From NCBI GenBank assembly GCA_017454375.1, contig JAFTDB010000011.1, forward strand, positions 1 to 64,000: 64,000 bases of DNA, given 5' to 3'. Within the stretch, counting starts at the first letter, position 1; every line of letters starts with the position of its first letter. The position numbers and the translations under genes are program-made. The stretch is from Acholeplasmatales bacterium (GTDB lineage: Bacteria; Bacillota_I; Bacilli_A; Acholeplasmatales; Anaeroplasmataceae). The notes beneath the pieces are model-generated. The model was not told the DNA's origin. It saw only the letters and a program-made list of their open reading frames with translations, and searched no databases. Positions 1-64,000 of the stretch are shown here, piece by piece.

Positions 1-630
1 TATCACTTCTGCCACTCCCTTCGTTAGTGGATTAGAGCTATTAGTATATTCTTCTACCTTTTTACTTACTAATACCTCTACTAACTCTAATATCATTTTA
101 CCATAGTCATTAAGTCCATTCAATTTGTTTTGTTTCATTAGTTCTTCTATGTATATCTCATAGATTTCTACTGTGTTATATGTTTCCTTATCATATGTAT
201 CATAATACACAATCTTTTTAATTGGTGAGCCACTAAAGTTATGCGCCTCCTTTATGAAGAATATTTCTCTTGCATAAGCTTCCTTATCAAAGCTTTCTCC
301 TGGTTCAAAACATCTTCCATATAACTGTGCTGCATAGAAGAATTTCCTCCTGTCATGGAACTTCTTAGTTTGCAAGACCTTCTGAGCTTCAAAGTCGATA
401 TGATATACAATACCACTATCATCCTCGCCCCTCGCGCTTACATCAAATATTGCCTCTCTAGCATATGGTATGGTTTTTGTCTCTATAAGCTCTGATACTA
501 CATCCTCTGGCTTTAGATTGACACCACAGATTTTGTTGATATATCCAACCAACAGATTCTTATTTTTAAAAACCTCTTTAAAAATCAAATCTGAGATACC
601 GGATATATCTCTTGTTTTAACTTTATTCAT
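1..630 (-). CDS. Rpn-family PD-(D/E)XK nuclease/transposase-like protein, partial at left edge
   Basis: An open frame of 210 codons begins at ATG 630-628 and runs off the left edge without a stop. Around residues 61-83 it reads IFDVSARG... then HIDFEAQ, the D-x(n)-(h)E-x-Q core (D63, E81, Q83) of the Rpn/PDDEXK_2 (PF12784-like) nucleases, which promote RecA-independent recombination and often behave as mobile genes. The N-terminus (SDLIFKEVF) also fits that family, which is usually about 300 residues, so roughly a third is missing. Codon use differs from its neighbours (several AGG, GCG, CTG, GGC), suggesting transfer. A spacer with a terminator follows, so it is transcribed apart from trxB. 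Family call from motif; function inferred. Confidence 0.75.
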   Translation of the reverse strand, partial: MNKVKTRDISGISDLIFKEVFKNKNLLVGYINKICGVNLKPEDVVSELIETKTIPYAREAIFDVSARGEDDSGIVYHIDFEAQKVLQTKKFHDRRKFFYAAQLYGRCFEPGESFDKEAYAREIFFIKEAHNFSGSPIKKIVYYDTYDKETYNTVEIYEIYIEELMKQNKLNGLNDYGKMILELVEVLVSKKVEEYTNSSNPLTKGVAEVI

Positions 631-763
631 TTTATAAAACACCTCTTTTCCTAATATTGAGAAGTGAAGTTAAAAAACGCCTCTCACATATATAGGTAGT
701 CTCAAAGTGGTGATTTTTTTAAAATATTTTTTAATTTATTAAAAAAAGTTTATTTAAAAAGAA

Positions 764-785
764 AAATGCTACCGAAGTAGCATTT
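764..785 (-). terminator. Intrinsic terminator of the nrd/trxB operon
   Basis: A 9-bp stem (AAATGCTAC / GTAGCATTT) closes a 4-base loop that reads UUCG in the minus-strand RNA, an extra-stable tetraloop, followed by a T-rich run. It lies 15 bp beyond the trxB stop. No gene is seen in 631-799 apart from this hairpin. Confidence 0.85.
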
Positions 786-799
786 ATTCAAAACATAAT

Positions 800-1705
800 C
801 TATTCAAATCTTTTTAAATAATTTAATACAGAGATTGCAGCGATAGTACCATCAGAGGTTGCGGTGGTAAGCTGTCTAATTCTCTTACTCTTACAGTCTC
901 CCGCAACGAATATGCCTTCTTCTGATGTTTGGTTACCTTCATCAGCAAGTAGATAATTCCATTGATCCTTTTTTAAATTAGTAAATGGCTTAGTGTTGGC
1001 AATTGTACCAATTGAAACAAAGATACCATCAACTAATACTTCTTTTTCAACTCCTGCTTCATTAATAACTAAGCCTTTGAATTCATCATCCTTAATAATG
1101 TATTTTAATACCTTAGAATTGTAATGAATTTTTACCTTAGGATTCTTAGTTATCTTTTCAACATTGATAGGCTCACCAGTAAGCTTATCTAAATCCTGAA
1201 TGATTGTAACACTCTTAGTGTTGTTGATTAAATCTAGGGCAATAGTTAATGCACTATTACCACCACCAATGACTGCTACATCCTTATCATTGTAGAATGC
1301 ACCATCACAGGCAACACAAAATGAAATACCATTACCGATGAATTCATCTTCTCTATCTAGATTTAATCTACGGTATTTACAGCCTGTTGCGATAATGACT
1401 GCTCTTGCTTCGTATTTATTTGAATCTGTTGTGACAACCTTTTTATCACCAACAGATTCAATATTTAATACTTCTTCAAATTCATATCCACAGCCTAGCT
1501 CTTCTATTTGGTCGTATAGATTAGAGGTTAATTCTACACCACTAATAGATTTGTAGCCTGGATAGTTTTCAACCCTTGGTGATGAAGCAATTTGACCACC
1601 AATAGATTCTGATTCTAATACTAAAACCTTTTTATTAGCTCTAAGAAGGTATAGGGCTGATGTCATACCAGCCATTCCAGAGCCAATGATTATACAATCG
1701 TACAT
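800..1705 (-). CDS. trxB: Thioredoxin reductase (NADPH, FAD)
   Basis: 301 residues. It has an N-terminal FAD-binding GSGMAG motif, the redox pair CVACDG in the middle (usual form CATC), an NADPH-binding GGGNSA motif and the C-terminal FVAGDCKSK...RQLTTATSDG signature. It reduces thioredoxin-type disulfides with NADPH. The start ATG overlaps the nrdD stop by one base (TAATG), so translation is coupled. Last gene of the nrd operon, it is well placed to recharge the redoxin domain fused to NrdD and also TrxA (10881-11180). Family assignment is firm; the choice of NrdD as preferred partner is inference from gene order. Confidence 0.93.
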   Translation of the reverse strand: MYDCIIIGSGMAGMTSALYLLRANKKVLVLESESIGGQIASSPRVENYPGYKSISGVELTSNLYDQIEELGCGYEFEEVLNIESVGDKKVVTTDSNKYEARAVIIATGCKYRRLNLDREDEFIGNGISFCVACDGAFYNDKDVAVIGGGNSALTIALDLINNTKSVTIIQDLDKLTGEPINVEKITKNPKVKIHYNSKVLKYIIKDDEFKGLVINEAGVEKEVLVDGIFVSIGTIANTKPFTNLKKDQWNYLLADEGNQTSEEGIFVAGDCKSKRIRQLTTATSDGTIAAISVLNYLKRFE

Positions 1706-4059
1706 TATGCTCTTTCACCAATGTATTTCTTAATATTAGAAACGTTGACAATCATTTGTCCGCCTACAGCTAATGTAGGTGCTTGCTTAACACCGTATTG
1801 TTTAACTAAATCAACATTTTCTTCAGCAATAATCTTTGTATATTTAATGCCAGCCTTTTGTAGTAAAGATTCAGCTACCTTACAGTTAGGGCAAGTCTTA
1901 GATGCGAATAATAGGATTTCTGTTGAATCGCCAACCTTCTTCTCAACGATTTCTACATCATCACCAAATCTACGGCCCTTGAATAATGAACCAGCGATAT
2001 CGTAAGTCTTACGTTCCTTATATTCCTCAAGCTTACCATCATTCCAGTTCTTAACAGGACGATAGTAACCAGTGATACGGCTATAGATTTCAGTTTCCTT
2101 ATTACAATATGGACATTGCTTAACTTCACCAGCTAAGTAGCCATGTTCCTTACATACTGAGTATGTTGGAGATAATGTATAGTATGGAAGACGATAGTTA
2201 TCTGAAATCTTCTTAACTAGGTTAGCTGCAGCCTTCCAAGATTCTAATCTTTCTCCTAGGAATGTATGGAATACAGTTCCTGAAGTATATAATGTTTGAA
2301 GCTCATCTTGAACATCAAGTGCTTCAAAGATATCAGCTGTATAGCCAACAGGTAGATGTGAAGAGTTTGTATAATATGGAACATTATCCATTGAGCTAGC
2401 AGTTTGGATAGCTGGATATCTCTTCTTATCATGAGATGCTAGACGGTATGCTGTAGATTCAGCAGGTGTAGCCTCTAGGTTGTATAGATCACCATATTTT
2501 TCTTGGTAATCAGATAATTTATTTCTCATGAAGTTTAAAACATCTTTAGCGAATTCTTGACATTCCTTATTTGTTAAGTCTTTTCCTAACCAGTTAGCAT
2601 TTAAACATGCTTCATTCATACCAACTAAACCGATTGTTGAGAAGTGGTTATTGAATGTTCCTAAGTATCTCTTAGTATAAGGATATAAACCTTCATCTAA
2701 TAGCTTAGTGATTGTATTTCTCTTAATCTTTAAGCTTCTAGCAGAAATATCCATCATTCTTTCAAGTCTTGAATAAAATTCTTCTTTAGTCTTTGATAAG
2801 TAAGCAATTCTAGGTAGGTTGATAGTAACAACACCTACAGAACCTGTAGATTCACCAGAACCGAAGAAACCACCAGATTTCTTTCTTAATTCTCTTAGAT
2901 CTAGACGTAATCTACAGCACATAGATCTAACATCAGATGGTTCCATATCTGAGTTTACATAGTTAGAGAAATATGGAGTACCATATTTAGCTGTCATTTC
3001 GAATAATAATTTATTATTTTCAGTTTCAGACCAGTCAAATTCCTTAGTGATTGAATATGTAGGAATAGGATATTGGAAGCCACGACCATTGCAGTCACCT
3101 TCACACATGATTTCAATAAATGCCTTATTGATCATATCCATTTCTTTCTTACAATCTTTATATTTGAAGTCTTGTTCTTCATCACCGATTAAAGCATTTA
3201 ATTCTGCTAAATCGTTAGGTACTGTCCAGTCTAATGTGATATTAGTGAATGGAGCTTGAGTACCCCAACGAGATGGAGTATTAACACCATAAATGAATGA
3301 TTGGATACATTGCTTAACTTCTTTATATGATAGGTTATCCTTCTTAACATATGGAGCTAGGTAAGTATCAAAAGATGAGAATGCTTGAGCACCAGCCCAT
3401 TCATTTTGCATGATACCTAGGAAGTTAACCATTTGATTACAAAGTGTAGATAGGTGTCTTGCTGGAGCAGATGTAATCTTACCAGTAACACCGCCAAGGC
3501 CTTCCTTGATTAATTGTTTTAAAGACCAACCAGCACAATATCCTGATAACATAGATAGGTCATGGATATGGATATCAGCATTTCTATGTGCAGCAGCAAT
3601 TTCTTCATCATAAATCTCTGATAGCCAGTAGTTAGCTGTGATAGCACCAGAGTTAGATAGAATTAAACCACCAAGTGAATATGTAACTGTAGAGTTTTCT
3701 TTAACTCTCCAGTCATTGATTTGAACATAGTTATCAACTAATGCTTTATAATCTAATACTGTTGATTTAATATTTCTTTGCTTTTCATGTAGCTTTCTAT
3801 ATAGAATATATGATTTAGCTACATCAGTATAGCCTGATTTAGATAATACATTTTCAACGCTATCTTGAATATCTTCAACGCTAATCTTTTCATCAACAAC
3901 CTTTGATGCAAAATCAGCAGTAACCTTTAATGCTAAGAAATCAATAACATCCTTATCTGTATTAACATCTACTGAATCAAATGCTTTAGAAATTGCACTT
4001 GCTATTTTTTGTAAATTAAAGTCTACGACGCTTCCGTCTCTTTTTATAACCTTATACAT
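1705..4059 (-). CDS. nrdD: Anaerobic ribonucleoside-triphosphate reductase (class III) with fused C-terminal glutaredoxin-like domain
   Basis: 784 residues. Order: ATP-cone (about 1-100), a catalytic barrel with ADIHIHDL, the MCCRL cysteine loop and VVTINLPR, a zinc site CxxH...CPYC, the glycyl-radical segment RITGYYRPV with Gly near 664, then an added redoxin domain from about 710 carrying CPNC (723/726) and a cis-Pro QAPTL. It makes dNTPs without oxygen. The core resembles the type known from Thermotoga that uses redoxins rather than formate. An in-frame redoxin tail is unusual and would supply electrons in cis, with TrxB encoded directly downstream. SD GAGGTG lies 6 bp from the ATG. Catalytic identity firm; electron route inferred. 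Confidence 0.94.
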   Translation of the reverse strand: MYKVIKRDGSVVDFNLQKIASAISKAFDSVDVNTDKDVIDFLALKVTADFASKVVDEKISVEDIQDSVENVLSKSGYTDVAKSYILYRKLHEKQRNIKSTVLDYKALVDNYVQINDWRVKENSTVTYSLGGLILSNSGAITANYWLSEIYDEEIAAAHRNADIHIHDLSMLSGYCAGWSLKQLIKEGLGGVTGKITSAPARHLSTLCNQMVNFLGIMQNEWAGAQAFSSFDTYLAPYVKKDNLSYKEVKQCIQSFIYGVNTPSRWGTQAPFTNITLDWTVPNDLAELNALIGDEEQDFKYKDCKKEMDMINKAFIEIMCEGDCNGRGFQYPIPTYSITKEFDWSETENNKLLFEMTAKYGTPYFSNYVNSDMEPSDVRSMCCRLRLDLRELRKKSGGFFGSGESTGSVGVVTINLPRIAYLSKTKEEFYSRLERMMDISARSLKIKRNTITKLLDEGLYPYTKRYLGTFNNHFSTIGLVGMNEACLNANWLGKDLTNKECQEFAKDVLNFMRNKLSDYQEKYGDLYNLEATPAESTAYRLASHDKKRYPAIQTASSMDNVPYYTNSSHLPVGYTADIFEALDVQDELQTLYTSGTVFHTFLGERLESWKAAANLVKKISDNYRLPYYTLSPTYSVCKEHGYLAGEVKQCPYCNKETEIYSRITGYYRPVKNWNDGKLEEYKERKTYDIAGSLFKGRRFGDDVEIVEKKVGDSTEILLFASKTCPNCKVAESLLQKAGIKYTKIIAEENVDLVKQYGVKQAPTLAVGGQMIVNVSNIKKYIGERA

Positions 4060-4070
4060 AATTTCACCTC

Positions 4071-4760
4071 TTAATTTATTCCTCTAATTTGAATATAATC
4101 ATATTTTTGTTTTAGTTTATTGTAAATCTCTTTTAATTCTTGATCTGTATATGCCTCTAGATTAGAAATAATATTAGTTTCTCTATCCTCAAACTTTTGT
4201 AAAAAGTAATGCTTACAGTTTAGATAATTAATAATTAATTCAATATCCTCAGGAGTCATAAATTCTTTTATAACTGTAGTTCTAAATTCATATTCGATCT
4301 TACTATTTTTAATCAAATTAATTGATTCTCTTAATCTATCAATATTAACATTTCTACAAGTAATTATTTCATATTTTGAAAACACACTCTTTATATCCAT
4401 TGCGATATAATCTATTAAATTGTTATCTAAAAGTGTTTTAATAACTTGTGGATTAGACCCATTTGTATCTAGTTTTACCAAAAGTCCAATATCTTTTACC
4501 TTCTTGATGAATTCAATCAAGTCTGGTTGAATTGTTGGCTCTCCGCCTGTTATGCAGACACCATCAAGAAGCTTCTTTCTCTCCCTAAGATAATCAAGTA
4601 CCTCTTCCTCAGGGATGAGCTCATTATCCTGAATATCTAACACAAGTTCACTATTTTGACAATATGGACAACGGAAGTTACATCCATTAGTGAATATTGT
4701 AGCCGCAACTCTATCAGGATAATTCAAAAGTGACAATTTATCAAATCCAGCTATTTGCAT
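4071..4760 (-). CDS. nrdG: Anaerobic ribonucleotide reductase activating protein (radical SAM)
   Basis: 229 residues from ATG 4760. The radical-SAM cluster motif CNFRCPYC lies near residue 30, followed by GGEPT; the length and the N-terminal MQIAGFDKLSLLNYPD pattern match NrdG/PflA-type activases. It makes the glycyl radical on NrdD using a 4Fe-4S cluster and S-adenosylmethionine. An upstream GTG at 4772 is possible, but ATG 4760 has a GGTGAT ribosome site and begins one base after the stop of the preceding gene (TAATATG). Its position between the two NrdD-type genes fixes its substrate with good confidence. Confidence 0.9.
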   Translation of the reverse strand: MQIAGFDKLSLLNYPDRVAATIFTNGCNFRCPYCQNSELVLDIQDNELIPEEEVLDYLRERKKLLDGVCITGGEPTIQPDLIEFIKKVKDIGLLVKLDTNGSNPQVIKTLLDNNLIDYIAMDIKSVFSKYEIITCRNVNIDRLRESINLIKNSKIEYEFRTTVIKEFMTPEDIELIINYLNCKHYFLQKFEDRETNIISNLEAYTDQELKEIYNKLKQKYDYIQIRGIN

Positions 4761-4761
4761 A

Positions 4762-6672
4762 TTAATCACCACACCTAATGCTTAGGAATGCTACATCATT
4801 TGTAATCGCATCATTTAGCATATCCTTTATTTTCTTTGTTGAAGTTTTTCCTCCAACCTCAATAACATAGCGGTGACCTCCGTTAGTTAGTTTTTCATAG
4901 CTAGCTATGTCACTTACATTATCAAATGCTTTATAAGCTTCATCATATGTGCTCTTGTTAGAATCAACCTGTTCAGCAAGGATTGTCTTATCAATGTTGA
5001 TAAAGTGTGCTGAAGCATCAGCATAATTTATCCCACTAATTGAAAAGTTAAGACGCTCCTCATTACTGATTTTGCTGGCATAATCATTAAGATATTCAAG
5101 TAGTTTTAAGACATCACCTTTTTTATTCTTAAAGAATGTCCTAGCTGCTTCTGCAAGACCTACAAGGTTGATGTATAGCACACCACCTCTTAGGATTTTT
5201 CTAACCTTTTGTCCAGCCTCTAGCTTTTCACTATCAAGGATTACCTTATCATTAAATAGATAATTGTAATTCTCCTTGTAGTAATTGCACATATTTTCAA
5301 ATGCTACAAGTAGCTCATTCTTACAAAGCTCTAAACAGCTATTTAGTGAAGCATAGAATGTTTCATTATCCTTTGACTGCATCGCAATTCTAGCTAGGTT
5401 AATGCTAGTGTTTGCTAGCATTATTCTGCCTAAGGATAATTTCTTCTCTTCATTGATATTGTCTAATATTTTTTCACCTAAAAAGAAATATTCAATATCA
5501 CTAGCTGTTGTAACGTTGGCGCTAGATTTTAAATTAATAACATTAAAATCTTTCTTTGTTTCAACAAGTTCTAATAATTCATCAACTGATTTGTTATCTT
5601 CAATCTTATAATTGAAATGTATAAATTTGAAATCAGTTGTTTTGAATATATCAACGATCATCTTGTTTATAACATTACCAATGTTACCCTTAGAGCTACC
5701 AAAGCTTACTGTGTAGCCCTCATTTCTTGGGAATGATTCATCATCAATAGAAAGTAATAAATTCTTTAAATCACTATATACCTTAGAATTAGTTGCGGAC
5801 AATGAATCACTAACACATTTAGTGAATAAATCTAAGGTAGCTTTAGATTTAAAATATTTTTCTAAGGATTTTACACCACTATCAATATCATCAATCATTG
5901 AGATTTCATCCTTTAATGCGGTGATATTGATATAAGGTAATAATCCTTCTAGCTCTAGATACTTAGTTAGATAATCAGTTAAATAATTCTTATATAAATA
6001 TATATAATAAGGATTAAATACTTTATCTAGACTAGCTAGAACATGCTCGCCATATTGTTCTTTTTTAATATTTCTAAGGAAGCTAATTAAATAGAATATG
6101 TAATTATCGTTGATTTCTATTTTAGATAAATCTAAAACGGAGCCCTTAGAAATCTTAAAAGAATAATAGCCTAAGTTATGGATGAATATTATTCCCTCAT
6201 CATGGCTTCTAGTATATTTATTATCTAGAAGATATGCCCTTGCATATTCGGTTGAAATAGAACTTTCAAATGTTAGAATTGATTGAAAGCTTTCGACTCC
6301 TTTGCTGGCAAGGAATTCCATAGCCTTCAAAAACTTATGTTGTTGTTTAGTAGTAAACAAATCTCTAGATTGTGCTCTTTTAATACGATATTCCTTAAAT
6401 GCTTCATATGCTTCCTTATAAGAAGATGCATTTAAGGTATTCTCGATAATATCTTGAATATCCTCTACATTGATAGTTTTTCTATCCTTGTAGTTTTCTT
6501 CAATAAAATTAAGAACATCACTATAAATTTTGTTAATACTGTTGATATCGTAATTATCATAAGTACTATCAAAGGCCTTCTTTATCGCAATAGCTATCTT
6601 AGCTTTGTTAAAAGAAACTCTCTGACCACTTCTCTTTACGATGACCAACTCATCAAAAACATTTGAGTTCAT
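4762..6672 (-). CDS. NrdD-like ATP-cone protein lacking catalytic Cys and glycyl-radical domain (putative pseudo-subunit)
   Basis: 636 residues. Residues 1-100 form an ATP-cone much like that of the adjacent NrdD. The rest follows NrdD landmarks in order: HDEGIIFIHNLGYY for the HIHDL segment, LANTSINLARIA for VVTINLPRIA, GLAEAARTFF for GLVGMNEAC, and TNGGHRYVIEV for the TSGTVFHTFLGE region. Where NrdD has its MCCRL loop there is no cysteine. The protein stops (FLSIRCGD) just where the NrdD zinc site and glycyl radical would begin. It cannot be a standard reductase. First gene of the operon, with a strong SD (GGAGGAA) and coupled to nrdG. A regulatory or structural partner of NrdD is inference; its size and intact frame argue against simple decay. 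Confidence 0.75.
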   Translation of the reverse strand: MNSNVFDELVIVKRSGQRVSFNKAKIAIAIKKAFDSTYDNYDINSINKIYSDVLNFIEENYKDRKTINVEDIQDIIENTLNASSYKEAYEAFKEYRIKRAQSRDLFTTKQQHKFLKAMEFLASKGVESFQSILTFESSISTEYARAYLLDNKYTRSHDEGIIFIHNLGYYSFKISKGSVLDLSKIEINDNYIFYLISFLRNIKKEQYGEHVLASLDKVFNPYYIYLYKNYLTDYLTKYLELEGLLPYINITALKDEISMIDDIDSGVKSLEKYFKSKATLDLFTKCVSDSLSATNSKVYSDLKNLLLSIDDESFPRNEGYTVSFGSSKGNIGNVINKMIVDIFKTTDFKFIHFNYKIEDNKSVDELLELVETKKDFNVINLKSSANVTTASDIEYFFLGEKILDNINEEKKLSLGRIMLANTSINLARIAMQSKDNETFYASLNSCLELCKNELLVAFENMCNYYKENYNYLFNDKVILDSEKLEAGQKVRKILRGGVLYINLVGLAEAARTFFKNKKGDVLKLLEYLNDYASKISNEERLNFSISGINYADASAHFINIDKTILAEQVDSNKSTYDEAYKAFDNVSDIASYEKLTNGGHRYVIEVGGKTSTKKIKDMLNDAITNDVAFLSIRCGD

Positions 6673-6695
6673 AGTTTCCTCCGACGGGTTCTTAT

Positions 6696-6724
6696 ATTAT
6701 AAGATAACATTACTATATATACAA
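6696..6724 (-). promoter_or_regulatory. Promoter of the nrd operon with a possible NrdR-like box
   Basis: TTGTAT (6724-6719), 17 bp, TATAAT (6701-6696), about 24 bp before the start codon. The -35 region overlaps CTATATATA, which matches one side of the NrdR box (ACACTATATATAGTGT-type); the other half is poor and no second box was found, so the operator call is weak. The wider gap 6673-6976 also holds a perfect 14-bp palindrome (AAAACAGCTGTTTT, 6801-6814) and a GGCAT/ATGCC dyad (6836-6850) of unknown role. Confidence 0.5.
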
Positions 6725-6866
6725 TGTTTTTTTTAGAAAAAAGCAAAAATTTTTACACTCTTAAAAATTGCATTTTCAAAAATTTTCCTAAAAAAAACAT
6801 AAAACAGCTGTTTTCATATCGTTTTCATATAATTAGGCATTTTTAATGCCGAATTACATAATAAAA

Positions 6867-6882
6867 GCCCTCAGTTGAGGGC
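6867..6882 (-). terminator. Intrinsic terminator after patB/malY
   Basis: GCCCTC / GAGGGC stem with a 4-base loop, followed on the minus strand by TTTTATT. It lies about 95 bp past the stop of the PLP enzyme gene. Confidence 0.75.
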
Positions 6883-6976
6883 ATGTTTTATTTAGTAAAT
6901 TGATATTAATTACCATTAAAGATATGTTTAATAATTATAAGCTAAGATATTTTAAGTAAGATTAAACATTATTTAA

Positions 6977-8125
6977 CTACTTATCTTCTACTGCTTTTTT
7001 AAGTCTATTCATTCCTTCTACTACATTAGCATGTGATGTAGCTAGGTTTATTCTAATAAATCCTGCTCCATTAGAGCCAAATGTATCACCAGATGATACC
7101 CATAGCTTATATTTTCTTTTTAGCTTGGCGGTAAACCTTTTAACATTGTCTGTTACCTTAGATACATCTACCCAAACTAAATATGTGGCATCACCTTTAA
7201 TATATGTTAAATCCTTTATTTCTTCTTTTATAAAGTTTTCTACATATAATTTATTATTATAGATATATTTATTTAGTTCACTCAAATAATTATCTCCATC
7301 ACTAAATGCCTTAGATAGGGCATCATAGACAAGGGCATTGCCATGAGTTTGGCCTTCCACATCAAGTCTATGCTCTAGTCTATGTAATAATTCATGGTTA
7401 TAACATACCATGAATGATCCTTGTAATCCTGCAAGATTAAATGATTTAGAAGCTGATGACAACATTATTACATCTAAATCCGTAATATTTAAAAATGAAT
7501 ATGTCTTCATTCCTGGTGTTACTATATCAGAATGTATTTCATCAGATATAACCATAACATTATGCTTAATACATAGCTTAGCTATTTTATTAATTTCTTC
7601 CTTTGTCCATAGTTTTCCAATTGGATTATGTGGATTACAGAATATAAATAATTTAGATTCTTTTAATTTATTATCTAAATCATCATAATCTATATCATAT
7701 ATACCATCATTATATGTAAGCTTACATTCTAACGCATTTCTATTATTATCTAATATTGAAGAGTAAAACATATTATAGACAGGAGATAATATTAATACAT
7801 TATCACCATCATTAGTTAATTCTCTAACAGCTGATGATATGGCAGGTACTACACCCTGTGTGAATATCATATCATCACGTTTTATTTCAATAATATGATT
7901 TCTTTTATAGAAATCTATAATTGATTCATAAAAATAATTAGGCTGCTCAGTATAGCCGAAGCATCCTTTGTTTACTCTTTCTTTTATAACATCTAATACA
8001 AAGTCAGGTGTCTTATAGTCCATATCTGCTACCCACATAGGTAGAACATCTGGTGTTGAATATTTAACAGAATTGGTATTACTTCTATCTGCTAAATCAT
8101 CAAAATTATATTTCAAATTACTCAC
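6977..8125 (-). CDS. PLP-dependent C-S lyase/aminotransferase, PatB/MalY type
   Basis: 382 residues, fold-type I PLP enzyme. Visible marks are the N-terminal LPMWVADMDY, CNPHNPIGKLW, SDEIHSD and the Schiff-base lysine in SSASKSFNLAGLQ, which together identify the PatB/MalY subfamily (cystathionine beta-lyase-like, sometimes regulatory). It likely cleaves sulfur amino acids to pyruvate, ammonia and a thiol. It overlaps the DUF3737 gene by 8 bp and is the last gene of a three-gene overlapping unit with a MATE exporter. The substrate cannot be fixed from sequence. Confidence 0.85.
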   Translation of the reverse strand: MSNLKYNFDDLADRSNTNSVKYSTPDVLPMWVADMDYKTPDFVLDVIKERVNKGCFGYTEQPNYFYESIIDFYKRNHIIEIKRDDMIFTQGVVPAISSAVRELTNDGDNVLILSPVYNMFYSSILDNNRNALECKLTYNDGIYDIDYDDLDNKLKESKLFIFCNPHNPIGKLWTKEEINKIAKLCIKHNVMVISDEIHSDIVTPGMKTYSFLNITDLDVIMLSSASKSFNLAGLQGSFMVCYNHELLHRLEHRLDVEGQTHGNALVYDALSKAFSDGDNYLSELNKYIYNNKLYVENFIKEEIKDLTYIKGDATYLVWVDVSKVTDNVKRFTAKLKRKYKLWVSSGDTFGSNGAGFIRINLATSHANVVEGMNRLKKAVEDK

Positions 8126-8963
8126 CTGTTTCAGTTATCTTACATAATGATTCATATTTTGAATCATCTGTTAATATAATCTCTTGTGCCTTCTTACAAG
8201 TAATAGATCCTGATTTAGGATTTTTAATTGATAAGATATCAGAATTGATTGTTGCCTCTACATCTGAATATTCAAATGAGAAATCACAATCAACCATCTC
8301 ACAATCAATTAGCTTTAGGTTTGTACAATAACATAATGGTTGTGTACCAATAATCTTACAGTTGATTAATGTAAGACCGTCAGAATACCATGCTAGATAT
8401 TCACCTTTGATTGTACAATTTTTAACTGTAACATTCTTAGTATGCCAGAAGGCATCCTTAGTATCTAGATAAGAATCCTCAATTAAGGCGTTCTCAACAT
8501 ATTGGAATGAATATTTACCTTTAAATTTAGTATCCTTCATTTTAATGTTTGATGCCATCAAGAATAAATATTCACTTGTTAAATCTGAATTATTTATTTC
8601 AATGTTGTGGCTCTTCCAACCAAATTCTGGAGACACAACTGTTGTGTTATCAATTGTTATATACCTACATTCACGTAGTGCTTTAATACCACCAAGATTA
8701 GAATTCATAATCTTGACGTTATCTGTATACCATAAGGCAGCACGACATTTTTCTGTCATTTCTACCTTATCAAGGATAACATTATTATCATGCCATAAAG
8801 GATATCTTAAATTCATATAACAAGATACTAGCTTAATATCCTCTGATTCCTTTAGGGCAGATTCTCCATCCTCAATTCCGTCAAATTTACAATTAACAAG
8901 AGTTATATTCTTACTACCATATAAATCTCTTTCATTAGGAAAGACTTTATTTTCAATAATCAT
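8118..8963 (-). CDS. DUF3737-family right-handed beta-helix protein
   Basis: 281 residues made of short repeats of about 20 residues with the rhythm nVxIxNsxhxg (for example NVTVKNCTIKGEYLAWYSD), which predicts a parallel beta-helix of 9-10 coils. No signal peptide, so cytoplasmic. The sequence matches what I remember of DUF3737 proteins, whose function is unknown. It overlaps the MATE gene by 4 bp (ATGA) and patB by 8 bp, so the three products are probably made in fixed ratio and may share a process. Confidence 0.75.
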   Translation of the reverse strand: MIIENKVFPNERDLYGSKNITLVNCKFDGIEDGESALKESEDIKLVSCYMNLRYPLWHDNNVILDKVEMTEKCRAALWYTDNVKIMNSNLGGIKALRECRYITIDNTTVVSPEFGWKSHNIEINNSDLTSEYLFLMASNIKMKDTKFKGKYSFQYVENALIEDSYLDTKDAFWHTKNVTVKNCTIKGEYLAWYSDGLTLINCKIIGTQPLCYCTNLKLIDCEMVDCDFSFEYSDVEATINSDILSIKNPKSGSITCKKAQEIILTDDSKYESLCKITETGE

Positions 8964-10267
8964 AATACCTCTTCCTCCTTATTATCATTCTTTATTAAAA
9001 TGGCAATGAAGACAATTGAGATTACCGCTAATATTCCTTGTGAAATAGGAGTGGAAACCCAAATACCATCAAGGCCCATAAACATTGGGAATGTAAATAC
9101 TACAAGCCCAACAATTAAAGGTTCTAAATACACAATTACAGAAGCATATAAATCCTTCTTTTGACTATAGAAATATGCCTTAGCTATCTGCATTATCTGC
9201 ATAAAGACAAAGCTAAATGCGAAATAATAAAGTAGTTGTTTAAATATCTCTTTACCTTCATCCGATAAACCAAATACATATTGTAGTTGATTTTTAAATA
9301 TTATTACTGCCGCAGTAGATACTACCATTAACGCAAATGACAAGATGATACTATAGTTTAATACAGCATTCTTACTCTTCTTATCATTAGATCCATAATA
9401 ATAGCTCATTAGTGGCTGTGCACCATCAGCAACACCATTAAATAGTCTACATACAATAAATGCTACATAGGCAATGGCGGTGTATGCCGCAACTGCCGCA
9501 TCATTTGAATAGATAGAGATAGATTTATTAATCAAGATTAAGACAATGTTAGGAGCCATCATATTACCAAATGGTGATAAGCCGGTGATCAATATCTCTT
9601 TCATTTGTCTAAAAGAGAATTTGATATCTGGCCAATGCTTCTTTCTACATAACATACCAATAATTAATAAGGCAGTTGATGCTTGAGCTAGATTAGTAGC
9701 CAAAGCCGCACCAAATAGTGACATATCCCATACCATGATGAATAACCAATCTAGGATTAGATTTACAACAAATCCAAAGCACATTGAAAACATTGTATAT
9801 TTATTATATCCAAAATTCCTGATTATGGGGGCAAGCCCTTGGGCTAAAACCTGGAATATTGTGAAATAAATAATATTTTCAATATATTCATATCCTAAAT
9901 CTAGTGTAGCACCACTCGCTCCAAAAAATGCTAGAAGTGGTTTTGATGTGAATAAGAATATCAACATCATAATTACTGATGATATTATCAAAAGTAAATA
10001 TGTATTAAATAAATACTTCTTTTCACTGCCATCCTGCTTACCAAGTGAAATGGATATTAATATCGCACCACCTAGTCCAACACCAAAGCCAACACTTTGG
10101 ATAAAGGCAGTAATAGGCCACGCGAAATTAATTGCGGCAAGACCGATATCACCAATCTTATTTCCTATAAATAATCCATCAATAATCGCAAATGTACCAA
10201 GTACTACACTTACAAATAAAGCTGGGATTACATTTTCTTTAAATCTTTTCTTAACTAAATCTTCCAT
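8960..10267 (-). CDS. MATE-family efflux transporter
   Basis: 435 residues, about 12 hydrophobic segments, with the MATE pattern of two six-helix halves (N-terminal IPALFVSVVLGTFAIIDGLFIG; second half starting near GLSPFGNMMAPNIV). It probably exports drugs or metabolites in exchange for Na+ or H+. First gene of the MATE-DUF3737-PatB unit. There is no Shine-Dalgarno sequence before the ATG, and the -10 element lies only 9 bp upstream, so the message is probably leaderless. The stop codon is TGA, showing that TGA is a stop in this genome. Substrate unknown. Confidence 0.88.
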   Translation of the reverse strand: MEDLVKKRFKENVIPALFVSVVLGTFAIIDGLFIGNKIGDIGLAAINFAWPITAFIQSVGFGVGLGGAILISISLGKQDGSEKKYLFNTYLLLIISSVIMMLIFLFTSKPLLAFFGASGATLDLGYEYIENIIYFTIFQVLAQGLAPIIRNFGYNKYTMFSMCFGFVVNLILDWLFIMVWDMSLFGAALATNLAQASTALLIIGMLCRKKHWPDIKFSFRQMKEILITGLSPFGNMMAPNIVLILINKSISIYSNDAAVAAYTAIAYVAFIVCRLFNGVADGAQPLMSYYYGSNDKKSKNAVLNYSIILSFALMVVSTAAVIIFKNQLQYVFGLSDEGKEIFKQLLYYFAFSFVFMQIMQIAKAYFYSQKKDLYASVIVYLEPLIVGLVVFTFPMFMGLDGIWVSTPISQGILAVISIVFIAILIKNDNKEEEVL

Positions 10268-10276
10268 AGTGTTTTA

Positions 10277-10305
10277 ATTGTATATTTAATTGGAAAAATA
10301 AACAA
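10277..10305 (-). promoter_or_regulatory. Promoter giving a leaderless MATE transcript
   Basis: TTGTTT (10305-10300), 17 bp, TACAAT (10282-10277). Only 9 bases separate the -10 from ATG 10267, so transcription should start at or within about 3 bases of the start codon. It overlaps the terminator of the upstream gene. Confidence 0.5.
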
Positions 10306-10317
10306 GCATAAAGCTTG
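10303..10317 (-). terminator. Terminator of the trxA-glutathione peroxidase unit
   Basis: CAAGC / GCTTG stem with a 5-base loop directly after the stop codon at 10319, followed on the minus strand by a T-rich run (TTTATTTTT). Confidence 0.65.
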
Positions 10318-10318
10318 C

Positions 10319-10858
10319 TTATTTTAATAATTCTTTAATAGCTTTTTCAATATCACTCATTTTTTCAACTGGTTCAAATCTCTTTACAACATCACCAGTT
10401 TTATCTACTAAGAATTTAGTGAAATTCCATTTGATATCATCACTATCTTTAGTATTGCTTAATTTCTCAAGCTGAGCCATTACTAAACCATTCTTTATCC
10501 CTTTTGGCTTCTTATATCCTTGTTCCTTCTTTAAGAAAGTAAATAGTGGTGATTCATTTTCTCCATTTACCTCAATCTTTTTAAATTGATCAAATTGAGT
10601 TTTGTACTTTAATGTACAAAATTCATGGATTTCATCATCTGTTCCCTTAGCTTGTTCATGGAATTGATTACAAGGGAAATCTAAAATCTCAAGACCTTTG
10701 TCGTGATATTTTTCATACATTTCTTCTAATTCTTTATATTGTGGTGTAAATCCACAACCTGTTGCTGTATTAACAATCAGTAACACTTTTCCTTCAAAAC
10801 TACCAATAGAAACTTCGTTACCTTTTCTATCTAGCACCTTAAAATCATAAATGCTCAT
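10319..10858 (-). CDS. Glutathione peroxidase-family thiol peroxidase
   Basis: 179 residues from ATG 10858. It has the family signature LLIVNTATGCGFTPQY (peroxidatic Cys), GLEILDFPCNQF and KWNFTKFLVD, so Cys, Gln and Trp of the active site are all present; Cys replaces selenocysteine. Such bacterial enzymes usually take electrons from thioredoxin rather than glutathione, which fits trxA directly upstream. A longer frame begins at 10888 inside trxA, but ATG 10858 has AAGGAG nine bases before it and matches the family start (MSIYDFKVLD). Probable role: removal of H2O2 and lipid peroxides. Confidence 0.92.
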   Translation of the reverse strand: MSIYDFKVLDRKGNEVSIGSFEGKVLLIVNTATGCGFTPQYKELEEMYEKYHDKGLEILDFPCNQFHEQAKGTDDEIHEFCTLKYKTQFDQFKKIEVNGENESPLFTFLKKEQGYKKPKGIKNGLVMAQLEKLSNTKDSDDIKWNFTKFLVDKTGDVVKRFEPVEKMSDIEKAIKELLK

Positions 10859-10880
10859 TATTAATTTCTCCTTAAATTCA

Positions 10881-11180
10881 TTAAGCAAGTAAAGCTTTTA
10901 ATGCAGCCTTTGGCTTGAAGCCAACGCTCTTATTAGCTACCTTACCATCACGAAGAATAATTAGTGTAGGCATTGCTTCAATACCAAACATTTCAACTAG
11001 TTCTTCATTTTCATCTACATCAACCTTGAAGAATTTTACATTTGGCAATTCTTCAGATAACTCATCAACGATTGGTGATAACATTTTACAAGGTCCACAC
11101 CAAGTTGCATAAAAATCAATTAATACTAAGCCTTCCATAGCTTCATCTTTAAAATTAGCAGTTGTTAATTCTCTTACCAT
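10881..11180 (-). CDS. trxA: Thioredoxin
   Basis: 99 residues with the catalytic WCGPC at about 27-31, the cis-proline MPTL at about 71-74 and the standard thioredoxin length. General disulfide reductase, recharged by TrxB (800-1705). It precedes the peroxidase gene by 22 bp, suggesting a peroxide-defence pair. SD GGAGAA lies just before the ATG. Its promoter is the best match to consensus in this part of the window and carries a dyad and an upstream repeat array. Confidence 0.96.
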   Translation of the reverse strand: MVRELTTANFKDEAMEGLVLIDFYATWCGPCKMLSPIVDELSEELPNVKFFKVDVDENEELVEMFGIEAMPTLIILRDGKVANKSVGFKPKAALKALLA

Positions 11181-11235
11181 AATAATTCTCCTTTTCTTGT
11201 ATAAAATTAAATTGTATTCAATTTATTTCAACTAT

Positions 11236-11264
11236 ATTGTATACTATCTAATTTTAGATGTCAA
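11236..11264 (-). promoter_or_regulatory. trxA promoter with dyad in the spacer
   Basis: TTGACA (11264-11259), exactly 17 bp, TACAAT (11241-11236). The spacer contains ATCTAAAATTAGAT (11245-11258), a 14-bp dyad with 6-bp arms, where a repressor could block RNA polymerase. The dyad does not match the PerR consensus. Confidence 0.75.
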
Positions 11265-11289
11265 CATTTATTTTTTAATTAATAAATTT

Positions 11290-11322
11290 ATTGTATCGTT
11301 ATTGTATCATTATTGTATCATT
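11290..11322 (-). repeat. Three tandem 11-bp repeats upstream of the trxA promoter
   Basis: On the minus strand AATGATACAAT, AATGATACAAT, AACGATACAAT in a row (one mismatch in the last copy). The 11-bp period puts each copy on the same helix face. The array ends 26 bp upstream of the -35 box. Confidence 0.85.
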
Positions 11323-11335
11323 TTTCGTAAAAAAA

Positions 11336-11354
11336 AGATGGCACATAGCCATCT
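11336..11354 (-). terminator. Terminator of the patatin gene
   Basis: AGATGGC / GCCATCT 7-bp stem with a 5-base loop, overlapping the stop codon and followed by seven T on the minus strand. Confidence 0.9.
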
Positions 11355-12252
11355 ATTTAATTCCTAAATATTCCTTTAATGCTGGTATAGCTCTCATACC
11401 ATCACGTAAGCCAAGGTTATATAATGCGCCTAGCTTTTCAACATCTGACTCCAATCTTTTTATTTCGATTGTCTTAGATGGAGAAATTCTAAATACCTTA
11501 CCAGCCTCTACTAATTTGTCTAGATAATCACAATCCTTATTATATCTTTTATTCATATTATTTAAAGCTTTTACAAAATTAGGATATCTATGATAAATAG
11601 TTTTAGTTAGAGGAATGTCACCCTCTTCATCACGGTAATCCTCACTTCTTGTGGTTACAACGATTACCTTACTGAAATGCTCCATAGCCCATTTAAATGG
11701 TACTCTAGTTGAACAGCCACCATCATAATAATATTTACCATTAATTGTTACAGGGTGTGATACAAATGGCATTGTAGCAGATGCTTGAATGCCTTTAAAT
11801 ATTGTATCAATATCACGATTTGAGAAGAATTTAGATCTGCCAGTATCAAGGCTTGTTGCCACGGCTACCATCAATCTTCTTTCATCAAAGAAACGATCAA
11901 AGTTAAATGGTACTTCCTTCATTAAATCTTGGAATACATAATCAAAGCCGATAGGTCCTCTGTTTCTTCTGAAGGCTTTTAATCCAACATAGTTAGGATC
12001 ATGACGATATTTCAAGTTGATGATTGCACTTCGTCTAATATCACCACTGATATAATTAACAGCGTTTAAAGCACCAGCAGATACACCAATAGCGCATGAC
12101 ATATTAATACCATTAAGCATTAATGCATCTAGTACTCCACTTGTATAGACACCACGAAAAGCGCCGCCCTCTAAAGCAACGCAACCTTCAATTATTTTGT
12201 CATTTGCTGATTCGATGTGTAATTCATCGATTTTACTGTAAACCTTTCTCAT
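11353..12252 (-). CDS. Patatin-like phospholipase
   Basis: 299 residues. It has the oxyanion-hole LEGGAFRGVYTSGVLDAL, the nucleophile elbow GVSAG near residue 58 and the partner aspartate in YYDGGCSTRVPF near 170, so the Ser-Asp dyad is complete. This matches the bacterial YjjU/RssA-like patatins that hydrolyse acyl chains of membrane lipids. No signal peptide, so it acts in the cytoplasm or at the inner membrane face. It follows an SDR dehydrogenase by 5 bp and is the last gene of that unit. Substrate not determined. Confidence 0.9.
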   Translation of the reverse strand: MRKVYSKIDELHIESANDKIIEGCVALEGGAFRGVYTSGVLDALMLNGINMSCAIGVSAGALNAVNYISGDIRRSAIINLKYRHDPNYVGLKAFRRNRGPIGFDYVFQDLMKEVPFNFDRFFDERRLMVAVATSLDTGRSKFFSNRDIDTIFKGIQASATMPFVSHPVTINGKYYYDGGCSTRVPFKWAMEHFSKVIVVTTRSEDYRDEEGDIPLTKTIYHRYPNFVKALNNMNKRYNKDCDYLDKLVEAGKVFRISPSKTIEIKRLESDVEKLGALYNLGLRDGMRAIPALKEYLGIK

Positions 12253-12257
12253 ATTAT

Positions 12258-13082
12258 CTACTTCTTCTTTGTACTTCTCGCTATTTTATCAAATAATCTT
12301 GTTGGTAATATTTTACTACCAAAAACCATAAACCATGTAAATCTTCCAACTAGATATCTAGCTCTAACATGCTTTTTAATTGCTACCTTATAAATCTTTT
12401 TACCAACTACAAAGCCATCCTGAACAAGGAAGCTTCCCTTATATGTCTCTTTGTAGAATTTGGCAACACCCATACCTTCACTTTCGTAGATAGTGCCTTT
12501 AGTAGTTTTTTCAATATTATCAGCCGCAATAACACCCCAGTTAGTTTTAAATGGTCCTGGTTCAATTGCGGTAACACTAATTCCAAATTGCTTTAATTCC
12601 ATTCTTAAGCTATTAGTTAAAGCCTCTACTGAATATTTAGATACTGTGTACCAACCACCTAAATATGTAGACACTCTACCAGCTACACTTGAGATATTGA
12701 TAATTCTACCACTATGGTTATTACGCATTGTTGGTATAACTAGCTTACACATATTAGCTAATGCGAATACATTAACCTCCATTTGTTTCTTGGCATTCTC
12801 TATTGATACTGCCTCAATAGGGCCTAGCTCACCATAGCCAGCATTATTGACTAAAACATCAATTCTGCCCTCACGTTCAACTATTTCATCAACAACCTTT
12901 TTGCTTTCATCATAATTAGTAACATCAAGCTTATATGTCTTGATTCCTAATTTTTCAAGCTCATTTAATTTATCAACATTTCTTGCGACACCATAAACAA
13001 TATGTCCATCTTTAACAAGTAATTTAGCTGCGTCCGCACCAAAGCCTGATGAAACACCAGTTATTAATATTACCTTTGGCAT
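12258..13082 (-). CDS. Short-chain dehydrogenase/reductase (SDR)
   Basis: 274 residues from ATG 13082 (MPKVILITGVSSGFG). Cofactor motif TGVSSGFG at 8-15, NNAGYG, catalytic Ser in ISSVAG and the Tyr-x3-Lys YTVSK are all visible, so an active NAD(P)-dependent oxidoreductase is expected. The C-terminal RARYLVGRFTWFMVFGSKILP is typical of the classical SDRs acting on lipid or retinol-like substrates. A longer reading from 13160 adds 26 residues in a terminator-rich spacer; ATG 13082 has a GAGGTGG ribosome site. Paired with the patatin gene, so a role in lipid metabolism is possible. Confidence 0.88.
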   Translation of the reverse strand: MPKVILITGVSSGFGADAAKLLVKDGHIVYGVARNVDKLNELEKLGIKTYKLDVTNYDESKKVVDEIVEREGRIDVLVNNAGYGELGPIEAVSIENAKKQMEVNVFALANMCKLVIPTMRNNHSGRIINISSVAGRVSTYLGGWYTVSKYSVEALTNSLRMELKQFGISVTAIEPGPFKTNWGVIAADNIEKTTKGTIYESEGMGVAKFYKETYKGSFLVQDGFVVGKKIYKVAIKKHVRARYLVGRFTWFMVFGSKILPTRLFDKIARSTKKK

Positions 13083-13138
13083 ATAACCACCTCGCAATCT
13101 ACTTTGTATTTTTAATGATACTACTTTTTTTAAAAAAA

Positions 13139-13159
13139 TGCGACTAAAAAATAGTCGCA
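13139..13159 (-). terminator. Terminator after the DUF1284 gene
   Basis: TGCGACTA / TAGTCGCA 8-bp stem with a 5-base loop, followed by seven T on the minus strand, next to the stop codon at 13163. Confidence 0.92.
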
Positions 13160-13162
13160 CAT

Positions 13163-13519
13163 CTATTTACAATATTCACTCCACTCACAATCATCACAGA
13201 CATGGCATCTATGATTATCAGAGATTACTGGATTTAATAATGTATTTATATCCTTATATTTATATGTAGTATTTTCATCTAGTTTTAAAATAGCTTTGAT
13301 ATTATTATCATATCTATTTACTTTTTCTTCCCATTTACATTTATCATTTAATTTATTAGGACAGCATTTACATAAATCATCAAAAGATGAAGTTATCATA
13401 ATATTTTCATCATAAAGTCTTGATTTAATATCCTTCATATTTTCTACGAATGCTTCATCATATCCATAGCCTTTAAAATAATAAATACATAATAGGTGAT
13501 GATATCTTAATTTAATCAT
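13163..13519 (-). CDS. DUF1284-family Cys-rich protein
   Basis: 118 residues. It starts MIKLRYHHLLCIYYFKGYGY, the hallmark of DUF1284, and has eight or more cysteines in pairs (CKCC, CHVCDDC, ending EYCK), suggesting an Fe-S cluster or zinc site. Function unknown. ATG 13519 begins two bases after the stop of the upstream hydrolase (TAATATG); a TTG at 13531 is the alternative start. Translation is probably coupled to the hydrolase. Confidence 0.8.
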   Translation of the reverse strand: MIKLRYHHLLCIYYFKGYGYDEAFVENMKDIKSRLYDENIMITSSFDDLCKCCPNKLNDKCKWEEKVNRYDNNIKAILKLDENTTYKYKDINTLLNPVISDNHRCHVCDDCEWSEYCK

Positions 13520-13520
13520 A

Positions 13521-14507
13521 TTAAGCCTCAATTACCTTATCAATAATTAAATCCATTACTCTTGAATCTAATTCACCCATCTTATGGAAATCACATGAAT
13601 GCTTATAATTCTTTAAATCCTCACCACTTAGTGTTCTAGCCTTAGCTTCATATTCATGCATTAGCTTAATACCATCAAGTGTATAATGAGGCTGATGTCC
13701 TTTATTTTCTTCTATTTGATAAATTATATTTTTATTAGTAGCCTTATTCTTAATTAAACCAACGCCTGCTTTATCATAATTAACAACTAAATCATCAGTT
13801 GATTGAATTAATAAAGCTTTTCCATTATATCCATTTAAAGATTTAACTGCGTTACATCTAGAATATTTACCACCACATACATAATCAATTAAAACAACCG
13901 TTGGAGTAATAAATCTAACAGCTTTAGGTAAGCTGCATCTTACAATCTTATAAACAGATACAAATGGTGCTAGAGCAGCAATCCCCTTAATCTCAGGATG
14001 AAATTTAACAATATTGCATGTTGCAAAGCCACCCCAAGAATGACCTACAACATAGATATCCTTATCCTTTAAATTATCTTGAGTTTTAACATAATTGATT
14101 GCGGCATCAACACCTTCAATACTACTACCAAAGGCCTTTAGATTCTTACCATCAGAATCAGATACTCCAAGGTAGTTGAATCCTAATACTAGATAACCTC
14201 TTTCTGCGAAATAACAAATATCTTGCATATAAGCATTATGATTAGAAAACATACCATGAGCATAGATGATGATTTTTTTATCATCATAATCACCCTTATG
14301 ATATAGATATCCTCTTAATGTGTTTTTACCATTCTTAAATTCTACCCTATCTTTTGATACATTAAATTCTTCTGCAGTATAAAGTGGAATATCAGGATCA
14401 GCCTCATAATGATAATTAAAGAATTTATCATGAGATATTTTAGCAAGTACAAAGCATACTATTAAAAATAATGCGATTAAGCCTAAAGCAATATATAAAA
14501 ATACCAT
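13521..14507 (-). CDS. Membrane-anchored alpha/beta hydrolase
   Basis: 328 residues. One N-terminal transmembrane helix (about 2-24), then an alpha/beta hydrolase fold with oxyanion segment YAHGMFSNHNAY, nucleophile elbow GHSWGG and the catalytic His in ENKGHQPHY. The pattern resembles YqkD/BAAT-like esterases. The membrane anchor puts the catalytic domain at the membrane surface. Substrate unknown. It is followed at once by the DUF1284 gene. Confidence 0.85.
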   Translation of the reverse strand: MVFLYIALGLIALFLIVCFVLAKISHDKFFNYHYEADPDIPLYTAEEFNVSKDRVEFKNGKNTLRGYLYHKGDYDDKKIIIYAHGMFSNHNAYMQDICYFAERGYLVLGFNYLGVSDSDGKNLKAFGSSIEGVDAAINYVKTQDNLKDKDIYVVGHSWGGFATCNIVKFHPEIKGIAALAPFVSVYKIVRCSLPKAVRFITPTVVLIDYVCGGKYSRCNAVKSLNGYNGKALLIQSTDDLVVNYDKAGVGLIKNKATNKNIIYQIEENKGHQPHYTLDGIKLMHEYEAKARTLSGEDLKNYKHSCDFHKMGELDSRVMDLIIDKVIEA

Positions 14508-14531
14508 ATTTCCTCCTAAAATTACAAAAAA

Positions 14532-14549
14532 GTGGCATTACTTTGCCAC
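14532..14549 (-). terminator. Terminator after coaX
   Basis: GTGGCA / TGCCAC stem with a 6-base loop, overlapping the stop codon, followed by TTTTTTG on the minus strand. Confidence 0.85.
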
Positions 14550-15290
14550 ATTTTTTAAATAGATAGTTAGAAGACCATTCATAGTTAAGTCTTCTTCTAA
14601 AAAGATTTTATTTTCACAAATAGGAATTATTAGTTTAGATAATCCACCTGTGGCAATTACTTTAATATCTGGCTTATTAATTTCTTTTTTAATTCTATTG
14701 ATCATACCATCAACTGATGCGGCTGAGGAATACATGATTCCTGATTGCATACAGCTAATTGTATTTGTACCAATGATTTTATTAGGCTTAATAAGCTCAA
14801 TATTTGGAAGTAATGCTGCGCTAGATACCATTGCCTTCATACTAACAGACACACCAGGTGCAATGGAAACACCATAGAATGTATTCTTTGAGCAATAGAT
14901 ATATTTAGTGGCAGTACCAAGGTCAATGATTAGTGCTTCATCACATATCTCCATTGCCCCAACACAATCACAAATAATATCCGCACCAACTGTTTTAGGA
15001 TCATCAACCTTTAGCTGAATACCAGTTTTGATTCCTTGTCCTAAAACCATAGGTGTAATATCAAAATGCTCCTTGAACATTTTAACAAATGCACTTGTTA
15101 AAACAGGGACAACAGATGATATTAAAACACCATTTATTTGATAAGCATCAAGCATAGTTTTTAACATCAGATAATATTCATCTGATGTCTTATCAACTAA
15201 TGTCTTGAATCTATATGTTTTTATTTTGTTTTTCAGATCAGAAAATCCAAATACTACATTTGAATTTCCAACATCAATTAAACAAATCAT
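14538..15290 (-). CDS. coaX: Type III pantothenate kinase
   Basis: 250 residues with the ASKHA phosphate loop LIDVGNSNVVFGF at the N-terminus, the second phosphate motif DLGTATKYIY and the loop GVSIAPGVSVSMKAM. These mark CoaX, which makes the first committed step of coenzyme A synthesis. The usual DxGTATT has K in place of the last T here. The ECF S-component gene lies 9 bp upstream, so substrate uptake and trapping by phosphorylation are probably encoded together. Confidence 0.93.
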   Translation of the reverse strand: MICLIDVGNSNVVFGFSDLKNKIKTYRFKTLVDKTSDEYYLMLKTMLDAYQINGVLISSVVPVLTSAFVKMFKEHFDITPMVLGQGIKTGIQLKVDDPKTVGADIICDCVGAMEICDEALIIDLGTATKYIYCSKNTFYGVSIAPGVSVSMKAMVSSAALLPNIELIKPNKIIGTNTISCMQSGIMYSSAASVDGMINRIKKEINKPDIKVIATGGLSKLIIPICENKIFLEEDLTMNGLLTIYLKNVAK

Positions 15291-15299
15291 AATAAACTC

Positions 15300-15956
15300 C
15301 TATGCTTGGATTTCTTCTAATTCAAATGATTCTTCTTCAATGAATTCGCTGAAATCATGAGCGAATCCTAAGCTATATTTTTGTGTTAATACTTTTACAA
15401 GTGTTACAAGTGATGGTGATAGAATAGCACTTACTAAGAATTCAATTAAGAAGTTAGTAGTGATTACTACATTTATGATTGTTATAAAATCACCAAATAA
15501 ACCGATAAAGAAGATTGATGCACCAACGATGAATAAAGATGTGTTAATTACTGGTACAAAAAGTGCTGCAACAATGATACCTGCTGCAAATAATACTTTC
15601 TTCTTTCCTACGTTATCTTGCTTCTTAGCAATGAATGCAAAAAACTTAAAGATAAAGCCAGCTGCTAAACCAGCAAGTCCTGTCTTAAGTAAGCATAGGA
15701 ATACTGTAGCTACTGCATTATGTTGTAAGAATGTTGCTGTTGATGGTGCAGTTAATACTATACCGCCCATGATTGCTCCTAATAAGAATCCTGCTAAAGG
15801 TCCATATAAAATGGCTCCGATTGCGATTGGGATTAGAGCAAGTGTGATACTGATGCTACCGATTGTTACGTAGTTAGATAAGAATTGTAATCCAACTACT
15901 AAAGCTGCAAGTGTAGCAAGACCTACAAGCTTTTTGATTTTTAGACTGTTTGTCAT
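15300..15956 (-). CDS. ECF transporter S component, probably for pantothenate
   Basis: 218 residues, about six membrane helices with the S-component look (short hydrophobic N-terminal helix, LALIPIAIGAILYGPLAGFLLGAIMG). S components bind one vitamin and use a shared EcfA/A'/T module, which is not in this window. Pairing with coaX points to pantothenate (PanT-like); this is inference from context. A compact structured leader precedes it. Confidence 0.85.
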   Translation of the reverse strand: MTNSLKIKKLVGLATLAALVVGLQFLSNYVTIGSISITLALIPIAIGAILYGPLAGFLLGAIMGGIVLTAPSTATFLQHNAVATVFLCLLKTGLAGLAAGFIFKFFAFIAKKQDNVGKKKVLFAAGIIVAALFVPVINTSLFIVGASIFFIGLFGDFITIINVVITTNFLIEFLVSAILSPSLVTLVKVLTQKYSLGFAHDFSEFIEEESFELEEIQA

Positions 15957-15976
15957 TATAAAATTTTCCTTTCTTT

Positions 15977-15999
15977 TTAGGCCTCTTTGGGTCCCCTAA
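15977..15999 (-). promoter_or_regulatory. Compact hairpin leader before the ECF S component
   Basis: In the minus-strand RNA, UUAGG and CCUAA pair around a loop with GGACCC and AGAGG; the ribosome site AAAGGA follows within about 15 bases. A TATAAT (16010-16005) lies just upstream, so this element would be almost the whole 5' leader. It does not fit the THF or preQ1-I consensus as I know them. Role unproven. Confidence 0.35.
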
Positions 16000-16039
16000 G
16001 TTTTATTATAATAATCAGATATAAATCTGTTATTACCAA

Positions 16040-16753
16040 TTAATCAATTAACATTTTAAAATCAATCATGCCTTTAGCATCTAAGTCTATAAAGCATTCT
16101 TTTATCATGTCGCTTGTCTTTGATATTTCCTTAACAAATAAATAGGCAATTGATACTGCCCCTTCCATCACTAGATGAGAGTGGTCATCCTTTCCTTCAG
16201 GATAGTTAGCAAATTTATTTGGTCCAAATATCATATGGAATTTCTTTGATGCTTCTTCACCAATAGATGTGTATAAATCCATTGTGATTTTATTTAGATC
16301 TATGCAAGTATAATTGTTTTCCTTACAGAAATCTAGCATTGCTTGAGGATAATCACCATGAGAATTTACACATTTACCATTTTCAAATTTATGTCTTGTA
16401 ATAGATGTTGCATAAACAATGTGAGCACCACGCTTACTAACCTCTTTTGCAAAGTGGTTTAGATTAGCTTGATATTCACCAAATGGTTCTGTGTATCTAT
16501 TAGGATCATTGATCTTTTCATCATTATGGCCAAATGAACAAATTACATAATCACCAGGTTGTAATCTTTCTAATATCCAATCAAATCTACCTTCAGCAAT
16601 AAAGCTTTTAGTTGATCTTCCATTTTCAGCACGATTGAATATTAATACTCCATCACGAACAAATAATTCTAATCCCTGTCCCCAACCAGTTTGTGGATAA
16701 GAATAATAATTATTTTGCTTCATTGTGGAATCGCCCATCATGAAAATGTTCAT
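16040..16753 (-). CDS. SGNH/GDSL hydrolase, rhamnogalacturonan acetylesterase-like
   Basis: 237 residues from ATG 16753 (MNIFMMGDSTM). Block I GDST, block II NGRST, block III FGHND and block V DHSHL are all present, so Ser, Gly, Asn and the Asp/His pair of SGNH hydrolases are complete. The set is typical of pectin (rhamnogalacturonan) deacetylases. No signal peptide, so it would act on imported fragments, which fits the GH105 enzyme at 30532-31662. A longer frame from 16831 is disfavoured because GGTGAT precedes ATG 16753. Confidence 0.85.
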   Translation of the reverse strand: MNIFMMGDSTMKQNNYYSYPQTGWGQGLELFVRDGVLIFNRAENGRSTKSFIAEGRFDWILERLQPGDYVICSFGHNDEKINDPNRYTEPFGEYQANLNHFAKEVSKRGAHIVYATSITRHKFENGKCVNSHGDYPQAMLDFCKENNYTCIDLNKITMDLYTSIGEEASKKFHMIFGPNKFANYPEGKDDHSHLVMEGAVSIAYLFVKEISKTSDMIKECFIDLDAKGMIDFKMLID

Positions 16754-16825
16754 TTTATCACCATCCCAAGCGCTAATATTGTAAACCATTTGATAAAATA
16801 AATAAACATTTATTTTAAAAGAAAA

Positions 16826-16841
16826 AGACACTTTTGTGTCT
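16826..16841 (-). terminator. Terminator after the methyltransferase
   Basis: AGACAC / GTGTCT stem with a TTTT loop overlapping the stop codon, then TTTTCTTTT on the minus strand. Confidence 0.8.
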
Positions 16842-17586
16842 ATTTTTCCATCAACATTGAAATGTATGTTGGTATATTCAATTCGTGAAGCCTTCCTTCA
16901 CCATTTGTATCCTCGTATACATCTTTAACTCTGAATCCAGCATGTAATACTCCACCAATGATTTCCTCAAATGAATGTGAGAATTGTACACCACAATCAT
17001 CCTCTATTAAGGCATCCATTTGGTCTTTATTTAATAGTGGATTAAATGGCATTTTATTTTCAATAGTTACTTCATCATTTGTTAGATAATTAATGCCATT
17101 ATCACAGCCAAACATATATGTTCCGCCTTTTTTTAATACTCTATAGCATTCTTTAAAGATGGGCTCTAGCTTTTCTACATAACAATATGATACAGGTGAG
17201 AATATGATATCAAATTCTTCATCATTAAAAGGAAATCTTTTAGTCATATCTCCTTTTACAATTTCTATATCATATTTTTCTCTATCCGCAACTAGTCTTT
17301 CACTTTTAAGCTGTACATCAGATATATCCATTACAGTGCATTTAGCACCTAACGCTGTAAAGATTGGCATTTGTTGTCCACCACCAGATGCTAAACCTAA
17401 TATCTTCTTACCCTTTAATTCACCAAGCCAAGAATGTGGTACAGGCTTAGTAGGTGTTAATCCAACATCCCATTTACCATTTTTAGCATCCATAAATACT
17501 TCATGGCTAATAGGTCTCCCCCATTCCCAGTCTTCTTCTGTAATCCAGCGATTAATTGTTTCCTCGTTTACCTTTTGATAATCCAT
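16840..17586 (-). CDS. Class I SAM-dependent methyltransferase
   Basis: 248 residues. Motif I KILGLASGGGQQMP (an unusual form of ExGxGxG), motif II VMDIS, then IVKGDMTKRFPF and FDIIFSPVSYCYV before RVLKKGGTYMFG. This is the Methyltransf_11-type fold. The substrate cannot be inferred; neighbours (an esterase and ribosomal protein S21) give little help. Confidence 0.85.
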   Translation of the reverse strand: MDYQKVNEETINRWITEEDWEWGRPISHEVFMDAKNGKWDVGLTPTKPVPHSWLGELKGKKILGLASGGGQQMPIFTALGAKCTVMDISDVQLKSERLVADREKYDIEIVKGDMTKRFPFNDEEFDIIFSPVSYCYVEKLEPIFKECYRVLKKGGTYMFGCDNGINYLTNDEVTIENKMPFNPLLNKDQMDALIEDDCGVQFSHSFEEIIGGVLHAGFRVKDVYEDTNGEGRLHELNIPTYISMLMEK

Positions 17587-17610
17587 ATTTTCTCCCTTAA
17601 TGTAAAATAA

Positions 17611-17629
17611 AAGGGCCTAACTGGCCCTT
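17611..17629 (-). terminator. Terminator after rpsU
   Basis: AAGGGCC / GGCCCTT 7-bp GC-rich stem with a 5-base loop; T-run on the minus strand. Just past the rpsU stop. Confidence 0.9.
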
Positions 17630-17637
17630 TTTAGATC

Positions 17638-17811
17638 TTACTTATATTTTTTTCTAGCTTCTTGACGTTTTTGTTTACGTACATCGCTAGGCTTCAAATA
17701 ATATTGACGCTTTTTCGCCTCTTGAAGGTTACCAGATCTAGAAACGTCACGTTTGAATCTACGTAGTAGATCTTCGATAGTTTCTTTTTCACGTACAACT
17801 ATTTTTGGCAT
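17638..17811 (-). CDS. rpsU: 30S ribosomal protein S21
   Basis: 57 residues from ATG 17811 ([19 protein letters not shown]), basic C-terminus RKKYK, exactly the S21 family. A GTG/ATG frame adding six residues is open upstream, but GGAGG lies 8 bases before ATG 17811. Small-subunit protein that helps mRNA binding near the anti-SD. It closes a unit with mtaB and rsmE. Confidence 0.96.
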
Positions 17812-17894
17812 CACTAAGCCTCCTTCCAAGGACGAATTCCGGTGAATATTATAACAAATGGTTTTTACTTTGTAAAGTATTATTTTTTTTAGTA

Positions 17895-19181
17895 CTAAAT
17901 AATGCTTCCAAGTATCTTTCCATCAACATATTTTAAAAGCTTAACTTTTACATTCTCTTTTAGATATTTTTCTTCATATGGAACAATAACCTGTAAGAAA
18001 TTAGATGTATGTCCAATTAAGTATTCATCATACTTTTGTTCAAATATAACATCCATCTCATATCCAATAAATCTTTTATAATAATTTTCTTCTAGTTCTT
18101 CTGATAATTCAATTAATCTATGTGCTCTATCCTTTTTAATTTCTTCTTTTACCTGTGGCATATCAGCTGCCTTAGTACCACGTCTAACTGAATAAGGGAA
18201 TACATGGATTTTAGAAATATCATACTTCTTACAGAATTCATAAGTCTCCATGAATTCTTTTTCTTCCTCGTATGGGAAGCCTACTATAACATCAGTTGTG
18301 ATAGAGATATCAGGTCTAGCATCTCTAATCTTGTTTAGCTTATCAATAAAGAATTTTGTATCGTATCTACGATTCATTAATTCTAATATCTTATCACTTC
18401 CTGCTTGAAGTGGTAGATGTAAGTGGTTCGCAAGAACATCTGATTCTCTCATCATGTTGATGAAATCATCATCGATTTCATTAATCTCAATTGAAGATAA
18501 TCTTAATCTCTTTAAATCCTTAACCTCATCTAAGATTCTTCTAACAAGTCCTGATAAATTATATTCTCCATCATTATATTTACCAGTGTGAATACCAGAT
18601 AGTACAACTTCCTTATATCCCATCTTAGTAATCTTTTGTAGTTCCTCAATTACTAGGTCAGCTTTCTTACATCTAATTGGGCCTCTAGCGTATGGGATAA
18701 TACAATATGTACAGAAGTTCTCACAGCCATCCTCAATTTTAACAAAGGCTCTTGTATGGTCAAATATTTCTGATGATAAATTTTCATATTCATGTTCTTC
18801 TAGAATGTCTAAGATATTAACATACTTAGCCTTTCTCTTTTGGCTAAGCATTTCTTTAATCTTTAATACTGCCTCATGCTTATTACCATTACCAATTAAG
18901 ATATCAACACCATCAATTTTTGATGCCTCATCTGGATTAGTTTGAGAATAACAGCCCATAACACAGCATAGTGCGTTAGGGTTCATCTTAACAGCCTTAT
19001 GAATCATCTTACGAGATTTCGCATCTGAGGTGTTTGTAACACTACAAGTATTGATTATGTAGCAATCACAATCATCACTTGCTTCTCCTACCTCAAAACC
19101 AGCTTGAATAAGCTCATTTTTTAAAGCGTTAGATTCATAAATATTAACTTTACATCCTAAAGTAATAAATCCTACTTTCAT
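17895..19181 (-). CDS. mtaB: tRNA t6A37 methylthiotransferase
   Basis: 428 residues. N-terminal UPF0004 domain ([16 protein letters not shown], three cluster Cys), radical-SAM motif [18 protein letters not shown] near residue 150, and a C-terminal TRAM-like domain. The GCKVN start and length mark the MtaB branch rather than MiaB. It converts t6A to ms2t6A at position 37 of tRNAs reading ANN codons, using two 4Fe-4S clusters. Overlaps rsmE by 4 bp (ATGA). Confidence 0.94.
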
Positions 19182-19912
19182 TTCTTTAGCTCCATTTCAT
19201 AGCTTATAGCTGATAATACATAGAATACTACAGTCTCAGTTCTTAAGATTCTAGGGCCTACAGCACAAGATACAAATCCTTGTGACTTTAACCACTCGAC
19301 CTCATCTAAATCAATACCACCCTCAGGGCCAATTACTACCGCAACATTATCACCAGGCTCTAAGGATGTGATCACGCTCTTGAAGTTAGATGCTTCACCT
19401 TCCTTAGCATCCTCCTCGAAGCATAAAATTCGCTTATTAAACGCACTAAAGTCAACACGATTTAATTTCACGATATCCTTAATTTCAGGGACAACATCAC
19501 GAAATGATTGTTCTGCAGCCTCTTTTGCGATACGTTGGAAGCGGATTAATTTAGAATCCTTTTTCTTTTCATCAAGCTTAAAAACACTCCTTTTCATAAG
19601 CGTTGGAACAATTGATGTTGCCCCAAGCTCTGTAGAGTGTTTAATGATTTCTTCTATTTTATCTGATTTAGGATAACCTTGATAAATAGAAACTGAAATC
19701 GGTAATTCGTGATTACCGATTTTCTCTTCAACAATTTCAAAATTAACCTCACTAGATATTTTTGTTAGCTTAACAAGATAGCTTTTGCCATTGCATCCAA
19801 CAAGTACCTCATCACCAATTTTTCCTCTCATTACGTTCTTGATATGAAATACATCATCAGATGTTATTCTGTTGTTAGCAAAATCTTCTTCACTAATGAA
19901 GTATTTTTGCAT
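19178..19912 (-). CDS. rsmE: 16S rRNA (uracil-1498-N3)-methyltransferase
   Basis: 244 residues. N-terminal PUA-like part (HIKNVMRGKIGDEVLVGCNG) and SPOUT/trefoil-knot C-terminus with VVIGPEGGIDLDEV and LRTETVVFYVLSAI, which bind SAM. This combination is diagnostic for RsmE. Placed between a membrane-protein gene (2 bp) and mtaB (overlap), in an RNA-modification unit. Confidence 0.95.
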   Translation of the reverse strand: MQKYFISEEDFANNRITSDDVFHIKNVMRGKIGDEVLVGCNGKSYLVKLTKISSEVNFEIVEEKIGNHELPISVSIYQGYPKSDKIEEIIKHSTELGATSIVPTLMKRSVFKLDEKKKDSKLIRFQRIAKEAAEQSFRDVVPEIKDIVKLNRVDFSAFNKRILCFEEDAKEGEASNFKSVITSLEPGDNVAVVIGPEGGIDLDEVEWLKSQGFVSCAVGPRILRTETVVFYVLSAISYEMELKK

Positions 19913-19914
19913 TA

Positions 19915-20571
19915 TTATTCGCCTTTATATTCTCTATATTTTAGTGTTGCCAAAATAAGAAGTGGTAAGCTTACTAATACTGCGTTAAAGTAAATACCTG
20001 CAGATTGGAAGCCTGTAGTTAATGCTTGAATAAATGTATAGCTACCTGCAGATAATGCAGTAGCGAATACATAGAATAAAACGAATAAGCCGATTGCTAT
20101 AAATGTGAAGAATGTAGCAAATGCTGCATGATATAAAACAGATACTAAAGTTCTATTGTTTCTTCTATATGCAAGCTTAACCATTCCATATGTTTCATCA
20201 TCAACTGGATCTAAATATAGTACATCATATCCATAAGGCTTCATGTTCTTATTTTCATCAACATCACCCTTGTTGTTTTCAACAAGTGGAGCAACGAATA
20301 ATAATTGCATGTTATCTAGGTTACGATATAAATCATAAAGCCCACGATATTTCTTACCAGTTGTTACCTTTTCTAGCTTTTCAAATTCAACTGTTGTTTC
20401 TTGCTTTTGAGTGAAGCAGCCAAACTTAACAAGATTCTTAGCTTTAGCAAAGTCAGCTCTATTTCTTTCAGCAAGTAATAGCTTTTCGTACTCTAAAACT
20501 ACAACCTCATCAGCTGGTTTAATCTTTTCAACTTCTACTTCTTCAAGTTGTTCTACCTTTAATTGTTCCAT
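19915..20571 (-). CDS. Unknown membrane protein with two C-terminal helices
   Basis: 218 residues, not recognised. The first 140 are soluble and charged (Glu/Lys-rich start, then KYRGLYDLYRNLDNMQLLFVAPLVENN), followed by two long hydrophobic segments (about 143-175 and 185-210) and a short basic-acidic tail. The topology suggests a cytoplasmic N-terminal domain on a two-helix anchor. It heads the transcription unit with rsmE and mtaB and has its own strong promoter; a shared function is not implied. Confidence 0.7.
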   Translation of the reverse strand: MEQLKVEQLEEVEVEKIKPADEVVVLEYEKLLLAERNRADFAKAKNLVKFGCFTQKQETTVEFEKLEKVTTGKKYRGLYDLYRNLDNMQLLFVAPLVENNKGDVDENKNMKPYGYDVLYLDPVDDETYGMVKLAYRRNNRTLVSVLYHAAFATFFTFIAIGLFVLFYVFATALSAGSYTFIQALTTGFQSAGIYFNAVLVSLPLLILATLKYREYKGE

Positions 20572-20598
20572 ATGTTTTTCTCCTTAATATTCAAAAAA

Positions 20599-20627
20599 AT
20601 TATATTACTTTATTGAATTTATTTCAA
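20599..20627 (-). promoter_or_regulatory. Promoter of the 20571-rsmE-mtaB unit
   Basis: TTGAAA (20627-20622), 17 bp, TATAAT (20604-20599). SD AAGGAG follows before ATG 20571. Confidence 0.7.
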
Positions 20628-20632
20628 TAATT

Positions 20633-21154
20633 CTATTTTTTGTATAGCTCATACACCTTTTTAGTTACTTCATCTAAAGAGGAATGAGATACATCAATGA
20701 CGTGATCAACATATTTTTTAATCTCATCAGTGAATGCTATGTCATCTACATCAATTCTCTTTTTAGCATTCTCTAAGCTATCCCCACGATAAAGCATTCT
20801 ATCAAGTCTAATATCCTTGCTACAGGTAAAATAGAAGGCTGTAGATTTAATATTAGATGATTTATATTTTTTAAGACCATTAAAATCTAATATTAGATAG
20901 CTATCAAATATTAATGATTCTCTAGATGTGCCATAAAAATTATCATTATATTCCATCCATTCAAAGAAGAAATCATTATCTCTTAATTCTATGAATTCTT
21001 CTTTTGTTAGGAAGTGATAATCTATTCCATCAACCTCACCAATTCTAATTGGTCTAGTTGTGTAGGTTACAACCTTCATAATATCATATTTAGAATCTAA
21101 TAGCTTTCCTACCTCAGTCTTACCAGTTGCTGAAGCACCAATTAATATAATCAT
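20633..21154 (-). CDS. Guanylate kinase-like P-loop protein
   Basis: 173 residues. Walker A GASATGKT at 6-13, then VVTYTTRPIRIGEVDGIDYHFLTKEEF, the GMP-binding signature of guanylate kinases, and YGTSRES. It is shorter than housekeeping Gmk (about 205) and the last third is divergent, so it may be a second paralogue or a specialised nucleotide kinase. It follows the YhaN-like gene by 10 bp. Confidence 0.75.
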   Translation of the reverse strand: MIILIGASATGKTEVGKLLDSKYDIMKVVTYTTRPIRIGEVDGIDYHFLTKEEFIELRDNDFFFEWMEYNDNFYGTSRESLIFDSYLILDFNGLKKYKSSNIKSTAFYFTCSKDIRLDRMLYRGDSLENAKKRIDVDDIAFTDEIKKYVDHVIDVSHSSLDEVTKKVYELYKK

Positions 21155-21164
21155 AATACCACCA

Positions 21165-23705
21165 CTAAATTATCCTACTCTTATGACAAGAAAAATAAAT
21201 AATTTGTTTATCCTTAGATAATTCATTAACTAATTCCTTAGTTTTATTAAAATGATTTTCATCTAAGAATACAAATGGATCATCCATAATGATAAATGGC
21301 TTTTCAGTATCAAACATATTATCAACTATCGCAAGTCTAAAGCATAACGCACAAATCGATAATGTACCACTAGATAGATGCTCGAAGCTTCTTAATGCTC
21401 CTTCTCTATCAAATGATATCTTATAATCTTTGTCCATATATACATTCTCACCAATAGTATGCTCAAGTAGATTTGCGTAATATGTAAATCTATTCTTTAT
21501 TGGGGCAACATATTTATCCTTTAAAACCTGATCAGCTTTATTTATTTCTTCCTTTAGGGCATCAAATAATCTAATCTTATCATCATAGATTTCTTGATTA
21601 CTTTTGAATTCCTCAAGCTCATTTCTCTTATCATCTAGAACTGATATTTGTTCCTCAAGCTTATCTATTTCATTTCTAAGCTCAGTATATTCTGATAAGA
21701 ATGTGTTGTAGTTTTCATCAAGCTCACTTATATCCACATTTAAATTAGTTGGCTTTTTGGTAAGCTTATTATCTCTTTTATAGATTTCTAGCTTATGCTC
21801 TTTATAATTAATTTCTTCTTTTAATTTATCATGATTAATAATATCTAGATTAATAGAATCCATACTATAATCCTTGGATAAAGAATATGTAGAATAAAAT
21901 TCATTAATTATATTCTTATACTTATCAAGCTTTTCAGTAGTCTTAGACTTATTATCATCATTATTCTTAACTATTTTAGTTAATGTAGATAATCTAACTA
22001 AATCAGCCTTAACTATTTCAATAGCCTTTCTATATGAAATATCTTGCATACTAATTGATGAGAAGAATTCATCTAGGCTAGAAGAGAGTTGTTCAATTCT
22101 TTCCTTATCAGTTTTCAAAAGCTCTTCACGCTTTTTATTCTTATCAATGATATCATTATATTCCTTAACATCATTTTGAAGCTTGTATAGTAATATATCT
22201 ACATTACTACCCTCATAACGATATTTAGAAAACATGATGTTAACCTTATTCTTAAGCTCATCATAATTATGCTTTCTCTTTTCGTATTCAGGGTTACTTT
22301 CTTCTACTGTAATATCTTCAGTTATTTTAGATATCTTTGAATTGAAATAAATAAACATATCTAAAGCTAATACGATAAAGCCTAAAACAAGTAACGCAAC
22401 ACCAAGTCCAACAGCTACTGCGAAGCATCCAGCACCAGCGCCAAGTAGTACTACTGATGTGATGATTAAGCCAATCAATAATTTATTGTTTTGCTTCTTA
22501 GGCTCAGTTACCTTCTTGCTGACTAATGTGCTAGGCTTTATTCCATCAAGTGATGCCTCAGCTGTCTTTAGTCTTTTAACCTCTTGTTCAATAAGCTCAA
22601 TATTATAGTCACTATAATCTTGACCTAGGAAATGATTTTCTAATTCCTTTTCCTTATTAGATTTCTCATATGAGGAATTATCATCAATTTCCTTCTTTAG
22701 CTTTTCATATTCATCTATTTGTTTTTCTATTTTATTAATATCTTCATTTGATGGAACAAATCCATCATATTTAGATTCTAATCTAGCATATTCATTTCTA
22801 TCATCATTAGAAATAGAGCTACCTGATAGCTTTCCTTCTATCTTATTGATTTCAGAAAAAGCATTCTTAATTGTTGAAACCTCAACAGCCTCAGGAAGAC
22901 CATTAGGATATTTTGAATCAATCTCTGAAAGCTTATTCTTCTTATCATTAATTTCCTTTTGATTATCATCAACATATTTCCATTTAGCAAGTACTGTTGA
23001 TAGGTTATTGGCATTATCTAGCTTTGCCTTAGCCTTATTCATTTCTTCTTCAGCCTTGCTTAAATCAGCATACATTGAATCTAAGCTTTCCTTAGTTAAT
23101 TCTAGATTCTTGATTTCATCCTTTAAAATCTTAATGTTAGCTGTGGCATCCTTAGTTTTAGTATTGTAGCCCTTACGCTCCTCAGTAATCTTTTTGATCA
23201 CTTGATCAATATTGAAATCCTCACCGACATTTTCAACATAATTATTTAATTTCTTGTTGATGTCACTATCAGTTTCAATAGATATCTTATCAGAATTAAT
23301 TAATAATAATCTTTCAAAGCTTTCTTTGTTTATTCCAAATAAAGTAATTCCTGGAACATCACCAAGCTCTTTAGTTTGGTTATTATCCTTATAAACAACT
23401 AGACTATCTCTAGTGTCACTCTTTTCATCGAAATCTCTTTCGATTCTGTATTTGTGATTTTTATATTCAAATACTATATTACCACCAAATCTACCGCCCT
23501 TAAATGGATAGAAATGCTTTCTATCTAAAAACTTAGTAGATCTAGAGGTAACACTATCAAGGCCATAAAACATAGCTTTAATAAATGAAGCAATGGTACT
23601 CTTACCAAAGCCATTCTCTTCACAGAATGAAGAAAAGTCTTTAAATTCATAATCATAGTTAGAGAATTTACCATAATTATTTATATGCAAAGAAAGTAAT
23701 TTCAT
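21165..23705 (-). CDS. YhaN-like SMC/Rad50-type ATPase with membrane hairpin
   Basis: 846 residues. The N-terminal half-ATPase carries ENGFGKST (Walker A, about 33-40), then come long coiled coils, a central hydrophobic hairpin (about 405-455, two membrane helices), more coiled coil, and the C-terminal half with LSSGTLSICALCFRLA (signature) and PFIIMDDPFVFLD (Walker B). The membrane hairpin in the coiled coil is typical of YhaN-type AAA_27 proteins. It overlaps the nuclease gene by one base, the usual Rad50/Mre11-like pairing. Likely role: end processing or repair of DNA near the membrane; function of YhaN in general is little known. Confidence 0.85.
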   Translation of the reverse strand: MKLLSLHINNYGKFSNYDYEFKDFSSFCEENGFGKSTIASFIKAMFYGLDSVTSRSTKFLDRKHFYPFKGGRFGGNIVFEYKNHKYRIERDFDEKSDTRDSLVVYKDNNQTKELGDVPGITLFGINKESFERLLLINSDKISIETDSDINKKLNNYVENVGEDFNIDQVIKKITEERKGYNTKTKDATANIKILKDEIKNLELTKESLDSMYADLSKAEEEMNKAKAKLDNANNLSTVLAKWKYVDDNQKEINDKKNKLSEIDSKYPNGLPEAVEVSTIKNAFSEINKIEGKLSGSSISNDDRNEYARLESKYDGFVPSNEDINKIEKQIDEYEKLKKEIDDNSSYEKSNKEKELENHFLGQDYSDYNIELIEQEVKRLKTAEASLDGIKPSTLVSKKVTEPKKQNNKLLIGLIITSVVLLGAGAGCFAVAVGLGVALLVLGFIVLALDMFIYFNSKISKITEDITVEESNPEYEKRKHNYDELKNKVNIMFSKYRYEGSNVDILLYKLQNDVKEYNDIIDKNKKREELLKTDKERIEQLSSSLDEFFSSISMQDISYRKAIEIVKADLVRLSTLTKIVKNNDDNKSKTTEKLDKYKNIINEFYSTYSLSKDYSMDSINLDIINHDKLKEEINYKEHKLEIYKRDNKLTKKPTNLNVDISELDENYNTFLSEYTELRNEIDKLEEQISVLDDKRNELEEFKSNQEIYDDKIRLFDALKEEINKADQVLKDKYVAPIKNRFTYYANLLEHTIGENVYMDKDYKISFDREGALRSFEHLSSGTLSICALCFRLAIVDNMFDTEKPFIIMDDPFVFLDENHFNKTKELVNELSKDKQIIYFSCHKSRII

Positions 23706-24772
23706 TAGTCTACCTCCTTGCCGTTTATGGCTCTTAATCCCATGTTTATTAATTTATGCTTATCCTCTAGTGAATAATTAGGATTATTATATATTCCTCT
23801 TATAAATTCACCGATTAATGATTTATCATCATTATAATCATCTATATTGATTTTTAATGTTGTTTTATTTTTTACATTAACAAAGAAAAATGTTGATAAG
23901 CTTACCTCAATATCAGATTCATCAAAATCAATACCAGCCTCTAGCTCACCAATAAGATTTATCCTTAAGATATTCTTCTTATCAAATTTATAGACAGCTT
24001 GCTTAACAATTCTTTCAATATCATAAAAATCCTTAGCACCTGTTACATCAACATTACGTTCAATGATTGTACGTGTTGAGAATGGAATAAATTCATAAGA
24101 TAATTTCTTGTTTTCAATATCTAAAACAATAAATCCCTTTTCTCCACATTCATCAAATCCACGAGGCTCTAGGCATCCAGGGAATGCGTACACTCCTCTA
24201 TCATCAATTCTACCAGCTTGGTATTTATGGATATGGCCTAATGCTAGATAATCAATATTCTTATTCTTTAGATTATCAATCTTAACCTTATCCATGCCAA
24301 ATGAATCTGTCGCATCACCATGTAGCATAACAATGTTAAATAGATTCTTATTTAATGCTAGGGTAGAATAGAATGATTTATAATTTGAGGATGATATTTC
24401 AATACCACCAACACAAATATCTTCTATTTGATAATAAGTGAATTTTTCTTTATTAAATGTTTTAAGGTTCTCTATATCAGATTCGATATATGAGCCTTCC
24501 TTATCATGGTTACCATTTAAATAAAAGAAGGTAATCTGAGGATTTGATTTAATTGTTTTATAGAAATATTCTTTTTCCTTTAAAGATGGCTTATCCTTAT
24601 CAAAGACATCCCCTGATAATAGTATTACACTAATATCATTTTCTTTTGCATAATCAACCATTCTTTTAAAAGATGATAATAATTCTTTTTTTCTAATGCT
24701 GCTTATATCTGATGGGAATTTAGATTCTATCTTTGATCCCAAATGGATATCAGCTGTATGCAATATCTTCAT
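23705..24772 (-). CDS. SbcD/YhaO-like metallophosphoesterase exonuclease
   Basis: 355 residues. The five phosphoesterase motifs are visible: TADIHLG (motif I), LSGDVFD (II), LNGNHD (III), MLHGDAT (IV) and ALGHIHKYQ (V), giving the two-metal site of Mre11/SbcD. The nuclease partner of the downstream YhaN-like ATPase (one-base overlap, TAATG type). Probably cuts DNA ends or hairpins. YhaO is the closer match because the partner has the YhaN architecture. Confidence 0.9.
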   Translation of the reverse strand: MKILHTADIHLGSKIESKFPSDISSIRKKELLSSFKRMVDYAKENDISVILLSGDVFDKDKPSLKEKEYFYKTIKSNPQITFFYLNGNHDKEGSYIESDIENLKTFNKEKFTYYQIEDICVGGIEISSSNYKSFYSTLALNKNLFNIVMLHGDATDSFGMDKVKIDNLKNKNIDYLALGHIHKYQAGRIDDRGVYAFPGCLEPRGFDECGEKGFIVLDIENKKLSYEFIPFSTRTIIERNVDVTGAKDFYDIERIVKQAVYKFDKKNILRINLIGELEAGIDFDESDIEVSLSTFFFVNVKNKTTLKINIDDYNDDKSLIGEFIRGIYNNPNYSLEDKHKLINMGLRAINGKEVD

Positions 24773-24807
24773 ATTTACCTCCTTATAGATTTTTAAATCT
24801 TAATTAA

Positions 24808-26037
24808 TTAAATAGCCCAAGTACCGTTGTTGAAGATTACAACAGTTTCACCTGAATAGGTCTTAGCAGTAATCTTTAAATCTGCTGAACCAATCATGAA
24901 ATCAACATGGATCATTGATTTATTTAGATCAATCTTTTCAATTTCTTCTTCGCTCTTATTTTGGAAATCTCTAATACATTCGTTGAATGCACGACCAATA
25001 GCTAGGTGGCAGCATGCATTTTCATCATATAATGTATTGAAGAATAATACACCTGTTTCATTAACTGGTGAATTGAATGGTACTAATGCAACCTCACCAA
25101 GCATTCTAGCACCCTCATCTAAAGAGATTAGCTTTTCTAATACTGCCTTATGTTCAGGGTTCTTAGCTAATACTTCAACAATCTTACCATTTTCAAATCT
25201 GAATGCGAAGTTCTCAACAACCTTACCCATAACTGAAAGTGGCTTTGTAGAATAAACAACACCATTGGCAGTATGCTTATTAGGAGATGTGAAGCATTCC
25301 TCTGTTGGCATGTTAGGGTTATATACAACACCACCAAGTGTAGTTTCAGTACCACCAGCAAACATTGCAGTTTGATCTAAACCAACTGTGAAGTTAGTAC
25401 CATTAGCTGATTCATAATGTAATTCTTTAATTACTAAATCATTAAGCTTATTGCATTTTTCTCTAATATCTTTATTATGTTCATCCCAGTTCTTTTCTGG
25501 ATCGCCATATACTCTTGTAGTATGTAGGATTGCATCCCATAGCTTCTTCATTGCGTTAGACTTAGTTTCGTTAGGGAATACCTTCTTAGCCCACTTTTCG
25601 CCTGGAATACCAACGATAGTCCATTGATATTTGTTATCCATTTGTTCTCTATATTTCATGATAACTGGACCAGTAGCCATTCTAACCTTAGTCATCTTTT
25701 CTTGATCAACACCACTCATTGCATCTGGATCATCACTAACTAGGTGAATCATTGCAGGAAGTACATCAGCAGCATATTGTAATTTAGCCTTATACCAATC
25801 AGGAATATCAGATAATGTAGCTACTGATTGATATTGATAAGCCATCTTAGAGATTTCAGAGTCACTCCATTCAACTCTAACCATCTTAGCCTTAGCCTTA
25901 TAGCATTCCTTAACAACAAGCTCTGTGAAATAAGCAATTTCAACACTTGAGTTGATGACAACTACTTGTCCCTTTTGTACGTTAGCACCTTTTCTAACAA
26001 CTAATTTTGCATAGTTTTTAAGTAATGTTTTATTCAT
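24808..26037 (-). CDS. M29-family metallo-aminopeptidase
   Basis: 409 residues. It begins NYAKLVVRKGANVQKGQVVVINS, the pattern of AmpS/PepS/AmpT (M29), and has the metal-binding E/H/D region NPNMPTEECFTSPNKHTANGVVYSTKPL and, near the end, INKSMIHVDFMIGS-like HVDFMIG. Cytosolic removal of N-terminal residues from peptides. It overlaps the M24 peptidase gene by 8 bp, so the two peptidases are probably co-made for peptide recycling. Confidence 0.92.
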   Translation of the reverse strand: MNKTLLKNYAKLVVRKGANVQKGQVVVINSSVEIAYFTELVVKECYKAKAKMVRVEWSDSEISKMAYQYQSVATLSDIPDWYKAKLQYAADVLPAMIHLVSDDPDAMSGVDQEKMTKVRMATGPVIMKYREQMDNKYQWTIVGIPGEKWAKKVFPNETKSNAMKKLWDAILHTTRVYGDPEKNWDEHNKDIREKCNKLNDLVIKELHYESANGTNFTVGLDQTAMFAGGTETTLGGVVYNPNMPTEECFTSPNKHTANGVVYSTKPLSVMGKVVENFAFRFENGKIVEVLAKNPEHKAVLEKLISLDEGARMLGEVALVPFNSPVNETGVLFFNTLYDENACCHLAIGRAFNECIRDFQNKSEEEIEKIDLNKSMIHVDFMIGSADLKITAKTYSGETVVIFNNGTWAI

Positions 26038-27265
26038 GTTTCTCTCCCATATATTTTTCTATATCTTCTACTGTTTTAATAATATCCTTGCTTAACCACT
26101 CAGCACCATTTTCTGTGATTAAGATATCGTCTTCAATACGAATACCAATACCCTCTTCTTCAATGTATAGACCTGGTTCATTAGAAATGATTGAGCCTGG
26201 TTGAAGTGGAGTGTATTCACATAGGTCATGACAATCAAGACCAATGTGATGGCTTACACCATGATAATAATATTTAGATACTTCCTCTGGCTTTTCAATT
26301 AAGCCAATCTTTTTAAGCTCTACCTGATAATACTTAACTAATATTTGATTTAGCTCTCTAGTTGTAATACCAGGCTTAGCATTATCAAATACTAATTGTT
26401 GTCCATTTAAGACAATATTATATAAAAGCTTTTGTCTTTCACTAAACTTTCCACTTACTGGATAAGTTCTAGAAATATCTGAACAATACATATTGTATGA
26501 AGAACCTAAATCAAATAAGATTAAATCTCCATTTTTGATATCGCCCTTGTTTTCCATGTAATGTAGACAGCACGCATTCTTACCTGCCGCCGCAATTGTT
26601 GGGAAAGCATAGCCTGTACCACCATTATATTTAACAGCTTGATCAAAATAAGATTCTAGCTGATATTCCTTCATTTCTCCCATATGAGACATAATGCTTT
26701 GAAGTCCTTTATTAGTGATTTCAATAGCCTTTCTCATCTCTTCAATTTCTTCAGGTTGCTTAATTGTTCTAGCCTTAGTAAATAGCTTTCTAGCATTTAC
26801 AACTGAAGTAGATGGAAATTTGTCTTTAATCTTTTTAGCTAATAATTCTTCTTCTGATAATGCACTATTTAAGCCAGTAGGCTTTAAATCAAGATAGATT
26901 GCACCAGTAACCTGAAGCATTCTATCTAGGTAAGATTCAAAATCAGCTAAATATCTAACATTTTCAATTCCGGAAAGCTTAGTGATTTCTTCTTTAGATA
27001 GTGGGGCACCAACCCATTTAGCCTTAAATTCATCATAAGGATTAATGAAGATTGTCTCTCCTACCTTACCATTAAGCTTTGTAAGTACTACTATATTTTC
27101 AAATTCTAAAACACCTGTTAAATAATAGAAATTTCTGTTGATATTATAAGATTGCTTAAAAATATCATCAGAGCCATCCATTCTAGAGAATACTACTAGA
27201 AATGAATCATCTAGCATTTGGTCGGTAATCTTTTTTCTATTATTTTTAAAAACATATGATTCCAT
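26030..27265 (-). CDS. Xaa-Pro aminopeptidase (M24, aminopeptidase P)
   Basis: 411 residues. An N-terminal creatinase-like domain (FSRMDGSDDIFKQSYNINRNFYYLTG) and a pita-bread catalytic domain with metal ligands in LFDLGSSYNMYCSDISRTYP, HGVSHHIGLDCHD, SNEPGLYIEEEGIGIRIEDD. All five metal ligands appear present. Cleaves the first residue ahead of proline. Heads a unit with the M29 peptidase. SD AAAGGAGAG, 6-7 bases before ATG. Confidence 0.93.
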   Translation of the reverse strand: MESYVFKNNRKKITDQMLDDSFLVVFSRMDGSDDIFKQSYNINRNFYYLTGVLEFENIVVLTKLNGKVGETIFINPYDEFKAKWVGAPLSKEEITKLSGIENVRYLADFESYLDRMLQVTGAIYLDLKPTGLNSALSEEELLAKKIKDKFPSTSVVNARKLFTKARTIKQPEEIEEMRKAIEITNKGLQSIMSHMGEMKEYQLESYFDQAVKYNGGTGYAFPTIAAAGKNACCLHYMENKGDIKNGDLILFDLGSSYNMYCSDISRTYPVSGKFSERQKLLYNIVLNGQQLVFDNAKPGITTRELNQILVKYYQVELKKIGLIEKPEEVSKYYYHGVSHHIGLDCHDLCEYTPLQPGSIISNEPGLYIEEEGIGIRIEDDILITENGAEWLSKDIIKTVEDIEKYMGEKHE

Positions 27266-27294
27266 ACTTTCTCTCCTTTTTTCGCTCTGGATTT

Positions 27295-27323
27295 ATTATA
27301 CATTTTCAAGAGATAATTTTAAA
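27295..27323 (-). promoter_or_regulatory. Promoter of the M24/M29 peptidase unit
   Basis: TTTAAA (27323-27318), 17 bp, TATAAT (27300-27295). Divergent from the plus-strand promoter at 27363. Confidence 0.6.
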
Positions 27324-27362
27324 TAAAAATATCTATATTTTTAAGGCATTTTCTCCTTTTTC

Positions 27363-27392
27363 TTGCTTAAAAGTCTACAAATGGGTTATAAT
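27363..27392 (+). promoter_or_regulatory. Promoter of the lipoprotein/LD-carboxypeptidase/S-4TM unit
   Basis: TTGCTT (27363-27368), 18 bp, TATAAT (27387-27392). The leader to ATG 27414 is only about 15 bases. Confidence 0.6.
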
Positions 27393-27413
27393 GGTCTATT
27401 ATAGGTGAAAAAA

Positions 27414-27749
27414 ATGAAAAAATTAGTATTATTATTTGCATTTTTCATATCAATAATTCTATCTAGCTGTGGTAATAGTAAGGTAGAGCCTACAGAGGCT
27501 GGTTCCACTCACTTTGTCACATTTATTGTTATGGGTGAGGAATATGGAGAGGCTAGAGTAGTCAATAATGGTAAAATCACACTGCCAGATAATCCAACAT
27601 TTGAATCATATGAATTCTTAGGCTGGTATATTGGACCAGAAATGGAATCTGCGTTTGTTAATGAAAATATTGATAAGGATTTAGTAGTTTATGCTAAATT
27701 CAATTTCCCTGAGGGAGGCGAACCTAGTGAAACCACAACTACTAACTAA
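27414..27749 (+). CDS. Small lipoprotein with InlB B-repeat-like domain
   Basis: 111 residues. Lipoprotein signal peptide ending at the lipobox LSSCG. The rest is one Listeria-Bacteroides-type repeat (VTFIVMGEEYGEARVVNNGKI... FLGWYIGPEME... VYAKFNF), followed by a short Thr-rich end. It would be a small surface-anchored beta-grasp domain. ATG 27414 has AGGTG six bases upstream; a GTG at 27405 would lie within that site. Its last 23 bases overlap the LD-carboxypeptidase start. Confidence 0.75.
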   Translation: MKKLVLLFAFFISIILSSCGNSKVEPTEAGSTHFVTFIVMGEEYGEARVVNNGKITLPDNPTFESYEFLGWYIGPEMESAFVNENIDKDLVVYAKFNFPEGGEPSETTTTN

Positions 27750-28722
27750 GGGTGATTCAATTTATTTAGTAGCCCCATCATTTGGATGTACAACATCTCC
27801 ATATAAGGAAAGAATGGAAGCTTCTATTCCTAAGCTTAAGGAAATGGGCTATGAGGTAATTGAAGGAAAAAACATTTATAAATCTAAAGGTATTGCTTCA
27901 TCTAATACACCACGCTCACGTGCTAAAGAAATAATGGATGCCTTCAAAAGTGATGCGAAGGCAGTTATTTCTGTTGGTGGTGGTGAGGTAATGGTTGAAA
28001 TCCTTGAGCATATCAACTTTGATGTTATTAAAGAAAATCCAAAATGGTATGTAGGGTTCTCTGATAATACAAACCTAACCTACACTATCGCAACTATCTG
28101 TGATATAGAGACAATTTATGGTGCTCACGCTAATGCATTTTATAATTTAGAATACACATCACTTGATACATATAACATGTTGATAGGTGAAACTAAATTT
28201 AAAGGCTACAAGAAATGGCAGCTTGAGGAGGTAGAGGATGAAAATCCTTTATCAAGCTATCATTTTGATCAAAAGACTAATGCCATATCTTATGGATTTG
28301 ATAAGGCAAAAGGTAGAATTATTGGCGGTTGCCTAGATGTATTAGTTGGATTATGTGGAACTAAATATGATCATACTAAAGAATATATCAAACGTCACAA
28401 GGATGAAGGTATCATCTTCTTCCTTGAGGCATGTGATTTAAATTCTATTAGTGTTATAAGAGCTTTAACACAATTAAAATATGCAGGCTGGTTTGATGAT
28501 GTAGATGCGTTCATCGTAGGACGAAGCCTAAATTATTTTGATGAATCATTTGGTATTTCTATGAAGGATGCCTATCTACATGTATTAGAGCCACTTAAAA
28601 AGCCAATTGTATTAGATGCCCCAATTGGTCATTTAAAGCCAACACTTCCAATCTTGGTAGGTGGACTAGCATCTGTAAAATATAAGAATAATAATATTGA
28701 AATAGAATATTTAGATAAATAG
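27727..28722 (+). CDS. LD-carboxypeptidase (S66)/MccF-like
   Basis: 331 residues from GTG 27727 (MKPQLLTKGDSIYLVAPS), matching the family start; GGGAGG lies 8 bases upstream. The nucleophile is in VGFSDNTNL, with the S66 Glu/His partners expected in FFLEACDLN and the C-terminal GHLKPT. S66 enzymes trim L,D-peptide bonds in recycled wall peptides, and the MccF branch cleaves microcin C-type toxins. Sequence alone does not separate these. The longer ATG 27691 frame lies within the lipoprotein gene and lacks a ribosome site. Confidence 0.88.
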   Translation: MKPQLLTKGDSIYLVAPSFGCTTSPYKERMEASIPKLKEMGYEVIEGKNIYKSKGIASSNTPRSRAKEIMDAFKSDAKAVISVGGGEVMVEILEHINFDVIKENPKWYVGFSDNTNLTYTIATICDIETIYGAHANAFYNLEYTSLDTYNMLIGETKFKGYKKWQLEEVEDENPLSSYHFDQKTNAISYGFDKAKGRIIGGCLDVLVGLCGTKYDHTKEYIKRHKDEGIIFFLEACDLNSISVIRALTQLKYAGWFDDVDAFIVGRSLNYFDESFGISMKDAYLHVLEPLKKPIVLDAPIGHLKPTLPILVGGLASVKYKNNNIEIEYLDK

Positions 28723-28733
28723 GAAGTGATTTT

Positions 28734-29951
28734 ATGAATAGAGTCTATGAAAGATCTCAAAAGGAGAGTTCAGCAAAGTTCTATTATTCATCCCAAAAGC
28801 TATTTAGGGAAGTAAAGGCTATAAAGCTTACACTTTACATACTATCAATGGTTCCAATCATCTTATCATTCACTCCAGTAAATGAAATAAAGATTGGTGA
28901 TACAAATATTGATGTAACATTTGTAGCTACAATGGTTGCCTTCTTGCTTAACATTATTGCCGAGCTTGCTTCTTCTTTAATGACCGGCCATAAGGAAAAG
29001 GCAATACTATTAAATCAATTATATGAAGCAGAAATTACAGGCTCATCATTCTCTAAAATTGAATATGACCGTGAATTAACTAATGAGCTTAATGAGCTAG
29101 CAATTAGAAAAGCATTAGCTAAGATGGCAAGAACAAAGAAAAATTATCATGATCCAAAGGTTCCCGAAAATATTTCTGATGAATATTGCTATCTATACCT
29201 ATGTAGATCAAGCTCTGCGGGAATTAAATATATTATGAGTAGAATGTTCTATTTCTACGTAATATTATTAATTACATTAGTTACATTATTCACATCAATT
29301 GCGATAATGAAAAGTGATAAGAATGGCACTGAACATTTCTTAAGATTAATTATCCAATTCTATCCACTAATTCTACCAATCATTAGAAATATCAATGGTT
29401 CAGCAAAGACTATGAAATATTGTTCAAAGATTGCGGCTGATATTGATAACTTCTTTGCTGATGGTGATGATTCAATTGAAAGACTTGCAAGATTCCAATA
29501 CTATGTTCAAAATATTGAATTTGAAATGCTAACAATGGCTCCTGCAAGATACGCTATCTTCCCACTTGTATTCAAGCGTGGTGTTAGAGTATTAAATGCT
29601 GGTGTTACAAAGAGATTTACTGCCGCTATTGAAGAATTAAAGAAAAAAGCTTTAATGGCTAAAGGTATCACAATTAGAACACCTAAGAAATCTATTCTAA
29701 CAAGAACTGAAATAGATCTAGAGGCACTTGAGAAAAAGGAAAGAATGCTTGAAAGAAAAAAGGCTATGGCAACTGCTGAAGAGGAGGTAGTTACTCCTAC
29801 TCCTGCCCCTGCACCTAAGCCTACTCCTAAACCTGCTACAGCTACTAAGCCAGCAGCTAAGACAACTACTACAAAGAGTGCAACAAAGACAACAAAAACT
29901 GCAGCACCTAAGACTGCTACAGTTAAAGTAATAAGAAAACCTAAAAAATAA
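28734..29951 (+). CDS. S-4TM-like membrane protein (putative pore-forming effector) with Pro/Ala/Thr/Lys tail
   Basis: 405 residues. Helix pairs lie at about 31-49 and 61-84, then a 85-residue amphipathic loop, then 170-192 and 201-218, followed by a soluble helical part and a low-complexity tail from about 345 (TPAPAPKPTPKP...). The layout and text (YYSSQKLFREVKAIKLTLY before TM1; PENISDEYCYLYLCRSSS before TM3) resemble the S-4TM family, an effector class associated with CD-NTase (CBASS) defence. No CD-NTase or other sensor lies nearby. The tail is not part of that family. Family match from memory, moderate. Confidence 0.5.
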   Translation: MNRVYERSQKESSAKFYYSSQKLFREVKAIKLTLYILSMVPIILSFTPVNEIKIGDTNIDVTFVATMVAFLLNIIAELASSLMTGHKEKAILLNQLYEAEITGSSFSKIEYDRELTNELNELAIRKALAKMARTKKNYHDPKVPENISDEYCYLYLCRSSSAGIKYIMSRMFYFYVILLITLVTLFTSIAIMKSDKNGTEHFLRLIIQFYPLILPIIRNINGSAKTMKYCSKIAADIDNFFADGDDSIERLARFQYYVQNIEFEMLTMAPARYAIFPLVFKRGVRVLNAGVTKRFTAAIEELKKKALMAKGITIRTPKKSILTRTEIDLEALEKKERMLERKKAMATAEEEVVTPTPAPAPKPTPKPATATKPAAKTTTTKSATKTTKTAAPKTATVKVIRKPKK

Positions 29952-29977
29952 AAGATGGTCGCTTGACCATCTTTTTT
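29952..29977. terminator. Bidirectional terminator between convergent genes
   Basis: AAGATGGTC / GACCATCTT 9-bp stem with GCTT loop and T-runs on both sides, shared by the plus-strand S-4TM gene and the minus-strand flavin reductase. Confidence 0.93.
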
Positions 29978-30527
29978 ACTTCTTAAATTTCATTCCATCC
30001 TTGAAGGCAGTACCAACTGCTTCCTTTGCCACTAAATATTTGTGGTTGAATGGATCAAACACTAATGCTTCTAGCTTCATTGGATCTATCTTACCATCTG
30101 TAAGAATAGATTCATCAGCAGAAATATTAACAATTCTACCAATAAGGTTTCCTTCTTCTGTAAATCTTTCTACTGTGCATTCCATTGTTAGTGGATACTC
30201 ACTAAACATTGGGGCATCTACATTAGGTGCTTTAAATGCGTGGAATCCGGTTCTTTCGATTTTATTAACCTTATTACCAGATTCAATTCCAAAATAATCA
30301 GATTCTACTAAAGTCTTCTTTGTCGCAAAAGACAAAGTGAAGGCTTTTTTTAATCTCAAATTAGCTGTAGTCTTATGCTCTGATAAGCTAATTTGAATTA
30401 ATTCATAATCATACATGCCACCCCATGCAGCATTCATTAAATTTGGAGTGCCACATTCATCATATGTACCAATCATTAATACTGGCTCTGGGAATAACCA
30501 TGCCTTACATCCGAAATCAACTCTCAT
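29976..30527 (-). CDS. Flavin reductase-like (FMN split-barrel) protein
   Basis: 183 residues. N-terminal FPEPVLMIGTYDECGTPNLMNAAWGGM and SLSEHKTTANLRLKKAFTLSF are the flavin-reductase-domain pattern that holds FMN; TGFHAFKAPNV fits the same family. Probably an NAD(P)H- or FMN-dependent reductase of unknown partner. It follows GH105 by 4 bp. Confidence 0.85.
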   Translation of the reverse strand: MRVDFGCKAWLFPEPVLMIGTYDECGTPNLMNAAWGGMYDYELIQISLSEHKTTANLRLKKAFTLSFATKKTLVESDYFGIESGNKVNKIERTGFHAFKAPNVDAPMFSEYPLTMECTVERFTEEGNLIGRIVNISADESILTDGKIDPMKLEALVFDPFNHKYLVAKEAVGTAFKDGMKFKK

Positions 30528-30531
30528 AATA

Positions 30532-31662
30532 TTATGCCTCCAGCTTCTTCATCTCTGTGTAAGCCATAATAAGTGGTCCTACACCCTTCGCATCATTTTC
30601 TACAACTGGTTCAGAAATATAGTACTCATAAGAACCATCTCTATTTGGTTTATTTTCAGGTCCAAGACCTGCAACTAGGCAAATACCACCAAGATTTAAA
30701 TCACCATTTTTTTCAGATAAATATTTATTACAAATACCATTGAAGATATCAATACCAATTTGACGATATCTTTCAGGTAATGCCTCAAGTCTAACACCCT
30801 TTAATATTGCATATGCAATCATTGATGAGCCTGAAGTTTCTAAATAGTTTCCTTCCTTATGAGGGAAGTTTGGAACCTGCCAGAACATCTTAGAATCCTT
30901 ATCCTGATATTCTAAGATACCATCAATAGTCTTTTTAAATATTTCTTTAATTGTATGATATTCATCATATAATTGCTCATCCATGAAATCAAGTACATCA
31001 ACAAGGCCAACTGTATACCAGCCAATACTTCTTAGCCAGAAGTTCTTAGATAGGCCAGTTTCCTTATTAGCCCAGAAGATTGATTTTGTACTATCATAGC
31101 CATGATAATAAAGATGTGCATTCTTATCATACATGATATCAAATACATTTTTAAATTGCTTAACAATGTCAGCATATTGACGCTTATTTCTTAATGTTTG
31201 ATATCTTGTATAGAATGGCTGTGCCATATATAAACCATCAAGCCATACTTGATTAGGATAAATCTTTTTATGCCAGAAGTTACCTTCCTTTGTCCTTGGT
31301 TGATTCTTAACCTGTGTATAAGTTAATTCAATAGCCTTTGAATATTTTTCTTCACCTGTTAATTCATATAAATCAAATAATATTCTTGATTCACAAATAT
31401 CATCAGTAGAATACTTCTCAGGCTCATAGCCTCTAATTGTGCCATCATCAAATACATAATAATCTACAAAGCTCTTTACGAAATTAATATATTTTTCATC
31501 CTTTGTAGTTTTATACATTTCAATAAGTGATGACATCATACAGCCATCAATATAGTTCCAAACAGGCTTTTTACCAGCTCTAATAGACTCTATATTCCAT
31601 AGTGGCATATCAGGTTTTGAAGTCATTAGCTTGTCGATATATTTGTCGATTAATTCATACAT
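30532..31662 (-). CDS. GH105 unsaturated rhamnogalacturonyl hydrolase
   Basis: 376 residues, an (alpha/alpha)6-barrel. Signature elements NQVWLDGLYMAQPFY (catalytic Asp) and FWLRSIGWYTVGLVDVLD, with SGSSMIAYAILKG near the end, identify the YteR/YesR family. It removes the unsaturated galacturonyl residue from fragments made by rhamnogalacturonan lyases. No signal peptide, so cytoplasmic. It shares pathway with the SGNH deacetylase at 16040. ATG 31662 follows GGTGAT; ATG 31674 is the alternative. Confidence 0.9.
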   Translation of the reverse strand: MYELIDKYIDKLMTSKPDMPLWNIESIRAGKKPVWNYIDGCMMSSLIEMYKTTKDEKYINFVKSFVDYYVFDDGTIRGYEPEKYSTDDICESRILFDLYELTGEEKYSKAIELTYTQVKNQPRTKEGNFWHKKIYPNQVWLDGLYMAQPFYTRYQTLRNKRQYADIVKQFKNVFDIMYDKNAHLYYHGYDSTKSIFWANKETGLSKNFWLRSIGWYTVGLVDVLDFMDEQLYDEYHTIKEIFKKTIDGILEYQDKDSKMFWQVPNFPHKEGNYLETSGSSMIAYAILKGVRLEALPERYRQIGIDIFNGICNKYLSEKNGDLNLGGICLVAGLGPENKPNRDGSYEYYISEPVVENDAKGVGPLIMAYTEMKKLEA

Positions 31663-31684
31663 CAAAATCACCATCCTAATTTTT

Positions 31685-31713
31685 ATTATACTTAAATAGT
31701 ATAATAATTACAA
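31685..31713 (-). promoter_or_regulatory. Promoter of the GH105/flavin reductase unit
   Basis: TTGTAA (31713-31708), 17 bp, TATAAT (31690-31685). Confidence 0.6.
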
Positions 31714-31742
31714 GGAAATAACCTCACAACAATTCAAAACAA

Positions 31743-31860
31743 AAGACCGCCTAAAAAGTGGTCTTGATTTCTATATTTTTACAATTTAATCTGTAAAAAC
31801 TCATAAATTGTGATGGCTTCACTAAGCCATTTTTTGATAAATCGGGCAAAACGCCCAGAT
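31743..31860 (-). terminator. Three stem-loops in a row after potD
   Basis: Stem 1 31744-31765 (AAGACC/GGTCTT, T-rich on the minus strand), stem 2 31813-31830 (ATGGCTT/AAGCCAT, T-run only on the plus strand), stem 3 31841-31860 (GGGC/GCCC). Stem 1 is the likely potD terminator; stem 2 faces the wrong way for any known gene. Confidence 0.6.
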
Positions 31861-31877
31861 TCAAATGTAAAAACTGA

Positions 31878-33005
31878 CTATCTAAATATAACCTTAGTAA
31901 ATTTCTTTTCAATGAATGAATATACATCATTTCCTAAGAACTTATATACCTCAGCCTTACTTCCCTCTTCATTGATGATTAGGGCTGGATTATAGGCATC
32001 AATTTCTACAACATCAGCGAAGTCTTCATCCTCGAATATATCATCATATACTGCTTGAAGTGTTGGACAATATCCAACAAATGATGAATTATCATATGAG
32101 TTATCATAATCTAGCATGAAGTTTATGAATGCATAGGCACCATCAATATTTGATGATGTCTTTGGTATAACAAGTGAATCAAAGAAAACATTATTATGAT
32201 ATTTAGGGGCATAAATACCATATGTTTTTATGTTAGTTGATTCATCACCCTCAGCCTCTAAATCTGAGTAATATGCATCAAAGAAATCTCCTGAATATAC
32301 TAAAGCAATATCAAGCTTACCAGCAGCGATATCTAGCTTTAAATCATCAGAACCCCAAGCATAGAATTCAGTTTTAGAAAGTAGGTTCATACATTCTTCA
32401 ATTTGTTCTAAATTTGTAGTATTTAGTGAATAGCCTAAATATAGCTCAGCTGCCGCTAGGGCATCACGTGATGAGTTATACATACCAACTCTACAGCCTG
32501 TAGGTAGGATGTCACGCTCAAATAATACACGCCAACCATATTCTTCTACTATTTGATCTAAATCACTAAACTTTTTAGTTGAATACATTATTCCTAGTGA
32601 CCCCCAGAAATATGGAACAAAATATCCACTATATCTTTTACAGTCTTCACTATCAAATAGTGTCTGTAGCTCAGAGACAAACATGCCTTCCTCATAATTA
32701 GATAATTTAGAATAATCTAATTCATAAATAAGGCCATCAGTTGCCATTTGATCAATCATATAATCAGATGGCACAACGATATCATATTCAGCTTGTCTGT
32801 TTAATATCTTTGAATACATTGATTCGTTAGTATCAGTTGTTACAAGCTTAACATTGATACCTGTTTCTTCTTCAAATGCTTTGATAACATCACTTGAAAT
32901 ATAATCACCCCAGTTAAGGATAGTGATTGTATTTCCACTATTTCCACAGCCTGTAAGGATTAAGGAAGTGAAAATGAATAATAATAAATAAATTATCTTT
33001 TTCAT
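31878..33005 (-). CDS. potD: Polyamine ABC transporter, substrate-binding lipoprotein
   Basis: 375 residues. Lipoprotein signal with lipobox LTGCG, then TITILNWGDYISSDVIKAFEEETGI, the PotD/PotF start. Conserved ligand positions include YFWGSLGI and the SGDFFDAY region. Binds spermidine/putrescine outside the membrane and delivers it to PotBC. Overlaps potC by 4 bp (ATGA). Confidence 0.92.
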   Translation of the reverse strand: MKKIIYLLLFIFTSLILTGCGNSGNTITILNWGDYISSDVIKAFEEETGINVKLVTTDTNESMYSKILNRQAEYDIVVPSDYMIDQMATDGLIYELDYSKLSNYEEGMFVSELQTLFDSEDCKRYSGYFVPYFWGSLGIMYSTKKFSDLDQIVEEYGWRVLFERDILPTGCRVGMYNSSRDALAAAELYLGYSLNTTNLEQIEECMNLLSKTEFYAWGSDDLKLDIAAGKLDIALVYSGDFFDAYYSDLEAEGDESTNIKTYGIYAPKYHNNVFFDSLVIPKTSSNIDGAYAFINFMLDYDNSYDNSSFVGYCPTLQAVYDDIFEDEDFADVVEIDAYNPALIINEEGSKAEVYKFLGNDVYSFIEKKFTKVIFR

Positions 33006-33871
33006 TTTTCCACCTTCTTCCTATTGGTTGCAAGCTGGTAAACAATGATGGCAGTAAATGTAATGAACATCAATACTGTGTTATAGGCACAGGCTTGATT
33101 CCATTGACCATTACGAAGTGTCTTTAGATTACCATAAATCCAAGTTGAGAAGTTATCATTCGATGCTGAAACGAAATATGTAATGATGAAATCATCAATA
33201 CTCATAGTGAAAGCAAGTAATGCTCCACTAAAGATTCCTGATGAGATACTAGGAATGATTACCTTAAATAATGATTTATAAGGTGAGCATCCTAAATCCA
33301 TTGCGGCATCAAATAATGAATTATCCTTTGATAGCTTTGGCATTACTGATAACACCACATATGGTGTTGAGAATAATACGTGAGCTATCAAGGTAGTAAT
33401 AAAGCTATAATTAGAAATAACATTAACTCTAATTACAATTGATATTATTTGGAATATTACTAGTAGGAATGCGGCTGTAACAATATCCGCATTTAAAATA
33501 GGGATATTATTTAGAATAATAAATCTTCTCTTAGCCTTTAGGTTAAGTGAATTAATACCTATTGTGGATAAGGTACCAAAGATAGTTGAGATAATAGTTG
33601 ATAGGAATGTTATTTCTAATGTGAATACAATAGAATCTCTTAAATCACCATTATCAAATAGCTTTTGATACCACTCTGTAGTTACACCATTAAGTCTATA
33701 TCCTAGTGGGTCTGTTGAAAATGATGTTAATGCCATAACAATTATCGGCGTATATGTCAAAATTAAGACAAACGCAATAAAGGCAATAATCATTACCTTT
33801 CCACTATATTTTTTTGCCTGCATAGAAAGAGGCTTTTTTACAACAATACGTTCATTCGATTCGTTCATCAT
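33002..33871 (-). CDS. potC: Polyamine ABC transporter permease
   Basis: 289 residues, six membrane helices, with the EAA-like loop DAAMDLGCSPYKSLFKVIIPS that couples to the ATPase. The LTYTPIIVMALTSFS start and TDPLGYRLNG fit PotC. Overlaps potB by 4 bp. Confidence 0.92.
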   Translation of the reverse strand: MMNESNERIVVKKPLSMQAKKYSGKVMIIAFIAFVLILTYTPIIVMALTSFSTDPLGYRLNGVTTEWYQKLFDNGDLRDSIVFTLEITFLSTIISTIFGTLSTIGINSLNLKAKRRFIILNNIPILNADIVTAAFLLVIFQIISIVIRVNVISNYSFITTLIAHVLFSTPYVVLSVMPKLSKDNSLFDAAMDLGCSPYKSLFKVIIPSISSGIFSGALLAFTMSIDDFIITYFVSASNDNFSTWIYGNLKTLRNGQWNQACAYNTVLMFITFTAIIVYQLATNRKKVEK

Positions 33872-34713
33872 AATAATGTCTCTCCTTCCGCATCAATTCT
33901 TGATACTATGTATAAGCTACCAAGAACTAAAATAATTATAACAATACTCCACATAGAGCCTATGTTATAGAAGGTATAATAATTTTTAAATTGTCGTTCA
34001 ATTAAAAGACCAACCATAGCGTAGCGTGGATCTTCCTTTGTTACTATCTTTGGAATAGTAAAGCCCATTGCGGCTGGAAGGAATACCATCATAACTCCAG
34101 AGAATATTCCCTTAGCTGACATAGGTAGTGTCACCTTAAAGAATGTCTTCATAGGTGAGGCACCTAAATCACGGCTTGCTTCATTGATAGATTTATCCAT
34201 CTTTTCAAGTACGGTATAGATTGGGAATATCATGAATGGTAAATATACTAATGTCATTACTAAGATGATCTTCAAGGCTTTGAAGTCTGATAAATCAATT
34301 GTGAAATTTAAAACATTAGTAAAGAAACTATTCTCAGATAATAAATTATTAATAGTTTGAATACGTAGTAGCATATTTGTCCACATTGGCATAATAAATA
34401 TTAGGAGTAATAAATATTTATGTCTTAAATTACTACGTGAAACAAAATACGCAATTGGATAGCCTATTAGTAAGGCTAGAATAGTTGCGATAAGAGCATA
34501 AAATAATGATCTACCTAACGCAACTAAAAAGGTATTATCAATAAGTGCTTCTAGGTTATTTGCGGTAAAACTAAAGCTTGAGGCATTAAATGTATAAACA
34601 TTAAAATTCTCAATAGTTGAAAACGCAAAGATGATCATTAATACTACTGGTAAACCAGTAAATATAATCATCCAAACAAGATAAGGAATAGATAGCTTTT
34701 TAAATCTAGTCAT
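33868..34713 (-). CDS. potB: Polyamine ABC transporter permease
   Basis: 281 residues, six membrane helices, EAA loop [20 protein letters not shown]. PotB-type N-terminus ([21 protein letters not shown]). Overlaps potA by 8 bp, so the whole cassette is coupled. Confidence 0.92.
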
Positions 34714-36241
34714 TTACTTTCATAAGATGGATCTCGTATGGATCTACCGAAAGACCAATCTTATCTCCTACCTTAGCAATTTCGTAATCATGAATTACGA
34801 ATTCCATTCCTCCTATTTCAGCACATATTTCAAAATGAACACCTTTAAATACTATATCAGTTACAACACCAACGAGCTTAGCCTTACTAACATCAACTCT
34901 ATCGAAATCCTCAGGTCTGATGACAACATCACATTTTTCTCCAACCTCGAAGTTTTCATCAACACATTCAAATTCCTTGCCCATAAATTCAACAATCTTG
35001 TTTCCTTTATAAACACCAGGAATGATGTTTGATTCACCAATAAAGTTGGCAACAAATCTGTTCTTAGGCTCATTGTAGATATCCTCAGGTGTACCAATTT
35101 GTTGGATAACACCTTTGTTCATAACTACAATAGTATCGCTCATTGTTAATGCTTCCTCTTGGTCATGTGTTACGAATATGAATGTTATACCTAGCTTACG
35201 TTGCATTTCCTTTAATTCGTATTCCATGTCCTGACGAAGCTTTAAATCAAGGGCAGATAGTGGTTCATCTAGAAGTAGAATTCTAGGTCTATTTACAATC
35301 GCACGTGCAATCGCAACTCTTTGTTGTTGACCACCACTCATTTGATCTATCTTACGATATTCATAGCCCTCAAGCTTAACAAGCTTTAAGGCTTCCAATA
35401 CTCTTTCCTTGATTTGTTTTTTATTTAGCATTAAGGATTTAGCACTTTTTATTTCTAATGCTTTATCCTTTAGTAATTCTTTCTTTTCCTTTTCAAGCTT
35501 AGTAAGCTCAGCCCATACAGCAACCTTCTTAAGCTCCTTAAGGGAATTCTCATAAGGCTTTCTAGCCTTACCTTCAGATACGCCCTTTTCTACTTCCTCA
35601 GCTATCTTAGCTTCTATTTCCTTTATTTTTTGTTTAGCCTCTTTTACTTCATCATCTTTTTCCCACTCAATATCAATTTGCTCATCTAGCTTTTTGATAA
35701 GTGGTGCATATTTCTTTTCTACCTCTTCAAGCTTAGTTTCAATTAAATCATTTTTAGTTTTAGTTATTTCAGCCTTAACCTCTGATTTAATTTCCTTTAA
35801 TCTAGCTTTAAGATTAATCTTTTCTTCTTTAGAAATATTCTTTTGATCTAATTTAGCTTCTAGCTCTTTTCTTTCTTTTTCGTATTTTCTTTGAACACTA
35901 TTTTTAATATCAGCCATAGTTCTAGAGAAATTACGTAAGCCGAAAGCTACGTTATCAAAAACATTAAGATGTGGGAATAATGCATAACGTTGGAATACAG
36001 TATTAATAGGACGTAGGTGTGCTGGTGTATTATTGATTACTACACCATCAAGGATTACCTCACCATAGTCTGCATCCTCAAAGCCACCTATAATACGGAG
36101 GGTAGTCGTCTTACCACAGCCAGATGGTCCTACTAATGTTATAAATTCATTTTCATTTATATAAAGATTTAAATCTTCTAAGGCAACCATATTACCATAT
36201 TCTTTGTGTATGCCTTTTAGCTCAATTAATTTTTTAGCCAT
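34706..36241 (-). CDS. potA: Polyamine ABC transporter ATPase with a ~168-residue coiled-coil insertion
   Basis: 511 residues against about 360-385 in most bacteria. Walker A GPSGCGKT (38-45), Q-loop [10 protein letters not shown] (Q84), signature MSGGQQQR (301-308), Walker B ILLLDEP, H-loop THDQEEAL, then the TOBE domain. Between NVAFGLR (~103) and [11 protein letters not shown] (~275) sits a highly charged helical stretch of about 168 residues (Glu/Lys/Asp-rich heptads) within the helical subdomain. A comparable insertion is known in mycoplasmal PotA. All catalytic motifs are intact. First gene of potABCD. SD AGGAGGG. Confidence 0.92.
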
Positions 36242-36349
36242 AATTACCCTCCTGGAACACAGATTAGCTTAATTTTTTAATTTAATATACAAAAAATAAG
36301 TCCCACAAAATAGATAAAAATCTGTTCTATAGAACTTATATTTTCTAGA

Positions 36350-36595
36350 TTATTTACTTTCGATATCTAGGTGAATTCTCTTTCCTTCTTTAGAAGCACC
36401 TGCATAAAGAACAGTTCTAATTGCTTTAGCTATAATACCGCCTTTACCAATTACTCTACCAAAGTCAGCAGGATTAACCTTAACTTGGTATTCTAAATTG
36501 TCTTCGTCGTCATTTAGACGAACAATTTCAACGTCTTTAGGATAAGCAACTAAAGGAAGAATTAAACTCTTAATTAATTCTTCGTAGTCAATCAT
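36350..36595 (-). CDS. khpA: KH-domain RNA-binding protein KhpA
   Basis: 81 residues, single KH domain with the GxxG loop GRVIGKGGIIAKAIRTVL. Partner of KhpB in RNA binding, cell size and elongasome control. Sits 10 bp after rpsP, the usual rpsP-khpA order; the rimM and trmD genes that often follow are replaced here by potA. Confidence 0.94.
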   Translation of the reverse strand: MIDYEELIKSLILPLVAYPKDVEIVRLNDDEDNLEYQVKVNPADFGRVIGKGGIIAKAIRTVLYAGASKEGKRIHLDIESK

Positions 36596-36605
36596 CAGGG
36601 ACCTC

Positions 36606-36851
36606 CTACTTAGACATTACTTTGTTGGCAACTAAGATATTCTTTACAGTAACTGTAGGTTGTGCACCTTGTTCTAACCATGCTTTAATTCTGTCTTCTT
36701 TTAAAGTAACAGTTGCAGGATCAGTTGTAGGAACATAAGTACCTAAAATCTCTAAGAATTTACCATCTCTAGGGCTTCTAGAGTCAGCAGCAACAATACG
36801 ATATTTAGGAGCTTTATGAGCACCAAATCTTTGTAATCTAATTTTAACCAT
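36606..36851 (-). CDS. rpsP: 30S ribosomal protein S16
   Basis: 81 residues from ATG 36851 ([25 protein letters not shown]... start of S16). Five codons further upstream a GTG is open, but the family begins at MVKIRL. Early assembly protein of the small subunit. Confidence 0.96.
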
Positions 36852-36895
36852 TATATATACACTCACTTTCTTCTATTTTTTACAAATACGCATGT

Positions 36896-36923
36896 ATTAT
36901 ACCACATTAAAAAGAGCTGTCAA
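36896..36923 (-). promoter_or_regulatory. rpsP promoter within an inverted repeat
   Basis: TTGACA (36923-36918), 16 bp, TATAAT (36901-36896). The -35 box lies in the left arm of a perfect 9-bp inverted repeat, GCTGTCAAG (36916-36924) and CTTGACAGC (36933-36941), so a DNA-binding protein or a hairpin could control it. Confidence 0.75.
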
Positions 36924-36941
36924 GTATTTTTTCTTGACAGC

Positions 36942-37220
36942 GTATCTTTTACTTGTTTTGAAATAGAATAACATCATTTTTATCTATATAAAGTTATTGC
37001 GAACATGTTGTTCGAGAAAATATAAGTTTTATTAAAAAAACGCTTTACTTTAGTAAAGCATTATCATAAAATGAGGTTTGCAAGTAAAAACGATTCGTAG
37101 TTTTATTTATACATAAATAAAAAATGACAAACTTTTAATCATTAATTTTTTATTATGTTAAAACGCAGAAGTTTTAGCGTTTTGTTTTTACTCAAATTAG
37201 CAATAAAAAGGAGAGAAAAA
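36942..37220. other. Structure-rich spacer between rpsP and the M6 protease gene
   Basis: No gene seen. Dyads: CGAACA/TGTTCG (37000-37014), GCTTTACT/AGTAAAGC (37042-37059) with seven T on the minus strand (an orphan minus-strand terminator), a perfect 10-bp-arm repeat TTTTATTTAT/ATAAATAAAA (37101-37122), and AAAACGC/GCGTTTT (37160-37183) followed by G-TTTTT, an attenuator-like hairpin in the protease leader. The ribosome site AAAGGAGAG precedes ATG 37221. Confidence 0.65.
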
Positions 37221-40200
37221 ATGAAAAAGAAAATACTTGGATTATTTTCTTGTGTACTTAGTTTAGCCGTTCTTGTTTCTTGCTTTGGATCTAAACAAGC
37301 TCCAACTACAACTACTACACAAACACCTGTGACTACTACTGCTGTTGATCAAACTACAACACCAGCACCTGTCACAACAACGACTACACCAGCTGTCATT
37401 ACATCGACAGATGCTAATGACACCACAACTACCACAACAACTAATAGTGGTAATGATTCAACACATACACATACCTATCAAAAGGTAGCTGCGAATAACG
37501 CAACCTGCCAAAGAGATGGTAATATCGAATATTATGTATGTGAAGATGCAGATTGTGGAAAATATTTTATTAAAAACGAAAATGAATATAATGAGGTTTC
37601 AGCTACTGATGTCATCACAAAGAAATTAGCTCATGTTAGCCCATTAGAATTCACGTTTACATCAAAGGATTGGAAGGATTCATCTAATAGCTGGACTAGC
37701 ATAAAAGAAGGTGCACAGCTTTCATCTGATAAGGGTGTACAAATTACTGCTAAAGCTACAGGGGCAAGTGCTAAAACAAGTGATGAATATACTGTTAGCA
37801 AAGTAGTAGTTACTTATTCTACCAATGCAACATCAGGTGCTGGTTCTATCAGCATCCAAGTAGGTAATAATGATGCCATATCAAAGGATATCACTAAAGA
37901 TGGTGGTACAACAGATAGAAATCTAGAATTCGATTTTGATAATCAAAGTGGTGAAGTAACTCTTTTAGTTACTTGCTCAACTAATAGTATCTATGTTAAA
38001 GGTATAAAGATAATTCAAAGTGGAGCTTTATTAGATCATCATGCTAGTGTTGCTGCTACATCCACAGAATCTGGTTGCAAGGAATATTGGTCATGTCCAG
38101 AATGCCACAAGAATTATTCAGATAAAAATGCAGAAAATGAAATAAGTGATTTAGATGCTTGGAAGGCTGAAGGTGGAGCTGGTTATATTGCACCTACTGG
38201 TAGCTCTACAAATCCAGATAATCCACAAACAGATCCACTTGTTGATGTAATTACTATTTCTACATTTAGTGGTGCATCAAGCTCTTATCAAAATGTAAGT
38301 GCTACACTAAATAATGGTCATGAATATGAAGCATGCATTAAGAAAAATGATAACTTAATTCAAATTACAAAAGATAGTGATAAATATTTTGCATGTACTA
38401 AATCTGATAGCTATGTAAGAAAGGTTGAATTTGTAATTGATTCTTCTACTGCTACATCTAAAAGATCTATCAAATTATATGGCTTTAACGATATTGAAGA
38501 ATTTGATGATAAGCTTAATCCTATTACAACATTATCATATACAGGTTCTAACCTAGAATATGAATTTACAGATAATTATGAATTATTCGGCTTTGAGGTA
38601 ACTGGTGGTGCTTTCTATATAAATGAAATTAGAATAACTTGGCAAGATCCTTCTACTATCGTTTATGAGCCAGCTGATCAAAAGCTTATAGATGCCCTAT
38701 CTAATTTAGATTTAACTAATATCCAATTAGATTTCAAACTACAAGGAACTGATGATTTTAAAAAAGATGCCTTAGATGTTACATATTATATCGATAATGG
38801 TAAGGTTAGATTCATCACAAGAACTCAATATTTAAATGTTACTTATGAAGATGAATATTTCTATTATGAAAAGGATGGAATCGAATATTTAGTATTTAAA
38901 ACACCAACTGAGGATGAAGATGATGATGAATACGAAATCATAAGATTAACTCAAAATGAGGATGAGGATTCTTATTCACATATCACATCTTCTTCAGAAG
39001 ATTTTGAAGAACAGCTTGCTAAAGCAGGTTATTTTGAATTTGATTTAAAGGCATTAGATTATAATGACTTTATAAAAGTATCTGAAGGAAAATATCGTAT
39101 TAAACCAACTAAGATGAAGGAAATTGCTATCAGCATTGTTGGTGATAACAATGTTAATCGTAAGGAATATGATCAATTTACTGGTGAAGAATTCGATTAT
39201 GTAGTTACTGAAGTATTCTCAAAATTCACAATTGAAGTTGATGAAAATGGTTCTATAAAAATAACAATCATTTCAACAACCACTCAAAACGATCAATTTG
39301 GTGGAGAGCCTGATATTTATACTGGCGACCACACATATGAAATAACATTATCTAATCAAGGTAAAATTAGCTTTACTATTCCAAATTCAACTAGATATTT
39401 ATCAAATGCTAATATTTCAAATATTTATGAATTAGATAATGGCGAACAATTATCTCTTGAATCTGCATATGTAAATGATCTAAATACATTAGAAAAAATA
39501 ATTTATATTTGTGATGATACAGGTGCAATTGCTGTACATTATAATGAGCTTGAAGGTAATATTGAAATTGGTTCAGTTGTATCTTTAACTGGTGAGGTTA
39601 GAATTACAGGTGAATTATATGAACTAGTTGCTGATAAGGTCACATTAGATGATAGATATGAGCCAACTGGAATGATGAATTTAGAAATTACATCATTAGC
39701 TCATAAAAACACAAAGACATTCCCTGGTGAAACAGTAGATTTTAATTATTTAACATTAATAGAAAAAGATATTGATACTAGGAATGTATCATTTAAAACA
39801 TATGATAATCAAAATATTAGATTAATATATGAAGATAGTGAAATTGATTTTGTTAAAAATATATTTAAGGATATCGAGGTTGGCTCATCAATTAAATTCA
39901 AGGCATGCGCTATCTCATTTGATGGAGAATTCATTATAAGATTATTAAATTCTTCTTCTTGTGAGCTTGCAAATGGCATGATTTGCAGCAGCACAAATAT
40001 TGTTGCTTCTTTAGGCACTGAAATTGAAGATGCATTAAAGAATAATAATTTTGAAGTATATGAATTTAAAAATGGTGTTAAATCAGCTTTAGATAAAACT
40101 TTATATAATGTTTCAGCTAAGGGCTATGATAAAAATAGTATCGGAAGCTACCTTGTAACTATCAGTAAGGATGAATTTGAAGCAAAACTTACTATTCGCA

Positions 40201-41543
40201 TTAAATATGAGGGTAAGGTTGATTACTTCAGCGAGACTAATGGTAGAGGTATTGATTACGCTTGTGAAAAATATGGTGTAACAACAGGTATCAAGAGCGT
40301 TAGTGAGGGTACTATTAAGGTATTAGTAATTCCTGTAGAATTCACTAATGCCAAATTTAAGGACGGCTATAAGGAAAAGCTTGAAAAAGGATTTAATGGT
40401 ACAAGTGAAGATACTGGTTGGGAATCATTAAAATCATATTATTATAAGTCTTCTTACGGAAAGCTAACTATAGAGGCAACAGTTTTAGATAAATATGATA
40501 CTAAGGATGAATATTCATATTCATATAAGACAGATGATGATGGAAATGTCACATATCCAGATGGATTAATTGGTAGTGATTATTATAAGCTAGATTATAT
40601 GTATCTAGATAAGGCAATTGCTTATTATGATAATCAAATAGATTATTCTGAATATGATTCAAATAATGATGGCTATATTGATTGTGTATATCTCGTATAT
40701 TCATGTGCTGCAAGCTATGAATCAGAATTAGGAATGTGGTGGGCATATACTTCTAATTATTATCCTGTTGAGGGTAAAGATAGTGAATATGATGGACTAC
40801 ATCTAGATTCATATATGTGGTTTAGTATTGATTTCTTTGATGAGGATGCAGGAAGTGGAAAAACATTTAAGGTTAATAGTGAAACTGTAATCCATGAATC
40901 AGGCCACGCACTTGGACTTGATGATTATTATGATACAGCCTACACTGGCAATGGTGGTTATGGTGGTGGCATAATGATGGATCATAATGTCGGAGACCAC
41001 GATCCATATTCAAAGGCAATTTTAGGTTGGATTAATCCATATATCGTAATTAATAAATCTTGTGAAATAACTATTAATTCATTTGAATCAACAGGAGACG
41101 CAATATTTATTGCTAAAGACTATGATGGAGTGTATTTTGGTGAATATTATATAGTTGACCTATATACTCCTACAGGCTTAAATGCTTTAAAGGCAGGAGA
41201 TGAAAATGGTTATGGTCTTCCTGGAAATGTTGGTGTAAGAATCCTTCATGTTGCTGCACAACCTAAAGAGGATGATAGTGAAATAGATTCTATTTGGACT
41301 GTAACAAAGAATTCAAATACAGCAACAGGAGATAAGTTAATATCTGTTGTTGAAGCTGATGATGATAATTCTTTATCAACAGGAGACGCTGAATCTAGAT
41401 TACTTGTTTCTTCTGATTTATGGAATCAAGGACAAACATTAAATAATATTTCTTGGTATGATGGAACTGATTGCGGATTTACAATTAGTATAAAATCTAT
41501 ATCAAATGAATCTGCAACAATTGTTATAACATTTGCTGAATAA
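37221..41543 (+). CDS. Secreted M6-family metalloprotease lipoprotein
   Basis: 1440 residues from ATG 37221. Signal peptide with lipobox LVSCF, a 50-residue Thr-rich linker, two Cys/His-rich modules (ATCQRDGNIEYYVCEDADC and GCKEYWSCPECHKNY), beta-rich regions, an OB-fold-like part (about 760-830), then the M6 catalytic domain with VIHESGHALGLDDYYD (His 1225, Glu 1226, His 1229) and GIMMDHNVGDHDPYSK. The catalytic motif fits immune inhibitor A-like (InhA) proteases. A cell-surface protease for host or dietary protein. The frame opens 22 codons earlier at 37155, but AAAGGAG and the lipoprotein signal support 37221. Confidence 0.88.
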   Translation: MKKKILGLFSCVLSLAVLVSCFGSKQAPTTTTTQTPVTTTAVDQTTTPAPVTTTTTPAVITSTDANDTTTTTTTNSGNDSTHTHTYQKVAANNATCQRDGNIEYYVCEDADCGKYFIKNENEYNEVSATDVITKKLAHVSPLEFTFTSKDWKDSSNSWTSIKEGAQLSSDKGVQITAKATGASAKTSDEYTVSKVVVTYSTNATSGAGSISIQVGNNDAISKDITKDGGTTDRNLEFDFDNQSGEVTLLVTCSTNSIYVKGIKIIQSGALLDHHASVAATSTESGCKEYWSCPECHKNYSDKNAENEISDLDAWKAEGGAGYIAPTGSSTNPDNPQTDPLVDVITISTFSGASSSYQNVSATLNNGHEYEACIKKNDNLIQITKDSDKYFACTKSDSYVRKVEFVIDSSTATSKRSIKLYGFNDIEEFDDKLNPITTLSYTGSNLEYEFTDNYELFGFEVTGGAFYINEIRITWQDPSTIVYEPADQKLIDALSNLDLTNIQLDFKLQGTDDFKKDALDVTYYIDNGKVRFITRTQYLNVTYEDEYFYYEKDGIEYLVFKTPTEDEDDDEYEIIRLTQNEDEDSYSHITSSSEDFEEQLAKAGYFEFDLKALDYNDFIKVSEGKYRIKPTKMKEIAISIVGDNNVNRKEYDQFTGEEFDYVVTEVFSKFTIEVDENGSIKITIISTTTQNDQFGGEPDIYTGDHTYEITLSNQGKISFTIPNSTRYLSNANISNIYELDNGEQLSLESAYVNDLNTLEKIIYICDDTGAIAVHYNELEGNIEIGSVVSLTGEVRITGELYELVADKVTLDDRYEPTGMMNLEITSLAHKNTKTFPGETVDFNYLTLIEKDIDTRNVSFKTYDNQNIRLIYEDSEIDFVKNIFKDIEVGSSIKFKACAISFDGEFIIRLLNSSSCELANGMICSSTNIVASLGTEIEDALKNNNFEVYEFKNGVKSALDKTLYNVSAKGYDKNSIGSYLVTISKDEFEAKLTIRIKYEGKVDYFSETNGRGIDYACEKYGVTTGIKSVSEGTIKVLVIPVEFTNAKFKDGYKEKLEKGFNGTSEDTGWESLKSYYYKSSYGKLTIEATVLDKYDTKDEYSYSYKTDDDGNVTYPDGLIGSDYYKLDYMYLDKAIAYYDNQIDYSEYDSNNDGYIDCVYLVYSCAASYESELGMWWAYTSNYYPVEGKDSEYDGLHLDSYMWFSIDFFDEDAGSGKTFKVNSETVIHESGHALGLDDYYDTAYTGNGGYGGGIMMDHNVGDHDPYSKAILGWINPYIVINKSCEITINSFESTGDAIFIAKDYDGVYFGEYYIVDLYTPTGLNALKAGDENGYGLPGNVGVRILHVAAQPKEDDSEIDSIWTVTKNSNTATGDKLISVVEADDDNSLSTGDAESRLLVSSDLWNQGQTLNNISWYDGTDCGFTISIKSISNESATIVITFAE

Positions 41544-41551
41544 TTAAAAAT

Positions 41552-41595
41552 AAAGCATTGATTTTAGTAAAAACTAAGCTCAATGCTTTTCTTTT
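41552..41595 (+). terminator. Terminator of the M6 protease gene
   Basis: AAAGCATTGA / TCAATGCTTT 10-bp stem with an inner TTAGT/ACTAA stem, followed by TCTTTTT. Confidence 0.9.
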
Positions 41596-41618
41596 TAGAT
41601 AAATGTAATTTTTAAACC

Positions 41619-41647
41619 TTTCAATTAAAATTATTATATTGTATAAT
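41619..41647 (+). promoter_or_regulatory. Possible promoter of the BrxF-like gene
   Basis: TTTCAA (weak -35), 17 bp, TATAAT (41642-41647); SD AAGGAG (41654-41660 area) lies nine bases before ATG 41670. Confidence 0.45.
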
Positions 41648-41669
41648 ATTATAAAAGGAGATGTTAATC

Positions 41670-42107
41670 ATGCAATTCAGTGAACAAGTAAAAACAAAAA
41701 AGTATCATTTAATGTTAATTATCGGAAAACCAGGTTCTGGCAAATCCAAATTCTTGCATAACTATTCAAAAGAAAATGGTATTCCTGTATTAAATCTTGA
41801 TGATATCCTAGGAAAGAAAATTCCTGAAGGTAAAACAAATCAATATGTATATGGTTTCCTTGACGGCTTTTTAAAAACTTATACACCAAATGAAATACTT
41901 ATTGATAAGAAAGAAATTATCTATGATAAATCATCGAAAATCGATTTATTGAAATTCTTCGAAATTCTAGCGAAGGATAAAACTGTCATTACAACATGGA
42001 CAGGCTATACTAAGGATGGTAAGCTATATCACTTAAATAAGAATCAAGAAGTTGATTATGAATACAATCTAAGTGATTTAGATTTCTCATATATGGAATT
42101 ATTATAA
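41670..42107 (+). CDS. BrxF-like P-loop ATPase (BREX type 3 component), orphan
   Basis: 145 residues from ATG 41670 (MQFSEQVKTKKYH). Walker A LIIGKPGSGKSKF (about 18-26), then PVLNLDDILGKK and a second region EILIDKKEIIYDKSSKIDLLKFFEILAKDKTVITTWTGY that matches the BrxF pattern (LDNIEILFDxSLKxDPLRLLQxLSRNKTVVATWNG). In BREX-3 systems brxF is next to brxC, pglXI, brxHII, pglZ and brxA; none are here. It is isolated between two terminators, with its own. Function outside BREX is unknown. The earlier ATG 41661 lies too close to the SD. Confidence 0.65.
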   Translation: MQFSEQVKTKKYHLMLIIGKPGSGKSKFLHNYSKENGIPVLNLDDILGKKIPEGKTNQYVYGFLDGFLKTYTPNEILIDKKEIIYDKSSKIDLLKFFEILAKDKTVITTWTGYTKDGKLYHLNKNQEVDYEYNLSDLDFSYMELL

Positions 42108-42131
42108 GAGGCACATGCCTCTTATTTTTTT
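42105..42131 (+). terminator. Terminator of the BrxF-like gene
   Basis: TAAGAGGC / GCCTCTTA stem, loop ACAT, followed by seven T; includes the stop codon. Confidence 0.92.
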
Positions 42132-42140
42132 GTATTAAAA

Positions 42141-42167
42141 AATGGTGGATTAATTTCCACCATTTTT
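42141..42167. terminator. Terminator of the pseudouridine synthase gene
   Basis: AATGGTGGA / TCCACCATT 9-bp stem with a 6-base loop; T-runs on both strands. Just past the stop at 42169. Confidence 0.88.
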
Positions 42168-42168
42168 G

Positions 42169-43104
42169 TTATTCAAATAATGCCTTGAATGCGGCAGGTA
42201 ATTTAGCAGTAATCACTATTTCTTTTTTAGTAATAGGGTCTTTAAATATTAACTTAGAGGCATGAAGTCCTAAACGCTTAAATGGATTCTTTTCAAATCC
42301 ATACTTCTCATCACCAACAATGCCGTGGCCTAGGCTCTTAAGTACAACTCTGATTTGGTTCTTTCTACCTGTTTCAATATCAACGTTTAATAGTGAATAT
42401 GCACCATTGCATTTTGTTACACGGTAATTAGTAATAGCCTTTTGACCTTTGTTGATCTTAGATACATGCATCATATTGTTTTTATCTTCTTCTAGATAAC
42501 AAACAATTCTGCCTTCCTTTTCATCCATTACACCTTCAACAACGGCTGCATATTCTCTTTTGATAACATATTCATCCCAGTGTAATCTTAATATTGATTG
42601 TACCTTGGGGTTTTTAGCAAATACTAATACACCACTAGTTTCCTTATCAATACGGTGTATTACATATGGACGTGCTGTCTTATCCTCTGATGTCATAAAT
42701 TCTTCTAGATAATAATATGCTGATTCTCTATCATTATCACTTTCAACTGATAAAAGATTATAAGGCTTATTAATAGCGATATAATTATCATCCTCATAAA
42801 TTATATCAATGCTTAGCTTACCCTTCTTCTTTTTGGCATTAACTGGCTTTGCCTTAGTTAATTCCATTACTGGTCTTTTACTAATTCTAACCTCATCCTC
42901 ATTTGCAAGCATATAATTAAACTGTGTAACAACACTACCATTAACAAGCACTTGCTTTTTAGAAAGAATTGTCTTTACATTATTTTTTGAGGTATTACTC
43001 ATTTTATCAAAAAGGAATTGTAATAATTCCTGGCTTCTCTTTACCTTAAAGATGTTAGTATATTCTATTTTTTCTTGTTTAACATCATTTTTATTATTTC
43101 TCAT
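42169..43104 (-). CDS. RluA-family 23S rRNA/tRNA pseudouridine synthase
   Basis: 311 residues. An S4 domain (QELLQFLFDKMSNTSKNNVKTILSKKQVLVNG), then HRIDKETSGVLVFAKN with the catalytic Asp, TGRKNQIRV and GLHASKLIF. RluA/RluD-type enzyme that isomerises uridines in rRNA or tRNA. Its target is not given by sequence. ATG 43104 (MRNNKND) is six bases after AAGAG; ATG 43110 is the alternative. Confidence 0.93.
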   Translation of the reverse strand: MRNNKNDVKQEKIEYTNIFKVKRSQELLQFLFDKMSNTSKNNVKTILSKKQVLVNGSVVTQFNYMLANEDEVRISKRPVMELTKAKPVNAKKKKGKLSIDIIYEDDNYIAINKPYNLLSVESDNDRESAYYYLEEFMTSEDKTARPYVIHRIDKETSGVLVFAKNPKVQSILRLHWDEYVIKREYAAVVEGVMDEKEGRIVCYLEEDKNNMMHVSKINKGQKAITNYRVTKCNGAYSLLNVDIETGRKNQIRVVLKSLGHGIVGDEKYGFEKNPFKRLGLHASKLIFKDPITKKEIVITAKLPAAFKALFE

Positions 43105-43126
43105 AAACATCTCTTCTTTCCTCTAA

Positions 43127-43155
43127 ACTATATCATAAATAAGATATTTAGTCAA
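43127..43155 (-). promoter_or_regulatory. Promoter of the pseudouridine synthase gene
   Basis: TTGACT (43155-43150), 17 bp, TATAGT (43132-43127). Confidence 0.7.
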
Positions 43156-43172
43156 AGAATATACAAAAGAAA

Positions 43173-43191
43173 AGAGGCTTTTTAAGCCTCT
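43173..43191 (-). terminator. Terminator of the giant surface protein gene
   Basis: AGAGGCTT / AAGCCTCT 8-bp stem with a 3-base loop, then TTTCTTTT on the minus strand, near the stop at 43204. Confidence 0.88.
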
Positions 43192-43203
43192 AATTCTATT
43201 ATT

Positions 43204-46200
43204 TTAATTTGTTTTATGTCTCATTCTTAAGACTAGGAATACAACATAGCATATAATAATTGCCATGGCAGCACCATATGATGCTAAACCAATTACGCAA
43301 GAGTCTACTGCGATTGCTACTATACCGAATATTGTAACAGCAATTGATGAGAATAATCCAATATTTTGGAAGTATTCCTTCTTATCCTCTAAGTCAAACT
43401 TTCTTAAGATTTGAGGAATAGAGCAGAATGCTAGGAATAATGCTTCTAACATAACTAAGATGAATAGTACCCAACCAACGCAGAAGCCGTGGTTAGTATT
43501 AACCTTCTTAGCAACAAATGCGAATTCTGATAAACGAGTAACACTAAATGATACTTTTTTGCCTAATACTGTAAAGTTCTCAACGAATTCAGTATCGTTA
43601 GGTCCATGGATATGAAGAATTCTGAAGTCAGCAGCCATGCCTTCTGGAATATCCATTGTAACAATGATTGTTGTTCCTTCTTTAATGTCAGAAGGTTGGA
43701 TTTCAGTACTTTGACCATTAACTGTACGAATTAGCTTAACATCATATACCTTAGAAATTTCTTCATCCTTAGCTAATTTAGCTTTAATAGCTTCATAATC
43801 TGTTGGAGAAGTTTGTTGAGCAGAGACTGTAGTCTTAACTTCAACCTTAATATGGATGTTTTCATCCTTAGCAGCACCAACGATTTCAGCTGCTACCTCT
43901 GTATGATCAGCATCTTGCTCTTTCCAGTTTTCAATAGTGAATACAACTTGTGCAGTTGCAGTACCAAATGTTACCTTAGCAACATATGTACCAGCGTTAA
44001 CACATGATGCAACTTCAGTAGTTCCTTGGAAATACTTAATTGTTGCGCCTGGGAATGCTTCGGCATTATAACCAGCCTTCAATGTAGCTACTCTAGGTTG
44101 ACCATCATATACCATATTACCAGTAGGAGCAACTAATGTTAATGTTAATCCTTCTGTAATTGGACAATATGCATTATTACATTTAGCTGTAATAGTAGTT
44201 CCGTTTACCTTATAAGTGAAATTATGAGTATGAGGAATTACACCTTCAACCTTAATAGCATCAGAAGCTACTTGTTTAATTCTAGATGGAAGAATGTCAT
44301 CGCCATTCTCATCCTTAGTTTGTTTAATAATAGCAATAATCTTATGACCAGTATCATCATGAGTTGAATCATTAGGATCTGGACATACTACTGTATAAGT
44401 CTTACCTGTACCAATTGGAGTTGCAGAATCTGGTCTACCATCATTATCATCATCATAATACCATGTAACGATAACTGGCTTAGTATCAGTTTCAACTGTT
44501 AATACATCGCCTTCTTCAGCTTCTTCCTTATCACCAGGAATAACAACTACTGGTTTTTCAGAAGTATCGATAGGTGTAAATCCACCGATATTACCTTTAA
44601 CTACGATTGGACCTGTAGTTTCAGTAGGAGCTTCACCTTCTGGATAATCAGTTCCATCTGGCTTCTTATCTTGTGTAATTACTGCGATAATTGTATGACC
44701 TGTATCATCATGAGTTGGATCTTCTGAATCAGGACAAACTACTATATATTCCTTACCTTCGCCAATTGGATTTGCAGGATCATCAGGTTGTCCATCATGA
44801 TCATCATCATAATACCATTTAACTGTTACTGGATCACCATCAACATCAACATAGATTTGATCACCATTTTCAGCTTTTGGCTTAGATCCTGGAATATCGA
44901 TTGTTACAGGATTCTCAGGATCTGGTACAAATGGAGTATAAACTTCAATTGGATCAGTGTATGTAACTGGTTTTTCTCCTTCTGGATAATCAGTTCCATC
45001 TTCTTTCTTATCTTGAGTTACTCTAGCAATAATCTTATGACCTTCATCATCTGGACACTTAACTGTGTAAGTTGTACCTGTATCAAGTGGATCATCTGGA
45101 TCATCAGGAAGACCATCACCATCATCATCATAGAACCATTCAATTGTTACTGGATTAGCATCAGTTTCAACAGTTAATACATCTCCATCAAGAAGTGGTG
45201 TATGAGTTGGCTTATCTAATTCAGCCTTTTGTGTTGGATCAAGAGGTGTATATAAATCATTTTCAGTAACAGCCATAAATACGTATGGATTAGCACTTGT
45301 ACCATCACCTGATACACACTTTAAGCCAACGATTTCACTAGCACTTGTTATAGGAGAAATAGGCTCAACATATAATTGATGTATAATACCATTTGTATCA
45401 GTTAACATATCATAGAATTGAACCATTGCGCCTTTTCTAATATTATATGTAACTAATACTTTTCCAGCCTTTTGAGTAATACTTTCCTCTGGATTAGCAG
45501 CAACAACTACATCTTCAGGGAATACGATTGTATCACCGAATAGATAGAACTTACCAACTTGAACTTCTATTTCTTTTGGAAGCTTACCAGCTACCTTAAC
45601 AGGATTAGTTGAAATTGTTGGAACTTCATCAGCAGGATAATCACTTCCGTCTGGTTTCTTAGGTTGTGTGATTACACCGATAATTGTATGACCCCTATCA
45701 TTGTGTTGCTCATTTTCTTTATCAGGAGTCTTAACTGTGTAAGTTGTACCTGTATCAAGTGGATGTTCTGGATCATCAGGAAGACCATCACCATTATCAT
45801 CATAGAACCATTCAATTGTTACTGGATTAGCATCAGTATCAACAGATATTTCATCACCATCTTCAACTTCATCCTTATCACCTGGAACTTCAATATCAGG
45901 TTTATGTTCTGGATTAGTATCTAATGTCTTATAAATCTCAATACCATTTGAGTATTGTCTAGGCTTATCTTCATCAGCATAAGCATCACCATTTTCATCT
46001 TTGTTCTGAGTTACTCTAGCAATGATTATATGACCATCATCATTATGAGTTTGATCATCTTTATTAGTTTTAACTGTATAAGTCTTACCTTCACCAATTG
46101 GATTTGCTGGATCATCAGGTAAACCATTCTTATCATCATCATAGAACCATTCAATTGTTACATCAGTAGCCTTAGTTTCAACTTCAATATCATCGCCACC

Positions 46201-49200
46201 AAATAGTGGTTGATGATTTGGAGTTTTAACTGAAGTCTTTTCATTTGGTTTTAGTGGAGTATATACTTTTACACCAGTTGTTGTAATAACAGGCTTCTTA
46301 TCCTCATCATAAGGATTGCCAAATTCATCATTATCTTGAGTAATTACAGCAATAATTGTGTGGCCTGTATCATCATGAAGTGGATTATTTGGATCTGGAC
46401 ACTTAAGTGTGTAAGTAGTTCCTTCACCAATTGGATTTGTTGGATCATCAGGTAATCCATCACCATTATCATCATAGTACCATTTAACTGTTGCAGGAGC
46501 AAATGGTAGATCTACAGAAATCTCATCTCCACCTTTTGGATATGTATTAGTTCTTTCAACTTCAATTTCTTCTGTTGGATCCATTGGGATAAATACTTCA
46601 ATAACTTCAGTTGTTTGAGTTGGAATATTTTCTGTAATAGGATCACCATTTTCATCAACAGTTTGAGTAATTACAGCAACTATCTTTTTGCCTAAATCAT
46701 TAGGTTTCTTAATAGTATATGTAGTTCCTTCTCCAATAGGCTCTCCTGTAGGATTACCATTTTCATCAACATAATACCACTTAATTACTACTGGATTTGC
46801 ATCTGTTGAAACAGTTATTTCATCACCTACATATAGAGGTGTATGATCTGGCTTATTAACTGTTGGAGTTCCATCAGGTGTAAGAGGTGAATAAGCTTTA
46901 CCAATAATTGATATAAATCCATTTTCATCTGCAGATTTATTAGCATTAATATTTTTTACAATGCACTCATCAGCAAGTCTATATATTACAAGATTATCAA
47001 AATCTAGTTGTTCAGCTTCAGCTGGGAAACGAACACCAACACCGAAAATAACATACGCATATTCTTTGCTGACATCATTTATAATAGGATTAATTCCGCC
47101 TTTAAATCCGCCAGCTGTTTTAACACTATTAAATATCTCTATATGATTCTTTTCATAAACATAAATAACTCCTTCATTAGCATTAGCTGAAGTTATTATA
47201 TGGCCATTTAAATCAATAACAATATTCTTTTTTATTGTAAGATATGGAGCTCCCTTACCAGTTAAATCAAGGTCTGCTAATAATTTAATTACATCTCCTT
47301 CTTCCCAATCATTATATGCATCTATGAATGAAGGATATAAAGCACAATTTATTTCAGCAACAGCAGCAACTTCTGATGAACGAATTATTGTCTTAAATCC
47401 ATTTGTATCAGCTGAACCATCTTCTTTAATATTTGAAGCAACAAATCCATCATCAAGCTTCAAATATGAAGCTGCAGCAATTTCTTCTTTTGTAAGATTA
47501 GTTCTTGCATTTTTAAATGTAACACTAGCTGAAGCAGTTTCAGGAATTATACCATTAATACCGCCTGTTTTAATTTTACTATTATCAATAGTCAAATTAG
47601 CTGAACCAGATAAAACAATTTGATTTTCAGCGAATTTTAAAATTTTACCATTTAAATCAATAGTTATACTATTTGTAATACTAATAGTTACATTTTCTTG
47701 AGTTAAATCTATATCTTCTAATAGTGTTATTGTTCCATTTTCAGCACATGCATTATATGCATCTAATAATGATGTATATGAAGTATTAGATACCATAGCA
47801 ACTTGTTTTTCAGCAAAAAGTGCTAAATTGCCGTTTTTAAAACCAATATATGGCTTATCCTCGTCTTGACTAAAGAAATAATCATAAGGGTCTTTTTCAC
47901 CCATTCTCTCATTCCAGTTTGTCGTGAATTCACCATTACTAGTTCCTACATGTACTCCAATTTTTTCCATTGGAGTGAATTCGCCATCAAATATTATTGG
48001 TGTTTCTAATCTAAGATCAACGCTATCATCGCTTGGTCCATAATTGTCTTTAATAATTGGTGAACCAGACATATGTAATTCTGCGCTACCATCAGTATTA
48101 ACACAAGCCATAGAATGCTTTTCTGATGCATTATATGCAAATACACCACCATTTATGTGTAATATACCATTACCACGTGAGAAAACAGCAGGGCCAGCTT
48201 GTTGGCATAAATTATAAATAATTGAACCACCATTGATTACAAGTGAGCCATAATCTGATGAGTATAGCGCAGCGCCATGGCCAGATGTGTTTTTATTTCC
48301 AATGATTGTTCCACCATTTATAGTTATTACACCATTATTTTTAGCAGTTATAGCTGCAAAATCTGCATAAGTAGCTGAATTACCTCCTGTGATATATCCA
48401 CCCTTAAATGTTAAATAATTTTCAGTAAGATTATCATTAACTGTAGCTAAACCAGCACCATTATAAAGATCATCATCAGCAACAGTATATTTATGTAAAT
48501 TACTACCACAATCATCAATAACTAATGTTGAACTAGTTGAAGCATAAATCATCATACCAGTAAATCCATTACCAATAATACCATGACCATTTAGGCATAG
48601 CTTAGTTGTTCCATCATCTGGAACATTCCAAGCACTGCTTAATATGACATCATTAGCTAAATAATAATTACCAGCTGTTGTTGGTAATGAATCAGTAGCT
48701 TCCCATTTTTTATAGATGATACCATCATGGTAATGTCCTTCAATAGTAAATTCAACTTCTGCGGTTACATTTCCAAATGTCACCTTTGCTACATATGTTC
48801 CTGGATAAACACATTCATTAACAGCTTTATTATCTTTAAAATAATTAATTGTTGCATTAGGGAAGGCTTTAGTATTATATCCAGCTTCAAAAGTTGCTAC
48901 TTTAGCATTACCATCACATTCAAGATTTTCTGGAGCAACTAATGTTAAAGTTGCTTGATTGTTTTCAAGTGGACAACCTTCAGCACTACAAGTTGCTGTA
49001 ATGGTAGCTCCATTAACTTCATAAGTTAGTTCATGATCATGCTTAGGTATAAAAACAGGATAATCAGTTCCCATCATCCACACATTAGTAAAATCCCAGT
49101 TATAAAAAGAAGTTGAATCTTTAAATCTATCAGCAGAATAAGGATTGCCTACAAATGATATAGGATCAGAAGGCTGATATCTTCTACCTGCACGATCTGT

Positions 49201-50940
49201 TTTACCCTGAACACAGCCCGTTAAATAATAACAATTAATTGGAGCATATGCATCTTTATCAGAAAACATACCGATAATTCCACCAGCATATTCTGCAGCT
49301 TTTGTGCCTGTATTTGGAGTAATTACTTTTCCAACATTATGACATTTTTCAACAGCTCCATTATTATAGCTAGTAATTCCACCAGCATAACCAACAGTAA
49401 CCTCTATATCACCAGTGTTGTAGCAATTAGTAATCACCCAATTATGAGAAGATGCGTTTGAATAATTATAACCAACAATTCCACCTGCATTACATACTGA
49501 TACAATTTTACCATTGTTAAAGCAGTTTGAAATAGTTGTACTGTAGTTTATTATACCAACAACACCACCTGTACCACCTACATTGTCATTATCTGTTCCC
49601 GTGATGTCGCCTATATTTCCACAATATGATACATTGCATTGAGAAGCCTCTCCAACAAAGCCACCTACACGCCTTGCACCGGTAACTGTAACATTAGATG
49701 TACACCCAGTTATTGTAGCAAAAGCAGGAGCATATGCATGAGCATAACCAACAATACCTCCAACACATGTATCGCCAGAAACAGAACCTTCTACAATAAG
49801 ATTTTTGATGGTAGCACCATAAATACAACCAAATAATCCAACACAATTACCAGTTCCACTAATTGCAAGACCTTTAATTGTCTTCTTATTTCCATCAAAT
49901 GTACCTTTATATTCGTTGTCTGTATTACCAATTGGTGTCCACTCTTCATTATTTAAATCAATATCAGCAGTTAACTTTCCACAGGCAGAATTATTCTTTG
50001 TTTTTCCGTTTAATCCATTAACTATATCACGGAATTCTTCAAGTTGATCTTTTCTCTTGATTTGATATGGATTAGCTTCAGTACCATCACCTTGCATAGG
50101 TTGTTGAGGTGTAACTACCAATGCTAATGTTGCAACAGCATCACCAAATTGTAGTTTTGCAGTATATGAGCCCACATCAACTACGCTTTGTACTTCTTGA
50201 TCATTTGAATCATAATATTTAATTATAGGATTAGGGAAGAATTCTTTATTATAATCCTTAGTCAAAGTACAAGCAAAAGCTTGTCCAGTGTATTCTAAAT
50301 CTTCTGGAGCATATATAGTTATAGATGCAGTATGTCCTTCTACTGGACAACCTTCAGCACTACAAGTTGCTGTAATAGTGGCCCCATTAGCTTCATAAGT
50401 TAGCTCATGATTATGCTTAGGTATGAAAACAGGATAATCAGTTCCCATCATCCATACATCAGTGAAATCCCAATTATCAAAGCTTGTTTGAAGCTTGAAT
50501 GCATCAGCACTTAATGGGTTTCCAGTCACAGATGAAGAAGTTGCATAACCTTCTTTATCAGTAAGTTTTGTTGTTTTTCTATAAATGTGGCCTTCTAAAT
50601 AATAGCAATTAGTAATTGTTCCATCACTATTTTTACCATATATGCCACCTTTTTCATCCTCAGCAGTGTCTGTTAGCCTAACGAAACCATAATTAAAACA
50701 ATTTTCAATTGTAGTTTTACTATAACCTGCTATTCCACCAACATATCTTACTGCAGAAACGTCTCCAACATTATAGCAATTCGTTATTTTACAATTCTCT
50801 GCAGTACCAGAAGAAAGATATCCAAGAATACCGCCAGCATTCCTATATGATGTAACATTAGCATGATTTGAACATCTTAAAATTGTTAGTTTTTTGTAAG
50901 CACTATTAACGCGTCCAACAATTCCACCTGCAGCAGCCAT
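43204..50940 (-). CDS. Giant GLUG/Ig-like surface protein, C-terminal part after a frameshift
   Basis: 2578 residues from the first ATG; the frame stays open to about 51114 and continues the protein encoded by 51083-51595. Order: GLUG repeats (GGIVGYLSSGTAEN... GGIAGY), a repeated His/Cys module (HNHELTYEANGATITATCSAEGCP), a second GLUG block, a second such module, a beta-helix stretch (about 860-1300), seven Ig-like modules with calcium-type loops (DDNGDGLPDD), a third His/Cys module, and three C-terminal membrane helices ending RMRHKTN. There is no LPXTG, so anchoring is by the helices. Probable adhesin or scaffold. Confidence 0.85.
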   Translation of the reverse strand: MAAAGGIVGRVNSAYKKLTILRCSNHANVTSYRNAGGILGYLSSGTAENCKITNCYNVGDVSAVRYVGGIAGYSKTTIENCFNYGFVRLTDTAEDEKGGIYGKNSDGTITNCYYLEGHIYRKTTKLTDKEGYATSSSVTGNPLSADAFKLQTSFDNWDFTDVWMMGTDYPVFIPKHNHELTYEANGATITATCSAEGCPVEGHTASITIYAPEDLEYTGQAFACTLTKDYNKEFFPNPIIKYYDSNDQEVQSVVDVGSYTAKLQFGDAVATLALVVTPQQPMQGDGTEANPYQIKRKDQLEEFRDIVNGLNGKTKNNSACGKLTADIDLNNEEWTPIGNTDNEYKGTFDGNKKTIKGLAISGTGNCVGLFGCIYGATIKNLIVEGSVSGDTCVGGIVGYAHAYAPAFATITGCTSNVTVTGARRVGGFVGEASQCNVSYCGNIGDITGTDNDNVGGTGGVVGIINYSTTISNCFNNGKIVSVCNAGGIVGYNYSNASSHNWVITNCYNTGDIEVTVGYAGGITSYNNGAVEKCHNVGKVITPNTGTKAAEYAGGIIGMFSDKDAYAPINCYYLTGCVQGKTDRAGRRYQPSDPISFVGNPYSADRFKDSTSFYNWDFTNVWMMGTDYPVFIPKHDHELTYEVNGATITATCSAEGCPLENNQATLTLVAPENLECDGNAKVATFEAGYNTKAFPNATINYFKDNKAVNECVYPGTYVAKVTFGNVTAEVEFTIEGHYHDGIIYKKWEATDSLPTTAGNYYLANDVILSSAWNVPDDGTTKLCLNGHGIIGNGFTGMMIYASTSSTLVIDDCGSNLHKYTVADDDLYNGAGLATVNDNLTENYLTFKGGYITGGNSATYADFAAITAKNNGVITINGGTIIGNKNTSGHGAALYSSDYGSLVINGGSIIYNLCQQAGPAVFSRGNGILHINGGVFAYNASEKHSMACVNTDGSAELHMSGSPIIKDNYGPSDDSVDLRLETPIIFDGEFTPMEKIGVHVGTSNGEFTTNWNERMGEKDPYDYFFSQDEDKPYIGFKNGNLALFAEKQVAMVSNTSYTSLLDAYNACAENGTITLLEDIDLTQENVTISITNSITIDLNGKILKFAENQIVLSGSANLTIDNSKIKTGGINGIIPETASASVTFKNARTNLTKEEIAAASYLKLDDGFVASNIKEDGSADTNGFKTIIRSSEVAAVAEINCALYPSFIDAYNDWEEGDVIKLLADLDLTGKGAPYLTIKKNIVIDLNGHIITSANANEGVIYVYEKNHIEIFNSVKTAGGFKGGINPIINDVSKEYAYVIFGVGVRFPAEAEQLDFDNLVIYRLADECIVKNINANKSADENGFISIIGKAYSPLTPDGTPTVNKPDHTPLYVGDEITVSTDANPVVIKWYYVDENGNPTGEPIGEGTTYTIKKPNDLGKKIVAVITQTVDENGDPITENIPTQTTEVIEVFIPMDPTEEIEVERTNTYPKGGDEISVDLPFAPATVKWYYDDNGDGLPDDPTNPIGEGTTYTLKCPDPNNPLHDDTGHTIIAVITQDNDEFGNPYDEDKKPVITTTGVKVYTPLKPNEKTSVKTPNHQPLFGGDDIEVETKATDVTIEWFYDDDKNGLPDDPANPIGEGKTYTVKTNKDDQTHNDDGHIIIARVTQNKDENGDAYADEDKPRQYSNGIEIYKTLDTNPEHKPDIEVPGDKDEVEDGDEISVDTDANPVTIEWFYDDNGDGLPDDPEHPLDTGTTYTVKTPDKENEQHNDRGHTIIGVITQPKKPDGSDYPADEVPTISTNPVKVAGKLPKEIEVQVGKFYLFGDTIVFPEDVVVAANPEESITQKAGKVLVTYNIRKGAMVQFYDMLTDTNGIIHQLYVEPISPITSASEIVGLKCVSGDGTSANPYVFMAVTENDLYTPLDPTQKAELDKPTHTPLLDGDVLTVETDANPVTIEWFYDDDGDGLPDDPDDPLDTGTTYTVKCPDDEGHKIIARVTQDKKEDGTDYPEGEKPVTYTDPIEVYTPFVPDPENPVTIDIPGSKPKAENGDQIYVDVDGDPVTVKWYYDDDHDGQPDDPANPIGEGKEYIVVCPDSEDPTHDDTGHTIIAVITQDKKPDGTDYPEGEAPTETTGPIVVKGNIGGFTPIDTSEKPVVVIPGDKEEAEEGDVLTVETDTKPVIVTWYYDDDNDGRPDSATPIGTGKTYTVVCPDPNDSTHDDTGHKIIAIIKQTKDENGDDILPSRIKQVASDAIKVEGVIPHTHNFTYKVNGTTITAKCNNAYCPITEGLTLTLVAPTGNMVYDGQPRVATLKAGYNAEAFPGATIKYFQGTTEVASCVNAGTYVAKVTFGTATAQVVFTIENWKEQDADHTEVAAEIVGAAKDENIHIKVEVKTTVSAQQTSPTDYEAIKAKLAKDEEISKVYDVKLIRTVNGQSTEIQPSDIKEGTTIIVTMDIPEGMAADFRILHIHGPNDTEFVENFTVLGKKVSFSVTRLSEFAFVAKKVNTNHGFCVGWVLFILVMLEALFLAFCSIPQILRKFDLEDKKEYFQNIGLFSSIAVTIFGIVAIAVDSCVIGLASYGAAMAIIICYVVFLVLRMRHKTN
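44250..46870 (-). repeat. Seven Ig-like modules with embedded DxDGxxDD loops
   Basis: Coding repeat of about 100-115 codons. Each copy has a GDxIxVxTDANPVTIEWFYDD core, a DDNGDGLPDDP-type loop, GTTYTVKxPD and GHTIIAVITQ. One copy (about the fourth) carries an extra insert of about 90 residues between 45240 and 45620. The first copy, near 46,780, has a shorter loop (DENGNPTGEP). Confidence 0.88.
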
Positions 50941-51082
50941 TGTTTGAGTACCAGTGTATGTAATCTCTCCATAGTTTGAACAATCAATTATTTTACCATT
51001 AGCTGCGGTTCCAACGATTCCAGCAGGGAATCCACCACCATTTTCTGAACCAGCAGAAGTGATTGTCGCATAATTCTTACAA

Positions 51083-51595
51083 TTAACAATCTCTAAATTC
51101 TGTTGAGCTATATGCTAATTCACCTACTATTCCACCTGCATTGTATGTTGATGCAACAGATCCATATACAGATAGATTTGCAATTTTTGCACTGCCTGAT
51201 AATTGGCCAAATAAGCCACCATCTGCATATCTTCCTTCGACATTAACATTTAATCCTTCGATTTTTTTATTGTTACCATCAAAAGAACCCGTATATGCCG
51301 TCGAACCATATGGTGCTATCGGTGTCCAATCCTCATTTTCTAAATTAATATCCGCTGTTAATATAGCGCACGCAGAAGAGTTTCTTGTTTCTCCGCCTGT
51401 TCCATTAACAATATCACGGAATTTTTCTAATTCTGCTTTTGTGCTAATTTGGTATGGGTTATCTGCAGTACCAGCACCACTTCCATCCCAAGCAGCATAA
51501 ACCTTGCTGGAGCTAAAGATTCCAACAAGCACAAATGTAAGTGCGATTGCAAAAAGAGCGAATAATGCACTTATTTTTGAAGCATATTTTCTCAT
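51083..51595 (-). CDS. Giant surface protein, N-terminal part (frameshifted fragment)
   Basis: 170 residues from ATG 51595. Signal peptide (MRKYASKISALFALFAIALTF... KVYAA), then the same DGSGAGTADNPYQISTKAELEKFRDIVNG unit and GLUG repeats as in the downstream part. The frame ends in TAA at 51085-51083 right in the middle of a GLUG repeat (GGIVGELAYSST...). Reading one base on gives QNLEIVNCKNYATIT, the expected continuation. So 43204-51595 was one gene of about 8.4 kb; the shift lies in 51083-51117. A longer start at 51607 lies on top of the SD. Confidence 0.85.
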   Translation of the reverse strand: MRKYASKISALFALFAIALTFVLVGIFSSSKVYAAWDGSGAGTADNPYQISTKAELEKFRDIVNGTGGETRNSSACAILTADINLENEDWTPIAPYGSTAYTGSFDGNNKKIEGLNVNVEGRYADGGLFGQLSGSAKIANLSVYGSVASTYNAGGIVGELAYSSTEFRDC

Positions 51596-51637
51596 ATCAA
51601 TTACCATCCTTTCCTTACGTACTAGATATGAAACTTA

Positions 51638-51742
51638 ATAAATGTAGTATACATTTATCAATCTAGATATTTAGCATAAATTTCGCTAATTCCTCATTAT
51701 ACGCAAAAATTATAACATTATGGATGGGACAAACATGGGACA
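51638..51742 (-). promoter_or_regulatory. Control region of the giant surface protein: 21-bp dyad and 11-bp-spaced direct repeats
   Basis: ATAAATGTA-GTA-TACATTTAT (51638-51658), a perfect 9-bp-arm dyad, lies in the leader or promoter. Upstream, TGTCCCAT occurs twice (51742-51735 and 51731-51724 on the minus strand), 11 bp apart. TATAAT at 51701-51696 lacks a good -35, as in activator-dependent promoters. Confidence 0.45.
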
Positions 51743-51787
51743 TAATTTGATAGGCCTTATGCTCTCAGCTTTAAAAAAAACAAAAAA

Positions 51788-51802
51788 GGCTCCATTGGAG
51801 CC
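51788..51802 (-). terminator. Terminator of the mscS gene
   Basis: GGCTCC / GGAGCC stem with a 3-base loop and a long T-run on the minus strand. Confidence 0.9.
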
Positions 51803-51828
51803 AATTTTTAAAACTAAATATAATTATA

Positions 51829-52758
51829 TTATTCTTGTTTAATTGTAACATCAAGTTGATTAAATGGAATTGTAATATGATTTTCATCAAAAATATTCTT
51901 AATTTCACTTAATAAATACCAATTTGCTGTCCAATAATTTTCTCTTTTTACCCAAACTCTAGTAGTTAGCTTAATAGAGCTATCGCCATATTCAGATACC
52001 TCACAAAATGGTGAAGGATCCTTTAATACTAAATCATAATCTTGAGCAACTTTTCTAATTAAATTCTTAGCAAGCTCAACATTAGTTTCATATGCAACAT
52101 CAAATACGATATCAAGTCTTCTAGTATCCTTAACACTGTTATTAACAATAACATTATTAGCTAGAGTACCATTTGGAATATATACCATTCTATTATCTGG
52201 TGTACAGATATGAGTATAGAACAATTTAATATCCTCAACAGTTCCTGATTGACCATTAGATGTGATGAAATCACCAAGCTTGAATGGTCTCATGATTATG
52301 ATAATCATACCACCAGCAAAGTTAGATAATGTACCTTGTACAGCAAGTGAAACACCAACACCTGCAGAAGCTATTACTGCTGTAATAGATGCGGTTTGAA
52401 TACCTACATAGGCAACAAGTCCAGCAACAATTAATATCTTTAATGCGATTCTACAAAGATTAACTAATACTCTAGATATCGTTGGATCTGTTTTTCTCTT
52501 TTCAAGTCTTTTAGAAATTCTTTTGAAGATAAAGTTAATTATCTTAAAAGAAATGAACATTACGATAATTGAAACAATTATTCTTAAGCCTACTTTAATA
52601 CACCAATCGCCAATTGTTTGCCACAAATATTCCCAGTTAATACCAGTAGATGTTAAAATCTTTTCTGTTGAGGTAGTTGTAGTTGCAGCAGCACTTGTAG
52701 TTGTAGTAGTTGTTGGTTCAGTAGTTAATAATCTATTTATAATGTTATAAACATTCAT
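51829..52758 (-). CDS. MscS-family mechanosensitive channel
   Basis: 309 residues. Thr-rich N-terminus (TTEPTTTTTT...), three membrane helices (about 50-75, 95-120, 125-150), the pore-lining TM3 with GVGVSLAVQGTLSNFAGGMIIIIMRPFKLGDFI, then the cytoplasmic beta and alpha/beta domain. Opens under membrane tension to release solutes. The Thr stretch at the N-terminus is unlike MscS and recalls the linkers in secreted proteins of this genome. Confidence 0.92.
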   Translation of the reverse strand: MNVYNIINRLLTTEPTTTTTTSAAATTTTSTEKILTSTGINWEYLWQTIGDWCIKVGLRIIVSIIVMFISFKIINFIFKRISKRLEKRKTDPTISRVLVNLCRIALKILIVAGLVAYVGIQTASITAVIASAGVGVSLAVQGTLSNFAGGMIIIIMRPFKLGDFITSNGQSGTVEDIKLFYTHICTPDNRMVYIPNGTLANNVIVNNSVKDTRRLDIVFDVAYETNVELAKNLIRKVAQDYDLVLKDPSPFCEVSEYGDSSIKLTTRVWVKRENYWTANWYLLSEIKNIFDENHITIPFNQLDVTIKQE

Positions 52759-52785
52759 TTATTAATCACTCCTTAACGTCTTAAA

Positions 52786-52814
52786 ATTATATAATTTTTA
52801 GAACGTTTTTTCAA
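52786..52814 (-). promoter_or_regulatory. mscS promoter with imperfect dyad
   Basis: TTGAAA (52814-52809), 17 bp, TATAAT (52791-52786). An AACGT...ACGTT imperfect dyad (52774-52806) covers the spacer and -10. Confidence 0.65.
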
Positions 52815-52819
52815 TAATA

Positions 52820-53023
52820 TTATTTTGCTTCGTAGCCAGCTTCTATGATTGCTTTTACAACTGCTTCTTTATCGATTTCACCATTAGATGTAACTGTTAC
52901 ATTCTTATCATCTAAAGATACCTTAGCATCCTCAACTCCAGTAACACTCTTACATGCATCCTCTACTCTTTTAGCACAATGCATACACATCATTCCTTCT
53001 ACTTCAATAACTAAACTTTTCAT
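52820..53023 (-). CDS. Internal in-frame CopZ-like copper chaperone start within copA (candidate)
   Basis: ATG 53023-53021 is codon 774 of copA, in the same frame, and would give a free 67-residue CopZ-size protein ([19 protein letters not shown]...) with MCMHC and the standard HMA length. GGAGG (53036-53032) stands exactly 8 bases before it. A comparable dual output is known from E. coli copA, where frameshifting makes a free chaperone; here an internal start would do it. Sequence shows the site; use is inferred. Confidence 0.55.
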
Positions 53024-55342
53024 ACTCTTTTCCTCCTCTATTTTTATATTAGTCATATCAACATTTTTATACGCTCTTTTTTTGCGTTTTTTATCTGGGT
53101 TAAATAAATTAATCCTTAATGCGTTTAAAACGACTGTAACGCTTGATAAGCTCATTGCTAGAGCACCATACCATGGCTTTAGCTTAGCAAGGCCAATACC
53201 TGATAATGCACCTGCCGCAATTGGTATCATAATTAGATTATAAAAGAAAGCCCAGAATAAATTTTCTTTTATATTTAATAAAGTATATCTAGAAATCTTT
53301 ATCGCTCTAACAGCATCCATAAGTGATGATTTGATTAGTACTATTTCTGCTGAATCAATTGCAACATCAGTACCAGCACCAATCGCAACACCTACATTAG
53401 CTTCGCTTAATGCGACCGCATCATTGATTCCATCACCTATCATCATTACCTTGCCTTGCTTCTTTAATTCCTTAACTATAGACATCTTACCATCAGGTAA
53501 TACATCAGATATATAATTATCTATTCCAACAAGCGAAGCAATATATGCTGCAGTATTTTTATTATCACCTGTTAGCATGATTGGTGTAACACCCACGTTC
53601 TTCATTTCCTTGATTGCTTCTATTGAATCTTCTTTTATAACATCAGCAACTGCAATGATACCAATTAATTTATCATCATAGATGAAATACATTGGTGTCT
53701 TACCTTTTTTAGATAATTCATCACCTAAAGCTTGATATTCATTGCTAATGCTTGTAAGCTCAGAAGCTGACTTTAAATTCATTCCATAAATTCTTTTTTT
53801 ATTGATTACACCAGCAACACCCTTACCTGGAAGCGATACAAATTCAGATACTTCATATTTATCAATATCTTTATATCCTGATATAGCTTTAGCAAGTGGA
53901 TGAGATGAATTATTTTCTAAGCTTATAGCAAGCTTTAATAATTCTTCTTTATCATAATCAATCTCTATTATATCAGTAACCTCTGGCTTGCCTTTAGTAA
54001 TTGTTCCTGTCTTATCTAGTAAGACATAATCAACCTTATCAGCCTCTTCAAGTATTTCAGCACTCTTAAACAATATGCCATTTCTAGCACCCTTACCAGA
54101 TCCAACCATTATGGCAACTGGTGTAGCAAGACCTAGGGCACATGGGCATGATATAACAAGCAATGATATAGCTCTTTCGATTGAATAAGATAATAATGTT
54201 GTATTACCAAGGCCTTCAACAAAGCTACCACCAAGTATCATCCAAAGTGTAAATGTTACAAGGGCGATACCTATCACAACTGGAACAAATACTCCGGCAA
54301 CCTTATCAGCTATTTTAGATATCTTTGCTTTAGTTGCGTTAGCATCCTCAACCATCTTAATAATTTGTGAGAATGTAGTATCCTCAAGCTTCTTTAAAGC
54401 CTTACATTTTAAAACACCATTTTGATTGATGGTTGCTGAAAAGACATTATCTCCATCACCTTTATCAACTGGAAGTGATTCACCAGTTAATGCTTGTTCA
54501 TCTACTGCACCATATCCTGATATAACCACACCATCAACTGGTATAGCCTCACCAGGCTTTACAATAAAGATATCACCAACATTAACAGCATTAGCATCTA
54601 CTTCTATTTCCTGATCATCCTTTATAATTGTTGCCTTCTTAGGCTTTAGCTTAAGTAATGCTTTTAATGCATTAGTAGTTTTACCCTTTGAATATGCTTC
54701 TAATGTTTTACCAATAGTGATTAATGTTGGCACCATACCTGCAGTTTCAAATGAGATATTCATTGATAGTCTCATTACTGCATCCATATTCATCATGTTG
54801 GCATCATGTAGCATTATTAAATATAGAATAAATGAATATATGAATGCTACACCACTACCTAAGGCAACAAGTGTATCCATATTGAATGATAAATGAATAC
54901 TAGATTTAAAGCCTGAGATGAAAAATGCTTTATTAATTATCATTATCACAAGTGATAAGAACATCATGATAATCCCGACTAATAAAGGATTTTTAGCTAA
55001 ATCACCTAGTGGCCATCCATTCATATAGGCCATACCTATATAGAATAGTGGAACTAATAAAACTGATGAATAAATTAGTCTTTTAATCAGTCCTTTTAAT
55101 TCTTTATTATCATCTATTTTTTCTTCTTTTTGTTTGTTTGCAAGATATGATTTATAGCCTGCCTTGTCAACGGCCTCATTGATTTTATTAACATCTAGAT
55201 TATCCTCAAAATCAACAACCATTGAATTAGTAAGTAGATTGACACTAACGTTCTTTACTCCCTCTACCTTCCTAACAGCCTTATCAACATGAGCCTGACA
55301 TGCAGCACAAGTCATACCTTCAATGTTGAATTTTTCTTTCAT
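52820..55342 (-). CDS. copA: Copper-exporting P1B-type ATPase with an extra C-terminal metal-binding domain
   Basis: 840 residues. N-terminal HMA domain [11 protein letters not shown] (CxxC at about 11-14), eight membrane helices with the copper motif [11 protein letters not shown], phosphorylation site [15 protein letters not shown] and the P1B HP motif [10 protein letters not shown]. After the last helix a charged linker ([11 protein letters not shown]) leads to a second HMA domain ([11 protein letters not shown], about 781-791). The metal-binding tail is a CopZ-like module, rare at this end. Start overlaps csoR (ATGA), so both are under CsoR control. Moves Cu(I) out of the cell. Confidence 0.94.
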
Positions 55343-55635
55343 TATGAAAATCTCCTAAATAACTCTAATATCTCATCAATCTCTTTAGTCTCACCACTAT
55401 TAATACTTTCAACAAGACATGTATGCATATGCTCCTCAAGTATTACATTAGATAAGCTTCTTAAAGCCTTATCTGAAGCAGCAAGCTGAATCAAGATATC
55501 ACCACAATATTTATTGTCATCAATCATCTTCTTTATTCCTTGAAGCTGACCAATAATTCTATTTAATCTATTATTAAGTTTTTTCTTATCCTCTTCACTT
55601 CTAATCTTTTTTCTTTCACAACAGCATTCAGACAT
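55342..55635 (-). CDS. csoR: CsoR-family copper-sensing repressor
   Basis: 97 residues. An all-helical CsoR/RcnR protein with the copper ligand set [12 protein letters not shown] (Cys) and [10 protein letters not shown] (His and Cys). N-terminal SECCCERK adds further Cys. Apo-protein binds the operators just upstream and releases when Cu(I) binds. Its ATG is 4-5 bp from the downstream operator arm. Confidence 0.93.
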
Positions 55636-55638
55636 ATT

Positions 55639-55690
55639 ATATACCCCCTAGAAGTATCTATATTATATACTGGTAGGGGGTATATGTCAA
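55639..55690 (-). promoter_or_regulatory. csoR-copA promoter with two CsoR-type operators
   Basis: TTGACA (55690-55685), 17 bp, TATAAT (55667-55662). Perfect inverted arms ATATACCCCCTA (55639-55650) and TAGGGGGTATAT (55674-55685) match the GC-tract with flanking TA known for CsoR sites. One arm fills the spacer; the other lies in the leader and supplies the AGGGGG ribosome site of csoR. Confidence 0.85.
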
Positions 55691-55700
55691 GTGAATAAAA

Positions 55701-55720
55701 AGCAAGGTTTAAACCTTGCT
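55701..55720 (-). terminator. Terminator of the ABC importer unit
   Basis: 20-bp perfect palindrome AGCAAGG-TTTAAA-CCTTGCT overlapping the stop codon, followed by TTTTTATT on the minus strand. Confidence 0.85.
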
Positions 55721-56558
55721 AATTTTCACTAAATAATATGTTGTCTGAAAAATGCTTAGAATATAATTTCAATATTTCTTCTTCAGTCTTATTCTCTTTA
55801 TCTTTTCCTTTTAGATCTACAACTACTTTACCCTCATTTAAGATAATTAATCTGTTACCATATTTTAATGCTGTCTTAAGATTATGAGTAATCATTAAGG
55901 TGGTAACATTTCTTTTTGTTATTATACGATTAGTTATCTCCATAACTACATCTTGAGTCTTAGGATCAAGCGCGGCTGTATGCTCATCTAGAAGCAATAA
56001 TTCAGGGTTGGAACAAGATGCCATATATAACGTCAAAGCCTGACGTTGACCACCAGATAGTTTCTTAGCCTGAGTATCAAATTCATTTTCTAATCCTACA
56101 CCATATGATGTTATTTCTTTTTGTGCTTCTTCCTTACACTTCTTCTTATATCCAAAGAATGTATATGGTGTATCATTTGATACATCATTAAATGGCTTAA
56201 GGTGTAATAATCTTTTTAAGCTATAAAAGCTTGGAGCTTTTTTGGATAATAATATATTATCAAACACCTTTAAATTAGGGGCAGTTCCTCTTAATGGATC
56301 TTGATATACTATTCCAACATATTTTGTTCTTCTTTGTTCAGGAAGCTTATCTAGTGATTTATCATTTAATGTGATGCTTCCACGATATGGTATCGTTCCT
56401 AATATCGCATTAAAGAGTGTTGATTTACCCGCCCCATTAGATCCAAGTAAAACAACAAATTCACCATCTTCAACCTCTATATTAAAATTCTTTAATATTA
56501 TCTTTTCTGATGGTGAGGCAATATCAAAGCCTACAGTTAAATCTTTTATCTTAAGCAT
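55719..56558 (-). CDS. ABC transporter ATP-binding protein (tryptophan-type importer)
   Basis: 279 residues from ATG 56558. Walker A GSNGAGKST, Q-loop VYQDPLRGTAP, signature LSGGQRQALTLYMAS, Walker B LLLLDEHTAALDP and H-loop THNLKTAL. It resembles the ATPases of the TrpXYZ/ABC_sub_bind importers (LivF-like with long insert). ATG 56558 has GGAGG six bases upstream and overlaps the permease stop. Confidence 0.88.
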   Translation of the reverse strand: MLKIKDLTVGFDIASPSEKIILKNFNIEVEDGEFVVLLGSNGAGKSTLFNAILGTIPYRGSITLNDKSLDKLPEQRRTKYVGIVYQDPLRGTAPNLKVFDNILLSKKAPSFYSLKRLLHLKPFNDVSNDTPYTFFGYKKKCKEEAQKEITSYGVGLENEFDTQAKKLSGGQRQALTLYMASCSNPELLLLDEHTAALDPKTQDVVMEITNRIITKRNVTTLMITHNLKTALKYGNRLIILNEGKVVVDLKGKDKENKTEEEILKLYSKHFSDNILFSEN

Positions 56559-57462
56559 TTGATACCTCCTCATCTATTACTAAATTTGATAATTTCTTTT
56601 TATTTTTAAAATTATCAAATACTACACCTAATACCAATATTACAACCAAGAAGCTTGATTGAATTATTTGAAGATCTCTAGCTTGAATAAATGATAATTC
56701 TAATATGAAAGAATAGATTAATCTATACACTATAGAACCACCAAGTATTCCTACTAGGATTAAATCGATATTATGCTTTTTAAATGTTAATACCTCTCCA
56801 ATAATGATAGTAGCAACACCTACTACCATAACACCCTTTTCAACGTTTGTTGAATAGCTCGCATTAAACTCTGTGAAGAGTGCTCCAGCTAATGCTACAA
56901 GCCCATTAGATATCATTAGACCTATTATCTTCATATTATCTGTTGAGATACATTGTGTTTTAGCCATTTCCTGATTATCTCCACAGGCTCTTATTGATAA
57001 ACCTAATTTAGTTCTAAAGAAGATAGACATCATAGCCATTAATATTATAACAATTCCAATTAGTATTCCTAATTTAGCAAAATCATTATTTGGGAATATT
57101 GTATAATTTGTTAATCCCTCTGCTGTATATCCCTTCAAAGCAATTGATAAATCACCATTTGCAACAATTAAATTAACTGAATAAAACGCGGTTAATGTTA
57201 ATATACCAGATAATATCGCATTTATCTTAAGCTTTGTATGAAGCAATGCTGTTATGAGTCCTGCAAGCATACCGCCAAAAAATGATATCAATAAAGCTAA
57301 ATATGGATTTAGCGCTATACATAGCTTTGCACAAATAAGTGCCCCAAAGGCATATGATGCTTCTACTGTTAAATCAGTAATATTTAAAATACGAAATGAT
57401 AAGAACACACCAAGTCCTAACACTGTAAATATTAACGCTATTGAATATGTGTCAATATTCAT
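56551..57462 (-). CDS. ABC transporter permease (tryptophan-type importer)
   Basis: 303 residues, about nine hydrophobic segments of the BPD_transp_2 (LivH/RbsC) type; GLALSIRACGDNQEMAKTQCISTDNMKIIGL is the coupling loop. Lies between the binding protein (14 bp) and the ATPase (overlap). Probable TrpY-like permease. Confidence 0.87.
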   Translation of the reverse strand: MNIDTYSIALIFTVLGLGVFLSFRILNITDLTVEASYAFGALICAKLCIALNPYLALLISFFGGMLAGLITALLHTKLKINAILSGILTLTAFYSVNLIVANGDLSIALKGYTAEGLTNYTIFPNNDFAKLGILIGIVIILMAMMSIFFRTKLGLSIRACGDNQEMAKTQCISTDNMKIIGLMISNGLVALAGALFTEFNASYSTNVEKGVMVVGVATIIIGEVLTFKKHNIDLILVGILGGSIVYRLIYSFILELSFIQARDLQIIQSSFLVVILVLGVVFDNFKNKKKLSNLVIDEEVSNA

Positions 57463-57476
57463 ATTAACACCTCCTA

Positions 57477-58502
57477 CTACTTAGCTAAATCTTTTGCCTT
57501 AGATAGTAATTCCTGTGGTATTGTAATATTAGCATTTCTAACAAAGATTGAGTTGTAATATAAGGCAAGCTCATTTGATGCATATACCTTTACTGGTACA
57601 TCATTAACACTCTTACCACCAATTAATTCTACTGCCATGTCTGCGGTATCTCTACCTAGCTTCTCATAATTGATTGAATATCCCATCATGCCACCATCCA
57701 TGATTTCTGAGTCAGCTGCACAATAGCATGGAATCTTCTTTTCAATTAGTATTGTTGATAATGTAGGCATTGCAGATGCTACATTATTATCATCAGTTAC
57801 AATTAAAGCATCAATCTTAGAAGTTATTGAATTAGCCACCTCTGTGATTTCAGCAGGTGATGTAATTTGTCTATCAACTAATGTAAATCCTTTTTCTGCT
57901 GAAAGAACTTGAAGCCTAGTGAAATTGGCTACTGAATTTGCTTCTCCTCCTGTGTAGATATAGCCAATATTTTTTATATTTGGATTAACTTTATATGCAA
58001 GCTCTAATTGCTTATCTAAATCAACTGCATCAGATGTACCTGTTACATTGCCTTCAGGTGAAGATAGGCTTGTAACAACATTTGCTGATACAGGATCAGA
58101 TACTGCGGCAAAGACTACCTTTGTATTTGTTCCAACAAATGCTGCCTTAGCGGCAATTGCCACTGGTGTAGCAATACAAATTACTACATCTGTGTTATTT
58201 GATTTTAATGAAGACATTGTTTGTGAGATTAATCCAGCATCTGCTGCCCCATCATATTTTGTTAGGGTATAATTTTTCTCATCAAGCTTGTCCACAATTT
58301 CACCTACGATTGAATCTTCAATCATATTAAGTGATGTGTGTGACATATATTTTACTACTGCAATTTTTTGGTTACCTGTTCCTATCACCTTAGCGTGAAT
58401 ATCAACAGTGCCATTTGTACTACCGTTGCTGCAAGATGCTAATCCTAATAGCATTCCTGCTGCACATAAAACCTTTACTGCATTTTTGAATAATTTTTTC
58501 AT
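57477..58502 (-). CDS. ABC transporter substrate-binding lipoprotein (TrpX-like)
   Basis: 341 residues from ATG 58502, with lipobox LASCSN. Matches the ABC_sub_bind family (VVICIATPVAIAAKAAFVGT, VFAAVSDPVSANVV, NIKNIGYIYTGGEANS), which includes TrpX. The T-box with a UGG codon in the leader argues for tryptophan as ligand. ATG 58502 follows AAGGAG at 9 bases; the 58535 start would include the SD. Confidence 0.87.
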   Translation of the reverse strand: MKKLFKNAVKVLCAAGMLLGLASCSNGSTNGTVDIHAKVIGTGNQKIAVVKYMSHTSLNMIEDSIVGEIVDKLDEKNYTLTKYDGAADAGLISQTMSSLKSNNTDVVICIATPVAIAAKAAFVGTNTKVVFAAVSDPVSANVVTSLSSPEGNVTGTSDAVDLDKQLELAYKVNPNIKNIGYIYTGGEANSVANFTRLQVLSAEKGFTLVDRQITSPAEITEVANSITSKIDALIVTDDNNVASAMPTLSTILIEKKIPCYCAADSEIMDGGMMGYSINYEKLGRDTADMAVELIGGKSVNDVPVKVYASNELALYYNSIFVRNANITIPQELLSKAKDLAK

Positions 58503-58567
58503 TTTCTTTTTCTCCTTCAATTTTCTATTATTCATTTTCGATGGAGATTATTTAGTGGCATATAAAA

Positions 58568-58815
58568 TAAAAAAATGCCTGTCCTGACTATAGGACAAGC
58601 ATGAAAAAGCCTGCGGTACCACCTAAATTGCTTAATATATAAGCCACCTCGTTCGAATGCCATCACATTCTAGCTCTGTAACGGGAGCTCCCGTTTTCAG
58701 CTACTTTATTCACCGAAACCCTCTTTGGCCCACTTTCAACTCCGCTTTAGCAAGGCTTCCACCATCCCCTGCTCTCTATTTATGCGCTAATTGACTAACT
58801 TCCAAATCAACAGTT
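58568..58815 (-). promoter_or_regulatory. T-box riboswitch, UGG (Trp) specifier candidate
   Basis: Core AGGTGGTACCGC (58624-58613) is the conserved T-box bulge that pairs with the uncharged tRNA acceptor end. Stem I base pairs UUUGG with CCAAA; UGG stands at 58732-58730 just inside it, in the specifier position. The loop GAUGGUGGAAGC is the distal AG element. An intrinsic terminator (ATGCTTGTCC / GGACAGGCAT, 58602-58575, then seven T) competes with the antiterminator. Turns on the importer genes when tRNA-Trp is uncharged. Confidence 0.9.
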
Positions 58816-58821
58816 TATTTG

Positions 58822-58850
58822 ATTTTAACGCTATATTTTTTTATTGTCAA
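58822..58850 (-). promoter_or_regulatory. Promoter of the T-box/Trp importer unit
   Basis: TTGACA (58850-58845), 17 bp, TAAAAT (58827-58822). Starts the T-box leader about seven bases on. Confidence 0.75.
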
Positions 58851-58857
58851 CAGAAAA

Positions 58858-58880
58858 AAAGCATCTTTTTTCGATGCTTT
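58858..58880 (-). terminator. Terminator after the lipid kinase
   Basis: AAAGCATC / GATGCTTT stem with a 7-base loop and a T-run on the minus strand, past the stop at 58895. Confidence 0.88.
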
Positions 58881-58894
58881 CTCCTTAAAAAATG

Positions 58895-59725
58895 TTATTT
58901 TTTAGCTTTATAAGATTTTACGTCCATAATTACTTCACCATCGTATTGAAGTCCGCATGGTCTATCAAATTCTACTTCAACGCTCTTACCTTCGAAGATA
59001 TGAACGTTTTTATATTTAACATGATCACCAGTGAAAATCTTAGTGAATTTAATTAATGTAACTAATCTAGATACACCAGTCATAACAACCAGTGAAATCT
59101 TGTCGCTAGCTCTATCTTGGTTAGGGGCACTCTTCATACCACCACCATAATATCTACCATTCATAGTTGCAGCTAAGAATACACGTTTAAAATTGTATTC
59201 CTTACCATCAATAACTACTCTTGCTTTTCTCTTGCGGAATTTACCTAAAATTAAGCCAATAACAATGCTTGTATAATTAACCTTTTTGCCCTTTGCCTTA
59301 TTTTGTTCTGCAACGACACAGCAATCACCATCAATACCAAAACCAACATTGTTAACAAAATATTTTGTTATTCCATTAGCAGTAACTTGTGGAAGGTTAT
59401 CCATATATGGATTTAAATAACCAAAACCATCTTGAGCTTCGATATCATTTAAAAAGTCGTTGCCTGTTCCTGCTGAATAGATATACCAATTACCTTTTAC
59501 TTTTGTAGTATTCCATTCGTTAGCAAATACATTTACTGTACCATCGCCACCGATTAATAATACATTATCATCGTCGCTTAATCTTTCATTTAAAAACTCA
59601 AGGCCTGTAACAGATTTATCAATTAGCTGCATATCTGGAAATCTATCTTCAAATTTTTTTAATATTTCCTGAATCTTTTCATCTGTAACTTGGCCAGCAA
59701 GTTTGTTGTAAGCTAAATAATTCAT
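58895..59725 (-). CDS. Diacylglycerol kinase-family lipid kinase
   Basis: 276 residues. The DAGK catalytic GGDGTVN (about 59-65), SAGTGNDF, and the C-terminal beta-rich domain with GRYYGGGMKSAPNQDRASD identify a YegS/DgkB-like soluble lipid kinase. Phosphorylates diacylglycerol or related lipids for membrane recycling. Last gene of a unit with mgtC and the antiporter. Confidence 0.9.
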   Translation of the reverse strand: MNYLAYNKLAGQVTDEKIQEILKKFEDRFPDMQLIDKSVTGLEFLNERLSDDDNVLLIGGDGTVNVFANEWNTTKVKGNWYIYSAGTGNDFLNDIEAQDGFGYLNPYMDNLPQVTANGITKYFVNNVGFGIDGDCCVVAEQNKAKGKKVNYTSIVIGLILGKFRKRKARVVIDGKEYNFKRVFLAATMNGRYYGGGMKSAPNQDRASDKISLVVMTGVSRLVTLIKFTKIFTGDHVKYKNVHIFEGKSVEVEFDRPCGLQYDGEVIMDVKSYKAKK

Positions 59726-59742
59726 ATTTTTCTTCTCCTTTT

Positions 59743-60468
59743 TTACATGCTAATTTCTTCAATATGACTTATATATGGTAAAGTTTTTAAAGCTTCAATA
59801 GTTTCTTCATGTGTCTTATATTGCTTTAATTCCTTGCTGACAACAGTTAAAGCAATAGTGTAAACACTTAAACCAGTATTAGCATAAGCTGGGTTAACCT
59901 CGATATCATCGATGTTTAAGCCTAGCTTTCTAGCAACAGCTATGAATTCGGGTAGATCAGTTTTATTCTTTAACTCTAAGTGAATTTCAAAATGTGGAGA
60001 ACGGTTCTTTAAATATACTTCTGCCTTTGGAAGTAAATTTAATGATACAACTAAAATTGCAAATGCGATTACAGAAACTGTGTATAGACCAAAGCCTAAT
60101 GCAAATCCTATGAATGCTTGTCCCCATAATGCAACAGCAGTTGTTAAACCTTTGATTTGGTTCTTACTTGAATATAAGATTGTGTAACTTGAAATGATAG
60201 CAATACCTATAGCCATGGCTGCTGATACAGCTGGGAATACTACAGTAAAGTTACTCATTAAATAGATATCGATGATACCGCAAACAGTTGCAGATAATGT
60301 AACAAGAATAAATGTTCTTAAACCCGCAGCATGTCTCTTGTTGGCACGCTCAACACCTAGGATTGTTGCAATTGCCATTGCAATTGCCATACGAATTAAA
60401 ATTTGAAATGCAAACGCAATTTCATTAGCTTTGAAAAGCTCTGTAATTGGATCTATTAAATTAAACAT
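59743..60468 (-). CDS. MgtC/SapB-family membrane protein
   Basis: 241 residues. Four to five helices in the first 150 with LGVERANKRHAAGLRTFILVTLSATV, the MgtC signature, then a cytoplasmic ACT-like domain (LELKNKTDLPEFIAVARKLGLNIDDIEV). In pathogens MgtC helps survival under low Mg2+ and acid; in gut bacteria the role is unclear. Two bases from the antiporter gene. Confidence 0.9.
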   Translation of the reverse strand: MFNLIDPITELFKANEIAFAFQILIRMAIAMAIATILGVERANKRHAAGLRTFILVTLSATVCGIIDIYLMSNFTVVFPAVSAAMAIGIAIISSYTILYSSKNQIKGLTTAVALWGQAFIGFALGFGLYTVSVIAFAILVVSLNLLPKAEVYLKNRSPHFEIHLELKNKTDLPEFIAVARKLGLNIDDIEVNPAYANTGLSVYTIALTVVSKELKQYKTHEETIEALKTLPYISHIEEISM

Positions 60469-60470
60469 TT

Positions 60471-61961
60471 TTACCTCCTATTAATAAACCTTCGATTGGC
60501 TCTAATTTCTTCATCATCAAAATATTCTTCTGCTGCATCAGTAAATGCCTTCTCTTCCTCTGACATCTCAGGCTCTGGCATTTCCTCTCTAATCTTATTA
60601 ATCTTTCTAGTTAAGATTTCAACTGGAGTTAATACTGCAACCTCACCACCAGCAACTACTATCTCATCAGATACAATCTCATCGATATTAGTTGTGTAAG
60701 ATTTAGATAGATATAGACCTAACTTAGATAAGCCTGGTCCAACTAATTCATAAAGTACTGATGATGCTAGAATAATTGTAAGAAGGTTATCACCCTCAAC
60801 ACCACCGATTATTCTCGCACCCATAGATGCTAAACCGATAGCAACACCGGCTTGTGGTACAAGTCCTAGACCAAGATAATTCTTGATTCTCTTTTCTTTT
60901 CCTGTAACCTGACAGCCTGCATATGCGCCACCGTACTTACCAGCAATTCTGGCAAAGAAGTATACGATTGCCACTACGAAAAGTGGAACATAACCGATAA
61001 GTGAATTATCAGTGAATGATTTTAAGTTGAACTTCATACCACTTCTTACGAAGAAGCATAACATTATTGGTGGAGAGAAATAATTTAATTGCTTGAACAA
61101 TTTATCATCTCCGCTGACATTAATATAAACCATACCCATGGCCATACAGCCAAGTAGTGGTGTTTGATCCATCAATGCACAGATACCACAGAATAAGAAA
61201 ATAGTTGCTAATACAATTATAAGTCTATTATCAGTAGTACGTTTTTGAGGTAGTAATAATTTTAATAAGAAACCAAATGCAAAACCGATAGCTAAGCATG
61301 CTAGGTTTTTCAAGATTGGTAATCCGATTGATTCGAATGATATACCATTACCACCATTTTTAAGTGCTAAGCAAATTGATATTGCAACACTATACAAGAT
61401 TAATGATACAACATCGTCTAACGCAACAACCTCAAGAAGGGTATTAACGTATTCGCCTTTGGCTTTTGTTTGTTTAATTGTCATAATTGTTGATGCTGGA
61501 GCAGTCGCACTTGATAATGCTGCAAGCACCAATGAGAATGCTAAATCAATACCTAACGCAAAGAAGCATAACAAGAATATAACAACTGCTGCTGTTACTG
61601 CTTCAAAGATAGTGATGACAATAACACTCTTTCCAGATTTCTTAAGCTCTTCTACCTTAAAGAACTCACCTGCACCGAATGCGATAAATGCTAAGGCTAT
61701 ATCTGAAAGGAAGTCCATACCGTTGACAACTCTACTTGGAATAATACCATCTTTGAAATCGACTGGTAATAAAGACCAAATAGGAACAAGTAAAACACCC
61801 ATAATGATATAGGCTGTAACATTTGGTAATTTTAATTTCTTTGTGATTCTTGTCATTAAGAAGCCAAAAAATAATATAATCGCAATAGAAATAATTACTA
61901 ACGCTGCAGATGATTCAATGTTAAGGCTGGAAAGCATTTTTTCCACTAAAGAATTTCCCAT
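60471..61961 (-). CDS. Cation/proton antiporter (CPA2 type)
   Basis: 496 residues, about 13 helices. LKLPNVTAYIIMGVLLVP is the CPA2 start; the ion-site motif ALDDVVSLILYSVA holds the Asp pair; GLGLVPQAGVAIGLA matches the second half. The C-terminus (about 430-496) is an acidic cytoplasmic tail. Exchanges Na+ or K+ for H+. First gene of the unit with mgtC and the lipid kinase. Confidence 0.9.
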   Translation of the reverse strand: MGNSLVEKMLSSLNIESSAALVIISIAIILFFGFLMTRITKKLKLPNVTAYIIMGVLLVPIWSLLPVDFKDGIIPSRVVNGMDFLSDIALAFIAFGAGEFFKVEELKKSGKSVIVITIFEAVTAAVVIFLLCFFALGIDLAFSLVLAALSSATAPASTIMTIKQTKAKGEYVNTLLEVVALDDVVSLILYSVAISICLALKNGGNGISFESIGLPILKNLACLAIGFAFGFLLKLLLPQKRTTDNRLIIVLATIFLFCGICALMDQTPLLGCMAMGMVYINVSGDDKLFKQLNYFSPPIMLCFFVRSGMKFNLKSFTDNSLIGYVPLFVVAIVYFFARIAGKYGGAYAGCQVTGKEKRIKNYLGLGLVPQAGVAIGLASMGARIIGGVEGDNLLTIILASSVLYELVGPGLSKLGLYLSKSYTTNIDEIVSDEIVVAGGEVAVLTPVEILTRKINKIREEMPEPEMSEEEKAFTDAAEEYFDDEEIRANRRFINRR

Positions 61962-62009
61962 TTATATCACCTACATATTAAATTTTTCTGGAATAGTTTC
62001 AATAAGATT

Positions 62010-62038
62010 ATTATACAATAATTTAATTGATTTTTCAA
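62010..62038 (-). promoter_or_regulatory. Promoter of the antiporter/mgtC/lipid kinase unit
   Basis: TTGAAA (62038-62033), 17 bp, TATAAT (62015-62010). The ribosome site AGGTGAT follows before ATG 61961. Confidence 0.75.
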
Positions 62039-62043
62039 TAAAG

Positions 62044-62078
62044 AAATATGGCTCCAAATAAACATTGAAGCCATATTT
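62044..62078 (-). terminator. Terminator of the carboxylesterase gene
   Basis: AAATATGGCT / AGCCATATTT 10-bp stem extended by four pairs, 7-base loop, directly past the stop at 62084. Confidence 0.8.
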
Positions 62079-62083
62079 TCTCT

Positions 62084-63910
62084 CTATGAAGTTATTCCGT
62101 TATATTCATCTAAAATGTTATATAAAGCAGTGTACTTATCACTAATGATTCCTACATTAGTCCCAAGCTCAAATACCTTGTTTTGGTTTTCCCATTTTGG
62201 CCAGTTATCTACATCATTGCTGTTTGGATTACCAGCTTTAACGAAGTTAGACCAATATTTTAACATCTTGTCAGATAGTAGTCTATCACTATCATTATAG
62301 CGATATCCATATGTTGACTTTTTTACATTACCATATGCGTAAATCATTTCACCAGAATGATATGTTCCATAATAACCATTTTCCTTCGTGAATTGATATG
62401 CATAAACATCCTCTCCATTAGCTAAAGCCATTCTACTCCAGCTATAATGAGGATACATAAACCAATATACTGAAATGATTTCATTGAAGCATTCAAATGC
62501 TTTATTATCATCAGTTAATCTAGGGTTATATAAATTCATAATTTTTTCTGTAATAGCTTGTGGGAAGACCTTTAATAATCTTTCTTTAATATTACTTCTA
62601 TTAGTTGGGCTAAATAAATATTGAGGGATTATGAACGCATCTGCCTCTAATACATTATAACCATTAAGAAGCGCTTCTTCATTATTCTCTTTATCCTTAT
62701 AAACATCATAAGGATTTTTGGTTAATGCATAGCCATCAAGTGTCATAGAACTATTAGAATATTTAGTGTTGACTAAATCCTCTGCCTTAACATTACGAAG
62801 CTCAGCAATTGAATTACATTTGAATTCAGTCATAATATTAGCACCAGTCTTTTTAGCATCCTCTAAAGTTCTATATGTATGAGGTGGCTTTGGTAAGACT
62901 AGTGATGATGATTCACCTATTGCTCTTCTGAATAATCCTTTTGCTAAAGGTGATGAGCATATTGCAGATACACTTGATGAACCAGCACTCTCACCTGCGA
63001 TAGTAATATTGTTCTTATCTCCACCAAAAAGTGCGGCATTATCATTAACCCACTTTAACGCTTTTATCTGGTCTAATAAGCCATAATTTCCAGTTGTGTG
63101 GTTAGGAGATTCATTGATTAAATCCTGATGAGCAAAGTAACCAAATACGCCTAGACGATAAGCAACATTAATCATTATTACCTTAGTCTTTGCCATCTCT
63201 TCACCATTATAATCCTCAAATGATGGTGAGCCTGTAGTTAGTGATCCACCATGATAATAAACTAAAATTGGTAGATTAGTTTCTGCTGTATTAGGCTTCC
63301 AAATATTTAGGTAAAGTGAATCCTCACTTCTTTTCTCAAGTGGATGATAATTGTAATCAGGATGCCATGCCTTTTCAGCATACATATCAACTGCTGAGCT
63401 CATTAAAGCATTATCCTTAGGCTGCATACTCTTTGGTTTAAAGTATGAACAATCTCTTACGCCCTCCCATTTATCAGGATCCTGTGGTTCCTTCCAACGA
63501 AGCTCACCTACAGGTGGCTTGGCATAAGGGATGCCTGCATAAATCTGAACAGTTTGGTCCTTATTAAGCACACCCTGCACAGCACCATCATTTAATGCTA
63601 GTACGCCAGTCTTAACAGGATCATTATAATATGCTGTAGACTTTGCTTCCTCTCTTGGAAATGATCTAAATATTACAACTGTTGTTCCTAAAATGAATAT
63701 AGCCCAAACAAGTAGTCTAATACGCATTTTAGAATTAATTAATAAAATACTAAATAAAGCAAGTAAAGCTAATAAAGCTATTCCAACATAAATAAAATAT
63801 GTTGGTCCATTAGCTAAATCTAAATAGAATGCTAGTATTGCAAATATAATGATGAAGCCAATAGGAAATGCAATCCAAAAACCAATATGTTTTTTCTTCT
63901 TATTTTCCAT
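62084..63910 (-). CDS. Membrane-anchored type B carboxylesterase
   Basis: 608 residues. Three hydrophobic helices at the N-terminus (about 10-30, 35-58, 68-85) followed by a full type B carboxylesterase: YHGGSLTTGS (oxyanion), AGESAGSSSVSA (nucleophile Ser), the Glu/His partners towards the C-terminus (YHSGEMIYAY). The membrane anchor is an addition to the ~500-residue family. The catalytic domain most likely faces outside. Possible role in ester cleavage on plant or host compounds. SD AAGGAGG eight bases from the ATG. Confidence 0.9.
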   Translation of the reverse strand: MENKKKKHIGFWIAFPIGFIIIFAILAFYLDLANGPTYFIYVGIALLALLALFSILLINSKMRIRLLVWAIFILGTTVVIFRSFPREEAKSTAYYNDPVKTGVLALNDGAVQGVLNKDQTVQIYAGIPYAKPPVGELRWKEPQDPDKWEGVRDCSYFKPKSMQPKDNALMSSAVDMYAEKAWHPDYNYHPLEKRSEDSLYLNIWKPNTAETNLPILVYYHGGSLTTGSPSFEDYNGEEMAKTKVIMINVAYRLGVFGYFAHQDLINESPNHTTGNYGLLDQIKALKWVNDNAALFGGDKNNITIAGESAGSSSVSAICSSPLAKGLFRRAIGESSSLVLPKPPHTYRTLEDAKKTGANIMTEFKCNSIAELRNVKAEDLVNTKYSNSSMTLDGYALTKNPYDVYKDKENNEEALLNGYNVLEADAFIIPQYLFSPTNRSNIKERLLKVFPQAITEKIMNLYNPRLTDDNKAFECFNEIISVYWFMYPHYSWSRMALANGEDVYAYQFTKENGYYGTYHSGEMIYAYGNVKKSTYGYRYNDSDRLLSDKMLKYWSNFVKAGNPNSNDVDNWPKWENQNKVFELGTNVGIISDKYTALYNILDEYNGITS

Positions 63911-63961
63911 ATGTACTGCCTCCTTGTAATCTAATTATATCTAATTTTTCGAAAACAAAAA

Positions 63962-63987
63962 AGCACAAATGTTTTCACATCTGCGCT
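63962..63987 (-). terminator. Terminator of a gene beyond the right edge
   Basis: AGCACAAATG / CATCTGCGCT imperfect 10-bp stem (two G-U), T-run on the minus strand. The 13 bases left at the edge give stops in all frames on the minus strand, so a gene ends at or before here. Confidence 0.7.
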
Positions 63988-64000
63988 AATTAATTAAATT

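Follow-up and report, generated by a model that had tools for sequence, protein, structure and literature searches.

A catalytically dead NrdD paralogue with an intact ATP-cone: a predicted accessory subunit of class III ribonucleotide reductases in Bacilli

The operon and its second NrdD

The window, i.e., the entire 64,000-nucleotide stretch of an Acholeplasmatales contig that was analyzed here, contains an operon in which a paralogue of the class III ribonucleotide reductase (RNR) NrdD, here termed pseudo-NrdD, is encoded ahead of the activase and the complete enzyme. The gene order pseudo-nrdD / nrdG2 / nrdD / trxR is conserved, and the features are as follows.

4762..6672, reverse strand: pseudo-nrdD, coding for a catalytically dead NrdD paralogue of 636 aa with an intact ATP-cone (Pfam, active-site alignment, 51 orthologous loci, AF2 model)
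6364..6645, reverse strand: ATP-cone of pseudo-NrdD, residues ~10-103 (Pfam and alignment with the P. copri NrdD [PcNrdD] contacts)
6304..6372, reverse strand: extended helix 4/linker, residues ~101-123, SRxxFxxKQQHKFxKAxE, near-invariant and occupying the position of the NxN flap region
5479..5481, reverse strand: L398, at the radical-cysteine position (E. coli C384); Cys in 0/51 aligned sequences
4071..4772, reverse strand: nrdG2 radical-SAM activase (TIGR02495, 219 bits, above the cutoff)
1705..4059, reverse strand: complete class III NrdD with its own ATP-cone and a C-terminal glutaredoxin domain (PRK08270 equivalog, 1136 bits)
800..1705, reverse strand: thioredoxin-reductase-like gene at the operon end (TIGR01292, 288 bits, under the cutoff of 343)
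6867..6882, reverse strand: candidate terminator-like hairpin upstream of the operon (consensus scan)
764-785: candidate terminator-like hairpin closing the operon (consensus scan)

The pseudo-nrdD frame is intact and begins with an ATG preceded by a GGAGGAA ribosome site, in agreement with the first-pass annotation, which had called it intact and well translated. Its product has an ATP-cone followed by the NrdD barrel: Pfam recovers the former at residues 10-100 (E 1.1e-14; 55.2 bits versus a gathering threshold of 25.8) and the NRDD domain with E 3.1e-29 (102.5 bits versus 26.2), and the protein falls far below the NCBIfam equivalog cutoffs for NrdD (156/764 bits for PRK07111 and 84/326 bits for TIGR02487). 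The two comparisons proposed at the outset, with the neighboring NrdD and with NrdD structures, both reveal the relationship: BLASTP aligns the two window proteins with 26% identity over residues 11-222 (E 7e-14), and the AF2 model (pLDDT 87.8, pTM 0.77) retrieves class III NrdDs as its best PDB matches in Foldseek (E 3e-28, TM ~0.67). The linker after the cone is modeled as one long helix, of low confidence in its second half (pLDDT 55-60).

An active-site alignment of ~60 homologues, anchored on E. coli NrdD, revealed that the radical Cys of the finger loop is absent from the window protein; in the alignment of 51 sequences, none of the 50 homologues has a Cys at this position either. The βA Cys (E. 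coli C175 position) is likewise gone, and the C terminus falls short of both the Zn cysteines and the glycyl-radical loop. The HxHD triphosphate motif is broken, its first His being retained in only 1 of the 51 sequences; in P. copri NrdD this His binds the substrate triphosphate (PMC11226230). The initial description of an ATP-cone NrdD paralogue that lacks the catalytic Cys and ends before the Zn and glycyl-radical segments is thus borne out.

Downstream, the annotated GTG start of nrdG2 (4772) gives an overlap with pseudo-nrdD, and a likelier ATG (4760) lies 1 nt past the pseudo-nrdD stop. The complete NrdD displays the MCCR and RITGYY motifs and the Grx tail, and the trxR-like gene occupies the same place in relatives whose contigs extend far enough. 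No convincing or conserved NrdR box was found upstream of the operon. Partner NrdDs in operons with pseudo-nrdD keep their own ATP-cone nearly intact; KREG or KRNG replaces KRDG in 25 of 43 of them, and KRDG is found in 8/8 checked NrdDs from loci without pseudo-nrdD. A degenerate partner cone was rejected as the reason for a second sensor, the D of KRDG being merely relaxed to E/N.

No complete RNR other than the NrdD at 1705-4059 was found in the assembly. In an inventory of about ten genomes, all of them incomplete metagenome-assembled genomes (MAGs), the active and the dead copy are the only NRDD genes in the window genome and nine others (G001, G264, G428, G346, G233, G387, G287, G275, and G381), none of which yielded a class I/II large subunit; G005 has one extra NRDD gene, and the NrdD of G405 is fragmentary. 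Because the MAGs are incomplete, such absences are provisional. With this proviso, a second NrdD, predicted to be catalytically dead, adjoins the only RNR in many uncultured gut and environmental Bacilli. In the window-type genomes, control of the adjoining NrdD would set the dNTP supply, since it is the only complete RNR found.

Distribution, origin, and a second dead lineage

A scan of GTDB species genomes yielded 80 loci, 51 of them with pseudo-nrdD. The proteins of these 51 further loci span 631-688 aa, with one annotated at 565. The gene lies directly before nrdG2 and a complete Grx-type nrdD in 50/51 loci, separated from nrdG2 by -38 to +7 nt (most commonly -4); the exception is L261, where a formate-type nrdD follows it after 47 nt. 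The linkage to nrdG and a complete nrdD seen in the window is thus near universal, which also answers the concern raised in advance that the gene might be unlinked to nrdD in related genomes. Among 395 genomes sampled across the class, a Grx-type NrdD (>1000 bits) occurs in 88, and 9 of these 88 also carry pseudo-nrdD, indicating that the gene is accessory or dispensable. Within the genus itself, G018 has nrdG2-nrdD-trxR and no pseudo-nrdD, and the NrdD of the same-genus genome without the gene is 89% identical. No match to the window-type pseudo-NrdD was found beyond Bacilli in 392 phylum-wide genomes. A phage origin was rejected, as the phage matches are distant full-length NrdDs only. There are also "solo" dead NrdDs, two of them oriented divergently from a gene for another NrdD type (L150:3945-6038, L152:1493-3775) and one unlinked at a contig end (L159:4090-5967).

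In phylogenetic analysis, pseudo-NrdD nests with the formate-type NrdDs (GCRT motif) of another family of the class; we therefore rejected its origin as a duplicate of the neighboring MCCR-type NrdD. Formate-type descent is a minor correction to the first-pass observation. The first-pass interpretation, a possible allosteric or assembly subunit, is supported in part, by the dead paralogue, the selectively conserved cone, the nrdG/nrdD linkage, and a second, NrdG-fused case.

This second case comes from four genomes of the same order (G056, G074, G082, and G091), which encode a ~900-aa fusion of ATP-cone, NrdD, and NrdG beside a Grx-type NrdD:

L170:2874-5600, L171:3737-6445, L172:119-2806, and L173:1911-4568: dead NrdD-NrdG fusions, the L173 copy being cut by the contig end

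In these fusions, GATR or GSTR stands where GCRT would place the Cys, and the Gly loop reads RRINDLL or RRVNDIT instead of RRITGYL. A single origin for both dead lineages was rejected (AU p = 9.5e-7); the second lost the same residues independently. No other NrdG above the family cutoffs was found in the four fusion genomes (the contig-cut G091 fusion itself scores just below), which suggests that the fused domain activates the neighboring NrdD.

A different rearrangement in the class is a split formate-type RNR, in which NrdD keeps both cysteines and the Zn site and ends before the glycyl-radical loop. A separate ORF of 50-67 aa, located between nrdD and nrdG and having a start of its own, encodes the loop (e.g., MDNAKKSKVVGEGVKFERIRRITGYLVGTLDRFNNAKK...).

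L162-L167, L180, L181, L183, and L184 (10 loci, from a separate scan) and 29 of L242-L285 (from the 80-locus GTDB scan): split RNR loci, the genomes being partly the same
L284:8296-8448 and L271:8293-8448: examples of the split RNR glycyl-radical ORF

Of ten such genomes checked for other NRDD genes, eight have none besides the split RNR.

Conservation and selection

Across 51 sequences (the window pseudo-NrdD and 50 homologues), mean identity is 62% in the cone and 37% in the rest. This pattern is inverted relative to active NrdDs, in which the cone is more variable than the rest (78 versus 85% in split and 72 versus 83% in Grx-type NrdDs). The residues named as (d)ATP contacts in P. copri NrdD, K7, R8, Y83, R87, and R91 (PMC11226230), align with K13, R14, Y95, R99, and R103 of pseudo-NrdD, each present in 51/51 sequences. 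The dN/dS of pseudo-nrdD is 0.10-0.17 in six pairs; purifying selection, as read from the alignments, is centered on the cone and the helix that follows it. Orthologues in 51 loci, the same gene order in 50, and these dN/dS values indicate that pseudo-nrdD is more than a chance occurrence. When the distance matrices of the operon's proteins are compared, pseudo-NrdD and NrdD have a partial correlation of 0.42, the operon's highest (a value given without a p-value).

Predicted function and its alternatives

Class III RNRs are described as homodimeric enzymes whose activator is NrdG. We propose, with a probability of roughly 0.6, that pseudo-NrdD serves the class III RNR of its own operon as a dedicated accessory subunit. 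As only the ATP/dATP-sensing part has been kept intact, control of the adjoining RNR is probably its dedicated role; the best reading is a subunit that senses (d)ATP and acts in regulation or assembly, by a mechanism that we infer as follows. In S. thermophilus NrdD, dATP-bound cones pair via helices 3/4 and the active-site flap is held away in an inhibitory step (PMC12662201). The cone of pseudo-NrdD would similarly bind ATP or dATP, and its helices 3-4, together with the extended linker helix, might pair it with NrdD by cone-cone contact or in a mixed dimer/tetramer. At high dATP, NrdD would be held inactive or NrdG barred from it, and ATP would release NrdD. The invariant cone of the dead protomer could thereby act as a partner in trans or as a gate on NrdG access, and in the separate lineage, the fusion of dead NrdD and activase might fill the same role.

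In favor of an accessory subunit are the 50/51 linkage, the invariant contacts, the inverted conservation, the genomes with a sole RNR, the second origin, the pairing of S. thermophilus NrdD cones, and the 0.42 correlation. The NrdG fusion of the second lineage also speaks indirectly for a physical association with NrdD or NrdG. Against it, pseudo-nrdD is missing from most genomes that encode the same NrdD, three "solo" relatives lie outside the operon, and NrdD retains its own nearly intact cone, which leaves no obvious need for another sensor. An allosteric partner is ranked first because selection falls on the cone and the pseudo-NrdD distances track those of NrdD best. More tentatively, at somewhat under even odds, the class III RNR here might be a multisubunit machine in which the (d)ATP cone of pseudo-NrdD, with NrdG, gates radical installation or NrdD activity, a mode of control that would have arisen at least twice, as a separate subunit and as an NrdG fusion.

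The alternative that survives best, although we consider it unlikely, is an activation adaptor: the dead NrdD would be a decoy without a radical tail whose main task is to dock or stabilize NrdG and hand it to NrdD, with (d)ATP-dependent delivery conferred by the cone. Support comes from gene order, nrdG2 being the immediate neighbor in 50/51 loci, and from the second lineage, in which the dead NrdD is physically fused to the sole NrdG over the cutoff. However, NrdG2-NrdD pairs without pseudo-nrdD are common, pseudo-NrdD lacks the glycyl-radical tail that is the NrdG target, and its partial correlation is greater with NrdD than with NrdG2. It seems distinctly improbable that pseudo-NrdD has a role unrelated to RNR, linked to it by cotranscription alone, and works on its own as a (d)ATP sensor or a buffer for dNTPs. 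Such a role would fit the intact cone, the "solo" homologues off the operon in a few genomes, and the failure to find NrdR (TIGR00244, positive in 9 of 14 control genomes) in G000, G001, G018, G056, G264, and G287, but the operon position is near-invariant, the independent second lineage likewise adjoins nrdD and is fused to NrdG, and G018 lacks both NrdR and pseudo-nrdD, leaving no clear replacement pattern.

That pseudo-NrdD is an active enzyme, through a displaced radical site or completion by a separate glycyl-radical protein, is very hard to credit, even though split NrdDs with such a protein are known in the same class. No glycyl-radical ORF was detected at the 51 pseudo-nrdD loci, and the first His of HxHD is gone in 50/51 sequences. 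As to a radical site elsewhere in the chain, a possibility raised beforehand, no column has Cys in all 51 sequences; the best, after the GLxE motif, has it in 38/51 (the L207-L286 family), and the window has A509 there. Least credible is a decaying remnant of a displaced formate-type NrdD free of selection: it would account for the loss of every catalytic part and the fast-diverging barrel but is already contradicted by the dN/dS values, the intact reading frames, comparable in length across the 51 loci apart from one with a shorter annotation, the invariant cone residues, and the conserved position.

Several known systems offer partial parallels. The formate-type NrdDs (PRK07111-like; P. copri and S. 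thermophilus structures) share the ATP-cone and 10-stranded barrel with pseudo-NrdD, which derives from them but lacks the radical Cys, βA Cys, first His of HxHD, Zn site, and glycyl-radical domain and has its conservation shifted to the cone. The R1 homologues of betaherpesviruses are likewise related to an RNR large subunit and lack catalytic residues, but they are viral class I proteins with other functions and no operon partner. Cone-based regulation on a noncatalytic subunit is seen in the ATP-cone NrdB of blandensis (PMC5794259), but that NrdB makes the radical, whereas pseudo-NrdD is a dead homologue of the catalytic subunit and its NrdD keeps its own cone. NrdR (PMC9110341) is also a noncatalytic ATP-cone protein in dNTP control, but it is a DNA-binding repressor, whereas pseudo-NrdD has a barrel after the cone and its gene lies in the RNR operon. 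In benzylsuccinate synthase, noncatalytic accessory subunits are reported to tune a glycyl-radical enzyme (PMC12590467); pseudo-NrdD differs from these in that it carries a nucleotide sensor and is itself a paralogue, now dead, of the enzyme. Aminoacyl radical enzymes keep the catalytic Cys and replace Gly with Ala/Ser/Thr (PMC11528403); this identity was excluded for pseudo-NrdD, which has lost the Cys and the radical segment. A search of open-access PMC papers, with subscription papers and preprints outside its reach, retrieved no description of a dead NrdD subunit; this agrees with the first-pass statement that no such design was known but does not prove novelty.

What would be new is the application of two known kinds of innovation, the pseudoenzyme paralogue and the mobile ATP-cone, to class III RNR. 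If the proposal is true, a separate regulatory subunit would be added to the class III RNRs: a dead paralogue with a fully conserved (d)ATP site that evolved twice in contact with the activase. The pseudo-NrdD/NrdD pair would then offer a natural system for cone-to-cone communication in trans.
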